Origin: Polytrichum commune
Taxonomy: Eukaryota; Streptophyta; Polytrichopsida; Polytrichales; Polytrichaceae
Length of the DNA stretch: 64,000 nucleotides
Assembly (NCBI GenBank): GCA_950295325.1
Contig: OX485804.1
Span: forward strand, 14,074,001-14,138,000
Direction of reading: 5' to 3'
Positions 1 to 64,000 of the stretch are shown piece by piece (position 1 is the stretch's first letter; each line of letters begins with the position of its first letter). The notes beneath the pieces are model-generated. The model was given only the letters and a program-made list of their open reading frames with translations. It searched no databases and was not told where the DNA came from. The position numbers and the translations under genes were made by a program.

Positions 1-481
1 ATGGGCCGCTAAACTTCTATACACCCTCTAAAAAATCTTAAATCTACAAATGTTGGTCACTGAAGGATTAAGACATATTTTTAAGAAAAGGAAGAGGGTT
101 CAACATGCATGAAGAGTTTAATATGTGAACCCCAATTTGAGAAAATGGGAGTAGCTAGTTGTCACATAAGAATCCTACCCACCATGCTCCCTCGACATTT
201 GGGCAAGTTTGTCCTTATTCACACTAGAATGTGGTGGACAAGTGGCCTACATGGAAACTCACCCTTAGAAGCTTGCAAGAGGTGGCAATGTCCCAAGGAT
301 CAAACATGGTCAAGAGAGATGGGTCCCCCTACAGCAATAGCCTCAAACAACTACCTAACCTAAAATAGCATAGGCTCCTTAATTGAAAACCATTCCTTAG
401 ATATTGAAGATTTGAAGTTGAGTACATGAAGTTCAAGTAATACGGTTTTTCAAGTTAATTATGCTGCAATGTGGGTCAACG
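1..481. other. No recognised feature
   Basis: AT-rich unique-looking sequence at the window edge. The only reading frame of note (109-363, +) encodes 84 residues that I do not recognise. I see no repeats shared with the rest of the window here. Confidence 0.4.
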
Positions 482-825
482 AACGGGAGGAACCGACCAC
501 TACACCAATTATCCCAATTAGTGCGTGTTACTATTCGGAGTTCCACAATGCTATAACTATTTAATGAGAATGTAATTTTTTACCAAGCAAAGTCATTTAT
601 GTTTTTTAATATCCATACAAACTATTGAATCTCTATTAGTGCAAATGAAACTCTTGAGTAAGACGTTATTGCTCTATGTAACTTTGAATAGTAACACGCA
701 CTAATTAGGATAATCAATGTAATTACAAATGAACCGATTAAGTTTGAGAAATAACCAATTTAGGAAAATTATAAATCATTTTAGAGGAATTTATTGAATA
801 TACCACAAATTAATGTTGAAAACCT
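482..825. mobile_element. Family A (CCGGTT-rich) short element, interrupted
   Basis: The left part (482-502) has the family A terminus with its GGAACCGACCACTA core. The remainder resumes at 720 with the 'ttacaaatgaaccg..tttgagaaataacc' body seen in all family A copies. It runs to the 'gaggaatttattgaatatacc' segment. The two halves are separated by a 217-bp Stowaway-like insertion at 503-719. The insertion is younger than this copy. Confidence 0.6.
503..719. mobile_element. Stowaway-like MITE (family B relative) inserted in family A copy
   Basis: 217 bp with long inverted termini: the left end CACCAATTATCC and the complement of the right end CATTGATTATCC continue inward into a shared AATTAGTGCGTGTTACTATTC. 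It is flanked by TA on both sides (501-502 and 720-721). It splits a family A element whose uninterrupted form (CCACTAGTTACAAATG) is seen at 63 kb, so TA is the target duplication. TA duplication and terminal type fit non-autonomous Tc1/mariner (Stowaway) elements. No coding potential. Confidence 0.7.
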
Positions 826-2290
826 ACATACATCATGTATTGAGGAGTATTATGCTTGCGTGAGCTCCTCATGGCCATTTTTGTCATAATGTTTTGGAGT
901 TTATTCATTATCAAAGTCAAGATACTTGTTCCCACTAAATGATAATAAAGACTCCCCCCCCCAAAAAATAGAATGACATTGAATACTAAACCTAGAATGG
1001 TTAATAGCCAATCTCTTTTGAACATGTTATGTCTTTCTAATGTTTGTTGGCTCTATCCCATATCATGGGATAAAGGCATTGTGCAGACACCTTTGAATGG
1101 CAATAGGACATGGGTAATGCATGGCATAATGTAATGGATACGGATTGGTGAAGAGGAAGCTCAGTAAAAGCTGAAAAAAATTTCTAATGTAATATGTCAT
1201 ATAATCATATAAACATGGATTATTCCAAACATTCAAAGCCCACATTCCCTTGTTCTTTTATCCTCACGGAACCAAACACCCACCAAGTATAGGTTTCTGA
1301 TCAAGAGAAAGAACCGAATATATATCACCCGCACACCTGACACGATACGGAAAATTGATTGTCATTCTCTCTGGAAGCAAGCGGTGCACTTGTTCGAGCG
1401 GCTCCACTTGGTGGCGATGTTGGCCAATCGAGATCTGTGTCAGAATTGTCGAACCGAAGCATGCAAGAGACGATGAATATGTTAGAAACTGATTTGCAAC
1501 ACTTTGTCCCCGCTTTGTTCAAATGGCCGGGATGCGATACCCCACTTGCTCATGATGTGTTGATAGGTATATGCCCCCCTCCTGCATGCTAAAGTACTTC
1601 ACATATTGTAGGACTTTTATATGTGTATATGTATATAAGGCTGCTGCAGCCTGAGTTTCTCTGACAGTGTTGTCTGGCCGACATCGAACAACCTTGTATG
1701 TTCATCTAGCGGCGTCATGAGTCAGTGTAACTTATATGTGCACTGCCACCTACTTGCTTTTATAATCTCCTGTCATCATACCCACCGGCATTAACACGCA
1801 GCCGTTCAATCCACAGTCTCACTTATGGACAGGCCTTTCAAGAGGTAGGGAAATTTCACATACGTGTATATATAGGATGATAGATAGATAATGAATGAGT
1901 ACACTTACTCGCGGTTCATAATCAAACACCGATACTTGAGTGGAATGTCCAGCAAGGCTTGTAAGTAACTTGATTGTGGACACCAACAAGACACCCGGCA
2001 CGATACAACTGGACTGTGTGCTCAGAAACCATTTGTTATGCCTCACTGTAGAGGCTCGATCGATAGTGAACACACTTCAGGGGAGGTTGTGTGATTTTTT
2101 TGAGAAGAGAGAGGATCTTAGCTTTGACCTCTCGTGTAGCTTTTGCTTCTCAACTCGTCTGATGATTCTGGAACTTGGAACGACTATAATTCTTCATGAT
2201 TCGCAAGTAGTAACTTGATGAGACGATTCCCAGGTGTAATTATGTGGTCACTCTTCTAAATCGGACGCCTAATATGTACCATAGTTACAT
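826..2290. other. Unassigned region with one gene-like reading frame
   Basis: Mixed composition. The frame at 1359-1592 (+) encodes 77 residues with an unbiased, protein-like composition (Ser/Leu-rich start, a central QETMNMLETDLQHF stretch, Trp-Pro-Gly and two Cys). I do not recognise it. No supporting splice-site context, conserved neighbour exon or promoter was found, so no gene is called. A C8 run lies near 955 and a short (TG/TA) stretch near 1620. Confidence 0.3.
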
Positions 2291-2299
2291 GTGGAAACG

Positions 2300-2580
2300 A
2301 GTTGAGTGGTATATGTACAACCTGCATGTTGTTCAGAACGGACTTCGAAAAGATATGGAAAGACATGATGTGTTACAATGAGATCATTGCACTTATGTGA
2401 CCAAAATATAGGAATCACTCTAGGTTCAGTAGTTAACGAAATTCAGAGGGACTGTGTGATCAATTGAAGAGAAAGAAGAAGGTCTTCACTTTGACCAAGC
2501 TGCTTTGACCTCCCGATAACTTTTACATCAGCGAACTTCTTCGTTCGCTGATGTGATTCTGAAACTTGAAGCGATTTGCG
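2300..2580. repeat. Family F dispersed repeat, copy 1
   Basis: Contains the series 'tgttacaatgagat.. / agttaac.. / gtgtgatc..gaagag.. / tcttcactttgac', which recurs in the same order at 18480-18730 and 22880-23110. A diverged partial duplicate of its second half lies just upstream (about 2082-2180). Class unknown, no termini defined. A short perfect hairpin (GCGAAC..GTTCGC) is at about 2533-2549. Confidence 0.45.
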
Positions 2581-3219
2581 CGATGTACAATTGCAATCTA
2601 GACGAGGCGCTTCCCAACATGATCTCACGGTTAAAATTGTCTGTGGAGCTGGAAGTGTCCACTAATGGGCCACATATTAGTAGTAAACCTTAACACCACC
2701 GCAGTCAAAATTGACCCCTGCTCGGTGTCCACCATCGGAACACTGGGTCCTGCATGCATCCGGAAACCACTTTCATGATGACGGGGGTGAATGATCGATG
2801 TGCAAATGAAAGGGTGGAGCGATACAGCCATGTTGCGACGTCGAAGGCACGCAGGAGGGTCGAATTAGCTGACGCAAGGCGCTGCTCTTTAGGGGACACA
2901 AAAGGATAAATCGACTCTTCTCTTGAATGGGTTATATTGCCTGCCCAAAGAGTATTGCCGAAAGCAGGAAGGGCCTTGTAGCAACCGACAAAGCAGTTGG
3001 GGTTGGAAATTATGGGAATCAGAGTCTGCACATGCTGCCTGCCGTCTGTAGCTCTTAGATCATCGACAAGACTCCAAATGGCTCCGGATCATTGTGTCAG
3101 GGCCGAGAGGGGAGCTGTCAGAGATAGCCGACTTTATAACGTGACGCTTTAAACAAAAGGGGAATTGCAACACGACTTATTGGAGAATCATGAAGGCTTG
3201 ATTTGACGACCTACGCCCC
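2581..3219. other. Unassigned, higher-GC stretch
   Basis: Slightly GC-richer than its surroundings. The longest frame is 2705-3031 (- strand, 108 residues), unrecognised and overlapped by a second frame. I see no repeat relationship with the rest of the window and no gene signals. Confidence 0.25.
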
Positions 3220-3800
3220 TTCCTACTTTACACTAGTGCTGGAGATGAAAACTTCCTGAATTTGCAGTTTTGGGGAGTTTGGTAGATACTTGGGTTTGAC
3301 AAGCTAGTTTCATCCATGATGTGAAACCAAATTCTATTGAGAGCTTAGATCTTGCTGTGAATAGTATAGTTTGAGTACGCTCAAAGTGGTGATCATGCTC
3401 AAAGTGGTGATCATGCTCAAAGTGAGGTGGTCAAGGGGGGATTTTGCGACAAGCCAAGAATGCTTAGACCCCCGTGGGCCAAACGAGAACTCCAGAATTC
3501 GAAATCTCAACAGTCTTAATTAATCAAGAGACCGTCGTGAGGTAGTTGTGGGGTTTGACCAAGAGCTTCGTCAAAAATGACCGAGAGCTTGTCATCCTCA
3601 TTCCACGTTCAAGCCGCCATCTAGAAGTATTGTAAGTTGGGTGAAAAGATGACGCTCTCAAGTTGAGAGCTCTAATGTAAAGTGGACTTGAGTAAGAGGG
3701 ACTTTCCTTGTCTTCAAGCTCTCAACCTCTCTAGAAGTGTAAAGGGGAGCCTAAGCTTTGTTGCAGTTACAAGGAAACTCAAAAGTCTTCTACAATATGA
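3220..3800 (-). repeat. Family G dispersed repeat, inverted relative of 11180-11930
   Basis: The complement of this interval shares ordered blocks with 11180-11930. Examples are the 'caagt.ta.caaa..ccccaaaa.tgcaa' end, the 'cactttacatt.gagctctcaact' core and repeated 'gagagctt..' motifs. Divergence is high. No terminal repeats or target duplications could be defined, so the class is unknown. Confidence 0.4.
3379..3425. repeat. 18-bp tandem repeat, about 2.6 copies
   Basis: The unit GCTCAAAGTGGTGATCAT is repeated twice exactly, followed by a partial third copy. It lies inside the family G repeat. Confidence 0.9.
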
Positions 3801-4823
3801 TTGGACGTGTGAGCGCCGCTGACCATGATCGATAGAGATCATTGAGCTAAGGTTAAGGCTCGAATTACGAGGAGGCGCACCTAGCACATGATCATGTACT
3901 ACCCGTCCATATACTTATATCTTATATCTCTACAAGTTTGTCTGTCTCCACGTCCACTGGCCTGCAACCCTAATTCTGCAAGTACTCACTCAGGGTGATC
4001 TATACGAATGATCCTGTTCGCAGCTACAAACCTGCACACCAAACAAAAGTTTGTCAATTTACGACAACACAATCATCCACCCTATGAGCACTGACAACTA
4101 TAATATGCATATACATCAAGCTCTAAAGAATAACGCTGCTTATTGCAAACCGTAGCATCGTACTGGGGGGTTGGAAACCGGTTTTGTTGAATTATGTGAC
4201 TGACACCCAGTGCACACTTTCAATCATCCATTTGTAGTGACTGAGCCAACATTGTTCGGCGCTGCTGGGGCCCAATCTCCAGTCCTAGCCTGCAGGTAGA
4301 CGGCCCACCTCTTTCTCTCTCTCTCAAAGCTCTCTCATCGAGGGATTTCGTTTTCCAACACCTGCCATCTGGGTGCGGTAAAAACATGCGCCACGTTAAA
4401 ATAACTTCATTAGACTGATTTGGGATCTCTCTAGGCGTTGATTTGTTTTCAATAGTTCATAACATAACATTACTTAGTTGATGAGTTTTGTTCATGGGTC
4501 CCGCAGTAGATTCGAGAATAAATGCTCTGGATGTTGGAATCCCACCGCTTCAAACTAAACATGAAGTCAAGAGTCAGGACAACTAAACACAACTCATCGG
4601 CTCATTAATATTATGTCCTCCTAGGCTCTGCAAAAGAATTAACATTTTCACCCCCTCCCCCCCTACATTGATATGTGTTGTGAAGGTTTACCTCTCATCG
4701 TTCGGGTTAGGTTTCTTGACACCCACCAAGGGGGACAGCGAAAACTTTGATAACTATGTAACACTGAAAGAAAAAGTATTTATACGTGTATGTATATAAA
4801 CAAAACGAACTAACCACGCCAAC
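3801..4823. other. No gene seen
   Basis: No coding signal. Pyrimidine-rich tracts lie near 4310-4330 and 4650-4665. A weak inverted pair around 4480-4620 (tgatgag..ctcatcg) is too diverged to call as an element. Confidence 0.35.
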
Positions 4824-6297
4824 AGGGCCGGGGATTCGTGGCACTCATGTATTTTCATTAGTGAGAGTTCATTCATCTTTGCAGATGAGATGAACCACTT
4901 TAGACACTACCTCACGTTGTCGGCTCCTTGTCTCAAGGGTTTCAAAAATACCAAGTTTTAGTAGTTTTAAATGATCCTAGTCTAATCTAATACTTAAGGC
5001 AATAATGCAAAGGGGGTTAGATAAAATAAAAATGCCTCATATAGAAACAAGTGGGTGCATCATGCGTTGCCAACCTATGATTACTAGTCCGGTTATTTTT
5101 AAGAAATTAATATAGGCGGACATTTTATACCCCCTCACGAACTTTCGGGGGTGTCAAATCCGGGCTAGGGCAACCCTATAAAGAAATTTCTGAACCCAAT
5201 CGAAAATTGTTGCCCATCCTGCCCAACTTCGAAAAAAAACATTGCCCTTGCATTCTTGAAGGCCGCTTGACTACAAATCCCATATTGAGTGCACTTCACT
5301 TCAAGGTTTAAAATCCAATATATATATATGTGTGTGCACTTCCAATTAGTAAATAAGCAATTGATTGGGATTTCATTCCGGAAGTGAAACCATCAATGAG
5401 ACACGTAATTAACTTGGAGGTCAAAAACATTACAAAATCCTCATTGACATTGAGGTTATAATTTTGTGACTTAAAACTATCTTTGTCATCCTAATGATAG
5501 ATTAGTGCAAGTGTTCATAAAATGACCAAAATGAAACAATGAACGTAGAATATAAAACATACAACAAAAAAATTATATAAAAATTAATCATATTTTTTAG
5601 GTGATATAATATGAGGTATAAATAAATGGTATGTTATTTGGAATTAGACTTGTGGGACAACGTTATGGATGGGGTATACTCAGAAAATCATAAGTTTCTG
5701 ACTATAGCCTATCTGAAATATTGTAATTATATTTTATCCTCATCAAATATTCTATTATCTTTAAAATCACATGGTGTATATTAGTTATTTCAAATAAATT
5801 TTACTATATTATTACTATTATTATTATGAATTTAATTTTTAGTTCTTGAACCAATTTACCATAAGTTGATATATATTATTTTGACATATTACAAATTTTT
5901 GAGCAATCACACCCGTGCAAAATAAATGAATTATGAACAAAAAAGTGTTTATGACAAAAACACATCATTATTATATATTGCGCACGTTGATATCTTGCGA
6001 TATTTATCAAAATAACCATGTGGAATTCAAAGCCACATCATGGCCTTGGAAACAACTTATGGGAGGTTAGAAAATAAACTTAGAGCATTCCAATCCCATA
6101 TCGTTGCCTCTTGCCAATTAATTGATATTTACAAAATAGCTAGTAGTTCACAATAGCTATGAGGGAGAAAACAGGTCTGACATGCCAACTCGGAGGCGTT
6201 TCACTAAAGTAAGCTCCATCCATCCAAGCTTCTTGATGGACTCATCTAATTTTCGTTACCAGGAGACTTTACTTGAGTGCCACGAATCCCCGACCCT
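4824..6297. mobile_element. Inverted-repeat element of about 1.47 kb, superfamily unknown
   Basis: The left end AGGGCCGGGGATTCGTGGCA is matched by the complement of the right end AGGGTCGGGGATTCGTGGCA, followed by CTCA on both sides. Looser inverted similarity continues for roughly 80 bp inward (both arms include 'gatgag' and end near 'actttag'). The interior is AT-rich and non-coding, and it contains a single arm of the foldback family (5116-5508). No clear target duplication was found. Confidence 0.55.
5116..5508 (+). mobile_element. Solo arm of the foldback (MULE-like) family
   Basis: Matches the left arm of the complete palindromic element at 12500-13397 in order. Shared parts are the C-rich terminus with GGGGGTGTC, the 'cattgcccttgcattc.tgaaggccgcttgactacaaatccc' block, 'agtgcacttcac', and 'aagcaattgattgggatttcatt'. 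It also ends with the 'gaggttataatttt.tgactta' segment. No opposite arm is detectable within the next kilobase, so it is a half element or a degraded copy. Confidence 0.6.
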
Positions 6298-6675
6298 AAA
6301 ACAGGTTGAGAAACTACACATTAATCTAGTAATTAAGTTTGATTTGGGATGAATGGAACATGTGAACCTACAGGCTAGGGGTGGGTTTTATAACCCCCTT
6401 TGCCCTCGGTAGGTGTGGAGGACCGATTCGCAAGCATTCATGAGCAAATAAAACGTTCTATGCTTACCCACATGGGCCCCAACATTGTATAGCTTCTGAC
6501 ATGAAGATATTCATATATACATGCTATGTGTGATGAATATATATATATATATTAGCAAATCGGTGCCAGACCTTCAAGCAAGTGATTTGCCATCAAGAGA
6601 GAGAGGTCAACTATGTAGTCAAACCAAGGCACCGGCCGTGAGAGAAGTATATATCAATGTAGATTTTTGATTCAA
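6298..6675. other. No gene seen; (AT)n tract
   Basis: Non-coding interval between two elements. It has an (AT)n run at about 6537-6553 and a 'ggcaccggccgtgagag' GC-richer patch at about 6628-6645. Nothing else can be supported. Confidence 0.35.
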
Positions 6676-6677
6676 TA

Positions 6678-8023
6678 CCGTACGTTAAGGGCAGCTTCGG
6701 CGCTCTTTTGCCGAATAATTATTAAAAGTAAAAAAACAGTTTTCCGCGGCAAAAAAAAAATTACTAAAAATTTTGGCATTTTAAATAGTTTAATAATGCA
6801 ATTTCGGCATACATCCAAGAAGTTATTATCTAACGGTAAACAAGGATGTTTATTCACGATTTCACAATTTGTGTGAAGAGTTTTACAAAAGATGTAAATC
6901 TTTCACGATTTTGTGAAGAATTGAGAATGCTCTGTGCTTTATACAAGTAGAGTGGAGTTGTGTTCAACAATGCATATGGGATATGTAAAGTTTGAGGTGA
7001 AGCACCTAGTTAGACTTCATTTTTATAACACGCATAACTTTTGCATAGAGTCTTCAAATGACATAAAATTTGTTGGAGGTGAAAGATTACTTGATTTCTA
7101 AACTTTTCTTAGAGCAACAAAATTCCAAAAAAGTTGATCTTCTATGCACAAATGAGCTCCGAAAAACTGTTATGAACGCATTTTAATTTTTTGATCTTTA
7201 CACGGCTGCAATGTTTTGTCCATATCTTTTGCATAAAGACTTATTTTGACACAAAACTTGTTGGAGGTGGAAGATTACTTGATTTCTAAACTTTTCATAG
7301 AGCAACAAAATTCCAAAAAAGTTGATCTTCTATGCACAAATGAGCTCCGAAAAACTGTTATGAACGCATTTTAATTTTTTGATCTTTACACGGCCGCAAT
7401 GTTTTGTCCATATCTTTCGCATAAAGACTTATTTTGACACAAAACTTGTTGGAGGTGGAAGATTACTTGATTTCTAAACTTTTCATAGAGCAACAAAATT
7501 CCAAAAAAGTTGATCTTCTATGCACAAATGAGCTCCGAAAAACTGTTATGAACGCATTTTAATTTTTTGATCTTTACACAGCTGCAATGTTTTGTCCATA
7601 TCTTTTGCATAAAGATTTATTTTGACACAAAACTTGTTGGGGGTGGAAGATTACTTGATTTCTCAACTTTTGTTAGTTGGACAAAATTCTATAAAACTTC
7701 ATCTTCTATGCTCAATTGGACTCCAAAAAATTGTGTACAACACATCTGAAAAGCCTCACTTAGAGTCTTGCTACTTCTTAACCCATATTCTTTGTGGACT
7801 AGTGTAAGTGAGCTTGATTACAAAAGGAGCACCTTCTCTCCATCAGAATTCATATATGCTTCCAGTGTAAGTAAAATTCTAGTGAGAAGTTAAAATTTCT
7901 TACTTTTCGGCAATTTTGAAAATTAATTAATTTTATATTCGGCAAAAAATGTCAATAATTTTCCAAAATTTTCGGCGTCTATTTTTAGAATTATTTTGTG
8001 CCGAAGCTGCCCTTAAAGTACGG
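6678..8023 (+). mobile_element. TA-flanked inverted-repeat element with internal 188-bp tandem array, copy 1
   Basis: 1346 bp. The left end CCGTACGTTAAGGGCAGCTT matches the complement of the right end CCGTACTTTAAGGGCAGCTT, followed by CGGC on both sides (about 24 bp, one mismatch). TA flanks both ends (6676-6677, 8024-8025), consistent with a Tc1/mariner-type target duplication. The motif TTCGGC/GCCGAA occurs several times within about 150 bp of each end, a pattern often seen for transposase-binding subterminal repeats. The middle is a 188-bp tandem array. No transposase is encoded; the 60-70-residue frames it contains are incidental. A near-identical copy in opposite orientation is at 30426-31583. 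Confidence 0.75.
7071..7800 (+). repeat. 188-bp tandem array, three units plus a diverged fourth
   Basis: Units start with TGTTGGAGGTG at 7071, 7259, 7447 and, diverged as TGTTGGGGGTG, at 7635. The spacing is exactly 188 bp each time. Units 2 and 3 are almost identical; unit 1 has a few differences and unit 4 decays after about 120 bp. Each unit includes 'gagctccgaaaaactgtta' and 'ctttacacggc.gcaatg'. Confidence 0.9.
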
Positions 8024-8025
8024 TA

Positions 8026-8770
8026 GGTAAGTCAATTAGGGCAACTAGAGAATATGGCATGTGACCTAGCTACTTCAAGATATTCAAGAAGGTCATGATT
8101 CTAATTAACATGCATGGCACATCAATTCTAGTGCTACATCGAGGGTTTTCTATTCTTCAATCTAGCTCATTATTAAATGGGTCTTTAGGTGTATTAATTT
8201 ATTTGGAGGATTTAAGTTGTAATTAAGTAAATCTAGAGATATTTTCAAACTCTTGATTTTTTTGGTTGTGTCAATTTCATCGTACTGTAGGATCCTACAA
8301 TACAATTATGGTACACCTAAATTCTATGGAAGATGTGTGGATCTTTAGTGGCTACTTGAATGTTATGCTATTAAAATATGATGGAAATAATCAAACCCTT
8401 TTTTAAAATGTTAACTAGAAATAGATAAATGTTGAATAGCGAAAGTACAATCAAAACAACTTCTATCATTGTCAACTCTACACATTCTACATAATCTACA
8501 TATTATCACAGTATTTGTGTATTTTTGCCAAAGTTTTGCAAGTTTTGACATTTGACACACAAAAAATTGCACATCGATTGACACACACAATTTAATAATT
8601 GACATGTAGTGTGACTTATGAAGAGAAAAAACCACACGTCAATTAACACATTAGAAATTGAAATAACACGTACTACTAGGCATGCGACATCAAGGTGACA
8701 ACCTAGAGAGAAAAAATGTACATGTCCATTGACACTTTGGATTTGAAGTTGAACATCAAATGAAAGTTGT
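8026..8770. other. No gene seen
   Basis: AT-rich interval without recognisable repeats from the window and without coding signal. The frame on the - strand at 8411-8635 is not recognised. Confidence 0.35.
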
Positions 8771-8780
8771 CAACCCTAAA

Positions 8781-9061
8781 CACACACACACACACACACA
8801 CACCCGTCCCCCACATGGAGGCCCCACCGGCCCATCCATCTGGGGCCCAACTAGCTTGGCCAATACCCCCCCCCCCCTCACATGCCCATCCAAGGTGGAT
8901 GGGACAGGGTCCCCGGTAGCCTTGGCTAGCTAGATGCAACACCTACCACAGGGCTACTGGGGACCTTGTCCTATCCGTCCTAGATGGGCACCCCCAGTTG
9001 TTGGGGGTCCGCACTGTCCGGGCCGGTGTGGCCCCCATATCACACACACACACACACACAA
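8781..9061. mobile_element. Foldback element inside a (CA)n microsatellite
   Basis: A (CA)n run at 8781-8803 and another at 9041-9061 flank a GC-rich near-palindrome (about 8806-9040). The left arm ATGGAGGCCCCACCGGCCC matches the complement of the right arm ATGGGGGCCACACCGGCCC. Toward the centre ATGGGACAGGGTCCCCGGTA faces the complement of TACTGGGGACCTTGTCCTAT. The symmetry axis is near 8930. The simplest reading is a foldback MITE that landed in one CA repeat and split it, making the duplicated target invisible inside the repeat. Confidence 0.6.
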
Positions 9062-9229
9062 CTCCGTGGGCAACTTAGACATAATATAACATGAGAGAAA
9101 AAACTTCAAAGGAGAGTTGACAAAGACAAGTAACATAATAATAATAATGAGCGAATCGCACTAGTTTGGTCACTCCCAACAGAGCTAGAATGAACCAACC
9201 CGTACACTAGTTCCTTGGAGACAAGGGTT

Positions 9230-9850
9230 TAGGCATCCAACGAGGAACGGCCAAATCCTCCCAACAGCTGCAGCAACAAGGGCGGGGGGGTAAGTACTTG
9301 ATTAGTAACATACTAATACCTTACTAGTAGTTAGTGACTCGTCACTCCTAAAGCTAGCAGTAGGCGAAGCAGCCAGTCCCTACGCCTGGCTGTCTCCCTC
9401 GGTCGCTCACTCGCTCCCTTTATTGGCTGGCGCGGGTGTCAGCTGATTGGGAGGGGCCACGCTCGTCATTAGTGGCGTATTAGTCAGTTGGCAGCGCCAA
9501 TCTTGTAAGCTTAACTTCCTGACTGACACAAGGGGAAGTTTGTTCCACCAATCCAGGCAGCCGCCCAATAGTCAGTCTCCATGCACAACCTCCTTCCCTT
9601 TACTTTGGCCCCCACCTCCTGCTCTCTCTTCTGACCCTTGTCCCTACCCCAGTGCGGCTGGCTACGTGGAGGAGATTAGTGACTCTTAAGGGCCGGCTTA
9701 TTAGTCAGAGCGGCTACTAAACGGGCAGGATTAGTCAGTCATTTAGTCAGTCAGTCAGTGGGCATGACCTGAGTGTTTTTTACTTGACTGGGTGATTAGT
9801 CAGGTAACTAATTAATCAGCTTGCAGGCATCGATTTGTCCGGGGCCATAT
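9230..9850. other. GC-rich block with clustered TTAGTCA/TTAGTGA motifs
   Basis: Clearly GC-richer than its surroundings, with CpGs and many GGC/GCC words. TTAGTCA or TTAGTGA occurs about eight times, for example near 9332, 9662, 9700, 9731, 9744 and 9794. (TCAG)n runs lie near 9733-9761. The + frame at 9447-9689 is proline/serine-rich and not recognised. It could be a diverged element, a regulatory block or a relic; I cannot decide. Confidence 0.35.
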
Positions 9851-10344
9851 ATACATTGGTGGGCGGTCATTGGTTGAGATCCTCGTGTTTTTTCCCGACT
9901 CCGGCCGGTTACATGTGCAGAGTGTTTCAGCTTTTCTTCACTAAGGTAGAAAAAATACCATAACCCATGAAAATAAGGTGATTCGTTCGCATTCAAGATC
10001 TGGTCTGACGATCATGAGATCATTTCCCAAGGTAGACGATCGAGGAGGATTCATGATGAAGAATGCAAGTTGTTTCATATTTTCTTGCCCTATACAAAGC
10101 ATGCTACAATTTTTCAAAGTGGAAAGTTGGTCCAAACCCCTGCTGGTTCACTAGATTCTCCCTACACCGAACACGGCAATCCGCATTTCCATACGGAACA
10201 TCGCCTAAATCGGTTACCTCATGAATACATTAACATTTGACTCCCATTGGCTACACTAAATGTGCATGCATTGAAGTTGCCGCCGAGCCATGATCGGTTT
10301 TAGAAATGGCACTTTGCCATTATGACGGCAGTCTAGTGCACGGC
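9851..10344. other. No gene seen
   Basis: Non-coding, no window repeats identified apart from small patches. The short direct repeat 'cggcagtctag' occurs twice at about 10326-10352. Confidence 0.35.
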
Positions 10345-10595
10345 AGTCTAGAGGGTGGTTAACGGGTTATGGTATTTCTTCCTTAGTTGGAGGCGTGTTC
10401 TCGAAACTCCTCTAAAACGATCGGTAAATCTCCTTAAGTCGTTGACTTCAACCGGTTGTTTTTCAAACTAAGCCAATTCGTATGTAACTAATGCTTTTTG
10501 GCGTACAACTAGTGTGGGTTACCGTTTTGGTGTTACGCATTGCTATTAACGTTTTACCGAGCGTATCGTTTCTTACCCAAACAACATAAGTACAT
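10345..10595. mobile_element. Family A element, long variant
   Basis: Carries the family A body ('cctctaaaacgatcggtaa', 'acttcaaccggttgttt', 'cgtatgtaactaa') and then an extra 3' part. That part is 'gtgtgggttacc.ttt.g..gtt' then 'cgagcgtatcgtttcttacc' and 'caaacaacataag'. The same extra part follows the family A copy at 23150-23430, so this is an older or longer subfamily. Confidence 0.5.
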
Positions 10596-10690
10596 TGAAC
10601 ATGGTGTTTAGTGTCATGTGGTATTTAGTGTCACTATGGTAAATTTTTGGATGACGCTTCTTATGAACAAGTGAACGAATATCGTATGTA
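10596..10690. mobile_element. Fragment of family C Stowaway-like element
   Basis: The segment 'gtatttagtgtcactatgg' then 'ttttggatgacgcttctta' with 'gaacaagtgaac' closely matches part of the family C copy at 43063-43435. Only one end is present. Confidence 0.5.
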
Positions 10691-11179
10691 GGATTCCAGT
10701 TTTCATAGAAGTGGATTGGCTCGTATGACATGCTTTGACCGTGGAGATTTAGCTTTGGGGATTTGGACTTATATTATTAACTTGTAAATATATGAAGCAC
10801 ATGAGGTGAAGGGGTATTTTCAAAAGGGGAGGTGGAGGGTAATGAAGTAATGCACATATTCATGGGATGCTTCATGTATATTGATAAATATTCTTGATTC
10901 GAGATTTCTTGTTTTGTATGAAGAATCAAGAATATGATTTTTTAATATTGTAAGATTTCTAAGACCTTCATAATAGAGCACGGGTTACACTCCCCACTTT
11001 CCCGGTGGGGGGACACCCACCATGTGGATATGGTTTTAAAATCAACTTCAACAACTTTGCTCCACATTACAACCTTCACTTTATAATAGATGAATAAATG
11101 TGTGTGTTCCTATATGAAAACAAGGCTTGGACCTTTCAAACGGGAAGAACCAAACCCAATTCGCTAAAAAACTAAAAGT
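10691..11179. other. No gene seen
   Basis: AT-rich non-coding interval. An imperfect inverted pair around 'attcttgattc..gaatcaagaat' at 10890-10932 forms a small hairpin. Confidence 0.35.
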
Positions 11180-11930
11180 TCAAAACAATGGGTCTTCTTA
11201 TTGGTAGGGAACCTCTTTTTCATGCATGTTCGCACAAGTCCAAATTACACTTGAGCTTTCAACTTGAGAGCTTGAACTTTTTGCATTGCTTGTGACGTTT
11301 AGATCATGGTGTCTTGATGGATTCCATGTGAAACGGCTCTCTCAAGCTCTTGGTCAAAACCCTAACCTATCTCATGTCCCTTTACATCACAAAGGTTTAG
11401 AGCTCAAAAACGAGGCTTTCTCATTGGGAGGGAACCTCTTTACAATACTTGTTCAATCAAGTCTACTTTACACTTGAGCTCTCAACTTCAAAGGTGGAGC
11501 TTTTATCTTAGCTAACAACTTTTAGATGGCATCTTGATGGATCCCACGTGGAACAATTATTACAAACTCTCCCGTCATTTTTTCAAGCTCTTAGTTAAAG
11601 TTCCAAGCTCCCTCATGGAGGTCACTTACAAATGTGATCGAGATTTCTTGTTTTGTAACTCCCAAGCCAATGGATTTCCAAGGATCCATTGGCTCCTTAG
11701 TCTCGTGTGGTTCATATCATTCCATGCTTCATACCTCATTGTGAGCATGGCTACTCTACACTTGTTCAAACTATAGAGAGCTTGAAGATTGGTAAACCCC
11801 TCAATAGCTTGAGGTTAGGCTGAAAGCTTGCCAACTCCAAGTATCAAAACCCCCAAAAATTGCAAGTTCAAGCTCTCAATCTAAACTCTAGTGTGAAGAA
11901 GGCCTAACTCTCGAGCAGTTGTTAAGTAGC
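11180..11930 (+). repeat. Family G repeat with internal imperfect tandem duplication
   Basis: Two blocks about 220 bp apart share 'ttgg.agggaacctctt', 'tacacttgagct.tcaactt', 'gacgtttagat / cttttagatgg' and 'tcttgatggat.cca.gtg'. The first block starts near 11196 and the second near 11419. The complement of this interval resembles 3220-3800. No protein is supported; the frames at 11286-11477 and 11534-11776 are not recognised. Confidence 0.45.
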
Positions 11931-12490
11931 CTCCTAGTCAAAGCAACCAGTAAAAAGGAAGGATCAATCACTAATTAGTCAATCTACACTGCATTTAAAA
12001 TCAAAAGTATACATGTGCCACATCGATGCATTTAGGGCGTTTTTAACCCCCTAAAGCCCAAAGCAAGTTCTTCCCCCCAAAAAATCTAAAACAACTCAAT
12101 CCGATTTAGAATTTCAATATATTAAATATGAAAATAGAATAAAACACACAAACGCACACATGTGCACATGGCAACATCTCTTATGATAATTTTAAGCGTA
12201 TAGATGAAAAATTTGTAAAGTTAAGATTGTTCACCCAAATTTTCAACCGTCGATGTGTCCAAAATTCAAAATTTAGAAGATAAAAATGTAAGTCGATGTG
12301 TCGGGCAGCAGTGAGTGCCCGGTGAAAACCTCTGCCTTGGCCTTTAGGGGTTAATGGATAATAGTCACTAAGTACACAATTTTGCTTTTTTGAGGTTATG
12401 TGTTAGTTTTGGGGTAAGCCTGGTTACTTATTGACTAGTTGGAGTAGTGGGACAAAAGCTAGCCCACCTGGGCAGAGAACATGCCTAGGG
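11931..12490. other. No gene seen
   Basis: AT-rich non-coding sequence leading into the foldback element. Nothing further supported. Confidence 0.35.
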
Positions 12491-12499
12491 GTTGAATAG

Positions 12500-13397
12500 G
12501 GCAAACATTAAACACCCCCGCACAAACTTTTAGGGGTGTCAGATCCAGGCGAGGGCATCCCTCCCAAGAAACTTTTGAACCCTACTGAAAATTGTTACTC
12601 CCCCGCCCAACTTTGAAAAAAACATTGCCCTTGCATTCATGAAGGCCGCTTGACTACAAATCCCATATTGAGTGCACTTCACCTTCAAGGTCCAAAATCC
12701 AATATATATGTTCACTTTCATTGAGTAAATAAGCAATTGATTGGGATTTTATTATCAAAGTGAAATTGTCAATAAAGCTTGTAATTGACTTGGAAGTCAA
12801 AAATATTACAAAACCCTCGATAGCATTGAGATTATAATTTTTGTGACTTACAATTTGAAATTTTCTTTGTCATTCTAAAATGATGCTTTAATTAGTGTGT
12901 TGATTTAGTTTGTATATTTTCATAATATTTTAGGTGATGTGAAAGTAGACGACATCACCTAAAATATTATAAAAATACACAAACTAAATCAGCACACTAA
13001 TTAAAGTGTCATTTTAGAATGACAAAGACAATTTCAAATTGTAAGTCACAAAAATTATAATCTCAAAGCTAGTGAGGGTTTTGTAATATCTTTGACTTCC
13101 AAGTCAATTACATGCTTTATTGACGGTTTCACTTTGATAGTGAAATCCCAGTCAATTGCTTATTTGCTCAACGGAAGTGAACATATGTATTGGAGTTTGG
13201 ACCTTGAAGGTGAAGTGCACTCAATATGGGATTTGTAGTCAAGCGGCCTTCATGAATGCAAGGGCAATGTTTTTTTTTTGGGAAGTTGAGCAGGGCAAGC
13301 AACAATTTTCAGTCGGGTTTTAAAATTTTCCCAAAGGGTTGGCCCCGCCCGAAGATGACACCCCCAAAAGTTTGTGCGGGGGTGTTTAATGTCTATT
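12500..13397. mobile_element. Complete palindromic foldback element (MULE-like), 898 bp
   Basis: Two arms of about 430 bp (12503-12940 and 12952-13394) are near-perfect complements, separated by an 11-bp spacer. The outer arm begins ACATTAAACACCCCCGCACA and the inner arms meet at TAGGTGATGT / ACATCACCTA. The exact 9-bp sequence GTTGAATAG occurs immediately outside both ends (12491-12499 and 13398-13406). A 9-bp duplication with long inverted repeats is characteristic of Mutator-like elements; foldback elements can share this. The first five bases of the two ends differ. There is no coding capacity; a frame on the - strand (12539-12736) exists only because the arm is conserved. Single arms recur at 5116-5508 and 46826-47240. 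Confidence 0.8.
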
Positions 13398-13564
13398 GTT
13401 GAATAGAGACCATACTACAACATTGTGTTCAAAATACTATAAATTACAGTAGCATCTTAAGGAACAGGAATGGCGTAATTTAGCTTATAAGCCCATTTTT
13501 GTGGCAAATGTTCAAGCAACCTTGCTTTGCAACCTTTAGAGATCCAAGGCGACTTAACACATAA

Positions 13565-13827
13565 ATAAATAAATAAACAACGTTGGACAATCCGACGTGA
13601 ACTTGAGCGTGTTGGCCCTACCTTGCTCAAGATATCCTCTTGGTGCAAGGTGGGGTTTACTGCCTACCTAGCGGTGGGTGCCCTCTTGGCATCCTACCTA
13701 CATAGCTAGTTCTTTTCCGTCAGGTAGAGAGAAGATTTTACAGCAGGAACCGAACCACCAACCACTCCATTTGGAAGTGGGTACCTCTCCATCACCACCT
13801 GGTAGTTTAGGGTCGTCACGGAACTGG
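13565..13827 (-). mobile_element. tRNA-derived SINE, long form
   Basis: Read on the - strand it has a tRNA-like head ('ccctaaactaccaggtggtgatggagag') with a B-box-like GGTTCGGTTCC near 13757, then a tRNA-unrelated body. It ends in an (AAAT/TTTA)-type tail, seen here as ATAAATAAATAAATAAA at the left. Imperfect target duplications CTTAACACATAA (13553-13564) and CTTAACACACATAA (13828-13841) flank it. The long 3' domain ('ccaagaggat', 'gtaggaccaaca') is shared only with 31969-32241. Confidence 0.7.
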
Positions 13828-13841
13828 CTTAACACACATAA

Positions 13842-14660
13842 GTTATACATGAAGTAATGAAGCAAGCAAGTTATCTTTTGCCACTTGCTAATGTTGTAGG
13901 TTTATCAGTGACAGGCCTGTTCAGCACATGTTGCAGGTGTTTGTTCAAACTTGCCGATCCAAAGGAAAGCTGTCACATGGGTGAGCTTGCATTATATAAC
14001 CTCACGAATAAATGCGTGAGGGAGCTAGGGCTCCAAGTTGTGAAAGCCACAACAAGAACATGATCGAGATGCCCTTACTATCATATGAATGAGTCCGTGA
14101 AATGTGCAAGTTAGTCAACAATTCAGTTTGGTTTGAGGTGATGCATGTACATTGTGTATATGAGAAGCACATGCTAAATTACAGTGTGTCAGGCAGTTTC
14201 AATACAAGAAGCTGGAACCAGCTGCTGCTGATGATCGAATGCCGCGTGCGAATTGTATATATTGAATGTTAGGTCAAATGGAACAATCCACGCAGCAGCT
14301 GGTAGCTAGCTAGCATGATTTTTGGGTGGTCATGCAAATCGTTTTGTGAGATCGAACCCCTGACATGCGTCACAGTCCGGTTCCCTGTTCCTCCAACAGT
14401 TGACAAATTCTCACACACATGAATAATCATAAAGAAATCGCCCCTGGGAAGTGCAACAGTAATAAAATACTACACTATGTGATTGAGTGAACTATTTTTG
14501 ACAATTTTTTTTGTTGGTCAGGACATATAGAACATTCTTTATTTTATTTTTACAATTGCCAAGAGATATATATATACAAGGGACGTGGATGGTGGCCCTG
14601 AAAAAGAGACTTCAGCACAAACTTGTTGAGGTTGAAAACATATCCAGTATTTTCGCACAT
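13842..14660. other. No gene seen
   Basis: Non-coding by my reading. The + frame at 13857-14063 is an unrecognised 68-residue sequence. Short self-complementary motifs such as 'cagcagctggtagctagctagc' (about 14294-14315) occur but no element could be defined. Confidence 0.3.
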
Positions 14661-14664
14661 CCAT

Positions 14665-14816
14665 AACATTATTCAAATCCATAACAATGTTATGTGGGAC
14701 TGATAATATTCCACGTAGTATTCTCGGATATTCTCCACATTCAAATTGAATATCCAGGAATACTACGTGGAATATTGTCCGTCCCACATAACATTGTTAT
14801 GGATCTGGATAATGTT
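14665..14816. mobile_element. Hairpin MITE, about 150 bp
   Basis: The left arm (about 14665-14733) runs through 'ccataacaatgttatgtggg', 'aatattccacgtagtattc' and 'ggatattc'. The right arm (14748-14816) reads back through 'gaatatcc', 'gaatactacgtggaatatt' and 'cccacataacattgttatgg'. The loop is about 14 bp. A related but degraded arm is at 26330-26450 ('gatatgtgggactgacaatatt'). No target duplication was identified. Confidence 0.65.
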
Positions 14817-14824
14817 ACGTCTTT

Positions 14825-15420
14825 GGGTTACGCGCAGCAATTGAATTAGTCCATCATAAACCAATCCAGCGTTTTTCGTGGCGGTGTTTCACGTCCGAGG
14901 GGCCCGCCTCCCCTTGCAGTCGGTGCGTTTTCTTGGTTCTCGATTCATTTGGCATTGGCTTTGTTGGCCTCTTGTCTCAAAAAAACAAAATAAACCAATC
15001 CAACATCACCAAGTATTTCATTGTATACGTCATTATCCCCATGGAGTCAATTCCAAAATATAAGCCATGTGAATACACGTTTAAGATCCACTTACCTTAT
15101 TGTGAATAGAGACAAACAATGAACATGGATGGAGGATGTTATGTGCCCACAATAGGGCGACATATGTCACCTACATTGATATGTGCAATAAGGTTGCCTT
15201 GCGAATAGGCTACCTCTTTACCCATGAAAATTACTTTGAGTCACATTAAGATTACAAAAAATTACAATTCTTGTTCATTTCTATATATATAAACCTATAT
15301 ATATATATATAATGTAATTTGTTACTTTGATGATGAATGTTCATTATAGTGTGGAATGTCAATAAAGTAGGGTGGGGCAACCTAATTGCACATATCAATG
15401 TACGTACCGAAAGCGAGAGT
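14825..15420. other. No gene seen; (TA)n tract
   Basis: Non-coding. An (AT)n run is at about 15296-15311. No window repeats recognised. Confidence 0.35.
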
Positions 15421-15892
15421 GAGGCCGTACTTCACACATGAGATTGAGGGCCCACGACCATTGCACTTCAAGCACTCCCATTGGTGGAAAAGGCGGAGCC
15501 AGTCAAAAGTTTGCTTCGCACTACGCTTGAGGGACCAACGGAGCATGTGAATGCAAGATGGATGTAAAGTCCACATGGATTCGTACATGGCATCAAATGG
15601 ATCATGTTTCATGACCACTTGGACTAATTTCAAAAACCACCTCTCGGAAGTCGGCCTAACACAAAACCGGAAAACCATGGCACCCTAAAATCTCACAACC
15701 TTTGATTCACTATACATTATCATATCTGAAGACCCCGTGTGAATAGAAAATCCATTGAAATCGCACTTGGTTGAGGGCCCGTGACCACACGCGATGGATT
15801 CAGGAGGTGTCTCAGGACGGCCTTTGTACACTTTCTTTCGGGCTCTCACAAATTCATGGTCACGGCTCTTGACTCGCCTTCGAAGTGGCCCC
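15421..15892. mobile_element. Harbinger/Tourist-like element, degraded copy
   Basis: Begins near GGCCGTACTTCACACATGAG and ends near TTCGAAGTGGCCCC. Internally it shares 'ttggtggaaaaggcgg.gcc', 'acgcttgagggaccaacgga', 'ggatgtaaagtc.acatgg' and 'ggtcacggctctt' with the better-preserved copy at 19801-20307. Frames inside it (such as 15685-15951 on the - strand) are incidental. Confidence 0.6.
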
Positions 15893-16084
15893 GAGTGAGT
15901 CCTTACAAGTCCTTTGCTGCGGCGTCCTTTCGGCCAACACAGAAGCAGCACTTGGTGGACCGTGATTCGTGTGCAGGCTCGTTAAGATTAAGAGTGATGG
16001 GCTTCCCAAGATTAGGGCCGTGTGTGTGTGGGTGGGGGGCAAGCGGATCGGCTGCACGGGAGGTTACTGCAACAAGCTTATACC

Positions 16085-16360
16085 GGTCCTGGCAGTGGGG
16101 GCTGATACCAGGGCCACACCAAAAACCCCAACAGCTTCAGTAGACAGAAACACCAGCCCTACGTATTCTCCGGGAATACAGGGTTGGGATTTCAGATGGC
16201 TGGAGCTACTGGAGTGGCTGGAAGAAGGCGGGTAGCCTGCAACCAGCAGCTCCAGCCATCTGATTATATCCCAACCATGTATTCCCAGAGAATACGTAGG
16301 GCTGGTGTTTCTGGCTGGGCCTACCGGTGTGGCCCTGGTATCAGCCCCCAGCAGTGCCCG
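16085..16360. mobile_element. Long imperfect hairpin (foldback sequence)
   Basis: The left arm (about 16085-16208) includes 'gggggctgataccagggcca', 'agaaacaccagccctacgta', 'ttctccgggaataca' and 'cagatggctggagct'. The right arm (about 16243-16358) contains their complements in reverse order. The arms extend about 120 bp with a short centre near 16225. Directly adjoining (16352) is a family A element. No target duplication was found. It may be a MITE or a hairpin precursor-like sequence. Confidence 0.65.
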
Positions 16361-16577
16361 GGAAGTTTTTGGACATAGTTGGTCAAGATCCCAATGATTC
16401 TAAATCCAGCCGGTTACATGTTGAAATCTTCCGGTTTTGCTTTATTCACTCGAGGTATATTCTTCCATAGATTCTTCTAAAATGAACGCTAATTCTCCTG
16501 AAGTCTCCAACGCCAACCGGTTATTTCTCAAACTCAACTGGTTCATATGTAACTAACCGTCGGTTCTTCCCAGACAT
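16352..16577. mobile_element. Family A element
   Basis: Starts CAGTGCCCGGGAAGTTTTTG and ends with the CGGTTCTTCCCAGACAT terminus. In between are the family body words 'gccggttacatgttgaaatc', 'gaggtatattctt', 'aaccggttatttctcaaact' and 'tggttcatatgtaactaa'. About 226 bp, the typical size for this family. Confidence 0.65.
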
Positions 16578-16710
16578 AGGCCCCCAGCTCCCTGATGAAT
16601 CAGGCTGGTGGATGCAAGGAGCCATTTCAGTGGCAGAGACACACACACACTCATTCACACTCCAGGCCCCAGGCTCCCAGATCTCCTGACACTGGCTCTG
16701 CACCTCCAAC

Positions 16711-17370
16711 CAGTGTCAAGGGAGATTTGGGGCAACGTTGGTTGAGATCGAATTGTTTCTGAGAAGGCCAACGCAATGAACGGGGAGAGCCGACCACTAC
16801 TGTCGTTTACTGCAGAGGAACCAGTTGACTTTGAGAAATAACTGGTTGAAGTTCAAGATTACAGGAAATCGCCGATCGTTTCGATAAAAATCTATGGAAC
16901 ACACCTCAATTCGATGAACGCAAGCCGAAACGTATCAACATGTAGCCAGTCGGACTTGGAAACACTAGGGATCTCGATCGATTATGCCCCAAAACCGGTC
17001 GAAGTTCAAGACTTCAGGAAATCGCGGATCGTTTCGTGAAAATCTACGGGAACATACCTTAATTCGATAAGCGGAAGCCGAAACGTATCAACATGTAGCC
17101 AGTTGGACTAGTGTCTGGGGGAGCTTTTGGGGCGTACTCGATCAAGATCCAAGTGTTTCCAAGTCCAACTGGTTACATGTTGACATCTTCTGTTTTTTTT
17201 TGTGTTTTTTTCCTTCCCCTCTGTATTGATATGAGATATATTCCATGGATTCCTCTAAAATGATTGGTACACTATTTATGATACTCAGTGTCTGGGGAGG
17301 TTTAAATCTTGAACTTGAACCAGTGATTTCTCACAATCAACCAGCTCATTTGTAACTAGAGTCATCTCCT
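16711..17370. mobile_element. Compound cluster of family A elements with a partial tandem duplication
   Basis: A left-end fragment (16711-16757, CAGTGTCAAGGGAGATTTGG) is followed by a copy in the opposite orientation (16775-16990). A partial tandem duplicate of its middle (16994-17110; repeat distance about 153 bp) comes next, and then another left end (17110, AGTGTCTGGGGGAGC) running to about 17370. The duplicated block includes 'gaagttcaaga', 'gatcgtttcg' and 'gccgaaacgtatcaacatgt'. Confidence 0.55.
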
Positions 17371-18479
17371 TTGGATCTACTCATTACAACGTTTATGGGG
17401 ATACTGATGGCAAGTGTCATTTGTGCACACTTTAGTCAACTTGTGGATCATTATGTAACATAGGCATGTCCCTCATAGCATTATTGAGCATACTCATGCC
17501 AAGACATTAGTGAGCGCACTTGAACGCCAATTGTCATGAGTTGACACTTGTGGTGAGGTTGTTAATCATCAATGTAACATGGTATACGCCTCAAAACATG
17601 GTAAGTGGCACTATCACACATGTGGCAGCAATAACAAAAACGGTGTAGTAGTCTCTAACCCAACCATCCATCTCCTTTTAGCAACCCATGGGTGTTATTC
17701 AATCGATTTTTCTTGTTCTCGGTGTCTATTGATCAGATTTACAAATCTTTGATGAAACATCAACGAAAATCAAACCCCCTTTGAGTTGGTTATGGTTATT
17801 GAAAATGCATGTGTTGGTTTCCTAAATGAATACAAAAGTCTTCCCAATTGTGTTGGATTACTAAGTATAGATTATTTCATGACAACTTATTAAATAACAT
17901 TTAAATGTGTAGTGTAATGTTTGTGTCTTTGATGAACTTATCTACTGTAGGTTGACTGATAAAATTGTGTGACACAATTAAACGGATGATGCGGGGTTAG
18001 TCTTGCATGCTTGGGTTACTTACCCACCTTGGAGTTGTGTGTGGTTCCACTTCGAGCACCCAAAGAGAATTCCCCGGGCCACTCTAGCAGCCTTGCTTGT
18101 GTTTTTGGCAATGACACAAAGTGTTGTTTCATTTGTCTTTAAGAATACGAAAATAAACAAACAAAAGAGAAATAGAGTAATGTTACGTTTCTTTCTCTTT
18201 CATGAGTCCCATCACCGGCTTCCCAAATGAAGGAAGGTAGGTAAGCCATGGAACTCATATATAAGGTACACCATGATGAAGTATTATTTGCTCCGGTGTG
18301 GGATGAAATGACGGCAGAGGCTAGGAAGCACTCTGTACATGCTGCCAGGTGGCAACTCTGCAGTGGCCGAAACCCATGTAGTCAGTCCCCTCTGGCCCCG
18401 GAAACGAGCGCCAAGGCACACTAATTAAGGTAACTTGTATGTGGGGGTGTTCTCAAATGTGACGGTCACTCTCAGACCA
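17371..18479. other. No gene seen
   Basis: Non-coding. The + frame at 18003-18230 is unrecognised. A GC-richer patch around 18290-18425 has no recognisable relation to other sequence in the window. Confidence 0.3.
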
Positions 18480-18730
18480 CTGTAGTGGAGTGGGAATATG
18501 ACAAGGTTTGTCGTTTAAGAGAGGACACTCCAAAGACACTTGTCGCAATGAGATTGGACTATGTGCTTGAAATGTGGCCACCATTCTAAGTTCATTAGTT
18601 AACACGACTGGAGGAACCTAAGTCATGTGATCATTTTGAAGAGGACAAGACTCTTCACTTTGACTTTCACATAACTCTGGCATCTAACTTTACATAACAT
18701 CACTCAACACTTAGCTGGTGTCAAGCGCTC
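18480..18730. repeat. Family F dispersed repeat, copy 2
   Basis: Contains 'gcaatgagattggacta', 'tgcttgaaatgtgg', 'agttcattagttaac', 'gtgatc..tttgaagagga' and 'tcttcactttgac' in the same order as at 2300-2580 and 22880-23110. Confidence 0.45.
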
Positions 18731-19561
18731 TCGTTCCCAAAAAAAATCCGGAGCATGTTTACATTAGATAAACACTAACATGGTTTACACCTACTACTGT
18801 GTGATGAACATTTGCGTGCGTAGAAAATAGCATGGTCAACTGTACTTTATGTGTGGATTGAAAATTAAGGTGGCTTATGAACTAGTACAACGCTTTTTTT
18901 TGTAAACATAAAATATCAAAAAATATTGATATTTTCGGTATAGAGTGCATATTATATTTCTCAATCCACAGTGTTTCATGTTTGTGTAAAAGACATTGAT
19001 TCGAAGTTCCTAGTTTTTGACTGTATCAAAACGTGGGCTCAAAAATGGCGTGGGTCAAAGAAATTGACATGGATCAAAATTATAGTCTCCCACAATAAAA
19101 ATGTGTAGAAGGTGTAGTTAGAGGGATGTGAAGAAGTGAGTTACCGGGTCCATCACATGCTCCGGTAGCTTCCAATGCATAGTGGCGCGAGGTGGCATGG
19201 TGGTAGTGGTTCAAAAATGTGAAAAATTGGTTTGGTTCAACTTGGTGACAACAAATTGGGAACAACCAATAATAAGGGGACCACAATGCCAACATGTTAG
19301 TGCCAACCTCAAGTTTCTACACTTGGTTTAGCCTAAATCACGTGGGAGGTGGATCTACATTGACTGAATTATCCATTGCAACATATTTGTGGGCCTACAA
19401 AGCAACGTTTTGGGACCGAATAACACTAAGCCTGATTTTGAAAATTAGAATGACAACTTATGTGATTCGTAGTTGCTAACCGAATGAGACAATTCATGAT
19501 CCCATCCAACAGCCAAAACTTTATGCGGAGTTGGAAGTGGCCATGCTTAAGTAGGGCCATG
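18731..19561. other. No gene seen
   Basis: AT-rich non-coding sequence. Unrecognised frames at 19080-19295 (-) and 19294-19479 (+) overlap one another and have no gene context. Confidence 0.3.
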
Positions 19562-19776
19562 CAGTGTCCGGGGAGATTTATCGGTTGAGATCCTAGTGTT
19601 TCCAAGTCCGACCGGTTACATGTTGACATCTTTTGATTTTCCTTGATAAAATGGAGGTATATTCTCTAAATTCCTCTACAACGATCGATAATTGTCCCGA
19701 AGTCTTGAACTTCAACCAGTTGTTTCTCAAACTCAACCGGTTCATCTGTAACTAGCAGTCAGTTCTCCCCGTATAT
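19562..19776. mobile_element. Family A element, well preserved
   Basis: About 215 bp. Left terminus CAGTGTCCGGGGAGATTTAT; right terminus near CAGTTCTCCCCGTATAT. The body runs in order through 'atcctagtgtttccaagtcc', 'accggttacatgttgacatc', 'gaggtatattctctaaattc', 'acttcaaccagttgtttctc' and 'aaccggttcatctgtaacta'. It serves as the reference copy for the family. Confidence 0.7.
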
Positions 19777-19800
19777 TGGGTCCTTGTCATCCCTTTTTTA

Positions 19801-20307
19801 AGGCCACTTCATAAACGAGACTGAGAGCCCGTGACCACTACACTTCAAGCACTCTCATTGGTGGAAAAGGCGGGGCCGGTCCAAGTTCACTTCACACTAC
19901 GCTTGAGGGACCAACGGAGCGAGTAAGTGAATACAAGATGGATGTAAAGTCTACATGGATTCCTATGTGGCATCGAATGGATCACGTGTCATGGTCACTC
20001 GAATTATTTTAAAAACCACCTCTTGGAGTTAGGCCTAGCACAAAACCGGGAGACCATGGCACTCTGAACGCTCACAACCGTTGGTTTATTCTATTTCATG
20101 ATGCATGAGGACCCGCGTGAATAGAAATTCATTGAAATAGCATTTGGTTGAGGGCGCGGTCACACATGACTTCACACTACACTACACTTGAGGGTCCGTG
20201 ACCACACTACATGATGTGGGAGGTGTGTTGGGACGGCCTTTGGACATTTTCTTTTGGGCTCTCACAATCTCATGGTCACGGCTCTTGGCTCGTGTGTGAA
20301 GTGGGCC
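19801..20307. mobile_element. Harbinger/Tourist-like element with TTA duplications
   Basis: 507 bp, flanked by TTA at 19798-19800 and 20308-20310. The ends are AGGCCACTTCATAAACGAG and (complement of the right end) GGCCCACTTCACACACGAG. TTA/TAA duplications and GG(C/G)C termini are the usual marks of non-autonomous PIF/Harbinger elements. The right-hand TTA is also the left flank of the next element at 20311, so the second insertion used the duplicated target of the first. Confidence 0.75.
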
Positions 20308-20310
20308 TTA

Positions 20311-21110
20311 GGGCCGCTTTACACCTAGAGGCCAGGCCAATTCCCCTTGAGGCCGATTGCATGAAATTTTAGCCCCTTTTGGGTTTGGAGGCCAGCCTCA
20401 ACTACACATTACAATAAGATTATAACAAAGGCCAATTTTCCCATATGTAAAGGCTTTAGGGCCAAGAAGCCAGGCTGATTCAATAAATCTAGCATAATCG
20501 AAGCGATCTAGCATAGAGCTGCTCAAGTTTCCACAAAATCCAACGGATTTGGTTCGCTGAATAAATCACATTTTATTTTAAAAAGTTCTTTTTTTTTAAA
20601 ATCTGACATTGGCCTCGAGGCCAAGAATTGGTCCTCCATTTTGGGTGCACCCAATTCAACGGGCTTGGGCCATGTTAGAACATGCATTTTTTGATTAAAA
20701 AAATCGTACCACCCAATCGCCCCAACCTCTAGGTGTAAAGGGGTTGGGGCCAATTTTAGCCTTTTGACCAATCACAAGTGAAGATTTCAAGCCTCTTACA
20801 CAACGAATTGGCCCGCCCTCTAAGTGTAAAGGGGTTGGGGCCGATTTCAACCTTTTGACCAATCACAAGTGAAGATTTCAAGCCTCTTACACAACGAATT
20901 GGCCCGCCCTCTAGGTGTAAAGGGGTTGGGGCCGATTTCAACCTTTTGACCAATCACAAGTGAAGATTTCAAGCCTCTTACACAACGAATTGGCCTGCCC
21001 TCTAGGTGTAAAGGGGTTGGGGCCGATTTTAGCCATTTGACCAATCACAAGTGAAGATTTCAAGCCTCTTACACAATGAATTGGCCCGGCCTCTAGGTGT
21101 AAAGTGGCCC
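20311..21110. mobile_element. Harbinger/Tourist-like element with 91-bp tandem array
   Basis: About 800 bp. The left end GGGCCGCTTTACACCTAGAG matches the complement of the right end GGGCCACTTTACACCTAGAG, and both continue GCC. The left flank is TTA; the right flank reads TAC, so the duplication is imperfect or mutated. The right half is a tandem array whose unit ends with the element's own terminal sequence. The - strand frames here repeat the same peptide out of phase and are not genes. Confidence 0.7.
20733..21096. repeat. 91-bp tandem array, four units
   Basis: GTGTAAAGGGGTTGGGGCC begins units at 20733, 20824, 20915 and 21006, and the array is closed by GTGTAAAGTGGCCC at 21097. The spacing is exactly 91 bp. 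Units share 'ttttgaccaatcacaagtga' and 'agatttcaagcctcttacac'. Divergence is only a few bases per unit. Confidence 0.92.
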
Positions 21111-21119
21111 TACGTAGTG

Positions 21120-21420
21120 TGGGCTTGGCATATGAGTGGCTGGGCAGACTGCTATTCTAATTCTAAGTTTAATTGGGTAGCGTTCACGAAGGTGCGGCTG
21201 CCTGCATCTGAGATCTCATCAGCCTGTTCCTCCTCAGTGCCAGTTCCCCAGTTGACATTTGCAAGGGGACTTTGTGGCCACACCTGCCTCTGCCTCCCCT
21301 GATTTCAATTCAATAGGGGGCGGTGGAGGCCGGAGCTCATTAAGTGCCAAACTGCCACTTCCACTTATGACTAGCCTAGCTAGCTAGCTACTACCCCAAC
21401 AGTCTTCTTGTGACACTTCT
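21120..21420. other. No gene seen
   Basis: Slightly GC-rich interval between two elements. The + frame at 21051-21302 begins inside the preceding element, so it is not called. Confidence 0.35.
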
Positions 21421-21424
21421 TCAA

Positions 21425-22461
21425 TGGCCCGGCCCCTCACTCCCCACCCGACTTTAGCTAATAAGCCTAGAAGTTGGTTCTAAAAACACGGCCTTCACAC
21501 CGTCAACATTCTATACTGCCCAGCCTAGTTGGCAAATGATGTTGCATGGTTTGAGGGCGGAGGTTCTAATGCCCCCTCCCCACTTGACATTAGCTAAGCC
21601 TAAAAGTGGGTTCTTAAAAATGATGAGTGTTCACACCATTGACATTATCTAGTGCCGAGCCTAGTTGGCAAATGATGTGGCATGGTTTAAAAGTGGAGGT
21701 TTTAAGCTAAAAACTACCGACCCTCCCATCGGTACCTAGACATGAGGCAAGAATGTAGGACCTCTAAAAGTGTTGCCTCCCGCCCTTGTGATTGGTTGCT
21801 TTTAGTCTTAGCTATGAGGGCACGAGGAGCTCCATTAACAAAAACCGATGGTAAGTATTAAGGCATTTGGGGATGGGACAAAAACTATCCAACATTCATT
21901 GGTTGGTAGATAAAGCAATGAACATGTGTGAAAGCTACTTAACTAAAACCTACTTGGAAATCTCTAGAGCAAGTTCTTGTAGGTGCATTGGGATGGCCGG
22001 ACGTGTCCGCTATAACCGAGGGAGCTTTACCTGGGTTTTAGGGAAGTCTTTGGTTATTTGCTAATGTCAAGTGGGGAGGGGGCATAAGCCTCAAGCACCG
22101 ACCCTCCCATCGGTAGTGTCGCCTCCCGCCTTTGTGATCGGTTGTTGTTTAGTCTTAGCCATGAGGGCACGAGGGGCTGCATCAACAAAAACCCACGGTA
22201 ATTAAGATAGATGAGCAATCATGCATTTGGCGATGGGACAAAAACTACCCAACATTCATCACTTGGTAGATAAAACCATGACCGTGTGTGAAAGCCACTG
22301 AACGAAAACCTACTCAACAGTCTCCGGAGCAAATTCTTGTAGGTGTATTGGGATAGCCGGACGCCTCCGCCATAACCGGGGGAGCTTTATCCGACAATTA
22401 TTAGGAAAGACTTTGGTTATTTGGTAAAGTCGGTCAGGTGGGGGAGGGGGGCGGGGGGGCA
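21425..22461. mobile_element. Family D element, outer copy, split by another family D copy
   Basis: The left end is TGGCCCGGCCCCTCACTCCC and the right end closes with GTGGGGGAGGGG and a GC-rich run to GGGGCA. After removing the inner insertion (21570-22084 plus its 3-bp duplication) the length is about 519 bp, matching the solitary 514-bp copy at 47859-48372. Shared internal words are 'cctagttggcaaatgatgt', 'accgaccctcccatcggta', 'cgcctcccgcc.ttgtgat', 'ggatgggacaaaaacta' and 'ggagctttac'. Confidence 0.65.
21570..22084. mobile_element. Family D element, inner copy
   Basis: 515 bp. The left end TGCCCCCTCCCCACTTGAC matches the complement of the right end TGCCCCCTCCCCACTTGAC exactly. It is flanked by TAA on both sides (21567-21569, 22085-22087). 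It interrupts the outer copy between 'gcggaggttc' and 'gcctcaagcaccgacc', sequence that is contiguous in relatives. The 3-bp duplication is compatible with PIF/Harbinger or CACTA types; the superfamily is left open. Confidence 0.7.
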
Positions 22462-22630
22462 TTTTCTTTGATCGATATTTAACACGGGAAGGAAAGGGAA
22501 GTGAGGAAATTGTGATGCTGTGATTGAAGTGGGCGGGGCCTTTGATGGCCGGGCAGTTGATTGGATTGCCGGCCAGTACCCACAAACTTTCAATAAACTT
22601 CTCAGGCCTTGCCAGTGAGGTATACCACTG

Positions 22631-22661
22631 TTTTTTTTTTTGGGGGGGGGGGGGGGGGGGG
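22631..22661. repeat. T11-G20 homopolymer junction
   Basis: Eleven T directly followed by twenty G. This could be a strong secondary-structure (G-quadruplex-prone) site or a sequencing artefact. Confidence 0.9.
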
Positions 22662-22879
22662 CTTATGCGGACAGTCTTCTATGATTGGACCGTGGTACTT
22701 ATATGCGTGGTAAGTTGTATAGCAAGGCTTGTGTACGACTCCTAGAAGCCGACGTGGATGTTTTTGTCTGAGGGGATTTGCCTGAACGGTCCTAACTCTA
22801 TAGAGCTTTCAACTGTGCGGTCAAATCCGTTTTTGTTGAATAGGGGTGGATCGTTTTAGATGATTTTGGAACGATTTCG

Positions 22880-23110
22880 TTTCGATCTTTAGGGGGTACA
22901 AACCGGACACTGGAAAGATATGTGTTACTTTGGGATTGGGTTGTATGCTTGAAATATACACACACCATGTTGGGTTCTAGAGTGATCCTCTAGCAAACAC
23001 ATTTGGGAAACTCTTTGTGGTGAGTGAGTGATAGAGAAAATGACTCTTCACTTTGAATTCTTCTGACGTTTGCAATCTCTACTTCGATTTCAGGATTTCA
23101 ATACACAATC
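22880..23110. repeat. Family F dispersed repeat, copy 3
   Basis: Contains 'tgttactttgggattgg', 'tgcttgaaatata', 'ttgggttctagagtgatc' and 'gactcttcactttgaa' in the family F order. It is the most diverged of the three copies. Confidence 0.4.
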
Positions 23111-23149
23111 TTTGTTATAGGCGTTGGCTAAGTTGGATGGGCCCCAAAT

Positions 23150-23430
23150 CGTGATAAAATTGGTTGAAACCAAAGCGTTTTCGAGTCCAATCAGTAACAT
23201 GTCGATAGCTTTGAGTCGATTTCTATCGGTTTAGAACATACTCTGTAGACTCCACTAAATTGATCGACAATGTGCCTAAAGTCTTGAAATTCAACTGGTT
23301 ATCTCTCAAATTTCACTGGCTCACCCATAACTGCATTTTTCAACTAGTTTAGCGTGGGTTACCATTTGGAGTTGTTCATCGCTGTAAAAATGATACGGAG
23401 AGTATCACTTTCTACCCAAACAACATAAGC
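23150..23430. mobile_element. Family A element, long variant
   Basis: A diverged family A body ('gtaacatgtcgatag', 'aaattcaactggttatctc') is followed by the same extension as at 10345-10595. The extension reads 'agcgtgggttaccattt', 'gagagtatcactttctaccc' and 'aaacaacataagcagc'. Confidence 0.5.
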
Positions 23431-24190
23431 AGCTAGTACGCACACCGAAGACAACGATAACAACATCGTTGGTTAAAAACAAGCATGTCGGTCCAAAAGG
23501 AAGGCTATAGCCACACATGACTCCGAATGGTGGCCCACACTAATTAAGACAATTTGGTGTAGCGGCAAGATCTCCCGGTTGTCGTAAAATCATAGCAGTT
23601 GGCGAAGCGCGAGGCCCGAAAAGAGACATACATGTATAGTGGAAGTTATTGGATCGGGTGACAGGTACATAGGTCGTAAATAACTCGACATCGCTTCCAT
23701 CCATTTATGGTGATGAAAACGAGTCCATCGATCATCACTCGCAACCGATTGATGAAGAAGAAGGCCCGCCCGGGGTCATCATGGAGACCTTTTACCGAGT
23801 AGTTTGTTTCCATTCATGGCCGACCGATCTTCCCTGCTGTGAAGTAATAAGTGTGTGGACTCCATGACCACAGTTAATAACTGGGCGTGTGTACCAGGAA
23901 TAAGACAATTCTAGGGGTCTCAACTCCTCTTCAATGTTCCGGTTCTTATTGCATGACAATTGGTAGATGATTATGAGCAGACTAGCTACTGCCATCTATG
24001 AGTTATGAAGTGGACCTCCTCTGACATGGGAAAGGGTTACTAGCTGGTCCTTTGAAGTTTGGAGCATCATATATGATAAGAAAACTCCTGAGTTTGGGAT
24101 AAGATATGCAAATACGTACCCGGATTGGTGTACTGCAATCATCCGAGGTCGAGGGAGTACAACAATTTTCAGTCTATGTACACATAAATC
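23431..24190. other. No gene seen
   Basis: Mixed-composition non-coding sequence. I recognise no element or gene here; the - frame at 23792-23995 is unsupported. Confidence 0.3.
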
Positions 24191-24199
24191 CCCAACCTA

Positions 24200-24768
24200 G
24201 GGCCACTTCACACACAAGGCTAAAGGCAATGTGAGAGCTCTCATTGGTCGAAAATGCCGAGACCGTCCAAGTTCACTTCACACTAGGAGGTGAAGGTCTA
24301 AAGGTTCAAAGAAAAGTTCGTGGATGAAAAGTCTACGTGGAGTCCTACATGGCAGGTTGTGGATAAGGATGCATGGTTTGTCGGAAGTTGGGTCAGGCCC
24401 ACCTCCGAGAGGTAGGACTGACGCAAATTCCGGGAGACCGTGACTTTTAAATATATATATATTTTCCAACGAGACAAATCTTAAGATAGATTGCAAGGCA
24501 AATTCCAAGACAGACAAACACCATCAAGTAATTCTCTTAAATTGATAGAGTTTGAGACATATTATATTGAACCAAATCCTCCCTCTTTTTCCGCCAACAA
24601 AATATGCAATGGTCGTGCAACACAGTCCATTCTCACTTCACACTATGCTTGAGGGCCCGTGAGTACATAAAACGGCTTTCCCAACACCCATGGTACGGCC
24701 TTTGGATGAGAGTCAAGGGTCCTCACCATTACAAGGTCACGGCTCTTGGTTCATGTGTGAAGTGGCCC
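24200..24768. mobile_element. Harbinger/Tourist-like element, uninterrupted copy
   Basis: 569 bp. The left end GGGCCACTTCACACACAAGG matches the complement of the right end GGGCCACTTCACACATGAAC. The flanks are CTA (24197-24199) and TTA (24769-24771), one base different. This copy preserves two sites that are occupied by hAT-like insertions in the relative at 58309-60155: 'cacactaggaggtgaagg' (about 24281) and 'cacctccgagaggtaggact' (about 24400). It therefore serves as the empty-site reference. Confidence 0.75.
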
Positions 24769-24829
24769 TTAGCTAGTGGGAAAAAGGCTTAGGATTTTGC
24801 AATGGCCATGTTAAAGTTACATGTAATAG

Positions 24830-25210
24830 AATTGTGGGTTTGATCTTTCTTTGAGGAAACTTTCTATTAAGGGCTCGTTAGCTACTCATTGTGTAGTGGA
24901 GTTTTTTTTGAAAGTTGGGTGAAATTCTTGGGATCTTTTCTTTTGCACTTTTCAAATTTTGAGAGGATTTTAGGATCTAAAATAGGGTACACGCATGGGA
25001 CCTGCTGTCCTAAAACACGGAGCGGCCTATGCAAGGCTAGCTTGGCCCACCCATTCTAGTAGGACGAGCTATAAAGTCGGTTTTTATTAACATGACACCA
25101 CTCTTTGTGTATGAGAAACTAAGCATAAAGAAAACTTGGGTGTCTTTGTGTTAATTCTCATAAACTCTTGGTTGGGGACTAAACCCATGATTAGGTTTGC
25201 TTTACTTTAT
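24830..25210 (+). repeat. Dispersed repeat, inverted relative of 55870-56260
   Basis: Shared with the complement of 55870-56260: 'gtttgatc.ttctttgag.aaa', 'ctttctattaag.gctcg', 'gcaaggctagcttggccca', 'cattctagtaggac' and 'ttaattctcataaa'. Divergence is moderate. Termini and class are unknown. Confidence 0.5.
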
Positions 25211-26329
25211 GAACAACTCTATTGATTAGGGGCTTGGGAAAAATCTATACTCTCTAGGTTCATAGTTGATTCATTCCATGACAACCATTGACACATAATA
25301 TCATTCAACAATGGAGCCTACTTCAATAATTCCCAACCTATCAATGGGATGTTCAAAAGGGCTCCATATTCAGTCTGAAATTGTTTTGATCTCATTATGA
25401 ATCAACAAGTTGTTGGCTATTCTAGTTGAGATGGCCCACAACAACACCCAAGGTAGATGAGGCTAATTTGGTTAGCTCCTCCTCCTCCTCCTCCTCCTCC
25501 TCCTCCTCCTCCTCCTCCTCCTTTGTTAAGCTTGGCAACAAAGAAAAGTACAATTTATGTTCATACTTGATTTTTGTCCAATGGCGCACCAGAATGAACC
25601 CTAACATATGTGGATGGAGTGTTTGGGATGACAACACAAATTTCATCCAAAGTGATGTTAAACAAGGCAAGTACCAAAAAATTATTGTGGGCCACACTAA
25701 TTTCCAACCCACATGAATTTCCCACCCACACTAGCTAGTTAGACAAAACAATGCACTATTGTCATCCATACATTCAAAAACACGATGAGGTTGATATGAT
25801 ATGTGCCAACTTTTGTTGTAAGTAAACCCAAACCCAACTCATAACCTAAAGCCAACACTATGTATCACTATCATATAGTGGGAGTCACCAAATGCAAGAT
25901 TATAATTACCTAGTGTTGATTTAAAGTTAAGTGTCAGTTATGGGCATGCCTATCATTGGTGGAAGGCAATTTTTCCGTGCCACAAATCTCAAGTGGTCAG
26001 CTTAACTTCCTCAAACTTTGAAGACTGAAAATTTGTAAATAAAAAAATAAAATGTGAGAAGGGGGTCGTTTCTTGCGATATAGACGATGCTTTTGATGGG
26101 CTTACCTAGCACATGGATGGTGGACGCGTGCTTCGAATCCAAGTGAGCTCCATTTACTACTTTCTACCAAGCATTTAAAACTCATCGTGTGTTTATGATA
26201 CAAATATAATACCATTTCCTAGTCAACTATTGACCTTTGTGAATCAATAGTTAAAAGGGTGCAAGGTTGGCATAGGGTCACGTAGTAGAAAACTACAGTG
26301 TAAGTAACACACAAATGGAGGTCTTATCC
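25211..26329. other. No gene seen, except a microsatellite
   Basis: Non-coding. The overlapping + and - frames across 25422-25716 exist because of the (TCC)n run and its complement, and encode low-complexity Ser or Glu tracts. They are not called as genes. Confidence 0.4.
25476..25522. repeat. (CTC)n microsatellite
   Basis: About 15 uninterrupted CTC trinucleotides in 47 bp. Confidence 0.95.
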
Positions 26330-26450
26330 AACCATAACACTAATATAATCCGTAATAGTGATATGTGGGACTGACAATATTATGTGAAATATTCCCCACA
26401 TTCCAAGTTTATGAGGACATGCTACTTATGACAAGACGAGACCTTTTGGA
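26330..26450. mobile_element. Degraded relative of the 14.7-kb hairpin MITE
   Basis: Contains 'gatatgtgggactgacaatatt' and 'tgaaatattccccacattcc', which resemble the left arm and loop of 14665-14816. The second arm is poorly preserved. Confidence 0.4.
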
Positions 26451-27130
26451 CGTAACGTGTATTGTGGGTGGGTCTACAATACTACGCGTGACTCACATGG
26501 TGTGCTCATGTGTCGTAAACCTTTTTCACCTCTAGGAACGAAATGATGGAGGAAGATGAGCATGATCAAGGGGATAGTAATGATACGAACAAATTATTGA
26601 CATGAATCCTAGGACCTTGCTCCTTGCACACTTTTATCTACCTAGCCGGCTAGCTAGTGCTCCGTGATGTCTTGGGTAAAAGGCTCATCCATTTGAGAGG
26701 GTGCGAATGCAATGAGTTCTATGATTTACATAAACTACAACATGGCCATGTTGATTTGATTCCCAAAATGACATCATAGAGCCCCATAGTGATCGATTTG
26801 TTAGGATCAAGTTGGATGAAACGGTCCTTGATCTATAGGAACCTTGCTCCTACTATTCCCCATTCATTCATCCATGATGGATGGATGGACGGATGAGTTT
26901 GCCCACACGCCACAAAGCCCGAGCCTTCCGTATCGCCTACCCTACATCCCATCTACTATAGCATCTTTTTTAAAACAGAATTTGGTACAATATGCATTGA
27001 ACTTAAGAGCATTGAAGCCCTGAAAACTTCGTGCCATTTTACTTACGAGTCATACTTCATTGCAGGTGGTGAATTATGGGAGGAGCTAGCTAGCCTCTCT
27101 TTATGAAAAATATGGTCAATGATTTTTGTG
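26451..27130. other. No gene seen
   Basis: Non-coding interval with (GGAT)n-like words at about 26877-26895. Nothing else supported. Confidence 0.35.
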
Positions 27131-27449
27131 TGTGCCAGTCAGATGTTTGGGCATAATGATGCTAGTGTTTCCAAGTCCAACCAGTTACATCATGTTGACA
27201 TCTTTTGGTTTTTCTTTATTAATTTGAGGTATATCCCATAGATTCCTTTAAAATGATGGGAAACTTTCCTGAAGTCTTGAACTTTAACCAGTTATTTCTT
27301 TCTCAAACTTAACCGGTTCATCTGCACCGGTCATTTCTGCACCGGTTTATTTCTTGAACTTTAACCGGTTCATCTGCACCGGTTATTTCTGCATCAGTTA
27401 TTTCTCGAACTTAACTGGTTTAAGTAGCGGTCGGTTCTCCCTGTTCATT
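27131..27449. mobile_element. Family A element with internal expansion
   Basis: A typical family A body, but the 'ccggttcatctgcaccggt' segment and its neighbour 'ttatttct.gaactt.aacc' are repeated in irregular tandem between about 27290 and 27420. This lengthens the element to about 320 bp. The right end is TCGGTTCTCCCTGTTCAT. Confidence 0.6.
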
Positions 27450-29007
27450 CGTGCCAGTTTCTCCAGAAATGCTACTTAATTAAGGTACCTACTACGTGAA
27501 GGAGAAATAAATCAACCCACAAAGGAGGCCTTCTTTTTGGTAATGGCAAAACAATGATGTTCGGGAACTTTTTACTCACTTTTATCCTTTTACCTCTTTA
27601 CTTTCCCAAAAGAGTATCAAAGTGTGATCTGTACTTCAAGACTGTTGTATCTTCAATATGTATTTCTCACATCTATGAATACCAACTGCACCTCCTATGC
27701 AAAGGGGCGTAGGCTTTCCAATTTATGGCAATGCAAGCAAGTACAACTAAGTTAGGGCTTGAGCTTTGTGGTGTCTCCGTAACTTAATCTCATTCATCAT
27801 GGTTGAACGAGCCACGATGAAAAAGGAAAAGAAAGAAACCCCCTCGCTTATGTATATATAAGATGGAGGGCCGATTCATTTCCAACTATAGTTCAAGGGT
27901 CTTTTGATATCGTTGGGGTTGTTTATCGAATTTCAACTGTTCTAGTTCATTATGCGTTACCAAACATAGTAATCATACTACAATGTTGTTGTGACTTGGG
28001 TTTCTCTTGTGATGATGCCTATGTCCAAATCACAAACTGTTGTTATTCTAGTACGAATGACACATCCACAAAGCTTTGCAGGGTTGTTGTTATCCTTATT
28101 AAAGTTGTTTGCTTTTCACTATGTGTACCCTAGAAAGTTGTCTTGCTCTATGCTAACAAGCTCCAATAACCTTAACATAACGTATGTTGTTCTTTTTGAC
28201 AATGAAACAAAATCCTTCATTCCGATTATCTAAGTAATCAATTTCACAAAATTAAAAAAACGCGTAGACATATTTCGGTCATTCCTAGGAGACGGCACAT
28301 CATATACACGAGGCTCAATCTCAAGACAAGACTCCGAAAATCATTGACTCTTGTTACTCATGTTGACTCCTCCTTGTTGTTCTATCTACCGTATGTATGT
28401 ATGTACTCCATGAGTCCGTTGGCCCCAAACATCATACAAATTGCTCAAAAAAGGGCACTTGGTAGTATATGATAGAGGCTACCCATCCCACATCGTCGGC
28501 AGTACTAGCTTGCTTACTTACGGAAAAGCCTTCTAGACAATGATATTCCTACGGGGCTATCCATTGCCATTCTTGCTTTATGCCGCCCCCAACAATCATT
28601 CACCGGACTTGTTGTCATTCACAACCACTTACGAGCAATCACTATCACTCTATGATAGGTGGTGTGATTCTACTCTATGACACTTAACTTACCCGATCCA
28701 ATAAACAACTCATTTCGGGACACACAACAAAACACCACACTACAAACCAAAAGGAAAACGAGATGAAACCAAAGCAAAAACGAAAATGAAATCAAAACTC
28801 TCCATCATAGTTGTGAAAGAAAGCCACACTTGGACTTGTCGAAAACGTCACGATTGGTTCGTAGATGCACCTTGACATACAAAGACCACACATGGACGGG
28901 TACCATAGGTAGCGAGATAGGAGAATTAATTGAGAGGAGATGAGACAATGGGGTCAGTCTAGGTGGGATCGTTTGTTTGAAATTCGTGATGGAGGGTGTC
29001 ACACCAA
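27450..29007. other. No gene seen
   Basis: About 1.5 kb without a supported gene. The + frame at 27991-28233 (80 residues, possibly one hydrophobic stretch) is not recognised and no splice or promoter context stands out. Confidence 0.3.
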
Positions 29008-29019
29008 TGTTCATCGACC

Positions 29020-29187
29020 TGGTTTTTTTTTTTCTTTTTTGGAACACATGAGGCGCTTGACAACCTGGCTAGTTTTCGGTCAAGCGAAGAGACGATTTCA
29101 TGGCCGGGAATCGAACCGCCAACCACTCCGCTCGGTTTGGGCACCTTTCCACTATCATCCAGTAGTTTAGGGTCATCTCAGACCGTA
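29020..29187 (-). mobile_element. tRNA-derived SINE, short form
   Basis: On the - strand: a head with 'ccctaaactactggatgatag', the B-box-like GGTTCGATTCC, a short body and a poly-A tail (T-run at the left end). The imperfect 12-bp duplications TGTTCATCGACC (29008-29019) and TGCTCATCAACC (29188-29199) flank it. Confidence 0.75.
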
Positions 29188-29199
29188 TGCTCATCAACC

Positions 29200-29829
29200 C
29201 ACATAACATTTCATAATTAGCCTCTCATTGTTGCTCCCTTTCTAGGCCGGGAGTGCACAAAGAGAGGTTGCATGGGTTCCGGAATTCCCACCCAGTTTTG
29301 CCCGCTCCATGTCACGCTAATTTTTAACTAGGCTAATCTACTTAAAATAGGAGTCACACACTCATGCACACCTTCACACCAAACATAACACAAACATAAC
29401 ACAAACATGATGAAATCGGTGGATGCAAGTTGCGAGCCAAATGGTTGAAGTTTCACAAACTTATGGGAATACAAATCACCCAACCAATCTAAAGGAACTA
29501 TACAACTTAGCCACGATGCTCTTAATTTCTTGAGACATAACCGATACTCACTATAGATTGCCTAATACACGGTTCAAGGCATTTTTCTAAAGTAAAACTA
29601 CATTTTCACATGTTGTTGCAACATTGGGATTTGGCACTCAAAGTGTTGAAGCAGGTAGAATTTAGCCCTTTGCAGTCGTGTACCGAAGAGAGTGTTCATG
29701 TGGGATTCAAGCGGGCTTTAGCCAACGTAGGATCCGCACGTGGCACACTTTGAAGGCGGAGTGATGATTGTTTTGTTGGAATAGAGAGTCCTATACATGA
29801 TAGTGTACTTCCACCAAGTTTCCACCAAC
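29200..29829. other. No gene seen
   Basis: Non-coding sequence with a short direct repeat 'aacataacacaa' at about 29385-29407. Confidence 0.35.
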
Positions 29830-29831
29830 TA

Positions 29832-30027
29832 CATTGAATATGACGTTTAGTGTCACTTGCTACTTAAGTTTTACACAATGCTATGTCTTTTCACTATTGA
29901 TGCAAATGTTCCATAATGTCCAAACTACCAATTTAATAATTGTTTGTAAAAAAATGAGGTATATAGTAAATAGATATAGCATTGTGTAATTTAAAATTAG
30001 TAAGTGACACTAAATATCATATTTAGT
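29832..30027. mobile_element. Stowaway-like MITE, family B
   Basis: Flanked by TA at the left (29830-29831), with a left end CATTGAATATGACGTTTAGT and a right end that reads back as CTAAATATGATATTTAGTGT followed by CACTTAC. About 196 bp, within the family B size range. The right boundary is a few bases uncertain. Confidence 0.65.
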
Positions 30028-30029
30028 AT

Positions 30030-30423
30030 AATATATGTTTTCCTCAATTCAGTGTGGAAAATTAAATTAAAAAACCCATCAAATTAGGATGATTCACTTT
30101 AATAGAAGTTTTTTTTTGGGGATGAAATAAAGTGTCTTACTAAACTAACTGTTGATGGAAAATCATGGGCCTTCTGCATACGTAAAGTTTTGCAAGCACT
30201 TGCTGAAGTGAGAAATGTGTGTAAAATAGCTCCCGCTTTGTAAAGATCTTGAGACCCCTTGCATATATAATTTTCCCACCACTCTCAAAAGTGAACAAGT
30301 GTGCATGTCCACATTTAATAAGTCCACATTAAATAACGCGATGTTGGTTTAAGCCCATGCTACATTGTGAATGTAACCATGTACACTAATTTCTTCATTT
30401 AGTGGAATAATATGGTGCCATAC
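30030..30423. other. No gene seen
   Basis: AT-rich non-coding interval between two elements. Confidence 0.35.
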
Positions 30424-30425
30424 TA

Positions 30426-31583
30426 CCGTACTTTAAGGGCAGCTTCGGCACAAAATAATTCTAAAAATAGACGCCGAAAATTTTGGAAAATTATTGACAT
30501 TTTTTGCCGAATATAAAATTAATTAATTTTCAAAATTGCCGAAAAGTAAGAAATTTTAACTTCTCACTAGAATTTTACTTACACTGGAAGCATATATGAA
30601 TTCTGATGGAGAGAAGGTGCTCCTTTTGTAATCAAGCTCACTTACACTAGTCCACAAAGAATATGGGTTAAGAAGTAGCAAGACTCTAAGTGAGGCTTTT
30701 CAGATGTGTTGTACACAATTTTTTGGAGTCCAATTGAGCATAGAAGATGAAGTTTTATAGAATTTTGTCCAACTAACAAAAGTTGAGAAATCAAGTAATC
30801 TTCCACCCCCAACAAGTTTTGTGTCAAAATAAATCTTTATGCAAAAGATATGGACAAAACATTGCAGCTGTGTAAAGATCAAAAAATTAAAATGCGTTCA
30901 TAACAGTTTTTCGGAGCTCATTTGTGCATAGAAGATCAACTTTTTTGGAATTTTGTTGCTCTATGAAAAGTTTAGAAATCAAGTAATCTTCCACCTCCAA
31001 CAAGTTTTGTGTCAAAATAAGTCTTTATGCAAAAGATATGGACAAAACATTGCAGCCGTGTAAAGATCAAAAAATTAAAATGCGTTCATAACAGTTTTTC
31101 GGAGCTCATTTGTGCATAGAAGATCAACTTTTTTGGAATTTTGTTGCTCTAAGAAAAGTTTAGAAATCAAGTAATCTTTCACCTCCAACAAATTTTATGT
31201 CATTTGAAGACTCTATGCAAAAGTTATGCGTGTTATAAAAATGAAGTCTAACTAGGTGCTTCACCTCAAACTTTACATATCCCATATGCATTGTTGAACA
31301 CAACTCCACTCTACTTGTATAAAGCACAGAGCATTCTCAATTCTTCACAAAATCGTGAAAGATTTACATCTTTTGTAAAACTCTTCACACAAATTGTGAA
31401 ATCGTGAATAAACATCCTTGTTTACCGTTAGATAATAAGTTCTTGGATGTATGCCGAAATTGCATTATTAAACTATTTAAAATGCTGAAATTTTTAGTAA
31501 TTTTTTTTTTGCCGCCGAACACTGTTTTTTTACTTTTAATAATTATTCGGCAAAAGAGCGCCGAAGCTGCCCTTAACGTACGG
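30426..31583 (-). mobile_element. TA-flanked inverted-repeat element with 188-bp array, copy 2 (opposite orientation)
   Basis: 1158 bp, TA at both flanks (30424-30425 and 31584-31585). It is the reverse complement of 6678-8023, with only scattered base changes. From each end to the array the distances are identical in both copies (393 bp and 388 bp). The whole length difference of 188 bp is one fewer tandem unit. Two frames of 60 and 61 residues are identical in both copies, which reflects recent common origin and not coding constraint. Confidence 0.78.
30815..31190 (-). repeat. 188-bp tandem array, two units
   Basis: The unit junction CCAACA lies at 30809-30814, 30997-31002 and 31185-31190, spaced 188 bp apart. 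It has one unit fewer than the copy at 7071. Confidence 0.9.
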
Positions 31584-31669
31584 TATTATCTACATCGCAT
31601 CATATTGATCAAGCGAATAGAGGTAAGCATGCCTCATTTGGTTACTCATCCTAAATGAACACTTATATT

Positions 31670-31910
31670 TGAGTGGTCTTTGGGTTAGGTGTGGATCTAA
31701 GAACATACACCAAAAAAGACATCATGTGTTCAAACATAAATTATCGGAGCAAGTGCTCACAATTCATCAACTATTTTAGGCTCAAATTTAAACATAATAT
31801 GGGGGTCTTCTACGATCGTCTGACAAGAAAAAATAATCTTGACTTTGACAATGGCTACAAGTGTGACTTGAATTTTCAAATCCGTCTCGCATTTCCTATC
31901 CTATGAGAAG
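31670..31910. repeat. Family E dispersed repeat
   Basis: Shares 'ttaggtgtggatctaagaac', 'acaccaaaa.agacat', 'ttgactttgacaatgg' and 'acaagtgtgacttg' in order with 32515-32770 and 45850-46220. Class unknown; termini not defined. Confidence 0.45.
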
Positions 31911-31968
31911 TGGGTGTATAGCTAGAAATATATGTTTGTGGCCTGCTTACCTTATGTCATTGACACAT

Positions 31969-32241
31969 GATCCGAGATGACCCTAAACTACCAGGTGATA
32001 GTGGAGAGGTACTCATTTCCGAATGGAGTGGTTGGCAGTTCGATTCCCGCTGTGAAATCTTCTGTCTACTTGACGGAAAAAAAAAACTAGTTAAGTAGGT
32101 AGAATGCCAAGAACCCACCCATCACAAGGTAGGCAGTAAACCCCACCCTGCACCAAGAGGATTCTTAAGTAGGGTAGGACCAACAGACTCAAATTCACAG
32201 CAGATTGCCCGACGTTGGCTATTTATTTATTTAATTATTTA
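31969..32241 (+). mobile_element. tRNA-derived SINE, long form
   Basis: Plus-strand copy with the head TCCGAGATGACCCTAAACTA, the A-box-like 'ggtgatagtggagagg', the B-box-like CAGTTCGATTCC, the long 3' domain and a TTTATTTATTTA-type tail. Flanks TCATTGACACAT (31957-31968) and TCATTGACAAAAT (32242-32254) are imperfect target duplications. Its layout matches the - strand copy at 13565-13827. Confidence 0.72.
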
Positions 32242-32254
32242 TCATTGACAAAAT

Positions 32255-32899
32255 ATCTATATAGTTACATAAACCCACACTATTAAAGAATGAAAAAAAC
32301 ACAACTCCAATGTAGGGTAAGGGCTTGCTGCAAGTGGATTCCTTGGGACCCACGTGTGCTAGACCCTTCCCCGGCATGAATAGTGAAGGGAATATCCACT
32401 AGCCAGGTTGGCAAGTGGATTAAGCTCCATAACTCTCAAGCTGTGAAAGACACGCTCCTGAAGCCATTCAAGCTAAGGTAAGTCTACCTTAATTCCAACA
32501 TAGCAATAATTGATATGTAGTTAGGCGTGGATCTAAGAATAGACACCAAAATGACACCTGTTTAAACCTATTCAAAAGATGTTGGATTACGTTCTCATAA
32601 TTTGCTAACTATTCCATGTTCCATAATCAACACAATAAGGGAAGGGGGGGGGGGGGGGATATTATGAGCATGAGAGTCTTCACTTTGATGATAAATGACA
32701 TCTTCACATGAACTCCAAAAGCTACAAGACAAATGGTTACAATCATAATTTGAATTTGCCATTGATTCCACACTGATTGTGAGTCCAAAGGGAAAGTGAT
32801 TGAACTAGGCATATCTACCTTAAAATGAATTCATCCTATAGTTCTTTATCCAAAAACTTATTAGATTGTTTCCAAATTCTCCCCATTAGTTGCCATGGA

Positions 32900-32931
<32 letters not shown>

Positions 32932-33564
32932 ATTGGTGTCTTTGGTGACCCATCCTTCAACTAATTTAGTGCGAAAGACAAGGAGGCGGTGAGATTTTTT
33001 TGGGCTATTCACCACTCAAAATGCTACACATTTTTGTGGGGAGGGAAGATTCAACCACCTATCCTCTCTCTTCGCGCAAACGATATGTTGAACTCTTCCC
33101 AAATTTGGAAAGGTATCGCTCTATTTCGGATGAAAGTACCCAAAGTTGGATGAGCATATGCACTTCATCCACATTTTCCATCACCCATCCACTACAATGG
33201 ATGTAACATAGCTACTTCTCTCTTGAGTAGACTGCATACTACACATCTCCCTATGAAATTTGAAACTACAAAAAAATTCCAAAAATCATAACATCACCCA
33301 ATGTTCCAAGTGAGTTGGGTGGGCCACGGGCCCTTGCATCTAAGACGCCGAGAATGTAACGTCAATCCTTTACCTCAGAAACGAGAACAACGTCCACTCG
33401 ATCTCAAGCCATGCTCGGAAACGAGCTCTTATATTGACTAATGTTATGGGAGGTGGCATCCAAGGAGTAGCATAACATTATCCAATTACAACTGTAGATT
33501 GGGCGAGGCCGACACTAAGTCAGATACTATTCAAAAGTCTACCATGCTTATTCTCTCTTACCAA
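32255..33564. other. No gene seen; family E copy and microsatellites
   Basis: Includes a family E copy (about 32515-32770), a G-run at about 32644-32659 and (CT)n at 32900-32927. The remainder to 33564 is non-coding. A short 'aatgttatggg..cataacatt' inverted pair lies near 33440-33480. The + frame at 33000-33206 is not recognised. Confidence 0.4.
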
Positions 33565-33679
33565 CATATTCACCCTCATAAACCCAAGTGAAACACTGCC
33601 ACTCATAATATCATAATAGAACGGCTCTTAGCAACTAAACAACATTATGAGAATAAAGTAGAGCGTGGGGTAGTAGTAT

Positions 33680-33712
<33 letters not shown>

Positions 33713-34126
33713 TATTCACCCTCATAAACTCATGTGAAACAATGCCACTCATCATATCATAATGGAGCGGCTCATAGCAACTAAACAACGTTATGAGAAT
33801 AGAGTAGAGCTTGGGGTAGTAGTATACAACAACAACAATCAACATATTCACCCTCATAAACTCATGTGAAATAATGCCACTCATCATATCGTAATGGAGC
33901 GGCTCATAGCAACTAAACAACATTATGAGAATAGAGTAGAGCGTAGGGTAGTAGTATACAACAACAACAACAACAACAACAACAATCAACATATTCACCC
34001 TCATAAACTCAGGTGAAATAGTGCCACTCATCATATTAGAATGGAGCGGCTCATAACAACTAAACAACGTTATGAGAGTAGAGTAGAGCATGGGGTGGTA
34101 GTATACAACAACAACAACAACAACAA
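33565..34126. repeat. Minisatellite, four units of 132-147 bp with (CAA)n cores
   Basis: Units start with CATATTCACCCTCATAAAC at 33565, 33711, 33843 and 33990. Each carries 'ggagcggctcatagcaacta' (unit 1 slightly changed), 'aacaacgttatgagaata', 'gagtagagc.tggggtagta' and then a (CAA)n run. Length differences come mostly from the number of CAA triplets. The array ends at 34126, about 110 bp before the expansin TATA box. The 196-residue - strand frame across it is a translation of the repeat. Confidence 0.9.
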
Positions 34127-34235
34127 AGCGGAAGGCGGGGCTGGGGATGGGGATTGGTTGCGGTAGTTGTTGTAGTATTGTACTGGCCAGTAAGGCAGGG
34201 AGGGGCGAAGCCTGGGAGGTGGGAAGTTGGGCCAT

Positions 34236-34242
34236 TATATAA
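34236..34242 (+). promoter_or_regulatory. Probable TATA box of the expansin gene
   Basis: TATATAA sits 349 bp before the start codon in a GC-rich context. It lies just before a pyrimidine-rich stretch where transcription would be expected to start (about 34265-34285). Inferred from position and motif only. Confidence 0.6.
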
Positions 34243-34269
34243 CCTCCACCGCCTGCACGACCCCAATCA

Positions 34270-34590
34270 CCCAGTCCACTCCACTCGCCTCGCCTCGCCT
34301 CGCCTCGCCTCTCTCACAGATCCATCGCTCTCGCACACCCACAACTTGTCATACATCTCACTCACACGAGCTTCATACATTTGTGGGGATCTACAGCCAC
34401 ACATATAGCTCAGGGGATCAAATATACACACATTAACACAGACTCGTTCATTCCTGATCACCTCTTCCACCTGCTGTGATCTGCCTGTCTGTGTGTGTGT
34501 GTGTGTGGGGGTGTGGGTGTGAGGAGCTCCATCACAGTTGCCGGGTCCGGGAGGATTTGTACAGGGGGAAGTTGGAGTTGGTTGTTGGCA
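34270..34590 (+). promoter_or_regulatory. Expansin 5' leader (inferred)
   Basis: About 320 bp. It contains five tandem CGCCT units (34286-34310), a CT/CA-rich stretch and a (GT)n run (34489-34507) that grades into G-rich sequence. There is no ATG between the likely start site and the expansin start codon, so the first AUG is the proposed start. The exact transcription start is not determinable here. Confidence 0.5.
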
Positions 34591-36480
34591 ATGGCGAGGA
34601 TGGCAGTGGCTGTGAGCATGCTGGTGCTTATAGTGCAAGCACTTGGGTTGGTGGAGGGCAACTATGGAGGGAACTTTCTAGGGGGCGGGTGGGGGCAGGC
34701 TCATGCCACTTACTATGGGGGAGCGGATGCGTCAGGGACCCAAGGTGGGCAACTGAGCTATATGATCTCCTTGGGAGTACATGTGAGAGGAGAGAGTGGG
34801 TGTTATGTGTCATGGCTGAAATGTCGATGCTTGTTGCTTTATTCATGTAGAGGTGGCCGTTCATAAGGTGCAGCTTAATTTGAGGACATTGCCCCTCTTT
34901 CCTGCACCATGCGTTGATGATCCGTGTTGTTGTTGTTGTTGTTGTTGTTGTTGCTGCTTCTTCTTCTCCCTCAGTTTGAGTGGTTTGTGAAGTTCCATCT
35001 TCAGTCAATTAGGGGAGGCCGATCTTGGTTATCTTTGCTGTATGTTCTTATGTCCTATGCATGCTGCGAGGCATGGACGGGCATGGGCATCATTAGTGGT
35101 GGGTTGGGAGTTAAGGGGGTGTGGTAACTTGTGTTCAGTAAAGATTTCTTGTATTCTTGGAATCGCCCTCCAAACATGTAGGTTACTAAATAGTGTTGAC
35201 GGGAGCCTCGGAGAGTGTCCTCTAATTTAAGACTGATGTAGAGGTCGGTACATGTAGCCATGGCCCTCATGAGTCTCCGACGATGTAATTCGCAGATGAA
35301 GTGATGTTGAGAGACTATTCTGAAATGGGTCTGTCTTCTCCCCTTCGTTCACTTGGATGTAAACTGTGAGATTTGGGTTTGGAGTCGGGGTTGTAGTTGG
35401 AGGTGGTGGTTAGGTTGTGTGGACTACAGAATGCTTCTTTGCATTTGTCGGCTGGGTTCCACTACCATAGCTTGAACTGTGTGCCATGTTCAATTGGCAT
35501 TTCGAGTCGGGAGTAGCAGCAGCTGCGGGTCGGAGGTTAATTTGATGTCCTGTTTTGCCATTCGACATGGCCGCATTTGAGATTCTTGTGGTGAGGTAGA
35601 TACAATGCTGACATGGATGCTCTGTTTTGGCGATGATGTCTGCAGGCGGTGCTTGCGGGTTTGGAAATTTGTATAGCACTGGCTATGGAACCAACACAGC
35701 GGCTCTGAGTGCCGCTCTGTTCAACAGTGGCCTCAGCTGCGGAGCTTGTTATGAACTCGCATGTGACCCCAGTGGCTCCAAGTATTGTCTGGGCGGGGGA
35801 AAGACCGTCACAGTGACCGCTACCAATTTTTGCCCCCACGGCTCTCTTGGAGGATGGTGCGACCTTCCCAGGCAGCACTTCGATCTTGCTCATCCCATGT
35901 TTGTCAGCCTTGCCCAGGAGGTTGGGGGCGTCATCCCCATCAACTACAGGCGGTGAGAGCTTCAAACCAAACACGTCCAACGTTTCTTGACGCATTGAAA
36001 TCGCCTTGCAACCACATGCAACCTTTCTTGAAACTCTATATTGAAAGCGTTTGCAAACACATGCAATTTGTCTACTCTGTGATGGTTGAGATTATTAAGT
36101 GGCCATGGTTTGTGTCAAGAATGTGTGAGGAAACCCTCGTTGACATTTTTTATTTTCCTTTCTTTGGCAGAGTTTCTTGCGTAAAGTCAGGTGGCATGAG
36201 GTTCACCATCAATGGAAACCCGTGGTTCCTGTTGGTCCTTGTCACCAATGTGGCCGGCGCCGGTGACGTGCAGCAGCTGTCATTGAAGGGGTCCAACACA
36301 CAGTGGCAACCCATGAACCGCAACTGGGGACAAATGTGGCAATTCACAGGAAACAACCATATGAAGGGACAGGCTCTGTCCTTCAGGGCAGTCACAAGCG
36401 ATGGCCGAGTCGTCATTTCTCAAGATGCGGCACCAAGCAACTGGGCTTTTGGGCAGACATTTGAGGGCTCCAACTTCTAG
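34591..36480 (+). CDS. Alpha-expansin, three exons
   Basis: Exons 34591-34744, 35646-35952 and 36171-36480 join to 771 bases, giving 256 residues. Expansins are secreted wall-loosening proteins that act non-enzymatically at cellulose/xyloglucan contacts in growing cell walls. Visible parts: a signal peptide (about 1-23), then [17 protein letters not shown] (34-50) and the GH45-like double-psi barrel. The barrel has eight cysteines (55, 83, 86, 91, 99, 114, 123, 157), Asp46 and the HFD motif at 129-131. The CBM63-type domain (about 163-256) has Trp172, 199, 206, 210 and 245. GGWC (120-123) marks the alpha class, but the loop between NFC and GGWC has five residues, about half the usual length. 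Both introns are GT-AG and lie at the two positions standard in plant expansins (phase 1 in Gly52, phase 2 in Arg154). The start GCAATGGCG fits the plant initiation context; Met4 is a less likely alternative. It appears intact. Confidence 0.95.
34745..35645 (+). other. Expansin intron 1
   Basis: 901 bp, starting GTGGGC and ending TGCAG. It contains a (GTT)n run with flanking (CTT)n (34925-34968), complementary in type to the (CAA)n runs of the upstream minisatellite. It is AT-poor for a plant intron and contains several incidental frames. Confidence 0.9.
35953..36170 (+). other. Expansin intron 2
   Basis: 218 bp, starting GTGAGAG and ending in a T-rich tract with TTTGGCAG. It contains the direct repeat 'aaccacatgcaa / aacacatgcaatt' at about 36010 and 36056. 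Confidence 0.92.
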
Positions 36481-37010
36481 CAGGCTTCAATCAATCAAAG
36501 CTGCAAGCAAGAAGATGTGTTGCGCGCGGCAAAGAAAGTTGATACTTATAATTTTGATGACTTATGGCTTTTATCATCTCTTTTCAAAGTGGCAGAGGCG
36601 TGTACATCTCGCCCGCTCGCTTGCTTTTCTGATACATTCATCATCTCACGCTCCTTGTAGGTCTCTCCCCTCGCAGGTTAGGGCTGCCGATACGAGCTTT
36701 TCAGTGATTACACTCCCAGTTAGCGTAGGAGTAAATTAGGTTGCCGAGGTGTGTGCAAATTGCTACACCACCCGCTCCTACATGTATTGTATAACACCAT
36801 AATCCATCCTTAGATAGTAGGGCAGGCTTTGGTTTTTGTTCTCGAGCACCAGCTAGCCATGCAACAACATCATTAGTGGATGCAGCAAGAACTTCTTCAA
36901 TCTTGCAGCACGCATGCTCCGATCATTAGGAAGTGCAGAGGTGTGATATCTTATATATTTTACCCGCACTCTCTTTTTATCTACTTAATAAACACATTGA
37001 GCAGTGCACA
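36481..37010 (+). terminator. Expansin 3' region with possible polyadenylation signal
   Basis: An AATAAA hexamer lies at 36987-36992 and a TTGTAT/TGTATAA cluster at about 36785-36795, about 510 and 310 bases after the stop codon. Either could define the 3' end. Assignment by motif only. Confidence 0.35.
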
Positions 37011-38295
37011 ACTGCATTGTTGGTTTGACACGCACAACACTTGTACATGATCTTGGTGATTTTGTGACGAACCTGGATTTTGGTTTGTCAGTATTCCATG
37101 TCCATGGCATTTGGGGAGTACCTTTCCTGGAAAACCTCAAACCTGGACTATGTGTTATTAGGTCAGATCTGCCACTTGCGGTTAGAAGGTGTGCACTGAG
37201 CTGCATGTTTATCGTCATGTAAATCCATTTTGGTTCAAAGCGAGCTTTGAATGTCAGGACAGAAGTCGATATTTGCTGCACCTCCTTTTGGGTTGTGATG
37301 GTGTCGCAAACATCAATGAGCTTGTGGCTTGCATATTCGCATATTCAACAGAAGCAAGGTCTTAGAACCAGGTATGCGCACTACCTAATTTCCTCTGTTT
37401 TGGAGTCATTTACTTTCATCTCAAGTTCAGCACAAGAAAATCTGTTCAATGTGGCTCATGGGAAAACATGTTGTATAATGTTCTTGGTTTAGTCGCACTG
37501 TCTAGGTATTGATTGGAAGTTGTACAATAGTGTACCATGTGAAAGCAGGTTTGAATAACGAATATCGGGCCTTGTGCAGAATGAAACTTGGGAGTCTGGC
37601 TTCAGCTACATTGTACACTAACTTAGCCAAAGACGCTGCTGGAAGACCACATTTAGAGATCATGTTAAGCTCATCACTTCGTCATTCAGATATATGTATA
37701 TATTTTCAAATGGTGGAAAAGCCACCTGATGGTGAAATGTACCTTCAAAGGAGGGCATTGTGATAAGTATTAAGAACCATATTCGTGTGGGTAGTGTTTC
37801 TCTGTCCTTCGAAGTTGTGCAGTGACTTTCAAGGAGATCATGGGTTGGTCTGCCCATCATGTGCACCATGTTATAATAAATTGACAAGACATGGTGTGGG
37901 CCGCCTGCAAAGGACCCCTATTGGAGTCCTGAAAAATTGAGATAGGTTTGCCGTTGCAGTTGCCCTTGTGTGTTGAATCATGTATTAAAGGATCAGAGGT
38001 GAATTTAAAAACAGCACGTCCTGCTTGTACTACTCTTATTATCAAGTGCCTTTAATTTCATCAAGGCCAAATATCGATTGGCATAAAACATTAACTCATG
38101 CAATGTGAATGGGCAAGTGCAAAAGCGCTCTCAGCAGTTGTGCGGTTGTTATCATGTCCTGCCACAATGTCAGCTGATCCCCCCCAGTCTTGGAATGAAC
38201 TACTTATGTATACAAAGCGGCTGATTTATCATATCGCAAGGACTGTCAGAGAGAGAGTTGAAGCCTGACACTGATGCTATGCCTCCTCTCTGAAG

Positions 38296-38327
<32 letters not shown>

Positions 38328-38340
38328 CGTGTCCGATCAA
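37011..38340. other. No gene recognised; (CT)n
   Basis: Unique-looking sequence downstream of the expansin with several frames of 60-98 residues that I do not recognise. A (TC)n run spans 38296-38322. I see none of the window's transposon families here. Confidence 0.35.
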
Positions 38341-38381
38341 GAGTGGGCCAACTTGGCTTCATCCACGAATAAACTTGTACT

Positions 38382-38389
38382 TATAAATA
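38382..38389 (+). promoter_or_regulatory. Possible TATA box of an unrecognised transcription unit
   Basis: TATAAATA, the classical plant form, lies 60 bp after a (TC)n run and about 450 bp before a GC-rich patch (38810-38935) with CCCTG tandem units and CpGs. No coding sequence could be identified, so this is a weak prediction. Confidence 0.2.
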
Positions 38390-38799
38390 TAAGTCCGAGC
38401 CTGAAAATCGTCTCCAAGCAGAGCACGCAGACGGGACAAAGTTAAGTACCCATCATCCCTTGTTCACACGGGATACAGTTATTTTCACAGGCACATTGCC
38501 CATTCTGTCAGCGTCACATCAAGCTCTTGTCCTTGCCCTAAATTATGAATTCCTATCCGATCTGCTCAACACCATCACCTAATCTCCCTCGTCACACCAA
38601 TACCCCAAAATTATGATGAATTCCCTGCTATGTTGACAATCTACTTCTGTGACTCTGAAGGACATGTATAATGCCAGTAATCAATGTCCTGTGAACCTCA
38701 CTTATTCACAAGAAAAGTGGAAACTTCTCCACTGGTAGCGTACACGATATAATCTCCCTCAAATCGGTGGCTTACCCTACTCGGGAACTTGGCATGTGC

Positions 38800-38940
38800 T
38801 AAATGCAATTGAGAGGGGGCGGTGTGGAGAGAATTGCGGCGAAGCCCCCACTTACTCCACACCATAGCCACCGGAATTCCCCTGCCCTGCCCTGCCCTGG
38901 AGCTAGCTTCTTGGAGCTTGAGACGAACCCTAGTTTCCTA
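38800..38940. other. GC-rich patch, possible leader or exon fragment
   Basis: A GGGGGCGGTGTGGAG patch, 'ccctgccctgccctgg' and 'cgaaccctag' lie in an otherwise AT-rich area. The + frame crossing it (38803-39030) has no recognised relatives. Confidence 0.2.
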
Positions 38941-41584
38941 CTGACCCTGGAAGCTCAGACAGCTCTCAATCTCCCTCTGACTCAAAAGTTCAATTATGGA
39001 AAGAAAAAATATGTTTTTAATTGTTTTTAGGTTTTTCTTTTTTTTCTTTTTTTTAAAGGTTTGGTTTGGTTTGGTTCGGTTTTGTTTCTGTGACGACGTT
39101 TTTGAAATCGTGAAGATCACAGCTACTAGCATACAAGAGTCCTAGAGCACACATATTGAAGTCTATTGAAGCAACTGGAACATTAAAAAGTCTACCACTG
39201 GGAGAGTGTTGCATGTCTCAACAGTTGTGCAGGATGCATGTGCTCTGGGATTTGTATGCTAGTAGTGGATGGACACTCCTGATGTAGTATTTCCAATTTG
39301 ATTGAATTATAGCTGAAAATTTGTCCCAAATTGATGGCATATGCTTTTGTCAGTCATAATACTTATGTTGAATTTATCCTTCTCCTTTGTTGTACACAGT
39401 TATCCCGTTACTTCTCTTTATCAAACACCTTCTGATTTGATTGGTGTGTGGTTGGGTGAGGATCAAAGAACAAACACCATAGAGACACATTTTAAAAAGA
39501 AATCGGACCATGCCTTCAAATTTTATGAACTTTTCCACACTTGATAGTGAACACAACAACTAGGAAGACCTATGCTTGCAATTAAAGAATCAACAAATAT
39601 GCACTTCCAATGACCATGACTAATTCCACGGACTTTTGATTTTCAATCTGATTTTTGTTGATAGTTCACCATTGATTTGTCACTGCCATGCAATTTTGAA
39701 GATGTAAATATGATCAATAAAAGGTGGAGAACAAGAAACAAACTAAGTAACACTTGCATACCTTACTATCATGTCACATAGGTAGATAAGTTACTAGCGC
39801 AAGATACTAAATGTATCATTAGCATGATTACTCACATGATACACCCCCGATTCAAATGCTCGGGGGTTATCTTTGCCATAGCATAAATACCAACATCTTT
39901 GATTTGAAAATACGTTCTTGTAATGAATAAAAAATGTTAGTATATATTGCACATAGGAATATCTTGTTTGAATCATCAATGTTCCAATCACAAGATCCAC
40001 AAATTAAAATACTCCCTGAGTTAGTGTAATAGTAAGGCACGTGTGTTATTGGTCACTTGTCTTGTGTGGCTACCTGGTTTGGGATTTTCAATTGGAGTTT
40101 GAGCACACACAAATTGGCTAGATTGTGATCAAGCCATTGTAAGCATAGTTGCACAACACAAAACAAAAGCCAACTTCATTCATGGAACTTGATGCTGGCA
40201 GTTGAGAAAGATCTATCCACCCACTTTGGGACTACTTTCAATTAAAGGAGGAGCATGGTCTTATTTTGCAACTACTTTGAAACCACTCCCACATATCCAA
40301 TACGTGCTTCATAAGCAAAGCTTCAAATAAGTGCCATGTTTGTTTGAATGCAATGGTAGATTATTCTCTTTACACACCATATGACACCCAAGGAGGCACA
40401 CAAATATTCTCATTTTAAACATGTGTAAACATCAAACCTCAAACTTTGATCATAAATTTCTCACTACCATAGATACTTCCCCATTTAGATTTGCTAGGAT
40501 AATGGTTTCTTCAACTCATTGGTCCAATTGCCAAATTGGTCTTTGTGTTGGAAGTGCCCACAATAGGCCTTAGCTATCAGTGCAACTCACTCCATTTGCT
40601 TCAACTCAACATATAAGTCTATGTGGCCGTAAGGTGAGTACTTCCGACAACCCATACAATTTTGACCATTGGATTGGCACATGAATTGTTTCAACCGGTT
40701 AGCAAATAAATTATTGCAACGCACACACATTGTCACGTCAAGTCATACATGCGAAATTTAGATGTGGAAGTTATAGGATTTCAAAGCGAAGTTTCTTTTC
40801 TCTTTCAATGGTTGCATAATCCCTCCCAATTGTGTTCACTATCGGACCAAGATTGTTTTGTACAATTTGTGCAATCTTGTCATAACACACGTTTGTTAAG
40901 TGTCCATTCTTGATTACAAACCTTGCTTTATACACTCCAATAGAGGCATATGATTAAAGAGTGACCACATAAGGTCCACATAACTTAATCAAAATATTGT
41001 TAATATTCATGTTGGTGATTGAAAATGGCTAAAACCATATGCTCACCTCTTTGAGCTAGCGCCCCCCCCCCCCCCCCAAACCAATGTTACTTAAGGCGAA
41101 ACGCAAGCCAAATTGCATTATGGCTTGTAGATGTCTTTATTAAGACAATTCAAGCTTGGAATTGACAACAAAGGCCGCAAATTTGTCTAAAGAGACCCCA
41201 CTTGAGATATCTTAAGCACAAGACTATGGGAGTTAGGTTTCGTACTACCCTCCTTTACCTCGGCATTAGTATGATGGGGGCCCAACTCAAAGAGGTGGGT
41301 GTCTAGCCCTGACCGTGGTTTAATCTAACGTTCCACATGATACACAGTTTGGTTTCCTAACACCTACCGAGGAGTAAATAATAAAAATTGTCCTGCTATA
41401 GGGTGGTTGCTAGCTCATCCCCATTGAAGTTCACTAGATTAATTCGGGGTCCCTGACTCCGATTTGAGAGTTCATCTAGCTTAAACTAATAATCCCCAAG
41501 CTCTACAACAGTCAATGTTTCCACCCTCCCCTCCCTTGGTTTGCCCTCCCCCTCAGTAAGTATTGTGAACATTCACCCCATGAC
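38941..41584. other. No gene seen; family E fragment near 39440
   Basis: Long AT-rich non-coding stretch. The segment 'ggtgaggatcaaagaacaaacacc' with 'agacaca..aaatcgga' at about 39450-39510 is a family E fragment. A C-run lies at 41063-41077. T-rich runs with small T/A/G tandem patches lie at 39025-39085. Confidence 0.35.
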
Positions 41585-41840
41585 ACACACCATTCACTCC
41601 GAACGCCCACAACCATTGGTTTATTCTATTTTAACATGCGTGAAGACCTTTGCACGAATAAAAAATCATTGAAATAACATTTGGTTGATGGTCGAGTCAC
41701 ATATGACTTCACACAACACTTGAGGGTCCGTGACCACACTACATGATTTTGGAGGTTTGTTGGGATGGCCTTTGGACACTTTTCTTTTGGGCTCTCACAA
41801 TTTCATGGTCACGGCTCTTGGCTCGTGTGTGAAGTGGCCC
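41585..41840. mobile_element. Harbinger/Tourist-like element, right half only
   Basis: From 'ccgaacgcccacaaccattg' onward it parallels 20063-20307, with 'gaataaaaaatcattgaaat', 'acttgagggtccgtgaccac' and 'tttggacacttttcttttgg'. It ends at GTGTGTGAAGTGGCCC, the family terminus. The left half is missing, so the copy is truncated. Confidence 0.65.
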
Positions 41841-42068
41841 TTGGTGTCGTGGTCGGTTCTCCCCGTCCATTCAAGGCTTTTCCATGTACGGTGGTAGTAC
41901 AACAATCTAACGACCCACGGCACCCATTTGCCAAATAACGTCAAGTAGGTTGATGAGTCACCATTACCACTTCCATTCATTCGGGCAATCGGCCTCCAAA
42001 ATCGTACGAGGAGGAGTGGTACCCGTTGTTTGAAAGAGAAAAAGCGGGGCGGCCCTTGTATTGGGGAG

Positions 42069-42727
42069 CAGAGTTCGGGAAGTTTTTGAAGCCTTAGTGG
42101 CTAATTGCCGATAGTTGCTACGAAGGGTCGGATTTTTCCCAATTTACATCGGCAAGAGCCGGTCTTTTGTAAAATCAATCGCCCAATTGCCTATATTTTC
42201 ATATTTTCATTGGCCAATATTCGATTAGATGGAATTCATATCGGCACTAAGTGTTTTTAAAATGTATGAAAAGTTTTATTAGAAATCATTTCTTAGTACA
42301 AAATCTTGAATAAGTGAAAAGAAAGGCATGTTCAAAACTTTAAATTTGAAGAGTTAATATCCTTGGCAGGAATTGAACCTAGCAATGCCTTCACCGCTTG
42401 AAGGCCAAGGGTCCCCCAATTCTTCATAGAAGCAATTGGATTTGGTCATGGAAAGGTTGCATAATTCAAAAAGTTTAAGGTTTAGGGTACTTCCTCAAGT
42501 GCATCATTAGATGCCCCAGACAAATAGTGCTATGGATGCTTCCGGCTGAACTCTAGTAACTCACAAGAAGAACCGGCTACATTTCCGGCACATTTTCTGG
42601 TCCATCGGCTAATTGCCGGAGGATTGAAATTACAGTCGGATTGCCATCCGATGGTTGGAAATTTGGACTGGCCATGAGGGGAAATCCATCGGCTGATAAT
42701 GAACTAGCCATCGGTTTTCCCTGAACA
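42069..42727 (+). mobile_element. Inverted-repeat element related to family A ends, copy 1
   Basis: About 660 bp. The left end is CAGAGTTCGGGAAGTTTTTG; the complement of the right end is TATGTTCAGGGAAAACCGAT. The body is rich in GCCGAT/ATCGGC words ('ttgccgatagttgctacgaa', 'catcggcaagagccggtc'). The reverse complement recurs at 56821-57450. The terminal layout resembles family A (CAGTGTCCGGGGAGATTTTG / TGTCCGGGGAGAACCGAC), suggesting a shared mobilising source. No clear target duplication. Confidence 0.6.
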
Positions 42728-43062
42728 TAGGCGCAGGCTCCTCAAATTATCAAAGAATCGTTGTCAGAAATTAGTGTGGTTTTTTGTGGGTTGGAGTGAA
42801 ATGTCAAGATTGTTAATAAATAGTGTGATTCTAATATTAATTTAAAATCATTGTCATGGTTTCAAATGCCTGCATTATAGTATATTTTATTATGATTAAC
42901 GTTTACAGTAAACCTTGGATGTAAAATTAATCATGGAGATCACTAAATTTTCATTGTTGAGAATTGTGAGATAAAAATTAATGTGAGACATATGAACATG
43001 CACATACATATTAGTGTGAGATTTTGAAATTAGTGTGAGTCCCAAATACAGTGTACGTACTA

Positions 43063-43435
43063 CACTACCTTTGATATTTAGTGTTACATGTTATTTTATG
43101 TCACTATGGTAACTTTTAGGATGACACTTCCTATGAATAAGTGAACAAATATTGTCATGGATGATGGATGAGTTCATCCATTGGCCAAAACCCTACCTTC
43201 TCTTGTCATCAAACTTGTGATGAAATATTGGCATGGATGATTGAAATTTGGATGAAAATTCACTTGGTAAGTGACAGTAATTACAATATCGTAGATCTAT
43301 AATCCCTCCAAGAATTTGCAAGGAATGACAAAGATTGTTGGGTTAACATTTAGTGTTGGTGACACTATACCGTAGTTTACAATTAGTATTGAGCAAGACA
43401 TTTTGGAATTGGTGACACTAAATATCGTATAGTTT
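43063..43435 (-). mobile_element. Stowaway-like MITE, family C
   Basis: TA at 43061-43062, a left end CACTACCTTTGATATTTAGT, and a right end reading back as CTATACGATATTTAGTGTC. It is the complement of the copy at 49864-50238, sharing 'catggatgatggatgag', 'ggccaaaaccctaccttctc' and 'ggtaagtgacagtaatta'. About 373 bp. Confidence 0.65.
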
Positions 43436-45849
43436 CAATATAGATCACAATATTTTAAAGGGTGGTGTACAACGTAGTAACCTGAGGAGGCCATTTCCTT
43501 GTGAAGTTCAAAACCACAAACAAAAATACAAGTAAACATCTATAATAACTATAATAACTATCTAATTATTGGTAAAAAAACAAAAAAAAAAACGATCAAT
43601 TTTAGTTGAGGAGTAGGTGTGCTTGGTTTAGGGTTCTGCCACAACGTTTAATCACCAAATTTTGTTAACCCATTTATCGCCAGAGGGTGCATTCCAATGA
43701 ACTTCGAATTTTCATACTTGGATGTCATGGGCAATTCAACCCACAATCTAGTATCACTAACCAACATATTTTATGATCAACCACTTGGATGTGTGAGTCA
43801 ACTTCTTTATAAAGACATGCAAAGAAAATATGTCCATTCCACTTGAATTTGAGAAAGATCCAACAACCGCAAAGTCGGAGTTCTCAAGCTGGGTAACTAG
43901 TGAAACCATTGTTTTCCTAAAGTGGATGACGCGAAGGATGAGGTAGTTTGATAACATAGAAACAATTATGTACATTTAGAATCACATATGTGGGATGAAT
44001 TTGCAGTTTATATGCTTATTCTAGAGGTGGTCAAAGTTCATTGACCAGATGATGAGTGTCTCTCACAATGAGCTTGAATGCCAATTTTGAAACATTTTTG
44101 GTTTAGGGTGTTGCCCACAATACTAAAGATCCTTGCAATGGGCAACCCCTTGGGCATGAAAATTTGCCTCCTCCTTCAAGTCTTAGTCTATTCTCAAACA
44201 TTAGAGAATTTGCATGCCAAGTGGGCCAAGTGGGATGAAGACATGAGCACACAATGACATCTCTTTTGGAGAGAGGCCTCATGGGGTTCCCTTTGGAAAT
44301 AAAGAGTTAAACTTTTTGGGCATAGAACAACCTACCTTGTACACAACATCTTGCATGATGTCACTACAAGCATATGACTTGTGGACAAATTGTCTTGTGT
44401 TGCTGCCAAATCGTCCTACGTCAGTGGAATATATGCAAATTTACCATAGTAGTAGATTTGCGTATTTCTTTCACCGACGCATGATGTTAGCCTAGGCTTC
44501 ATATCCTAGTAGTGTGTTCTCCAATATCTTTATGAGCAGTTTGAGGATAAACTACTATCTTTAAGGTACACATGGAATTTGAATTGCGGGTCAAATTCAA
44601 CTACATGTTGAATATCATCTCAAATTTTTTTCTATATTTAAAAAAACCGTAATTGCACTATACCAAAATTGGTTGCCATGGTATTAATTTGTTGTTGTTG
44701 ATGATGATGACAATGATACTTTCTTAAAACTCAATACAAAGAGGACTTGTGAGACACTATCAAGGGATCACAATGAGTTTAAAAAATGCATTAAATTTGC
44801 CCCCCTCTTGCAATGAAGTTAGAAATAAGAAGTTAAATCGAACATTTATTATACTCACAATCCAATCATTTGGATGAGAAATTTGCTCTTGCTAGAAAAT
44901 TATAGACGCCGTAAACTATTAGATATTTGCAAGCATAATATGGTTTTCAAGCAATCAAACTATCAAAATGTCTCTTTGACTTATTGAAATAGCCACGAGC
45001 TACAAAGAATAACCATTCGTGGACTTTTATGATCAAGAATTTAGAGGTTGAATTAGTTAGTTAATCCGTTCATTAGTTAGTTCATTAGTTTAGTTAGTTA
45101 TTAACAATCGTTTTTTAAATTTTTTTTTTGGGGGGGGGGGGTGGTTAGTTTCTTAATCAAGCAGACTAGTTGACTGGAAAGCTAACATGGAGCAATTTGA
45201 ATGGTTTGATATTTTATTTTTCTCTCTATAGGAGTTTTATTGCATTGTCATTTTATTATCATATTACTTTGCTCCTCTTATGGTGACTCGGGGACATGTC
45301 CCATCACTTCTTAGGACATGATGAGACATCCCGTCACGTGACAACCTTGCTTGAAGTGGATAATTCATTGAGGTAGATTGAATGCTTTTGCTAGCATGTG
45401 CACATTACATACATATGACATCGTTTTCATTTATGTTTCCTTAAACTTTTGATCACCTTCGTGTTGTTCTTGGAAGCTGTATAAAGTTGAAATTGCATAT
45501 CAAGTGTTAACAAATGATGAATCTACATCGTTCAAATTTTAGAAATGCTTGTAAAATTTGATGTAAGGAACACCTTCGTAAAGAACGTTGTAATAAATCA
45601 ATAATGTCAATTTTTTTAACATCGTCAACTTTGTTATTACCTCAAGATCTAACATTCAATGGCCAAAGCTAGCTCCAAGTCCAAACCTGAAGTTGAATTA
45701 GGTTGACTCCTTACTCGAATCCATTGCTCATCATTCACTCCTCACTCACCACCACTTAGTCGTCCCCCATTCGGGTTTGACGTCCATTTTAAGAGTAAAT
45801 GTGTGTAAATCCAACACAACAAAAATCTAGACACCTGTATGTAAGTGGT
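43436..45849. other. No gene seen
   Basis: About 2.4 kb of AT-rich non-coding sequence. Homopolymer runs include A10 near 43582 and T9-G11 near 45121-45141. A (TTAG/GTTAG)n-like stretch lies at 45052-45095. No recognised frame. Confidence 0.35.
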
Positions 45850-46230
45850 GTGTGGCTAGTTGTGAATTTAAGAACTGGCCCAAAAAACACACGTGCTTAA
45901 AACAAATCGGACTACGTACTCAAACTACGCTAACCATTCTAGGCTCAACAATCGACACAATTAAGGAGACAAGTACGACCACTTAATCAACACGTGACTT
46001 TGCACTTTGATAATGGATAAGATATCCATATGAGCTCCGAAAATTATGAGGCAAGATGGGTACAAGCACGACTTGGATCCGCTAATCGTCTCACACTTAT
46101 TGTGTGTTTCGTGTCCTACGCGAAGTGGGTGCAATAGAGAGAAAAGCATCCATCTAAGTGAGCACACATCCCTTACCTTACATGGAGTCCTTACAAATGA
46201 AACCAATAGTATTATAGTCCCTCGTTGACC
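45850..46230. repeat. Family E dispersed repeat, longest copy
   Basis: Contains 'gtgaatttaagaactgg', 'aacacacgtgcttaaaacaa', 'atcggactacgtactcaaac', 'ttgataatggataagatatc' and 'agctccgaaaattatgaggc', matching the order of blocks at 31670 and 32515. Boundaries uncertain. Confidence 0.45.
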
Positions 46231-46586
46231 TTTGGGCAATTAGTGCCCGCTATCAACATATCGACAAATTATTGGGTCATGTTTGTTTGTGGAGTCACAA
46301 GAGTAACTGTATATGTAGTAGTGTGAACGCGGCACTTTTCAAAACGCAGGTCATGCGTTGTCTCACTTAACTTATATTTTATTATTGTTGGCTCTGTGAG
46401 AGCCTGACTTCTTGAGTCATTGGCAGAGAGAGTATGCGGTTTTTGCCTTCAAGGACAGTGTGTGCTTTTAGACAAAAACTGTTGGAGCCCTTCAAATTTT
46501 GACTCCCCACTTGTGGTGCATATTTACTTGTAGGTGGTGTTTGATTTTGAACGAAGTGCAATCTATTTCGGTCCATTCAGAGCCAA

Positions 46587-46772
46587 ACTTTTTTTTTTTT
46601 GAAGACAGAAGGTTGACAGGCCAGCGCCAAAGCACAGGAGGCGGTTGACCACTTGGCAAAATTTTCATCAAGTAGAGAGGAGATTTCACAGCCGGGAATC
46701 GAACCGCCAACCTTTTCCTTGAGATTTGGGTATCTCTCCATCATCATCTGGTAGTTTAGGGTCATCTCGGAC
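46587..46772 (-). mobile_element. tRNA-derived SINE, short form
   Basis: On the - strand: a head GGTCCGAGATGACCCTAAAC, an A-box region 'agatgatgatggagaga', the B-box-like GGTTCGATTCC, a body ending 'gtcaaccttctgtc' and a poly-A tail (T-run at 46589-46600). It is flanked by CCATTCAGAGCCAA (46573-46586) and CCATTGAGAGCCAA (46773-46786), a 14-bp duplication with one change. Confidence 0.82.
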
Positions 46773-46825
46773 CCATTGAGAGCCAACCTCGTTTTAGCAC
46801 ATGTTGGCATGTGAAAAGGTTGGCG

Positions 46826-47240
46826 TTAAACATCTCCATCCCCCCCTCCCCCCCCCCCCCCCTAAACTTTTTGGGGGAGGTAGATTCGGCTAGGGGTAGC
46901 CTCCCCAAAAGAAATCCAGAATTTTTGGACTTGATCGAAAACTTTTGCCTGCCCGTCTGCCCGACTTCGAACAAATCTTGCTTTCTTGAAGGCCATTTCC
47001 CACAAACCCCATATTGAGTGCACTTCACCTTCAAGGTCCCAAATCCAATAACTATGTTCACTTCCATTGAGTAAGTAAGCAATTGACTGGGATTTCATTT
47101 TTGAAGTGAAACTGATAATAAAGCATGTAATTAACTTGGAAGTAAAAAATTATTACAAAAACCTCATTAGCAATGAGGTTATAATTTTTGTGACTTACCA
47201 TTGAAAGGGTCTTTGTCATTCTAAAATGGAGCTAAAATTA
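46826..47240 (+). mobile_element. Solo arm of the foldback (MULE-like) family
   Basis: Begins in a C-rich terminus with a long C-run, then follows the 12500-12860 arm in order. Shared words are 'cttgaaggcc', 'ccatattgagtgcacttcac', 'cttcaaggtcc.aaatccaat', 'aagcaattgactgggatttc' and 'gcaatgaggttataattttt'. Only one arm is present. Confidence 0.6.
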
Positions 47241-47855
47241 CTAGTTTATTTTTAGCATGTTGATTATTATAGTTTAGTTAACACCTTCTTCTTTCACAAA
47301 GCATTCATGTGCATTTAAACTAATTAAACGTGATTGAGGTATGAAGTTTTATTGAGGACATAGACCAAGTTCTCAGTGTATAGTCTTGTAGTGTTTGTCA
47401 ACCCATATTCTTTGCGATGACTAACAATGACTTGGAATATAATGCTAACCCCTCCTCTTTGTAATGCTCTACAATGAATTTTTTAACACTACATAAGCTC
47501 GTGTAGAGCGAAAATTCACCATGTTTTGGTAAATGTGCAAGGTTAACTAAAGTGAATTTTGCAAATTGTGTTTCTTATTTTCAAAATAATCCAACATCTC
47601 TTTTTATGATCATTTTGTGTTGGACCGGCCATCCAACCAAGGTACCTTTGAGCACACCAAAACAACACCAAATGTGGAAGGTGTTGTACACAAAACAATC
47701 AAATCCCAATCAAAACTTCCATCGCGTTTACGGGTAACTCCAATTTGTGTGTGTTGTTCAACTAGAACATTTGGTGTAAGACTTGAATCTTACAATTGTT
47801 TGGTTTGTGAAGCTCTAGAAGGTAAAATGCTCTTGGTGTTTCCCACTTACTTACC
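47241..47855. other. No gene seen
   Basis: AT-rich non-coding interval. The + frame at 47617-47877 (86 residues) is not recognised and runs into the next element. Confidence 0.35.
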
Positions 47856-47858
47856 TCA

Positions 47859-48372
47859 TGCCCCCTTCCCCACCTGACTTTAGCGAAGCAGCCTAAAAGT
47901 TGGTTCTAAAAACACAGCCTTCACACCATCAACATAATCTAGTGCCAAGCCTAGTTGGCAAATGATGTGGCAAGCCTTCAACACCGACCGTCCCATCAGT
48001 ACCTAGACATGAGGCAAGAATGTAGGACTTTTAAAAGTATCGCCTCCCGCCCTTGTGATTGGTTGTTTTTTAGTCTTAGCTATGAGGGCATATGAGGAGC
48101 TCCATTAACAAAATCCGATGGTAAGATAGGTGAGTAGTAAGGCATTTGGGGATGGGACAAAAACTATCCAACATTCATGGCTTGGAAGATAAAACAACGA
48201 ACATGTGTAAAAGCTACTTAATTAAAAGCTACTTGACAATCTCCGGAGCAAGTTCTTGTAAGTGCATTGGGATAACTTAGTCGGATGCCTCCGCTATAAC
48301 TGAGGGAGCTTTCCTCGGGTTTTAAGAAAAACTTTGGTTATTTGGTAAAGTCAATCAGGTGGGGAGGGGGCA
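47859..48372. mobile_element. Family D element, solitary copy
   Basis: 514 bp. Ends are TGCCCCCTTCCCCACCTGAC and (complement of the right end) TGCCCCCTCCCCACCTGATT. TCA flanks both sides (47856-47858, 48373-48375), an apparent 3-bp target duplication. It is the same length as the inner copy at 21570-22084. Confidence 0.7.
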
Positions 48373-48506
48373 TCATTAACATTGTTTGCCATCAATTAGG
48401 TACTGAAGCTTGGGGAGCTAGATTTCGCTTCAAACCATGGTTGCAAAGTAGAGCCAAGCGAAAGATGTGAGTGGCAGCTTTGACTCTTGATTGCATGCAT
48501 AGGCCT

Positions 48507-48735
48507 ATGTCCGGGGAGAACCGGTGGTTAGTTACAAATGAACCAGTTGAGTTTGAGAAATAACCGGTTGAAGTTGGAGACTTCCGGAGAATTAGCGATC
48601 ATTTTAGAGGAATCTATAAAAAAATTATACCTCCAATGAATGAAAGCAGCAAAATTGTAAGAAGACGTCAACATGTAACTGGTTGGATTTAGAATCACAT
48701 GGATCTTGACCCACTACTACTATGCCCAAACACTT
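48507..48735. mobile_element. Family A element
   Basis: Starts ATGTCCGGGGAGAACCGGTG, passes through 'gttacaaatgaaccagttga', 'aaccggttgaagttgg', 'cattttagaggaatctat', 'acgtcaacatgtaactggtt' and ends near CTATGCCCAAACACTT. It is in the orientation opposite to 19562-19776. Confidence 0.65.
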
Positions 48736-49861
48736 AAGGTAGAGGGTGCTTAAACCAACTCTTTAAGCTATTGCACATATATATGGTTACATGGTCAATA
48801 TATATATGTATTAGCCTTTGTTCTAAACTTAGGTATAAAGAAAGAAAAAATATTTTTAGCCTTGATTAGATATTTGATGAATATTCAAAGTCAAAACCAC
48901 TAGCTTCCTTAAACCAATATATAGGCCCCGTGTATGACGACCTTTGATATGATGAGGATCCCCATCTTCATAGCCTAGAACCAACACAACATAGTTGGGT
49001 ACTAGACCCAAGCTAGATCAAAAACCAACTAGTAACGGTGCTCAAAGCCACATGGCCACCTCCATGATCCCACTTAGTTCGCTTGCAAAACCATCACCTT
49101 GCATCCTGTGTACCAACCTATGATTTTGTGAATTGAACCCCCCCCCCCACCAGGCAATGTATAGAATGGTTAGAATAGGCATTGACAAGCCACCCTAAAC
49201 CCACCTTGAACCAACCCGAGACAGAGTGAAGCCCGTTACCTACCCTACATGAAGATAGTGGAGGTTGCTATGAGGTGGTGCCACTAATGACACCTGAAAG
49301 AGTCACTCTGTGGGCCCATACACTCCTACACCATGAGGAACACTTCAAGGTAGTAGAGTGCTGGTGATTGGGAGACGTTTATAGGTGTTGGTTTCAAGTG
49401 GGATGTTGGTTTTAGCACCCTCTACCTTACTTCCTGGGCACTGACACAACATACTACATAGAAGTAGAGTTACAAAGGAGTAACTTTGCGTTTGCAAGTT
49501 ACTAGGCCCCTACAAGTGTAGAATTATGACAATTATACGAGAAATAGGTGACAAACCCATACTTTTGTGAACCAAGACGTGTGTTGTTCAAAGCAAGTGA
49601 GGGAGTGATAGTTTGTTTTTTTCGATTTGTTGTTGTCCCTCGTGGCGACGGTGGCGTGAGATGAGCCATTCTCATGCTCATATTTTATCTTGGGTGGAGC
49701 CTTCATTTTGCCATATGTGGTCCCTACCCTTTACCGGTCATTTTTGCCAAGTCTTTAATGTGCGGTAGTGTGGTCATGGTCACGTATAGACCGAATTGAC
49801 CCTTGCAACTACAAAGTAGCATGATGCATGGTCTTTGCTTTTCCTCAGTTACCATCACCAC
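48736..49861. other. No gene seen
   Basis: Non-coding. It includes a C-run at 49138-49149 and a (TA)n patch near 48795-48810. No recognised frame or repeat. Confidence 0.35.
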
Positions 49862-49863
49862 TA

Positions 49864-50238
49864 CACTAAATATGATAGTTAGTGTCACCAATTCTAATTG
49901 TCTTGCTCAATACTAATTGTACACCACGGTTTAGTGTTACCAACATTAAATGTGAGCCCAACATCATTTATCATTCCTTGTAAATTTTCTGGGGGATTAT
50001 AAGATTTACAGTGTCGCAATTACCATCCCTTACCAAATGGTTTTTCATCCAAGTTTCAATCATCCATGACAACATTTCCATCACAAGTTGCTCACAAGAG
50101 AAGGTAGGGTTTTGGCCGATGGATGGACTCATCCATCATCCATGACAGTATATTTGTTCAGTTATTCATACGAAGTGTCATTCGAAAAGAACCCATAGTA
50201 CACAAAATACCATATCACACTAAATGTCATATTTAGTG
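49864..50238 (+). mobile_element. Stowaway-like MITE, family C, well preserved
   Basis: 375 bp. TA is at 49862-49863 and 50239-50240. The left end CACTAAATATGATAGTTAGT matches the complement of the right end CACTAAATATGACATTTAGT. It shares its interior with 43063-43435 in opposite orientation. Confidence 0.75.
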
Positions 50239-50254
50239 TAGCATTGCGGTTTCC

Positions 50255-50408
50255 ACTAAAAGTCTAACCAGCTACACGTTGACACCTGTTGGTTTCTCTT
50301 TACTAAATTGAGGTATATTCTCTAAATTCATCCAACATGATCGGTCATTTTCCTGATGCCTTGAACTTCAACTGGGTATTTCCCAAACTTGACCAACTTA
50401 TCTTAAAC
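50255..50408. mobile_element. Family A element, truncated by a family B insertion
   Basis: The body 'agctacacgttgacacctg', 'gaggtatattctctaaattc' and 'cttgaacttcaactgggtat' ends abruptly in 'gaccaacttatcttaaacta', where the family B element at 50411 begins. The remaining right terminus is not found beyond it. Confidence 0.55.
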
Positions 50409-50410
50409 TA

Positions 50411-50629
50411 CACAAAATATGATATTTAGTGTGACTTACTATTTGGAATTACACAATGTTACAACTATCTACTGTGCATCTCATTCTTTTACCAACCATG
50501 GTCGAATTGGTTGTTTGCACACTACAAAACATTAACATCTTTACTTGGTAAAAAAATCATGTTAATAATAAAAAGATATAGGAACATGTAACCCCGAACA
50601 GTAAGTCACACTAAATATCATATTTTGTG
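50411..50629. mobile_element. Stowaway-like MITE, family B, reference copy
   Basis: 219 bp with TA on both sides (50409-50410, 50630-50631). Terminal CACAAAATATGATATTTAGT is matched by the complement of the right end, followed by GTGACTTAC on both. An AT-rich non-coding interior. Confidence 0.78.
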
Positions 50630-50639
50630 TAGTTGTTGG

Positions 50640-53600
50640 TTCCATGTCTCACATTCTATGGTTCCGAGACATTAGGGTCCAAGACCAAAGAAAGCGATTT
50701 TATTGGTCGAGAGCAACATTTTGGATCCAAGGAATTTACATTAGGATGTGGGTCCAAGGTATGAAAAATTGAAAAATTGAAGTGGTGTTAAAGTGGCATC
50801 ACCATCCCACCAAATATTGGTGGACCCAAGTGAAGCAACTATCTCTTTAGTTTGAGAAACTGCTTTATAAACTTGGGCCGGATCTTGAGTCCAAAGTAAG
50901 GCCCATAAAGGGTTGTTTTGGACACCTACTTTTCTGGACCCAAACCCTAATGTAAATCCATTGTTACCTTACATGAGACGTGAGTATGAAGGACTGAGGA
51001 GCATCCGATCATTCAATCACAATTAGAACATTGTTTGTGTGACTCGGCTGGGGTTTTGTAATTCATTAGTGGTGAGCATAAGTGGACAAATAGGTGTTTT
51101 TTAACTACACCATAACTACAAGTTGTTGTCCTTGTCAAAAATGTTTACTGAATAGAAACCTTGCAAAGTGCCACGTCAACCAAATCGTATTCAAATTAAT
51201 GAGAAAAATCCACATAAGGGCAAGACATTCTTCCCCGTTTGTCACCTCTAGTCATGTTGAATTCCTTCTCCAAGTTGTGCACAATATTGGCAACCCAATT
51301 GTTACTATGAAAATCTAAGAAAATCACATCAAATCATCCCCCTCCCCCCCCTCCTTTTCTCTTCCTCCCTCTTCTCCCTTTCCTCATCTCTTCCCCTTTC
51401 TTCCTTCATTTTGCCCTCCTTAGCCTTTCCATGCCCTCACATACATTGTGTTTGTTCAAGCTCCAATAAGTTGCAAGTCTATAACCATATATTCTAAGGA
51501 AAAACGTATGCATTCAAGATTCTATGAATTAACCAAGGGACATATCAATCAAGTTACTACTACTAGTTAACACAAGAAGTCTTGATGGTTATAGTTATGA
51601 AAGACACCTACTAACACTTTAGCTCCACTCTTGAGGATGATCTATTTTTAATGGTAACATCAAGGTTTTCATATACTTCCAATAACGCTTCCTTCCCTTT
51701 GTCTAATCCGCCTTCATTGTAATTTTCTCTCCTCTCTTACTCTTTTCCTCCCTTCCTTCTAGTATGTACTCCTTGGGTCTTCTCTTGTTTTCATATACAT
51801 TGTGTTCAAGGAAGCAGTTGCAAGTTCAAGAGTATACAAGTTAAGAATAAAAGCAAAGGCATGAAAGAAGTAATGAAATAAATGGGAAAAAAAAAAAAAC
51901 ATACATTCACTCCTTACCACAATAAATGCTACATTGATGGCTTTGATTATCCACTGTATGGAATTTGATTTAGTTCTAGTGGTCACGATTGTCTAGTGTG
52001 TGGACTCCAATTAAGTATTAGTGGTCACAATTGTCCAAGAAGGTGCACATTACCTCCAAGGCTATTATCCCAATTCTCATAACCTTGTCACAGAGGCTAA
52101 CATGGCATACTCCTCATTGCCCATCGCTTTCATTGGTTGTTGCCATTTCAACTCTAAATATAGTTGAAGCTCCCCACACCAATGACCTCAAATGGAACAA
52201 GGCCCCACATATTTTGAAGTGGAAAAAAATATATAATGACATTGGCGGAACAAAGCTATTTGAATGCTGAAGTACATCATAAAAATTTGACACATAAATG
52301 TAACTTGAGGTGTTTGAATTGTAATATGGACCAAGGTGGAATGCTTAAATGCCTCTAGGGGCCATTTACTCAACAACAACAAAATTAATAATAGATGACA
52401 TGAAGATAACATCCATAGGGTTAGAAGTTGTATTGTCTCTTGTCCAATGCTTATTAGTTCAAAAAAAATTTGAACAAATCACATGGTATTAAAATGATCC
52501 TTGAGTTTGCATGTGATATTGGAACCGTATTTACCATGCTCTGTTACAAGAATTCGTTTGGATTACAATACATGTGACAATGATGGCCAACTACACTAGA
52601 CATAGAAAGAAAACCAACACACGTATTTTTGTACTTGCCCATTTTTAAACATGTGTTTTGTTATAGACATGTGTAGAACACTGATTTCAAGAGTGTAATA
52701 CATGGGTGGATGCAAAAAATGCAAGAATCACCGATTCAAAAACTTGCAAAGGCTTCTTGAAAGCATCAAGGAGAGCTCAAATCTAGATACAACTCAAAAG
52801 ATTGTATCGTAGCTCTCTAGTTGTTTGGGCATCTTTCTGCCTAATAATCAAATTAAATGTGAAAATAAGTTAGGCAGTCCAAAAAATAATATTCTAAAAT
52901 TGGACATATTACAATAGTGATTTAAAACTAGTTAGACATTCATCCAAGTCATCTATATAATTCATGGATGGTTTTCCTAATTTTATCTATGGCGTCTAAG
53001 ATTAACTTAAACATTGCTCTTAACCTGTCACTTGCATTATTATGATTTTAGGCACTCTTTAAATTTACTTTATTTTATGTATTTATTTGTTTTTTTGACA
53101 CTAAAAAACACTTTCCTAGAAATTTAGGCACCCTTAACATCATTTATTTTCTGCCCAAGCTGCTAAAGTGCTACGGTAGTTTGGCATTGTAGATTTTTCA
53201 TTTTCTATTTAAAAAAAAGCAACATTCCCTTGTGCTCCTTATTTTGAAACCAATGTCATTCTTTTTTGTTTGGCCCATTACTTCATTCATACCATGTTGT
53301 GAGGCTTTCTTTTTGTCTGATATCTTTACCACGATGTTTTCGAAAAAAAAAAAAAAAAAAAGAAAAAAAGTAGAGTGTTTCGTTCTAATGTGCTCACATA
53401 CCAAGTCGTGAGATTTTGGGTCCAACATCTTTGCCATGATTTCATTCATTCATTTGTTTATTCAAGTTTTTTAGTTTGGGGTTTTGGTGGGTTGATGCTC
53501 AACATGTTGACCCGACAAGATACAATTTGGAGTTGGCAACTATGATTCTTGTCATAGTTTGAACTTTGCATGACGTTCGACTTCTTGACTTATTATCCTA

Positions 53601-53640
53601 CTTTTTGTAGTTACTTTGAGTCAACAAGTGGATGTGGTGG
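50640..53640. other. No gene seen; polypyrimidine tract
   Basis: About 3 kb without a supported gene. An almost pure C/T tract spans about 51336-51416, and a second T/C-rich patch spans about 51722-51762. Each is followed by a similar 'acattgtgtt..ttgcaagt' segment, suggesting an old duplication. A-runs occur at 51888-51899 and 53343-53361. Unrecognised frames at 51094-51318, 52031-52270 and 53198-53449 are not called. Confidence 0.35.
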
Positions 53641-53659
53641 CAAAAGAACAAAAGAAAGA

Positions 53660-53838
53660 GATTTTATTCTATTCTATTTTATGGGGAACGAAGGTCGAGG
53701 CGTGTGGCCCTCTTGCTAGTTTTTTCCCGTCAAGTAAAGAGAAGATTTCATGGCCGAACATCGAATTGCCAACCACTTCATTTGGTTTGAGTGTCTTTGC
53801 ACTACTGTCTGATAGTTTAGGGCCACCTTAGACCCCAT
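53660..53838 (-). mobile_element. tRNA-derived SINE, diverged copy
   Basis: On the - strand: a head GGTCTAAGGTGGCCCTAAAC, a B-box region decayed to GGCAATTCGATG, a body with 'cttctctttacttgacggg' and an A-rich tail seen as TTTTATTCTATTCTATTTTA at the left. No target duplication can be made out. The oldest-looking of the six copies. Confidence 0.6.
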
Positions 53839-53862
53839 GGATTGATGAATTTCTCTAACTTA

Positions 53863-54100
53863 GGGCCGCTTTACACACATACCAAGAGCCACGAAGTGAT
53901 ATGTCATTTTTCAAAGCTTTTCTCAAAGCTTGATTTTCCTCTTTTCAGAGGCCTTTTCTTTTTTATGCTTCATCAAAATAAAGCAAGGGTGGGTGGTTGG
54001 GATTTTCTTTCATCACAAGTCTATTGCCTCCCTAAACATAGTATCCAATATTGTAACTATGGATTTAGTGCTATGTTTTACATCATAGTAAGTTGATTGA
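53863..54100. mobile_element. Single terminus of a Harbinger/Tourist-like element
   Basis: GGGCCGCTTTACACACATAC preceded by TTA is the family terminus, followed by 'caagagccacgaagtg'. A matching right end was not found, so the extent is uncertain. Confidence 0.4.
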
Positions 54101-54529
54101 ACTTTCAACTAGGAATGTGTATGCTTGTCAAAGTAGTTGGATACTCGGCTATGTTTCTTTGCTTTTAAATCAAAGTTCAATAGCATGGGTTGTCATAAAG
54201 GCATAAAGTACTAAAATGTTATAATATATGTCATGGTAACAAGTATCCATCACATATGGCAACTGAGTTCAAAATATAGTCTAATATATGATTGCATTGT
54301 GCTCAGTACTTATTGTTATTACCAAGTAATAAAGCAAAGATGTGATAGGTAGACTTACATACCTCATTTGTAGGTATTCTCAATGTCTCAACTACTTTCT
54401 GGAATTTGTGTGTACATCAAAATACTAATTCAAAGTAACATAATAACTTTCACAAGTGTAATATTTCAATAATGAAATAGCATTCAAACATGAGTAATGC
54501 ACTATTGTTGGTGTTGAAAATGTGAAGAG
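54101..54529. other. No gene seen
   Basis: AT-rich non-coding interval without defined repeats. Confidence 0.35.
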
Positions 54530-54537
54530 CTAGCCTC

Positions 54538-55035
54538 CACGGGTAGATCACTCTAAGGCATTTTTGTGCATCACGTGCGGCTAGGGGTTTTTTGTTTTGG
54601 GGCTATTTACCTTCAAGGGCTGAATTAAAGCCTCCCTATAATTACTTAAATTTCAAAAATGGACCATTTGTTTGCACCCTTCCATTACTTGTATTGTCCA
54701 AGTCACTGGAATTTTTTTGTACTCTATATTCTTTTTAAGTAATTTTGGACAGACAGAAATCCCAATTGTCATCCATCCCCGTGAGTCCTAAACCCATTTA
54801 CATACCATACTAAACATACCTTCTAGGATCCTTATCTTCAGCCCCTATATTAATTTTACAAAAAAATAATGGCCCACGTTTTATGTCCATCTAACTTACT
54901 TATAATGGGATTGTCTACATTTAATGGCCCCTTCATTATTTGGAATTCCTTTATAATTTTTATTTCAAATGATTTTAATCCTCTCTATATTATGCCGCAC
55001 GTTGTTTTTAAAATGCACTAAGTGATCTACCCGTG
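54538..55035. mobile_element. hAT-like non-autonomous element, 498 bp
   Basis: The left end CACGGGTAGATCACTCTAAG matches the complement of the right end CACGGGTAGATCACTTAGTG. CACGTGCGGC / AACGTGCGGC follows about 30-40 bp in on both arms. The exact 8-bp sequence CTAGCCTC flanks it on both sides (54530-54537, 55036-55043). An 8-bp duplication with a CA-start terminus fits the hAT superfamily. No coding capacity. Confidence 0.8.
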
Positions 55036-55043
55036 CTAGCCTC

Positions 55044-55606
55044 ACCTGCACCCGTGCCAATCCAAACATACATTTGTGTGTTAGAAAGCCGTGTGTCAGG
55101 TGTCTTCAGTTAAGCTCAATTGAAATCCATGTCACATAATTACCTCGCTTGTCAAGTCCATTGAATGTTTGCAAACACTCATACTCAATACAAAACAATG
55201 ACTATACTCTTTTGCCATATTGTGTAACTTTCTTGAACAATAACAACCTTTTGTACACCAAACACCATGCACTTCCACACTTATCATGTATTTACTTAGC
55301 CTTATTGAACAATCTAAGCCAAGTGTTTCCTCTTTCAAGCATGTAAAAGATTTTTCACATGGAAGAGTCTAGGGTTTAAGCATTGGTTTAGTAAGGTATA
55401 GTGGCCACTTTAGGTCATTGAAACCCTAAATAATGGAGCGTGGTAACTTCCTTGACCATAGTTAGTTAACTCATGGTTAAGTATAGTGTAATGTTTTAAC
55501 TTTGATGTAGAGCCTACTAAGTATTCCATGCTTTGTAGGAGGTTTGAATCAAATTTGTCAAGAGTATCACATTTGACTATTTATATAGTGTGAAGGCAAT
55601 AACAAG

Positions 55607-55647
<41 letters not shown>

Positions 55648-55681
55648 ATATATGAGTGTACCTCTCATGCATCCAACATAA
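55044..55681. other. No gene seen; (GA)n microsatellite
   Basis: Non-coding. (GA)n occupies about 55610-55641, immediately before the next family A copy. Opposed small frames at 55132-55346 are not recognised. Confidence 0.4.
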
Positions 55682-55870
55682 CAACCGGTTGAGTTTGAGA
55701 AATAACATGTTGAAGTTTAAGACTTCAAGAAAATTATTGATCATTTTGGAGGAATTAATAGAGTATACCCCAATCTAGTAAAGAAGAACTGCAAGTTGTC
55801 AACATGCAACCGGTTGGACTTGGAAACACTAGGATCTCAACTGATCATGTCCAAAAATCTCCCCATACAC
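55682..55870. mobile_element. Family A element, left end lost
   Basis: Begins in 'caaccggttgagtttgagaa' beside the (GA)n run and runs to the terminus AAAATCTCCCCATACAC. In between are 'attttggaggaatta', 'gtcaacatgcaaccggttgg' and 'cttggaaacactaggatctc'. Confidence 0.6.
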
Positions 55871-56260
55871 AAGAGTTATCCGTAAAGCAAAGTGGATGAA
55901 ACCATGGGTTTAGTCCCAAACTACGAATTTATGAGAATTAACACAAAGTCACCCAAGTTTTCGTAATGCTTAAATTATTACTCCCAATGAATGGTGTCAA
56001 GCTATTAAAACCGGCTTTCTAGCTTGTCCTACTAGGATGGGTGGGCCAAGCTAGCCTTGCATAGCCATGATTTAGGATAATGAATCCCATGTACATACCC
56101 TTTTCTACATCCTAAGATCCTCTCAAAGTTTGAGAGATGGAAAGAGGAGGTCCTAAAAGTTTGCACCCAACTTTCAAAATAGGCTCCAAAACATGATGAG
56201 CTAGCGAGCTCTTAATAGAAAGTTTTCTCAAAGAAGGATCAAACTCATGATTTCGTCTCT
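55870..56260 (-). repeat. Dispersed repeat, inverted relative of 24830-25210
   Basis: See 24830-25210. It directly adjoins the family A copy. The - strand frame at 56112-56345 (77 residues) overlaps it and has no recognised relatives. Confidence 0.5.
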
Positions 56261-56820
56261 CTTTGAGGGACTTTACGGATAACTCTACTATCCTATAGGC
56301 TTGTTGCCGATCCATCACGAAATGATCTTGAAGAAACAAATTCATGGTCTTTAAAGCTAATTATGGTGGAATATTAACTGAAATAAGTAATATTTGGGAT
56401 ACATACTAATTTGGGGCTTCTATGTTGGATGAATGAAAGGTACTCTCTCGTATACGATAATTCCCTCTCTCTTGGAGCCATGGCCATGAAAATCTAAGGG
56501 CCCTTAGAAGTCATCCCAAGGTTGTACCATGGGAAATAGAAATCAAAATTTGTAATCGATGGGTCCTCAAGCTTAGTGCAAGCGCAAGTGGACCATGTTG
56601 AGGGACCGCAACATATGTTTAGGTTTGGGTCCTCATTGTGGTAACATGAAATTTCTAGGAGCCAATGGCATTTGAATTCATTACCACATCCTCTTTTTGA
56701 TAGGCTTAACACAAACCCGGAAGACCATGAAACATTATCCACATGTTCCCATGTAAGACACCACATGAATTTTCCACCCATTTAAATTTCTTTCTTCCCT
56801 CAAGCCTTCAAGGTCCAATC
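56261..56820. other. No gene seen
   Basis: Non-coding; the - frame at 56494-56781 is unrecognised. The words 'cacaaacccggaagaccatg' near 56710 recall an internal part of the Harbinger-like family, but no element could be delimited. Confidence 0.3.
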
Positions 56821-57450
56821 AATGGTCGGGGAAAACCGACGGCTAGTTCATTATCAGCCGATGGATTTTCCCTCATGGCCGGTCCAAATATCCAACCATC
56901 GGATGGCAATCCGACTGTAATTTCAATCCTCCGGCAATTAGCCGATGGACCAGAAAATGTCCCGGAAATGTAGCCAATTCTTCTTGTGAGTTACTGGTTT
57001 TATGGGACATCTGATGATGCACTTGAGGAAGTACCTTAAACCTTAAACTTTTTGAATTATGCAACCGTTCCATGACCAACTCCAATTGCTTCTATGAAGA
57101 ATTGGGGGACCCTTGGCCTTCAAGCAGTGAAGGCATTGCTAGGTTCAATTCATGCCAAGGATATTAACTCTTCAAATTTAAAGTTTTGAACATGCCTTTC
57201 TTTTCACTTATTCAAGATTTTGTACTAAGAAATGATTTCTAATAACTTTTCATACATTTTTTAAACAATTAGTGCCGATACGAAGTCCATTTAATCGGAT
57301 ATTGGCCAATGAAAATATGAAAATATAGGCAATTGGCCGATTGATTTCACAAAAGACCGGCTCTTGCCGATGTAAATTGGAAAAAATCCGACCCTTCGTA
57401 GCAACTACCGGCAATTCGCCACTAAGGCTTCAAAAACTTCCCGAACTCTG
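56821..57450 (-). mobile_element. Inverted-repeat element related to family A ends, copy 2
   Basis: The reverse complement of 42069-42727, about 630 bp. Right terminus TTCAAAAACTTCCCGAACTC; left terminus AATGGTCGGGGAAAACCGAC. The internal frames on each strand are incidental. Confidence 0.62.
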
Positions 57451-57540
57451 GGTCCAATATTAATTGGACTTGGACCGGGCCCGGCTTCTAGACAAGTCAC
57501 ATAATTTGTATATCATGGGTCAAGGGGCTCTGAAGCTCGA

Positions 57541-57694
57541 CACTACATATTGTATTTAGTGCCACTTACTATTTGGAATTTCACAATACTATAACTATTT
57601 GCTATATATCTCAGTTCTCCGCAACAAAAGTCAAATCGATTGTTTGGACATTATAGAACATCAATATCGTCACTTGATATAAAGTTACATCAAT

Positions 57695-57730
<36 letters not shown>

Positions 57731-57976
57731 ACAGAAGGTTGACAGGCCAACGCCAGAGGACATGAGGCAATTGACCACCTAGCAAGTTCTCCGTCAAGTA
57801 GAGAGGAGATTTCACAGTCGGGATTCGAACCGCCAACCTCTTCCTTGAGAATTGGGTATCTCTCCACCATCATCCAGTAGTTTAAGATCATCTCGAACCA
57901 AAGTTACATCAATAGTGAAGAGAGATGGCATTGTGTAACTCCAATTAGCAAGTGACACGAAATACAATATTTGGTG
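57541..57976. mobile_element. Stowaway-like MITE, family B, carrying a SINE
   Basis: Left end CACTACATATTGTATTTAGT; complement of right end CACCAAATATTGTATTTCGT. TA follows the right end (57977-57978); the left flank has mutated to GA. Without the SINE and its duplicated target the element is about 217 bp, equal to the other family B copies. Confidence 0.72.
57697..57899 (-). mobile_element. tRNA-derived SINE, short form, with perfect 16-bp duplication
   Basis: On the - strand: a head GGTTCGAGATGATCTTAAAC, then the region 'ctggatgatggtggagag'. The B-box GGTTCGAATCC fits the consensus exactly. The body ends 'tgacaggcc..gtcaaccttctgtc', followed by a poly-A tail of about 30 bases (T-run at the left). 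AAAGTTACATCAATAG occurs exactly at 57681-57696 and 57900-57915. It is nested in a family B MITE, so it is younger than that insertion. Confidence 0.9.
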
Positions 57977-57978
57977 TA

Positions 57979-58305
57979 GGATAAAGTGGCCCTTATTGGT
58001 TACCTCTAAAGTTGAGTGATGAGAAAGACACAAATTTCACTGGGCCAAATGCTTTTGGGAACTAATAATAGGTAACTTAGCCCCTCATCCACTTGTCTCG
58101 TGCCCATAAGTAATAAACTCCGGAACAAAGCATATTAAAGTAGTACTTTGACTAGAAAGGCAGTTGAGTGACTGAGAAAATTATGGATCCAATTGACACA
58201 CATATACAGCCGAGTAAATTCATAACCTAGATAACACATTCACCGGTGACCAAGATTCCGCTCGGGCAAGTGTAGATGCACAAAACAACAATGTGATAAG
58301 GTGAA
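57979..58305. other. No gene seen
   Basis: Short non-coding interval between two elements. Confidence 0.4.
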
Positions 58306-58412
58306 TTAGGGCCACTTCACACACAAGGCTGAAGGCCCCTGACCATGGGAATGTAAGAGCTCTCATTGGTTGAAAAGGCGGAGACCGTCCAAGTTCATTT
58401 CACACTAGGAGG

Positions 58413-58841
58413 CAGAGCCCAACATTTTCCTTTTTAATTGCACCCATACCCAGACCATGCCCATCAACAGTGACCTATGCCCACCCATGCCCACCCATAG
58501 CATGACATGTGCGCACCCATGCCCACCCATGCTATTCAAATTGCGCCCATGTATTCAAAAATTGTGTAATGTGTATTGTGTAATTATGTAATGTGTCTTG
58601 TATGATTGTGTAATTGTGCCCCACCCATGCCCACCCATTATAATATCAAACCCATGCCCACCCATGAACAATAATATCGCAGTCATGCCCACCCATGCCC
58701 ACCCATGAACAATAATGTCGCAGCCATGCCCACCCATGCCCACCCATGAACAATAATATTGCACCCATGCCCACCCAAAACCCATGGGCATGGGTGGGTA
58801 TGGGCATGGGCATGGGTATGGGCACCCAATGTAGGGCTCTG
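58413..58841. mobile_element. hAT-like element filled with a CCCATG/CCCACC minisatellite
   Basis: 429 bp. Left end CAGAGCCCAACATT; complement of right end CAGAGCCCTACATT, both soon followed by GCACCCATACCC-type sequence or its variant. CTAGGAGG is duplicated exactly (58405-58412, 58842-58849), and the related copy at 24200 has a single CTAGGAGG at the empty site. The interior is made of TGCCCACCCATG units grouped with 'aacaataatatcgcagccatgc' spacers. Near the right end (58787-58825) the same units occur in inverted orientation, so the end can fold back. A - strand frame with a matching repetitive peptide is not a gene. Confidence 0.8.
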
Positions 58842-58976
58842 CTAGGAGGTGAAGGCTTAAAGGCTCAAAGAAAAAGTTTGTGGATGAAAAGTCTACATGG
58901 AGTCCCACATGGCAGGTTGTGGATAAGGGTGCATGGTCTGCTGGAATTTGCGTTAGACCCACCTCCAAGAGGTGGG

Positions 58977-59798
58977 CTCGGGGTGATCACACCCCCTTAC
59001 ATTTTGTAACCACGTGCGATAATGGGGTATTTAATGGGGGGATATTTATGCACCTCTCAATATTTTCACCTGCCTTATTTGTAGATATAAATCTACTTTG
59101 ACATATATTTTGAGCACCCTATATTTATTTGTAATTATTTAGAGAGGCTAAATTTTGGCATCATACTTTTTTTATAAATCGTACAAGTACCAAATAGTAA
59201 AACGGAATACTATAGCATTGCAAAATCGACTATGTGAGCAACAAACATTCCATACCATCCATCTTGTCATTCAATTGGTTTCAATTAGTTATACCATTCC
59301 TAAATCATTCAAAGTACCATTCAAAACACAACCAATAGCATTTGGGTACTAGTTAAAGGCTTACCAATAGACATGGAAATAAGCTAACATAGAAGAGTTG
59401 TAAACATAAATAGAAAAAAACAAGAATTATAATCAGTTGCGACAAGACATAGAATTTTGCAAACTACCTACTCCAAAAAAAAAAAAAAAAAAAAAAAAGC
59501 ATTAAAAAACAAGAAAAGCTAAATACAAAAGCCATAATTATTTTATTGATCCTACTACACACTTTTAGGGGGATCCAATATCTATAAGTTTATAACCCTA
59601 TTTTTTCTACTAATTACTAAAATGGAGGAATTATTCACCACCATATTTTACATATGATCGTGTAGGGGACATATTTCCAATGCTATGGTAGATCTAACGA
59701 AATTGTAATTTTTACCCTCAACGAATTAATTAATTAATTAATTTTTATTTATTTTTATCTCAAGTGGTTTCTAAAATTCTGATAGTCACCTCCCCGAG
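58977..59798. mobile_element. Second nested hAT-like element, 822 bp
   Basis: The left end CTCGGGGTGATCAC resembles the complement of the right end CTCGGGGAGGTGAC. The 8-bp GAGGTGGG is exact on both sides (58969-58976, 59799-59806) and single in the related copy at about 24409 (as GAGGTAGG). The interior is AT-rich and non-coding, with an A-run at 59477-59498 and (TTAA)n near 59725-59740. Confidence 0.7.
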
Positions 59799-60158
59799 GA
59801 GGTGGGCTTGACGCAAATTCCGGGAGACCATTATTTTTTTAATCTTTTTTTCCAGCATGACAAATTTTAAGACATATTGCATGGCAGATTCCAAGAGAGA
59901 CAAACACCACCACGTAATTCTCTTAAATTGATAAAGTTTGAGACATATTATATTAAACCAAATCCTCCCCTCTTTTTCCGCCAACAAAATATGCAATGGT
60001 CCTACAACATGGTTCAATCTCACTTCACACTATGCTTGAGGGCCCAAGACTACATAAAACAACTTTCCCAACACCCATGGTAGGACCTTTGGATGAGAGT
60101 CAAGGGTCCTCACCATTACAAGCTCACTGCTCTTGGCTCATGTGTGAAGTGGCCCTTA

Positions 60159-60451
60159 GAAGCGCCTATCGTGGACACTTCAATTGAGCACTAGGGTTCA
60201 TAGTGGCGATATTGAAGGGAGGTTGCGGTATTGTTCTACTTCTCTAGTATGACACGTTTAGGAAACACACAAAATGTCGAATTATCGAGGTGTCATCTTC
60301 TCATTACTATGACAAATTGCCTAAAGTTGTCGTATGATCGAGGGAATGTGAAAACATAAGTAATTTGAGCTTATAAAATATGTACAACGAGTTTAAGCAA
60401 TATAGATAGAATGAAATAATAAATCATAACTCCAAAAAAATACAAATATCC
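60159..60451. other. No gene seen
   Basis: Short interval between the composite element and the transposase relic. Confidence 0.4.
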
Positions 60452-60857
60452 TCAAGAACTCTTGAAATTGGAGTTCAAGGATCTTTGGTGTTGCCTACCC
60501 AAGTTAGCAACTGTCATCTTATCTAAATTCCCCACTAACTTTTGTAAACTAATACTTCGTTAACATCATAATACAAAGAGTTCTCTAATAAGAAACTATA
60601 CAACAATGATGCATGATGTTTAGCATCACTAAGCTTTACTATAGGTGAAGCAACATCATCCACATCTACTGCATGTAGATCAACATTAAGATCAAAGTCT
60701 TGTGCATAACTGGTTCCCAAAGCACCATCCACCAACTCATTAGTACTCAATTCTAGCTCAGTAAGCTCTTCCCCTTCCATCTAAATGTAAGTCTCGATTG
60801 ACATCTCATCATCACCTAATTGCAACTTTGAAATCAGAGCACCAACTTCATCTAACT
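60452..60857 (-). pseudogene. Decayed C-terminal part of a DNA-transposon protein (possibly pogo/Tigger type)
   Basis: On the - strand a continuous acidic frame (60780 to 60535) includes ELELSTNELVDGALG and LSDAKHHASLLYSFLLENS. A one-base shift near 60545 moves to a frame that continues QKLVGNLDKMTVANLGRQHQ and ends at TGA (60452-60454) after FKSS. Upstream of the first ATG the same frame continues through a TAG codon into LDEVGALISKLQLGDDEMSI, with another TAG further up. Stops and a shift show it is broken. The pattern of an acidic linker, a 'DAK.hASLL..FLLeNSL' block and a basic 'LDKMT..N..RQhQ.SL.S.FK' tail recalls C-termini of CENP-B/Tigger-like DDE transposases. That family call is from memory of the pattern and is tentative. 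The catalytic domain is absent. Confidence 0.5.
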
Positions 60858-63240
60858 ATGTTTGCATTCTCCCTTTCATCAACCAAGGCAAAAATTAACA
60901 TTCCATGTTGTAGGTAATATATGCACCATCCTCCAACAATTCATGCAAGAGAGTGCACAAGATACTAGTGATAGTATATTATCATGAGTACAGGGCAACA
61001 TACTAGGCATGATTCCACTCTAACCCTAACCATGTCCATTCTACACTAATAACCCTAATTCTCATTAAGTTCTCAATGATAAGTGAAGTTCTCAAGTAGT
61101 TCCCAAGTGAAAATGGATGTCTCGTGTTCACATGTGATATGCATACTATTAGAATTGAGCCAACTTTAGTGTGTTGAATTTCCAATTATCATCCAAAACC
61201 AACTAGCCACACAAAACAATGACCACATTAGACACACATACCTCAACATAGAAGTCCCAAACCACATGTCATGTGCTTATAAATCCACAACTATGATAGT
61301 TTGTAAAAGAATTAGTTGTACGTGAAATGTGCTCTAGGACTTGGGTTGTGCTAATAGTGCACCTAATCGATCACAACTTCCCATTCAATTGGGTAGAGAC
61401 CCGGTTTAGTCTAGGGTGACATGGTTGAGATGAATTAACCACTTACAATGGGAGCCCTAATTTGTGGATGAATCCACTTCACATGCCAAGGAGAGTCCTT
61501 TGTGAATAACGGGGGAATGCTAATGTGGATTCACCTTGAGTAGGTGCACAAAAATCAAGTATGTCAAATGGGCACATAGCTTGTGTTCAAGCCTACCAAG
61601 ATATGAGAAATAAGTTGGATCTTCTTCCGAGCAAAATATTTCAAGTAATTATACAAGTGGAAATGCTCGAGACATTTGTGTGGTAGATGGGAACTTACAT
61701 CCTTTCTCATGTTTAGAATTGAAAACACAATAACTGGATATATTTACAACATATCCCATACTTGATACTTAAGTAAAACTGAACTAACTTCAAGTCCAAA
61801 ATCACAACATGTTGAATTGTATCGTAGAATCCTTCTTTAGGATTGGATTGTATGATAGGATTATTCAATGTAATATATATAGAATAGGCACCTATTTCTT
61901 ATCAGGATCCTATCAACAATGTATAGGGTATCATAATTTCCATCAAGTTGGGGTTGAATTTCAATCTGGCTGGAACCAATAGTGGCATGACACATGTGTT
62001 GGTGTTGAGTGGTAAAGTGAGGAGGAGTGAGGGGTTATGGTATGCTCTGGACATTGGTGATATGTTTGGGCCAACTTTTGGCTTCAAAAATTCACAATAA
62101 TTTCAATGTAAGGAATAAAATTACTGAAAATTTTGTAATCCTCCTTATTTCTACCTTCCTACATGGGAAGAATTTGCATTGCCTTATACTTCTCCAGATT
62201 TGGCGCAAAATCTCTTAAGTGATCAGGTATAGGCACCTCTACTCTATATCGTTGATTATGATAATATTGTAACAATGTTTTTTTTGGCAATGTTCTTGTT
62301 CCTTATATTTACTTACATAAAATTAACATTGAATAATATTTATTTGTTTTTTTCCATCATGTTTTTATAGCACAACATTTAAGTAATCACCAATGATTCA
62401 CATATTGTTTACGAAATTTAAGTAGTTTAGAAGTGTGTTGACAGATCAACCCATGAAATCAAAACAACCAAAAAGTCCAATTTTTGAGAGTATGTCTATA
62501 TTCACTTAAATAAACAAGAGTTACACATGCCTATCACTCATAATAGGAATGGAAAGGCCATGCTTTGTGGAAGTATGCAATCAAAAGATGTAATAAACAC
62601 AAGATGCAAGGGGAGGGCTTTCATAGGCTCTCGAAGAGATTGCTTAGTTTTGAAATGCTTAGTTTTGCTTAATTGACATCAAAGACCTATCGTAGTTGAA
62701 CAAAACTTGTATCAAATTCACATCAAGTGAACCATTTTTTCTTTTCTTTTCGTTTTTCTTCTTCTTTCAGTGAACAATTTTTTAAAATTTTGTTTTCTTT
62801 TCTTCTCATTCCTTTTCTTTATCACAAACTTGGCTTGAAGGTAAACAAGACTCTTTCCAATTAAATAATGCACCACTCATCATAAAGTATGGGTGGCGAT
62901 CACTTAGATTCTCTTCTTAGGATATCGTGAACACATTTCAAATGAAGGGTGGGGATTGAACGGGATGACCTTGAAGTGTGTGTTGCATGGGAGATGATAG
63001 TTTGCATTACTACGGGGCTCGACTCTAATTATAAATTTTCAATTTTGGAGTATTAGGGACACATAAAGTTTGACAAATCAACCTAACACCGTTTTGAAGT
63101 TTGTAGGGACAAGGACGGGGAGGGCGGGGGTGTCCTTTGGGCTTAACTTTTGACAATGTCCTCAACATCTTGTCCTAAGCTCATCTCCTTGAGTCGGACA
63201 AGGCCATGCATATCCTAAAGGAGTAGTTTACCCAACTAAG
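60858..63240. other. No gene seen
   Basis: About 2.4 kb of AT-rich non-coding sequence. Upstream parts of the transposase relic may extend a short way in (about 60860-60900) but with several stops. Frames at 61003-61185, 61902-62087 and 62027-62218 are not recognised. A T/C-rich patch lies at about 62735-62820. Confidence 0.35.
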
Positions 63241-63244
63241 CTAT

Positions 63245-63456
63245 GAATGGGGTGATTCGACCACTAGTTACAAATGAGCCGGTTGAGTTCAAGAAATAAC
63301 CGGTTCAATTTTAAGATTGTAGGCAAATCACTCATCATTTTATAAGAATCTATGGTATATGTGTCTTAAACCAATACCAAAAATTTAAAGATATCAACAT
63401 GTAACCGGTTGGACTTGGATCTCAACCAATTTGGCCCAAAATCTCCCCGGACACTG
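63245..63456. mobile_element. Family A element
   Basis: About 212 bp. It starts in a degraded terminus ('gaatggggtgattcgacc') and ends with the well-kept AAATCTCCCCGGACACTG. In between are 'gttacaaatgagccggttga', 'ataaccggttcaattttaag' and 'tatcaacatgtaaccggttg'. Confidence 0.65.
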
Positions 63457-63855
63457 CAATGAAGTGACGTCAGCCACAATGTATCCGTTTTGGGAACTCT
63501 AACTTACATAAGTAAGGTATGTGGCTATATTGTTGTGGGCACTTGTAGCTGCAGATATAATTTAGTTGTGGTCATCAAAAGTGCATGTTTGTTGAATTCT
63601 TAACTGGATACATATGCCTTCTCAATGGTGTTTAGTATTGAACATGGAGTAGATATTAACATCTGAAGACGTACTCAAATCTCTTTGAAACATATAACTT
63701 TATGATGTTTGCTCTTTGCTCCTTACCGAACCACGTATGAGTCAAATATATAGGACTCCAAGTAAGAACATGAGCCATTTAGGACCCATCTACAGGGTAT
63801 GTATGAGGTTACTGGGCTGCCACCGGAAACACCAAGAATGAGCCGAACGTCACTA
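63457..63855. other. No gene seen
   Basis: Non-coding interval between elements. Confidence 0.4.
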
Positions 63856-64000
63856 CACTAAATAAGATATTTAGTGTTTGATTATATTTAGTGTTGTTAC
63901 CACCCTACCCTGCTCAACGCTAATTTTCAGTTCTTTGATAATTAGTGTAAGACATAAATGTGCTGCCACCTCCCTTGTTATATCCTTTTTTCCCATATCC
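63856..64000. mobile_element. Stowaway-like MITE (family C relative), cut by window end
   Basis: TA at 63854-63855, then CACTAAATAAGATATTTAGT and later 'ctgctcaacgctaatt..cag', resembling the 'cttgctcaatactaatt' segment of 49864-50238. The right end lies outside the window. Confidence 0.5.

Follow-up and report, generated by a model that had tools for sequence, protein, structure and literature searches.

Two copies of a non-coding TIR transposon in a Polytrichum commune contig differ by one 188-bp tandem unit

A 64-kb stretch of the moss Polytrichum commune (64,000 nucleotides, hereafter the window) contains two near-identical elements, A and B, which are probably two recent insertions of one non-autonomous TIR transposon carrying an old internal 188-bp VNTR, with one unit lost in B. 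Element A (6678..8023, + strand) is 1346 bp long and has a TA at either side. Element B (30426..31583, - strand) is 1158 bp long and corresponds to element A inverted, minus one 188-bp unit. These lengths and coordinates, as well as the inverted orientation, had been given in a preliminary description made from the sequence and were borne out by alignment.

Ends, flanks and internal array of the two copies

The likeness of A and B is far above chance (BLAST E 0.0). The self-alignment proposed in the preliminary description gave a single gap of 188 bp and zero further indels, and the length difference therefore corresponds to one whole unit. Across the 1158 bases that align, five mismatches were counted, at element positions 64, 68, 97, 98 and 145, i.e. 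a divergence of 0.4%, and there are none in the last 427 bp, which comprise the last unit of the array (A4/B3) and everything rightward. The TIRs are 24 bp long. In A, the left TIR (6678..6701, +) is identical at 23 of 24 positions to the right TIR (8000..8023, -); in B, where they also differ by a single mismatch, they are located at 31560..31583 (left, -) and 30426..30449 (right, +). When up to three mismatches were allowed, the 17-bp core of the TIR occurred four times in the window, each time at an end of A or B, versus 0.01 occurrences expected from shuffles. The flanks of the two elements are unrelated, with the likeness ending 4 bp and 3 bp beyond the element ends, TA included. The idea of a mobile element with an array varying by whole units, already put forward in the preliminary description, is thus supported by flanks that diverge right past the TA-bounded ends in both copies.

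A and B are a non-autonomous TIR DNA transposon, since the TIRs lie at the exact ends, the flanks are unrelated and there is no coding match in A. The latter point comes from a Pfam search run on A only, in which none of the six frames, with stops read as X, gave a match at E<=0.1. Pfam scans of A, of 33.0-38.5 kb on the + strand and of 1-4 kb on the - strand revealed neither a transposase nor an autonomous partner.

With TRF, the array of period 188 extends over 7033-7734 in A, with 3.7 copies, and over 30715-31228 (- strand) in B, with 2.7 copies, and the sequence flanking the whole array is 355 and 289 bp in both elements. The preliminary description also remarked that this period approaches a plant nucleosome repeat length, a closeness that concerns a single number. 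The array-to-end distances are thus equal in the two copies, as previously noted, but the values of 393 and 388 bp reported for them fit counting full units only. The count of three versus two full units also holds, except that it left out a diverged fourth unit of 138 bp that belongs to the array. In A, the units are A1 (7033..7220, +), identical to B1, A2 (7221..7408, +), A3 (7409..7596, +) and the diverged partial unit A4 (7597..7734, +), identical to B3. In the array of B, B1 corresponds to 31041-31228, B2 to 30853-31040 and B3 to 30715-30852. A2 and A3 are the closest pair within A, with 3 differences over 188 bp (98.4% alike), while A1 differs from A2 at 12/188 and from A3 at 13/188 positions, and A4 shows 19-28 differences over 138 bp with A1-A3. 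Because the units within A diverge by 1.6-20%, versus 0.4% between the two copies, the array is, judged by this divergence, older than both insertions, and was present long before them. That it has been kept at three to four units speaks against fast growth in this element.

Direction of the change in unit number

Unit B2 is a mosaic of A2 and A3, with the A2 base at unit site 10 and the A3 bases at sites 172 and 175. In A coordinates, any position within 7231-7392 can be taken as the start of the 188 bp absent from B. Loss and gain were compared for element positions 146 onward, with the cluster of substitutions on the left set aside. For this part, a single 188-bp deletion converts A into B with no substitution and has 162 equivalent placements, whereas the best single duplication converting B into A leaves at least two substitutions. 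The favoured reading of the sequences is therefore that B lost one unit when units 2 and 3 misaligned.

A gain is unlikely. The array of the source would then have been the short one, of the B type, and a duplication would have added one unit in A. This would agree with A2 and A3 being the most alike pair in A, as expected after a recent duplication, and there is a precedent in the Tetris element, for which the authors attribute the difference between three and four units to a duplicated second unit (PMC4079207). However, a gain requires at least two private substitutions in the array of A, while for the 1013 bases of B that begin at position 146 a deletion requires no substitution at all, which makes the gain less parsimonious. 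Rather improbable is a collapse during assembly, in which B would truly be one unit longer and its units 2 and 3 would have been merged by the assembler. The 98.4% likeness of A2 and A3 could favour such an error, and merged units would give the same pattern as the clean A2/A3 mosaic of B2; the longer array of A stayed uncollapsed in the same sequence, and nothing decisive stands against a collapse. A segmental duplication, in which A and B would not be two insertions, might be suggested by their near-identity within one window but is practically dismissed, being contradicted by the unrelated flanks and by likeness ending 4 bp and 3 bp past the ends.

For the favoured loss in B, we propose the following history from the two near-identical copies. 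The transposon would have been moved in trans by a TA-duplicating transposase, possibly Tc1/mariner-like, and its old 188-bp VNTR would have been inherited from the source copy. During or after the move making B, units 2 and 3 would have undergone a misaligned exchange, with the loss of one unit. This loss could have occurred by slippage in post-excision gap repair, by replication slippage or by unequal recombination, and these routes are equally compatible with the data. The pair provides a clean snapshot of a single whole-unit change in a transposon, in which the mosaic unit marks the site of exchange and lets the direction of the change be argued.

The five substitutions between A and B are all confined to a left subterminal stretch of 82 bp (6741..6822, +; P 0.00016, by sampling). 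Such clustering is not explained by simple divergence but would be explained by a conversion tract or recombination. It suggests a further event of this kind, involving another family member.

Affiliation of the element and its possible relatives

TA is present at both sides in three of three insertions, namely A, B and the relative R described below, although it could instead belong to the TIR as its two initial bases. The most likely assignment is Tc1/mariner-like, through a transposase making TA target duplications. Several other groups were considered and rejected. For PIF/Harbinger (Tourist), the 3-bp target duplication is absent, with ATA on the left versus TAG on the right in both A and B, as judged by eye. 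The TIRs do not begin with CACTA, as CACTA elements would. Target duplications are 8 bp for hAT and about 9 bp for Mutator-like elements, and visual inspection of the flanks revealed no matching direct repeat beside the ends. Plant Stowaway MITEs are non-coding, have TIRs and show TA at the insertion site, and their termini begin with CTCCCTCC. The ends of A and B read CCGTACGTTAAGGGCAGC instead and do not fit this group, and the elements are also longer than a typical MITE. On neither strand does the window contain the exact sequence CTCCCTCCGT. Finally, an inner element was considered that would be bounded by TTAA beside GGGCAGCTTCGGC at each end. It was rejected on two grounds: A and B still agree in the bases outside TTAA, and R is without TTAA there.

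Motifs TTCGGC/GCCGAA are concentrated near the ends of the elements. On the left (6696..6808, +), there are three in the outer 150 bp of A and four in B, and on the right (7906..8005, +) there are four in each copy. For A, the two outer 150-bp stretches contain seven motifs in total on both strands; the shuffle mean was 0.23 and none of 10000 shuffles reached seven. None was found between these two outer stretches. Such an arrangement would suit putative transposase binding sites.

A diverged, array-free relative, R, of 374 bp with TA-bounded inverted ends, is located at 52805..53178 (+). Its own two ends show 7 mismatches over 27 positions, and its identity with A amounts to 88/149 aligned bases at the left end and 67/110 at the right end. 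Local alignment of like ends of R and A scored 28 and 22, and the highest scores among 300 mononucleotide shuffles for each were 21 and 18; unlike ends scored 12 and 14, not above background. Global alignment of R with A without its array scored 127.5 (shuffle maximum 92.5, 200 shuffles), and in the opposite orientation 79.0 (shuffle maximum 104.0). In single-sequence nhmmer searches, the left end of the element finds R with E 0.0077 and 12.6 bits (against 6.7 bits for the highest-scoring of 20 shuffled windows), and the right end with E 0.2 and 8.3 bits versus 8.0 in shuffled windows, the latter being weak taken alone. R formed part of the model used in a profile search, and the latter is therefore circular where R is concerned. 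The 154-bp middle of R scored 10 against the array on either strand, with shuffle maxima of 21 and 18, and gave no match beyond shuffles with the other inner parts of A. By its sequence, R points to a wider family, some members of which would be array-free.

A possible degenerate right end of another relative was observed at 47351-47645, where the sequence is collinear with roughly the final 296 bp of the element. It scored 375 versus a maximum of 334 in 200 shuffles, and 15.7 bits with nhmmer (E 0.00092) versus 8.0 bits in 20 shuffled windows; neither the left end nor the array was found there. Weak unit-like matches at 46.0-46.9 kb were dropped, as their scores of 320 and 90 compared with shuffle maxima of 403 and 137, respectively.

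Known systems, satellites and surroundings

Whole-unit variation inside TIR elements is already documented, and the A/B pair is a fresh instance. The foldback element Tetris of Drosophila virilis has internal repeats of ~220 bp and two nearly identical allelic copies with three versus four units (PMC4079207). Like A and B, Tetris is non-autonomous, with AT-rich internal tandem units of ~200 bp and near-identical copies one unit apart. Unlike them, its copies are allelic, its arrays lie inside long TIRs and its unit also occurs in satellite-like arrays of kb size (PMC4079207); A and B occupy two loci and have one central array between 24-bp TIRs, with no free array in the window. In Medicago truncatula, the MtPH-A6-4 PIF/Harbinger elements contain from 2 to 35 copies of a 60-bp unit, five of 23 members are array-free, and the authors tie the variation to abortive gap repair (PMC2213677). 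These are also plant TIR elements with an internal tandem repeat varying in unit number, but their 60-bp unit lies in subterminal regions and they have 3-bp target duplications, not found in A/B (PMC2213677). No earlier description of the A/B family was recognised among the matches listed from the open-licence literature, by titles and beginnings of abstracts. Nothing recognised as this element stood among the best 20 of 180 literature matches on 188-bp units in the context of rice and transposons, and the 13-base TIR core gave 0 papers in the open-licence literature. The 17-base TIR pattern matched 79 stretches in genome_contigs and six in viral_contigs; when the element was compared with these 85 loci by BLAST, the best 20 matches were 20-31 bp long, which we take to be chance occurrences of so short a pattern. 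In viral_contigs, a 26-base pattern of the unit gave 0 matches.

TA targets are a trait of the superfamily of miDNA4, a MITE of Xenopus tropicalis. As summarised in a review, this Tc1/mariner-type MITE carries a satellite monomer, and satellite amplification has been reported (PMC9659126). Its MITE-type organisation and its assignment to a superfamily with TA targets bring it close to A and B. It differs from them in its animal host and in the amplification reported there, not shown for A/B. The review gives a list of MITE-derived satellites, among them that of the Tc1/mariner MITE of Xenopus and a case from rye that belongs to the Stowaway family (PMC9659126).

The preliminary description had regarded the array as a plausible seed for satellite DNA, i.e. 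as the source of, or growing into, long free 188-bp arrays elsewhere. This idea is compatible with the preferred history of two insertions and a loss in B, and could draw on the VNTR of a mobile element changing by a whole unit and on satellites derived from transposons in other organisms, as presented in the review (PMC9659126). It is nevertheless very improbable: the array was old at insertion yet still has three to four units, the change inferred is a contraction, and there is no unit outside A and B within the 64-kb window. Neither BLAST, whose best match elsewhere was 22 bp long with E 0.032, nor a profile search, whose best match elsewhere had E 1.5, detected one in the window, which also lacks long free arrays of the 188-bp unit. 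We would give equally little credence to a novel plant transposon family defined by TA-bounded TACCGTA ends, TTCGGC motifs and a 188-bp VNTR that changes with movement and has also been freed as a satellite elsewhere in the genome. The pair would gain greater weight only if a genome-wide survey linked the unit to a satellite.

In the remainder of the window, no Rfam match at the gathering score and no tRNA gene were found. Expansin domains (DPBB_1 and Expansin_C, Pfam) are present at 33-38.5 kb, in keeping with a plant genome, and a tandem array whose units measure 132-147 bp and contain runs of ACA (33562-34126) lies some 1.6 kb upstream of the DPBB_1 match. Another tandem array, of 91-bp units in 4.2 copies, is located at 20726-21104. 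A palindrome of ~890 bp at 12505-13393, with arms ~88% alike, has shorter relatives at 5119-5494 and 46920-47298 and represents a foldback-type repeat family. A further inverted pair of dispersed repeats (42069-42728 and 56822-57450) is 90.6% identical over 660 alignment columns.
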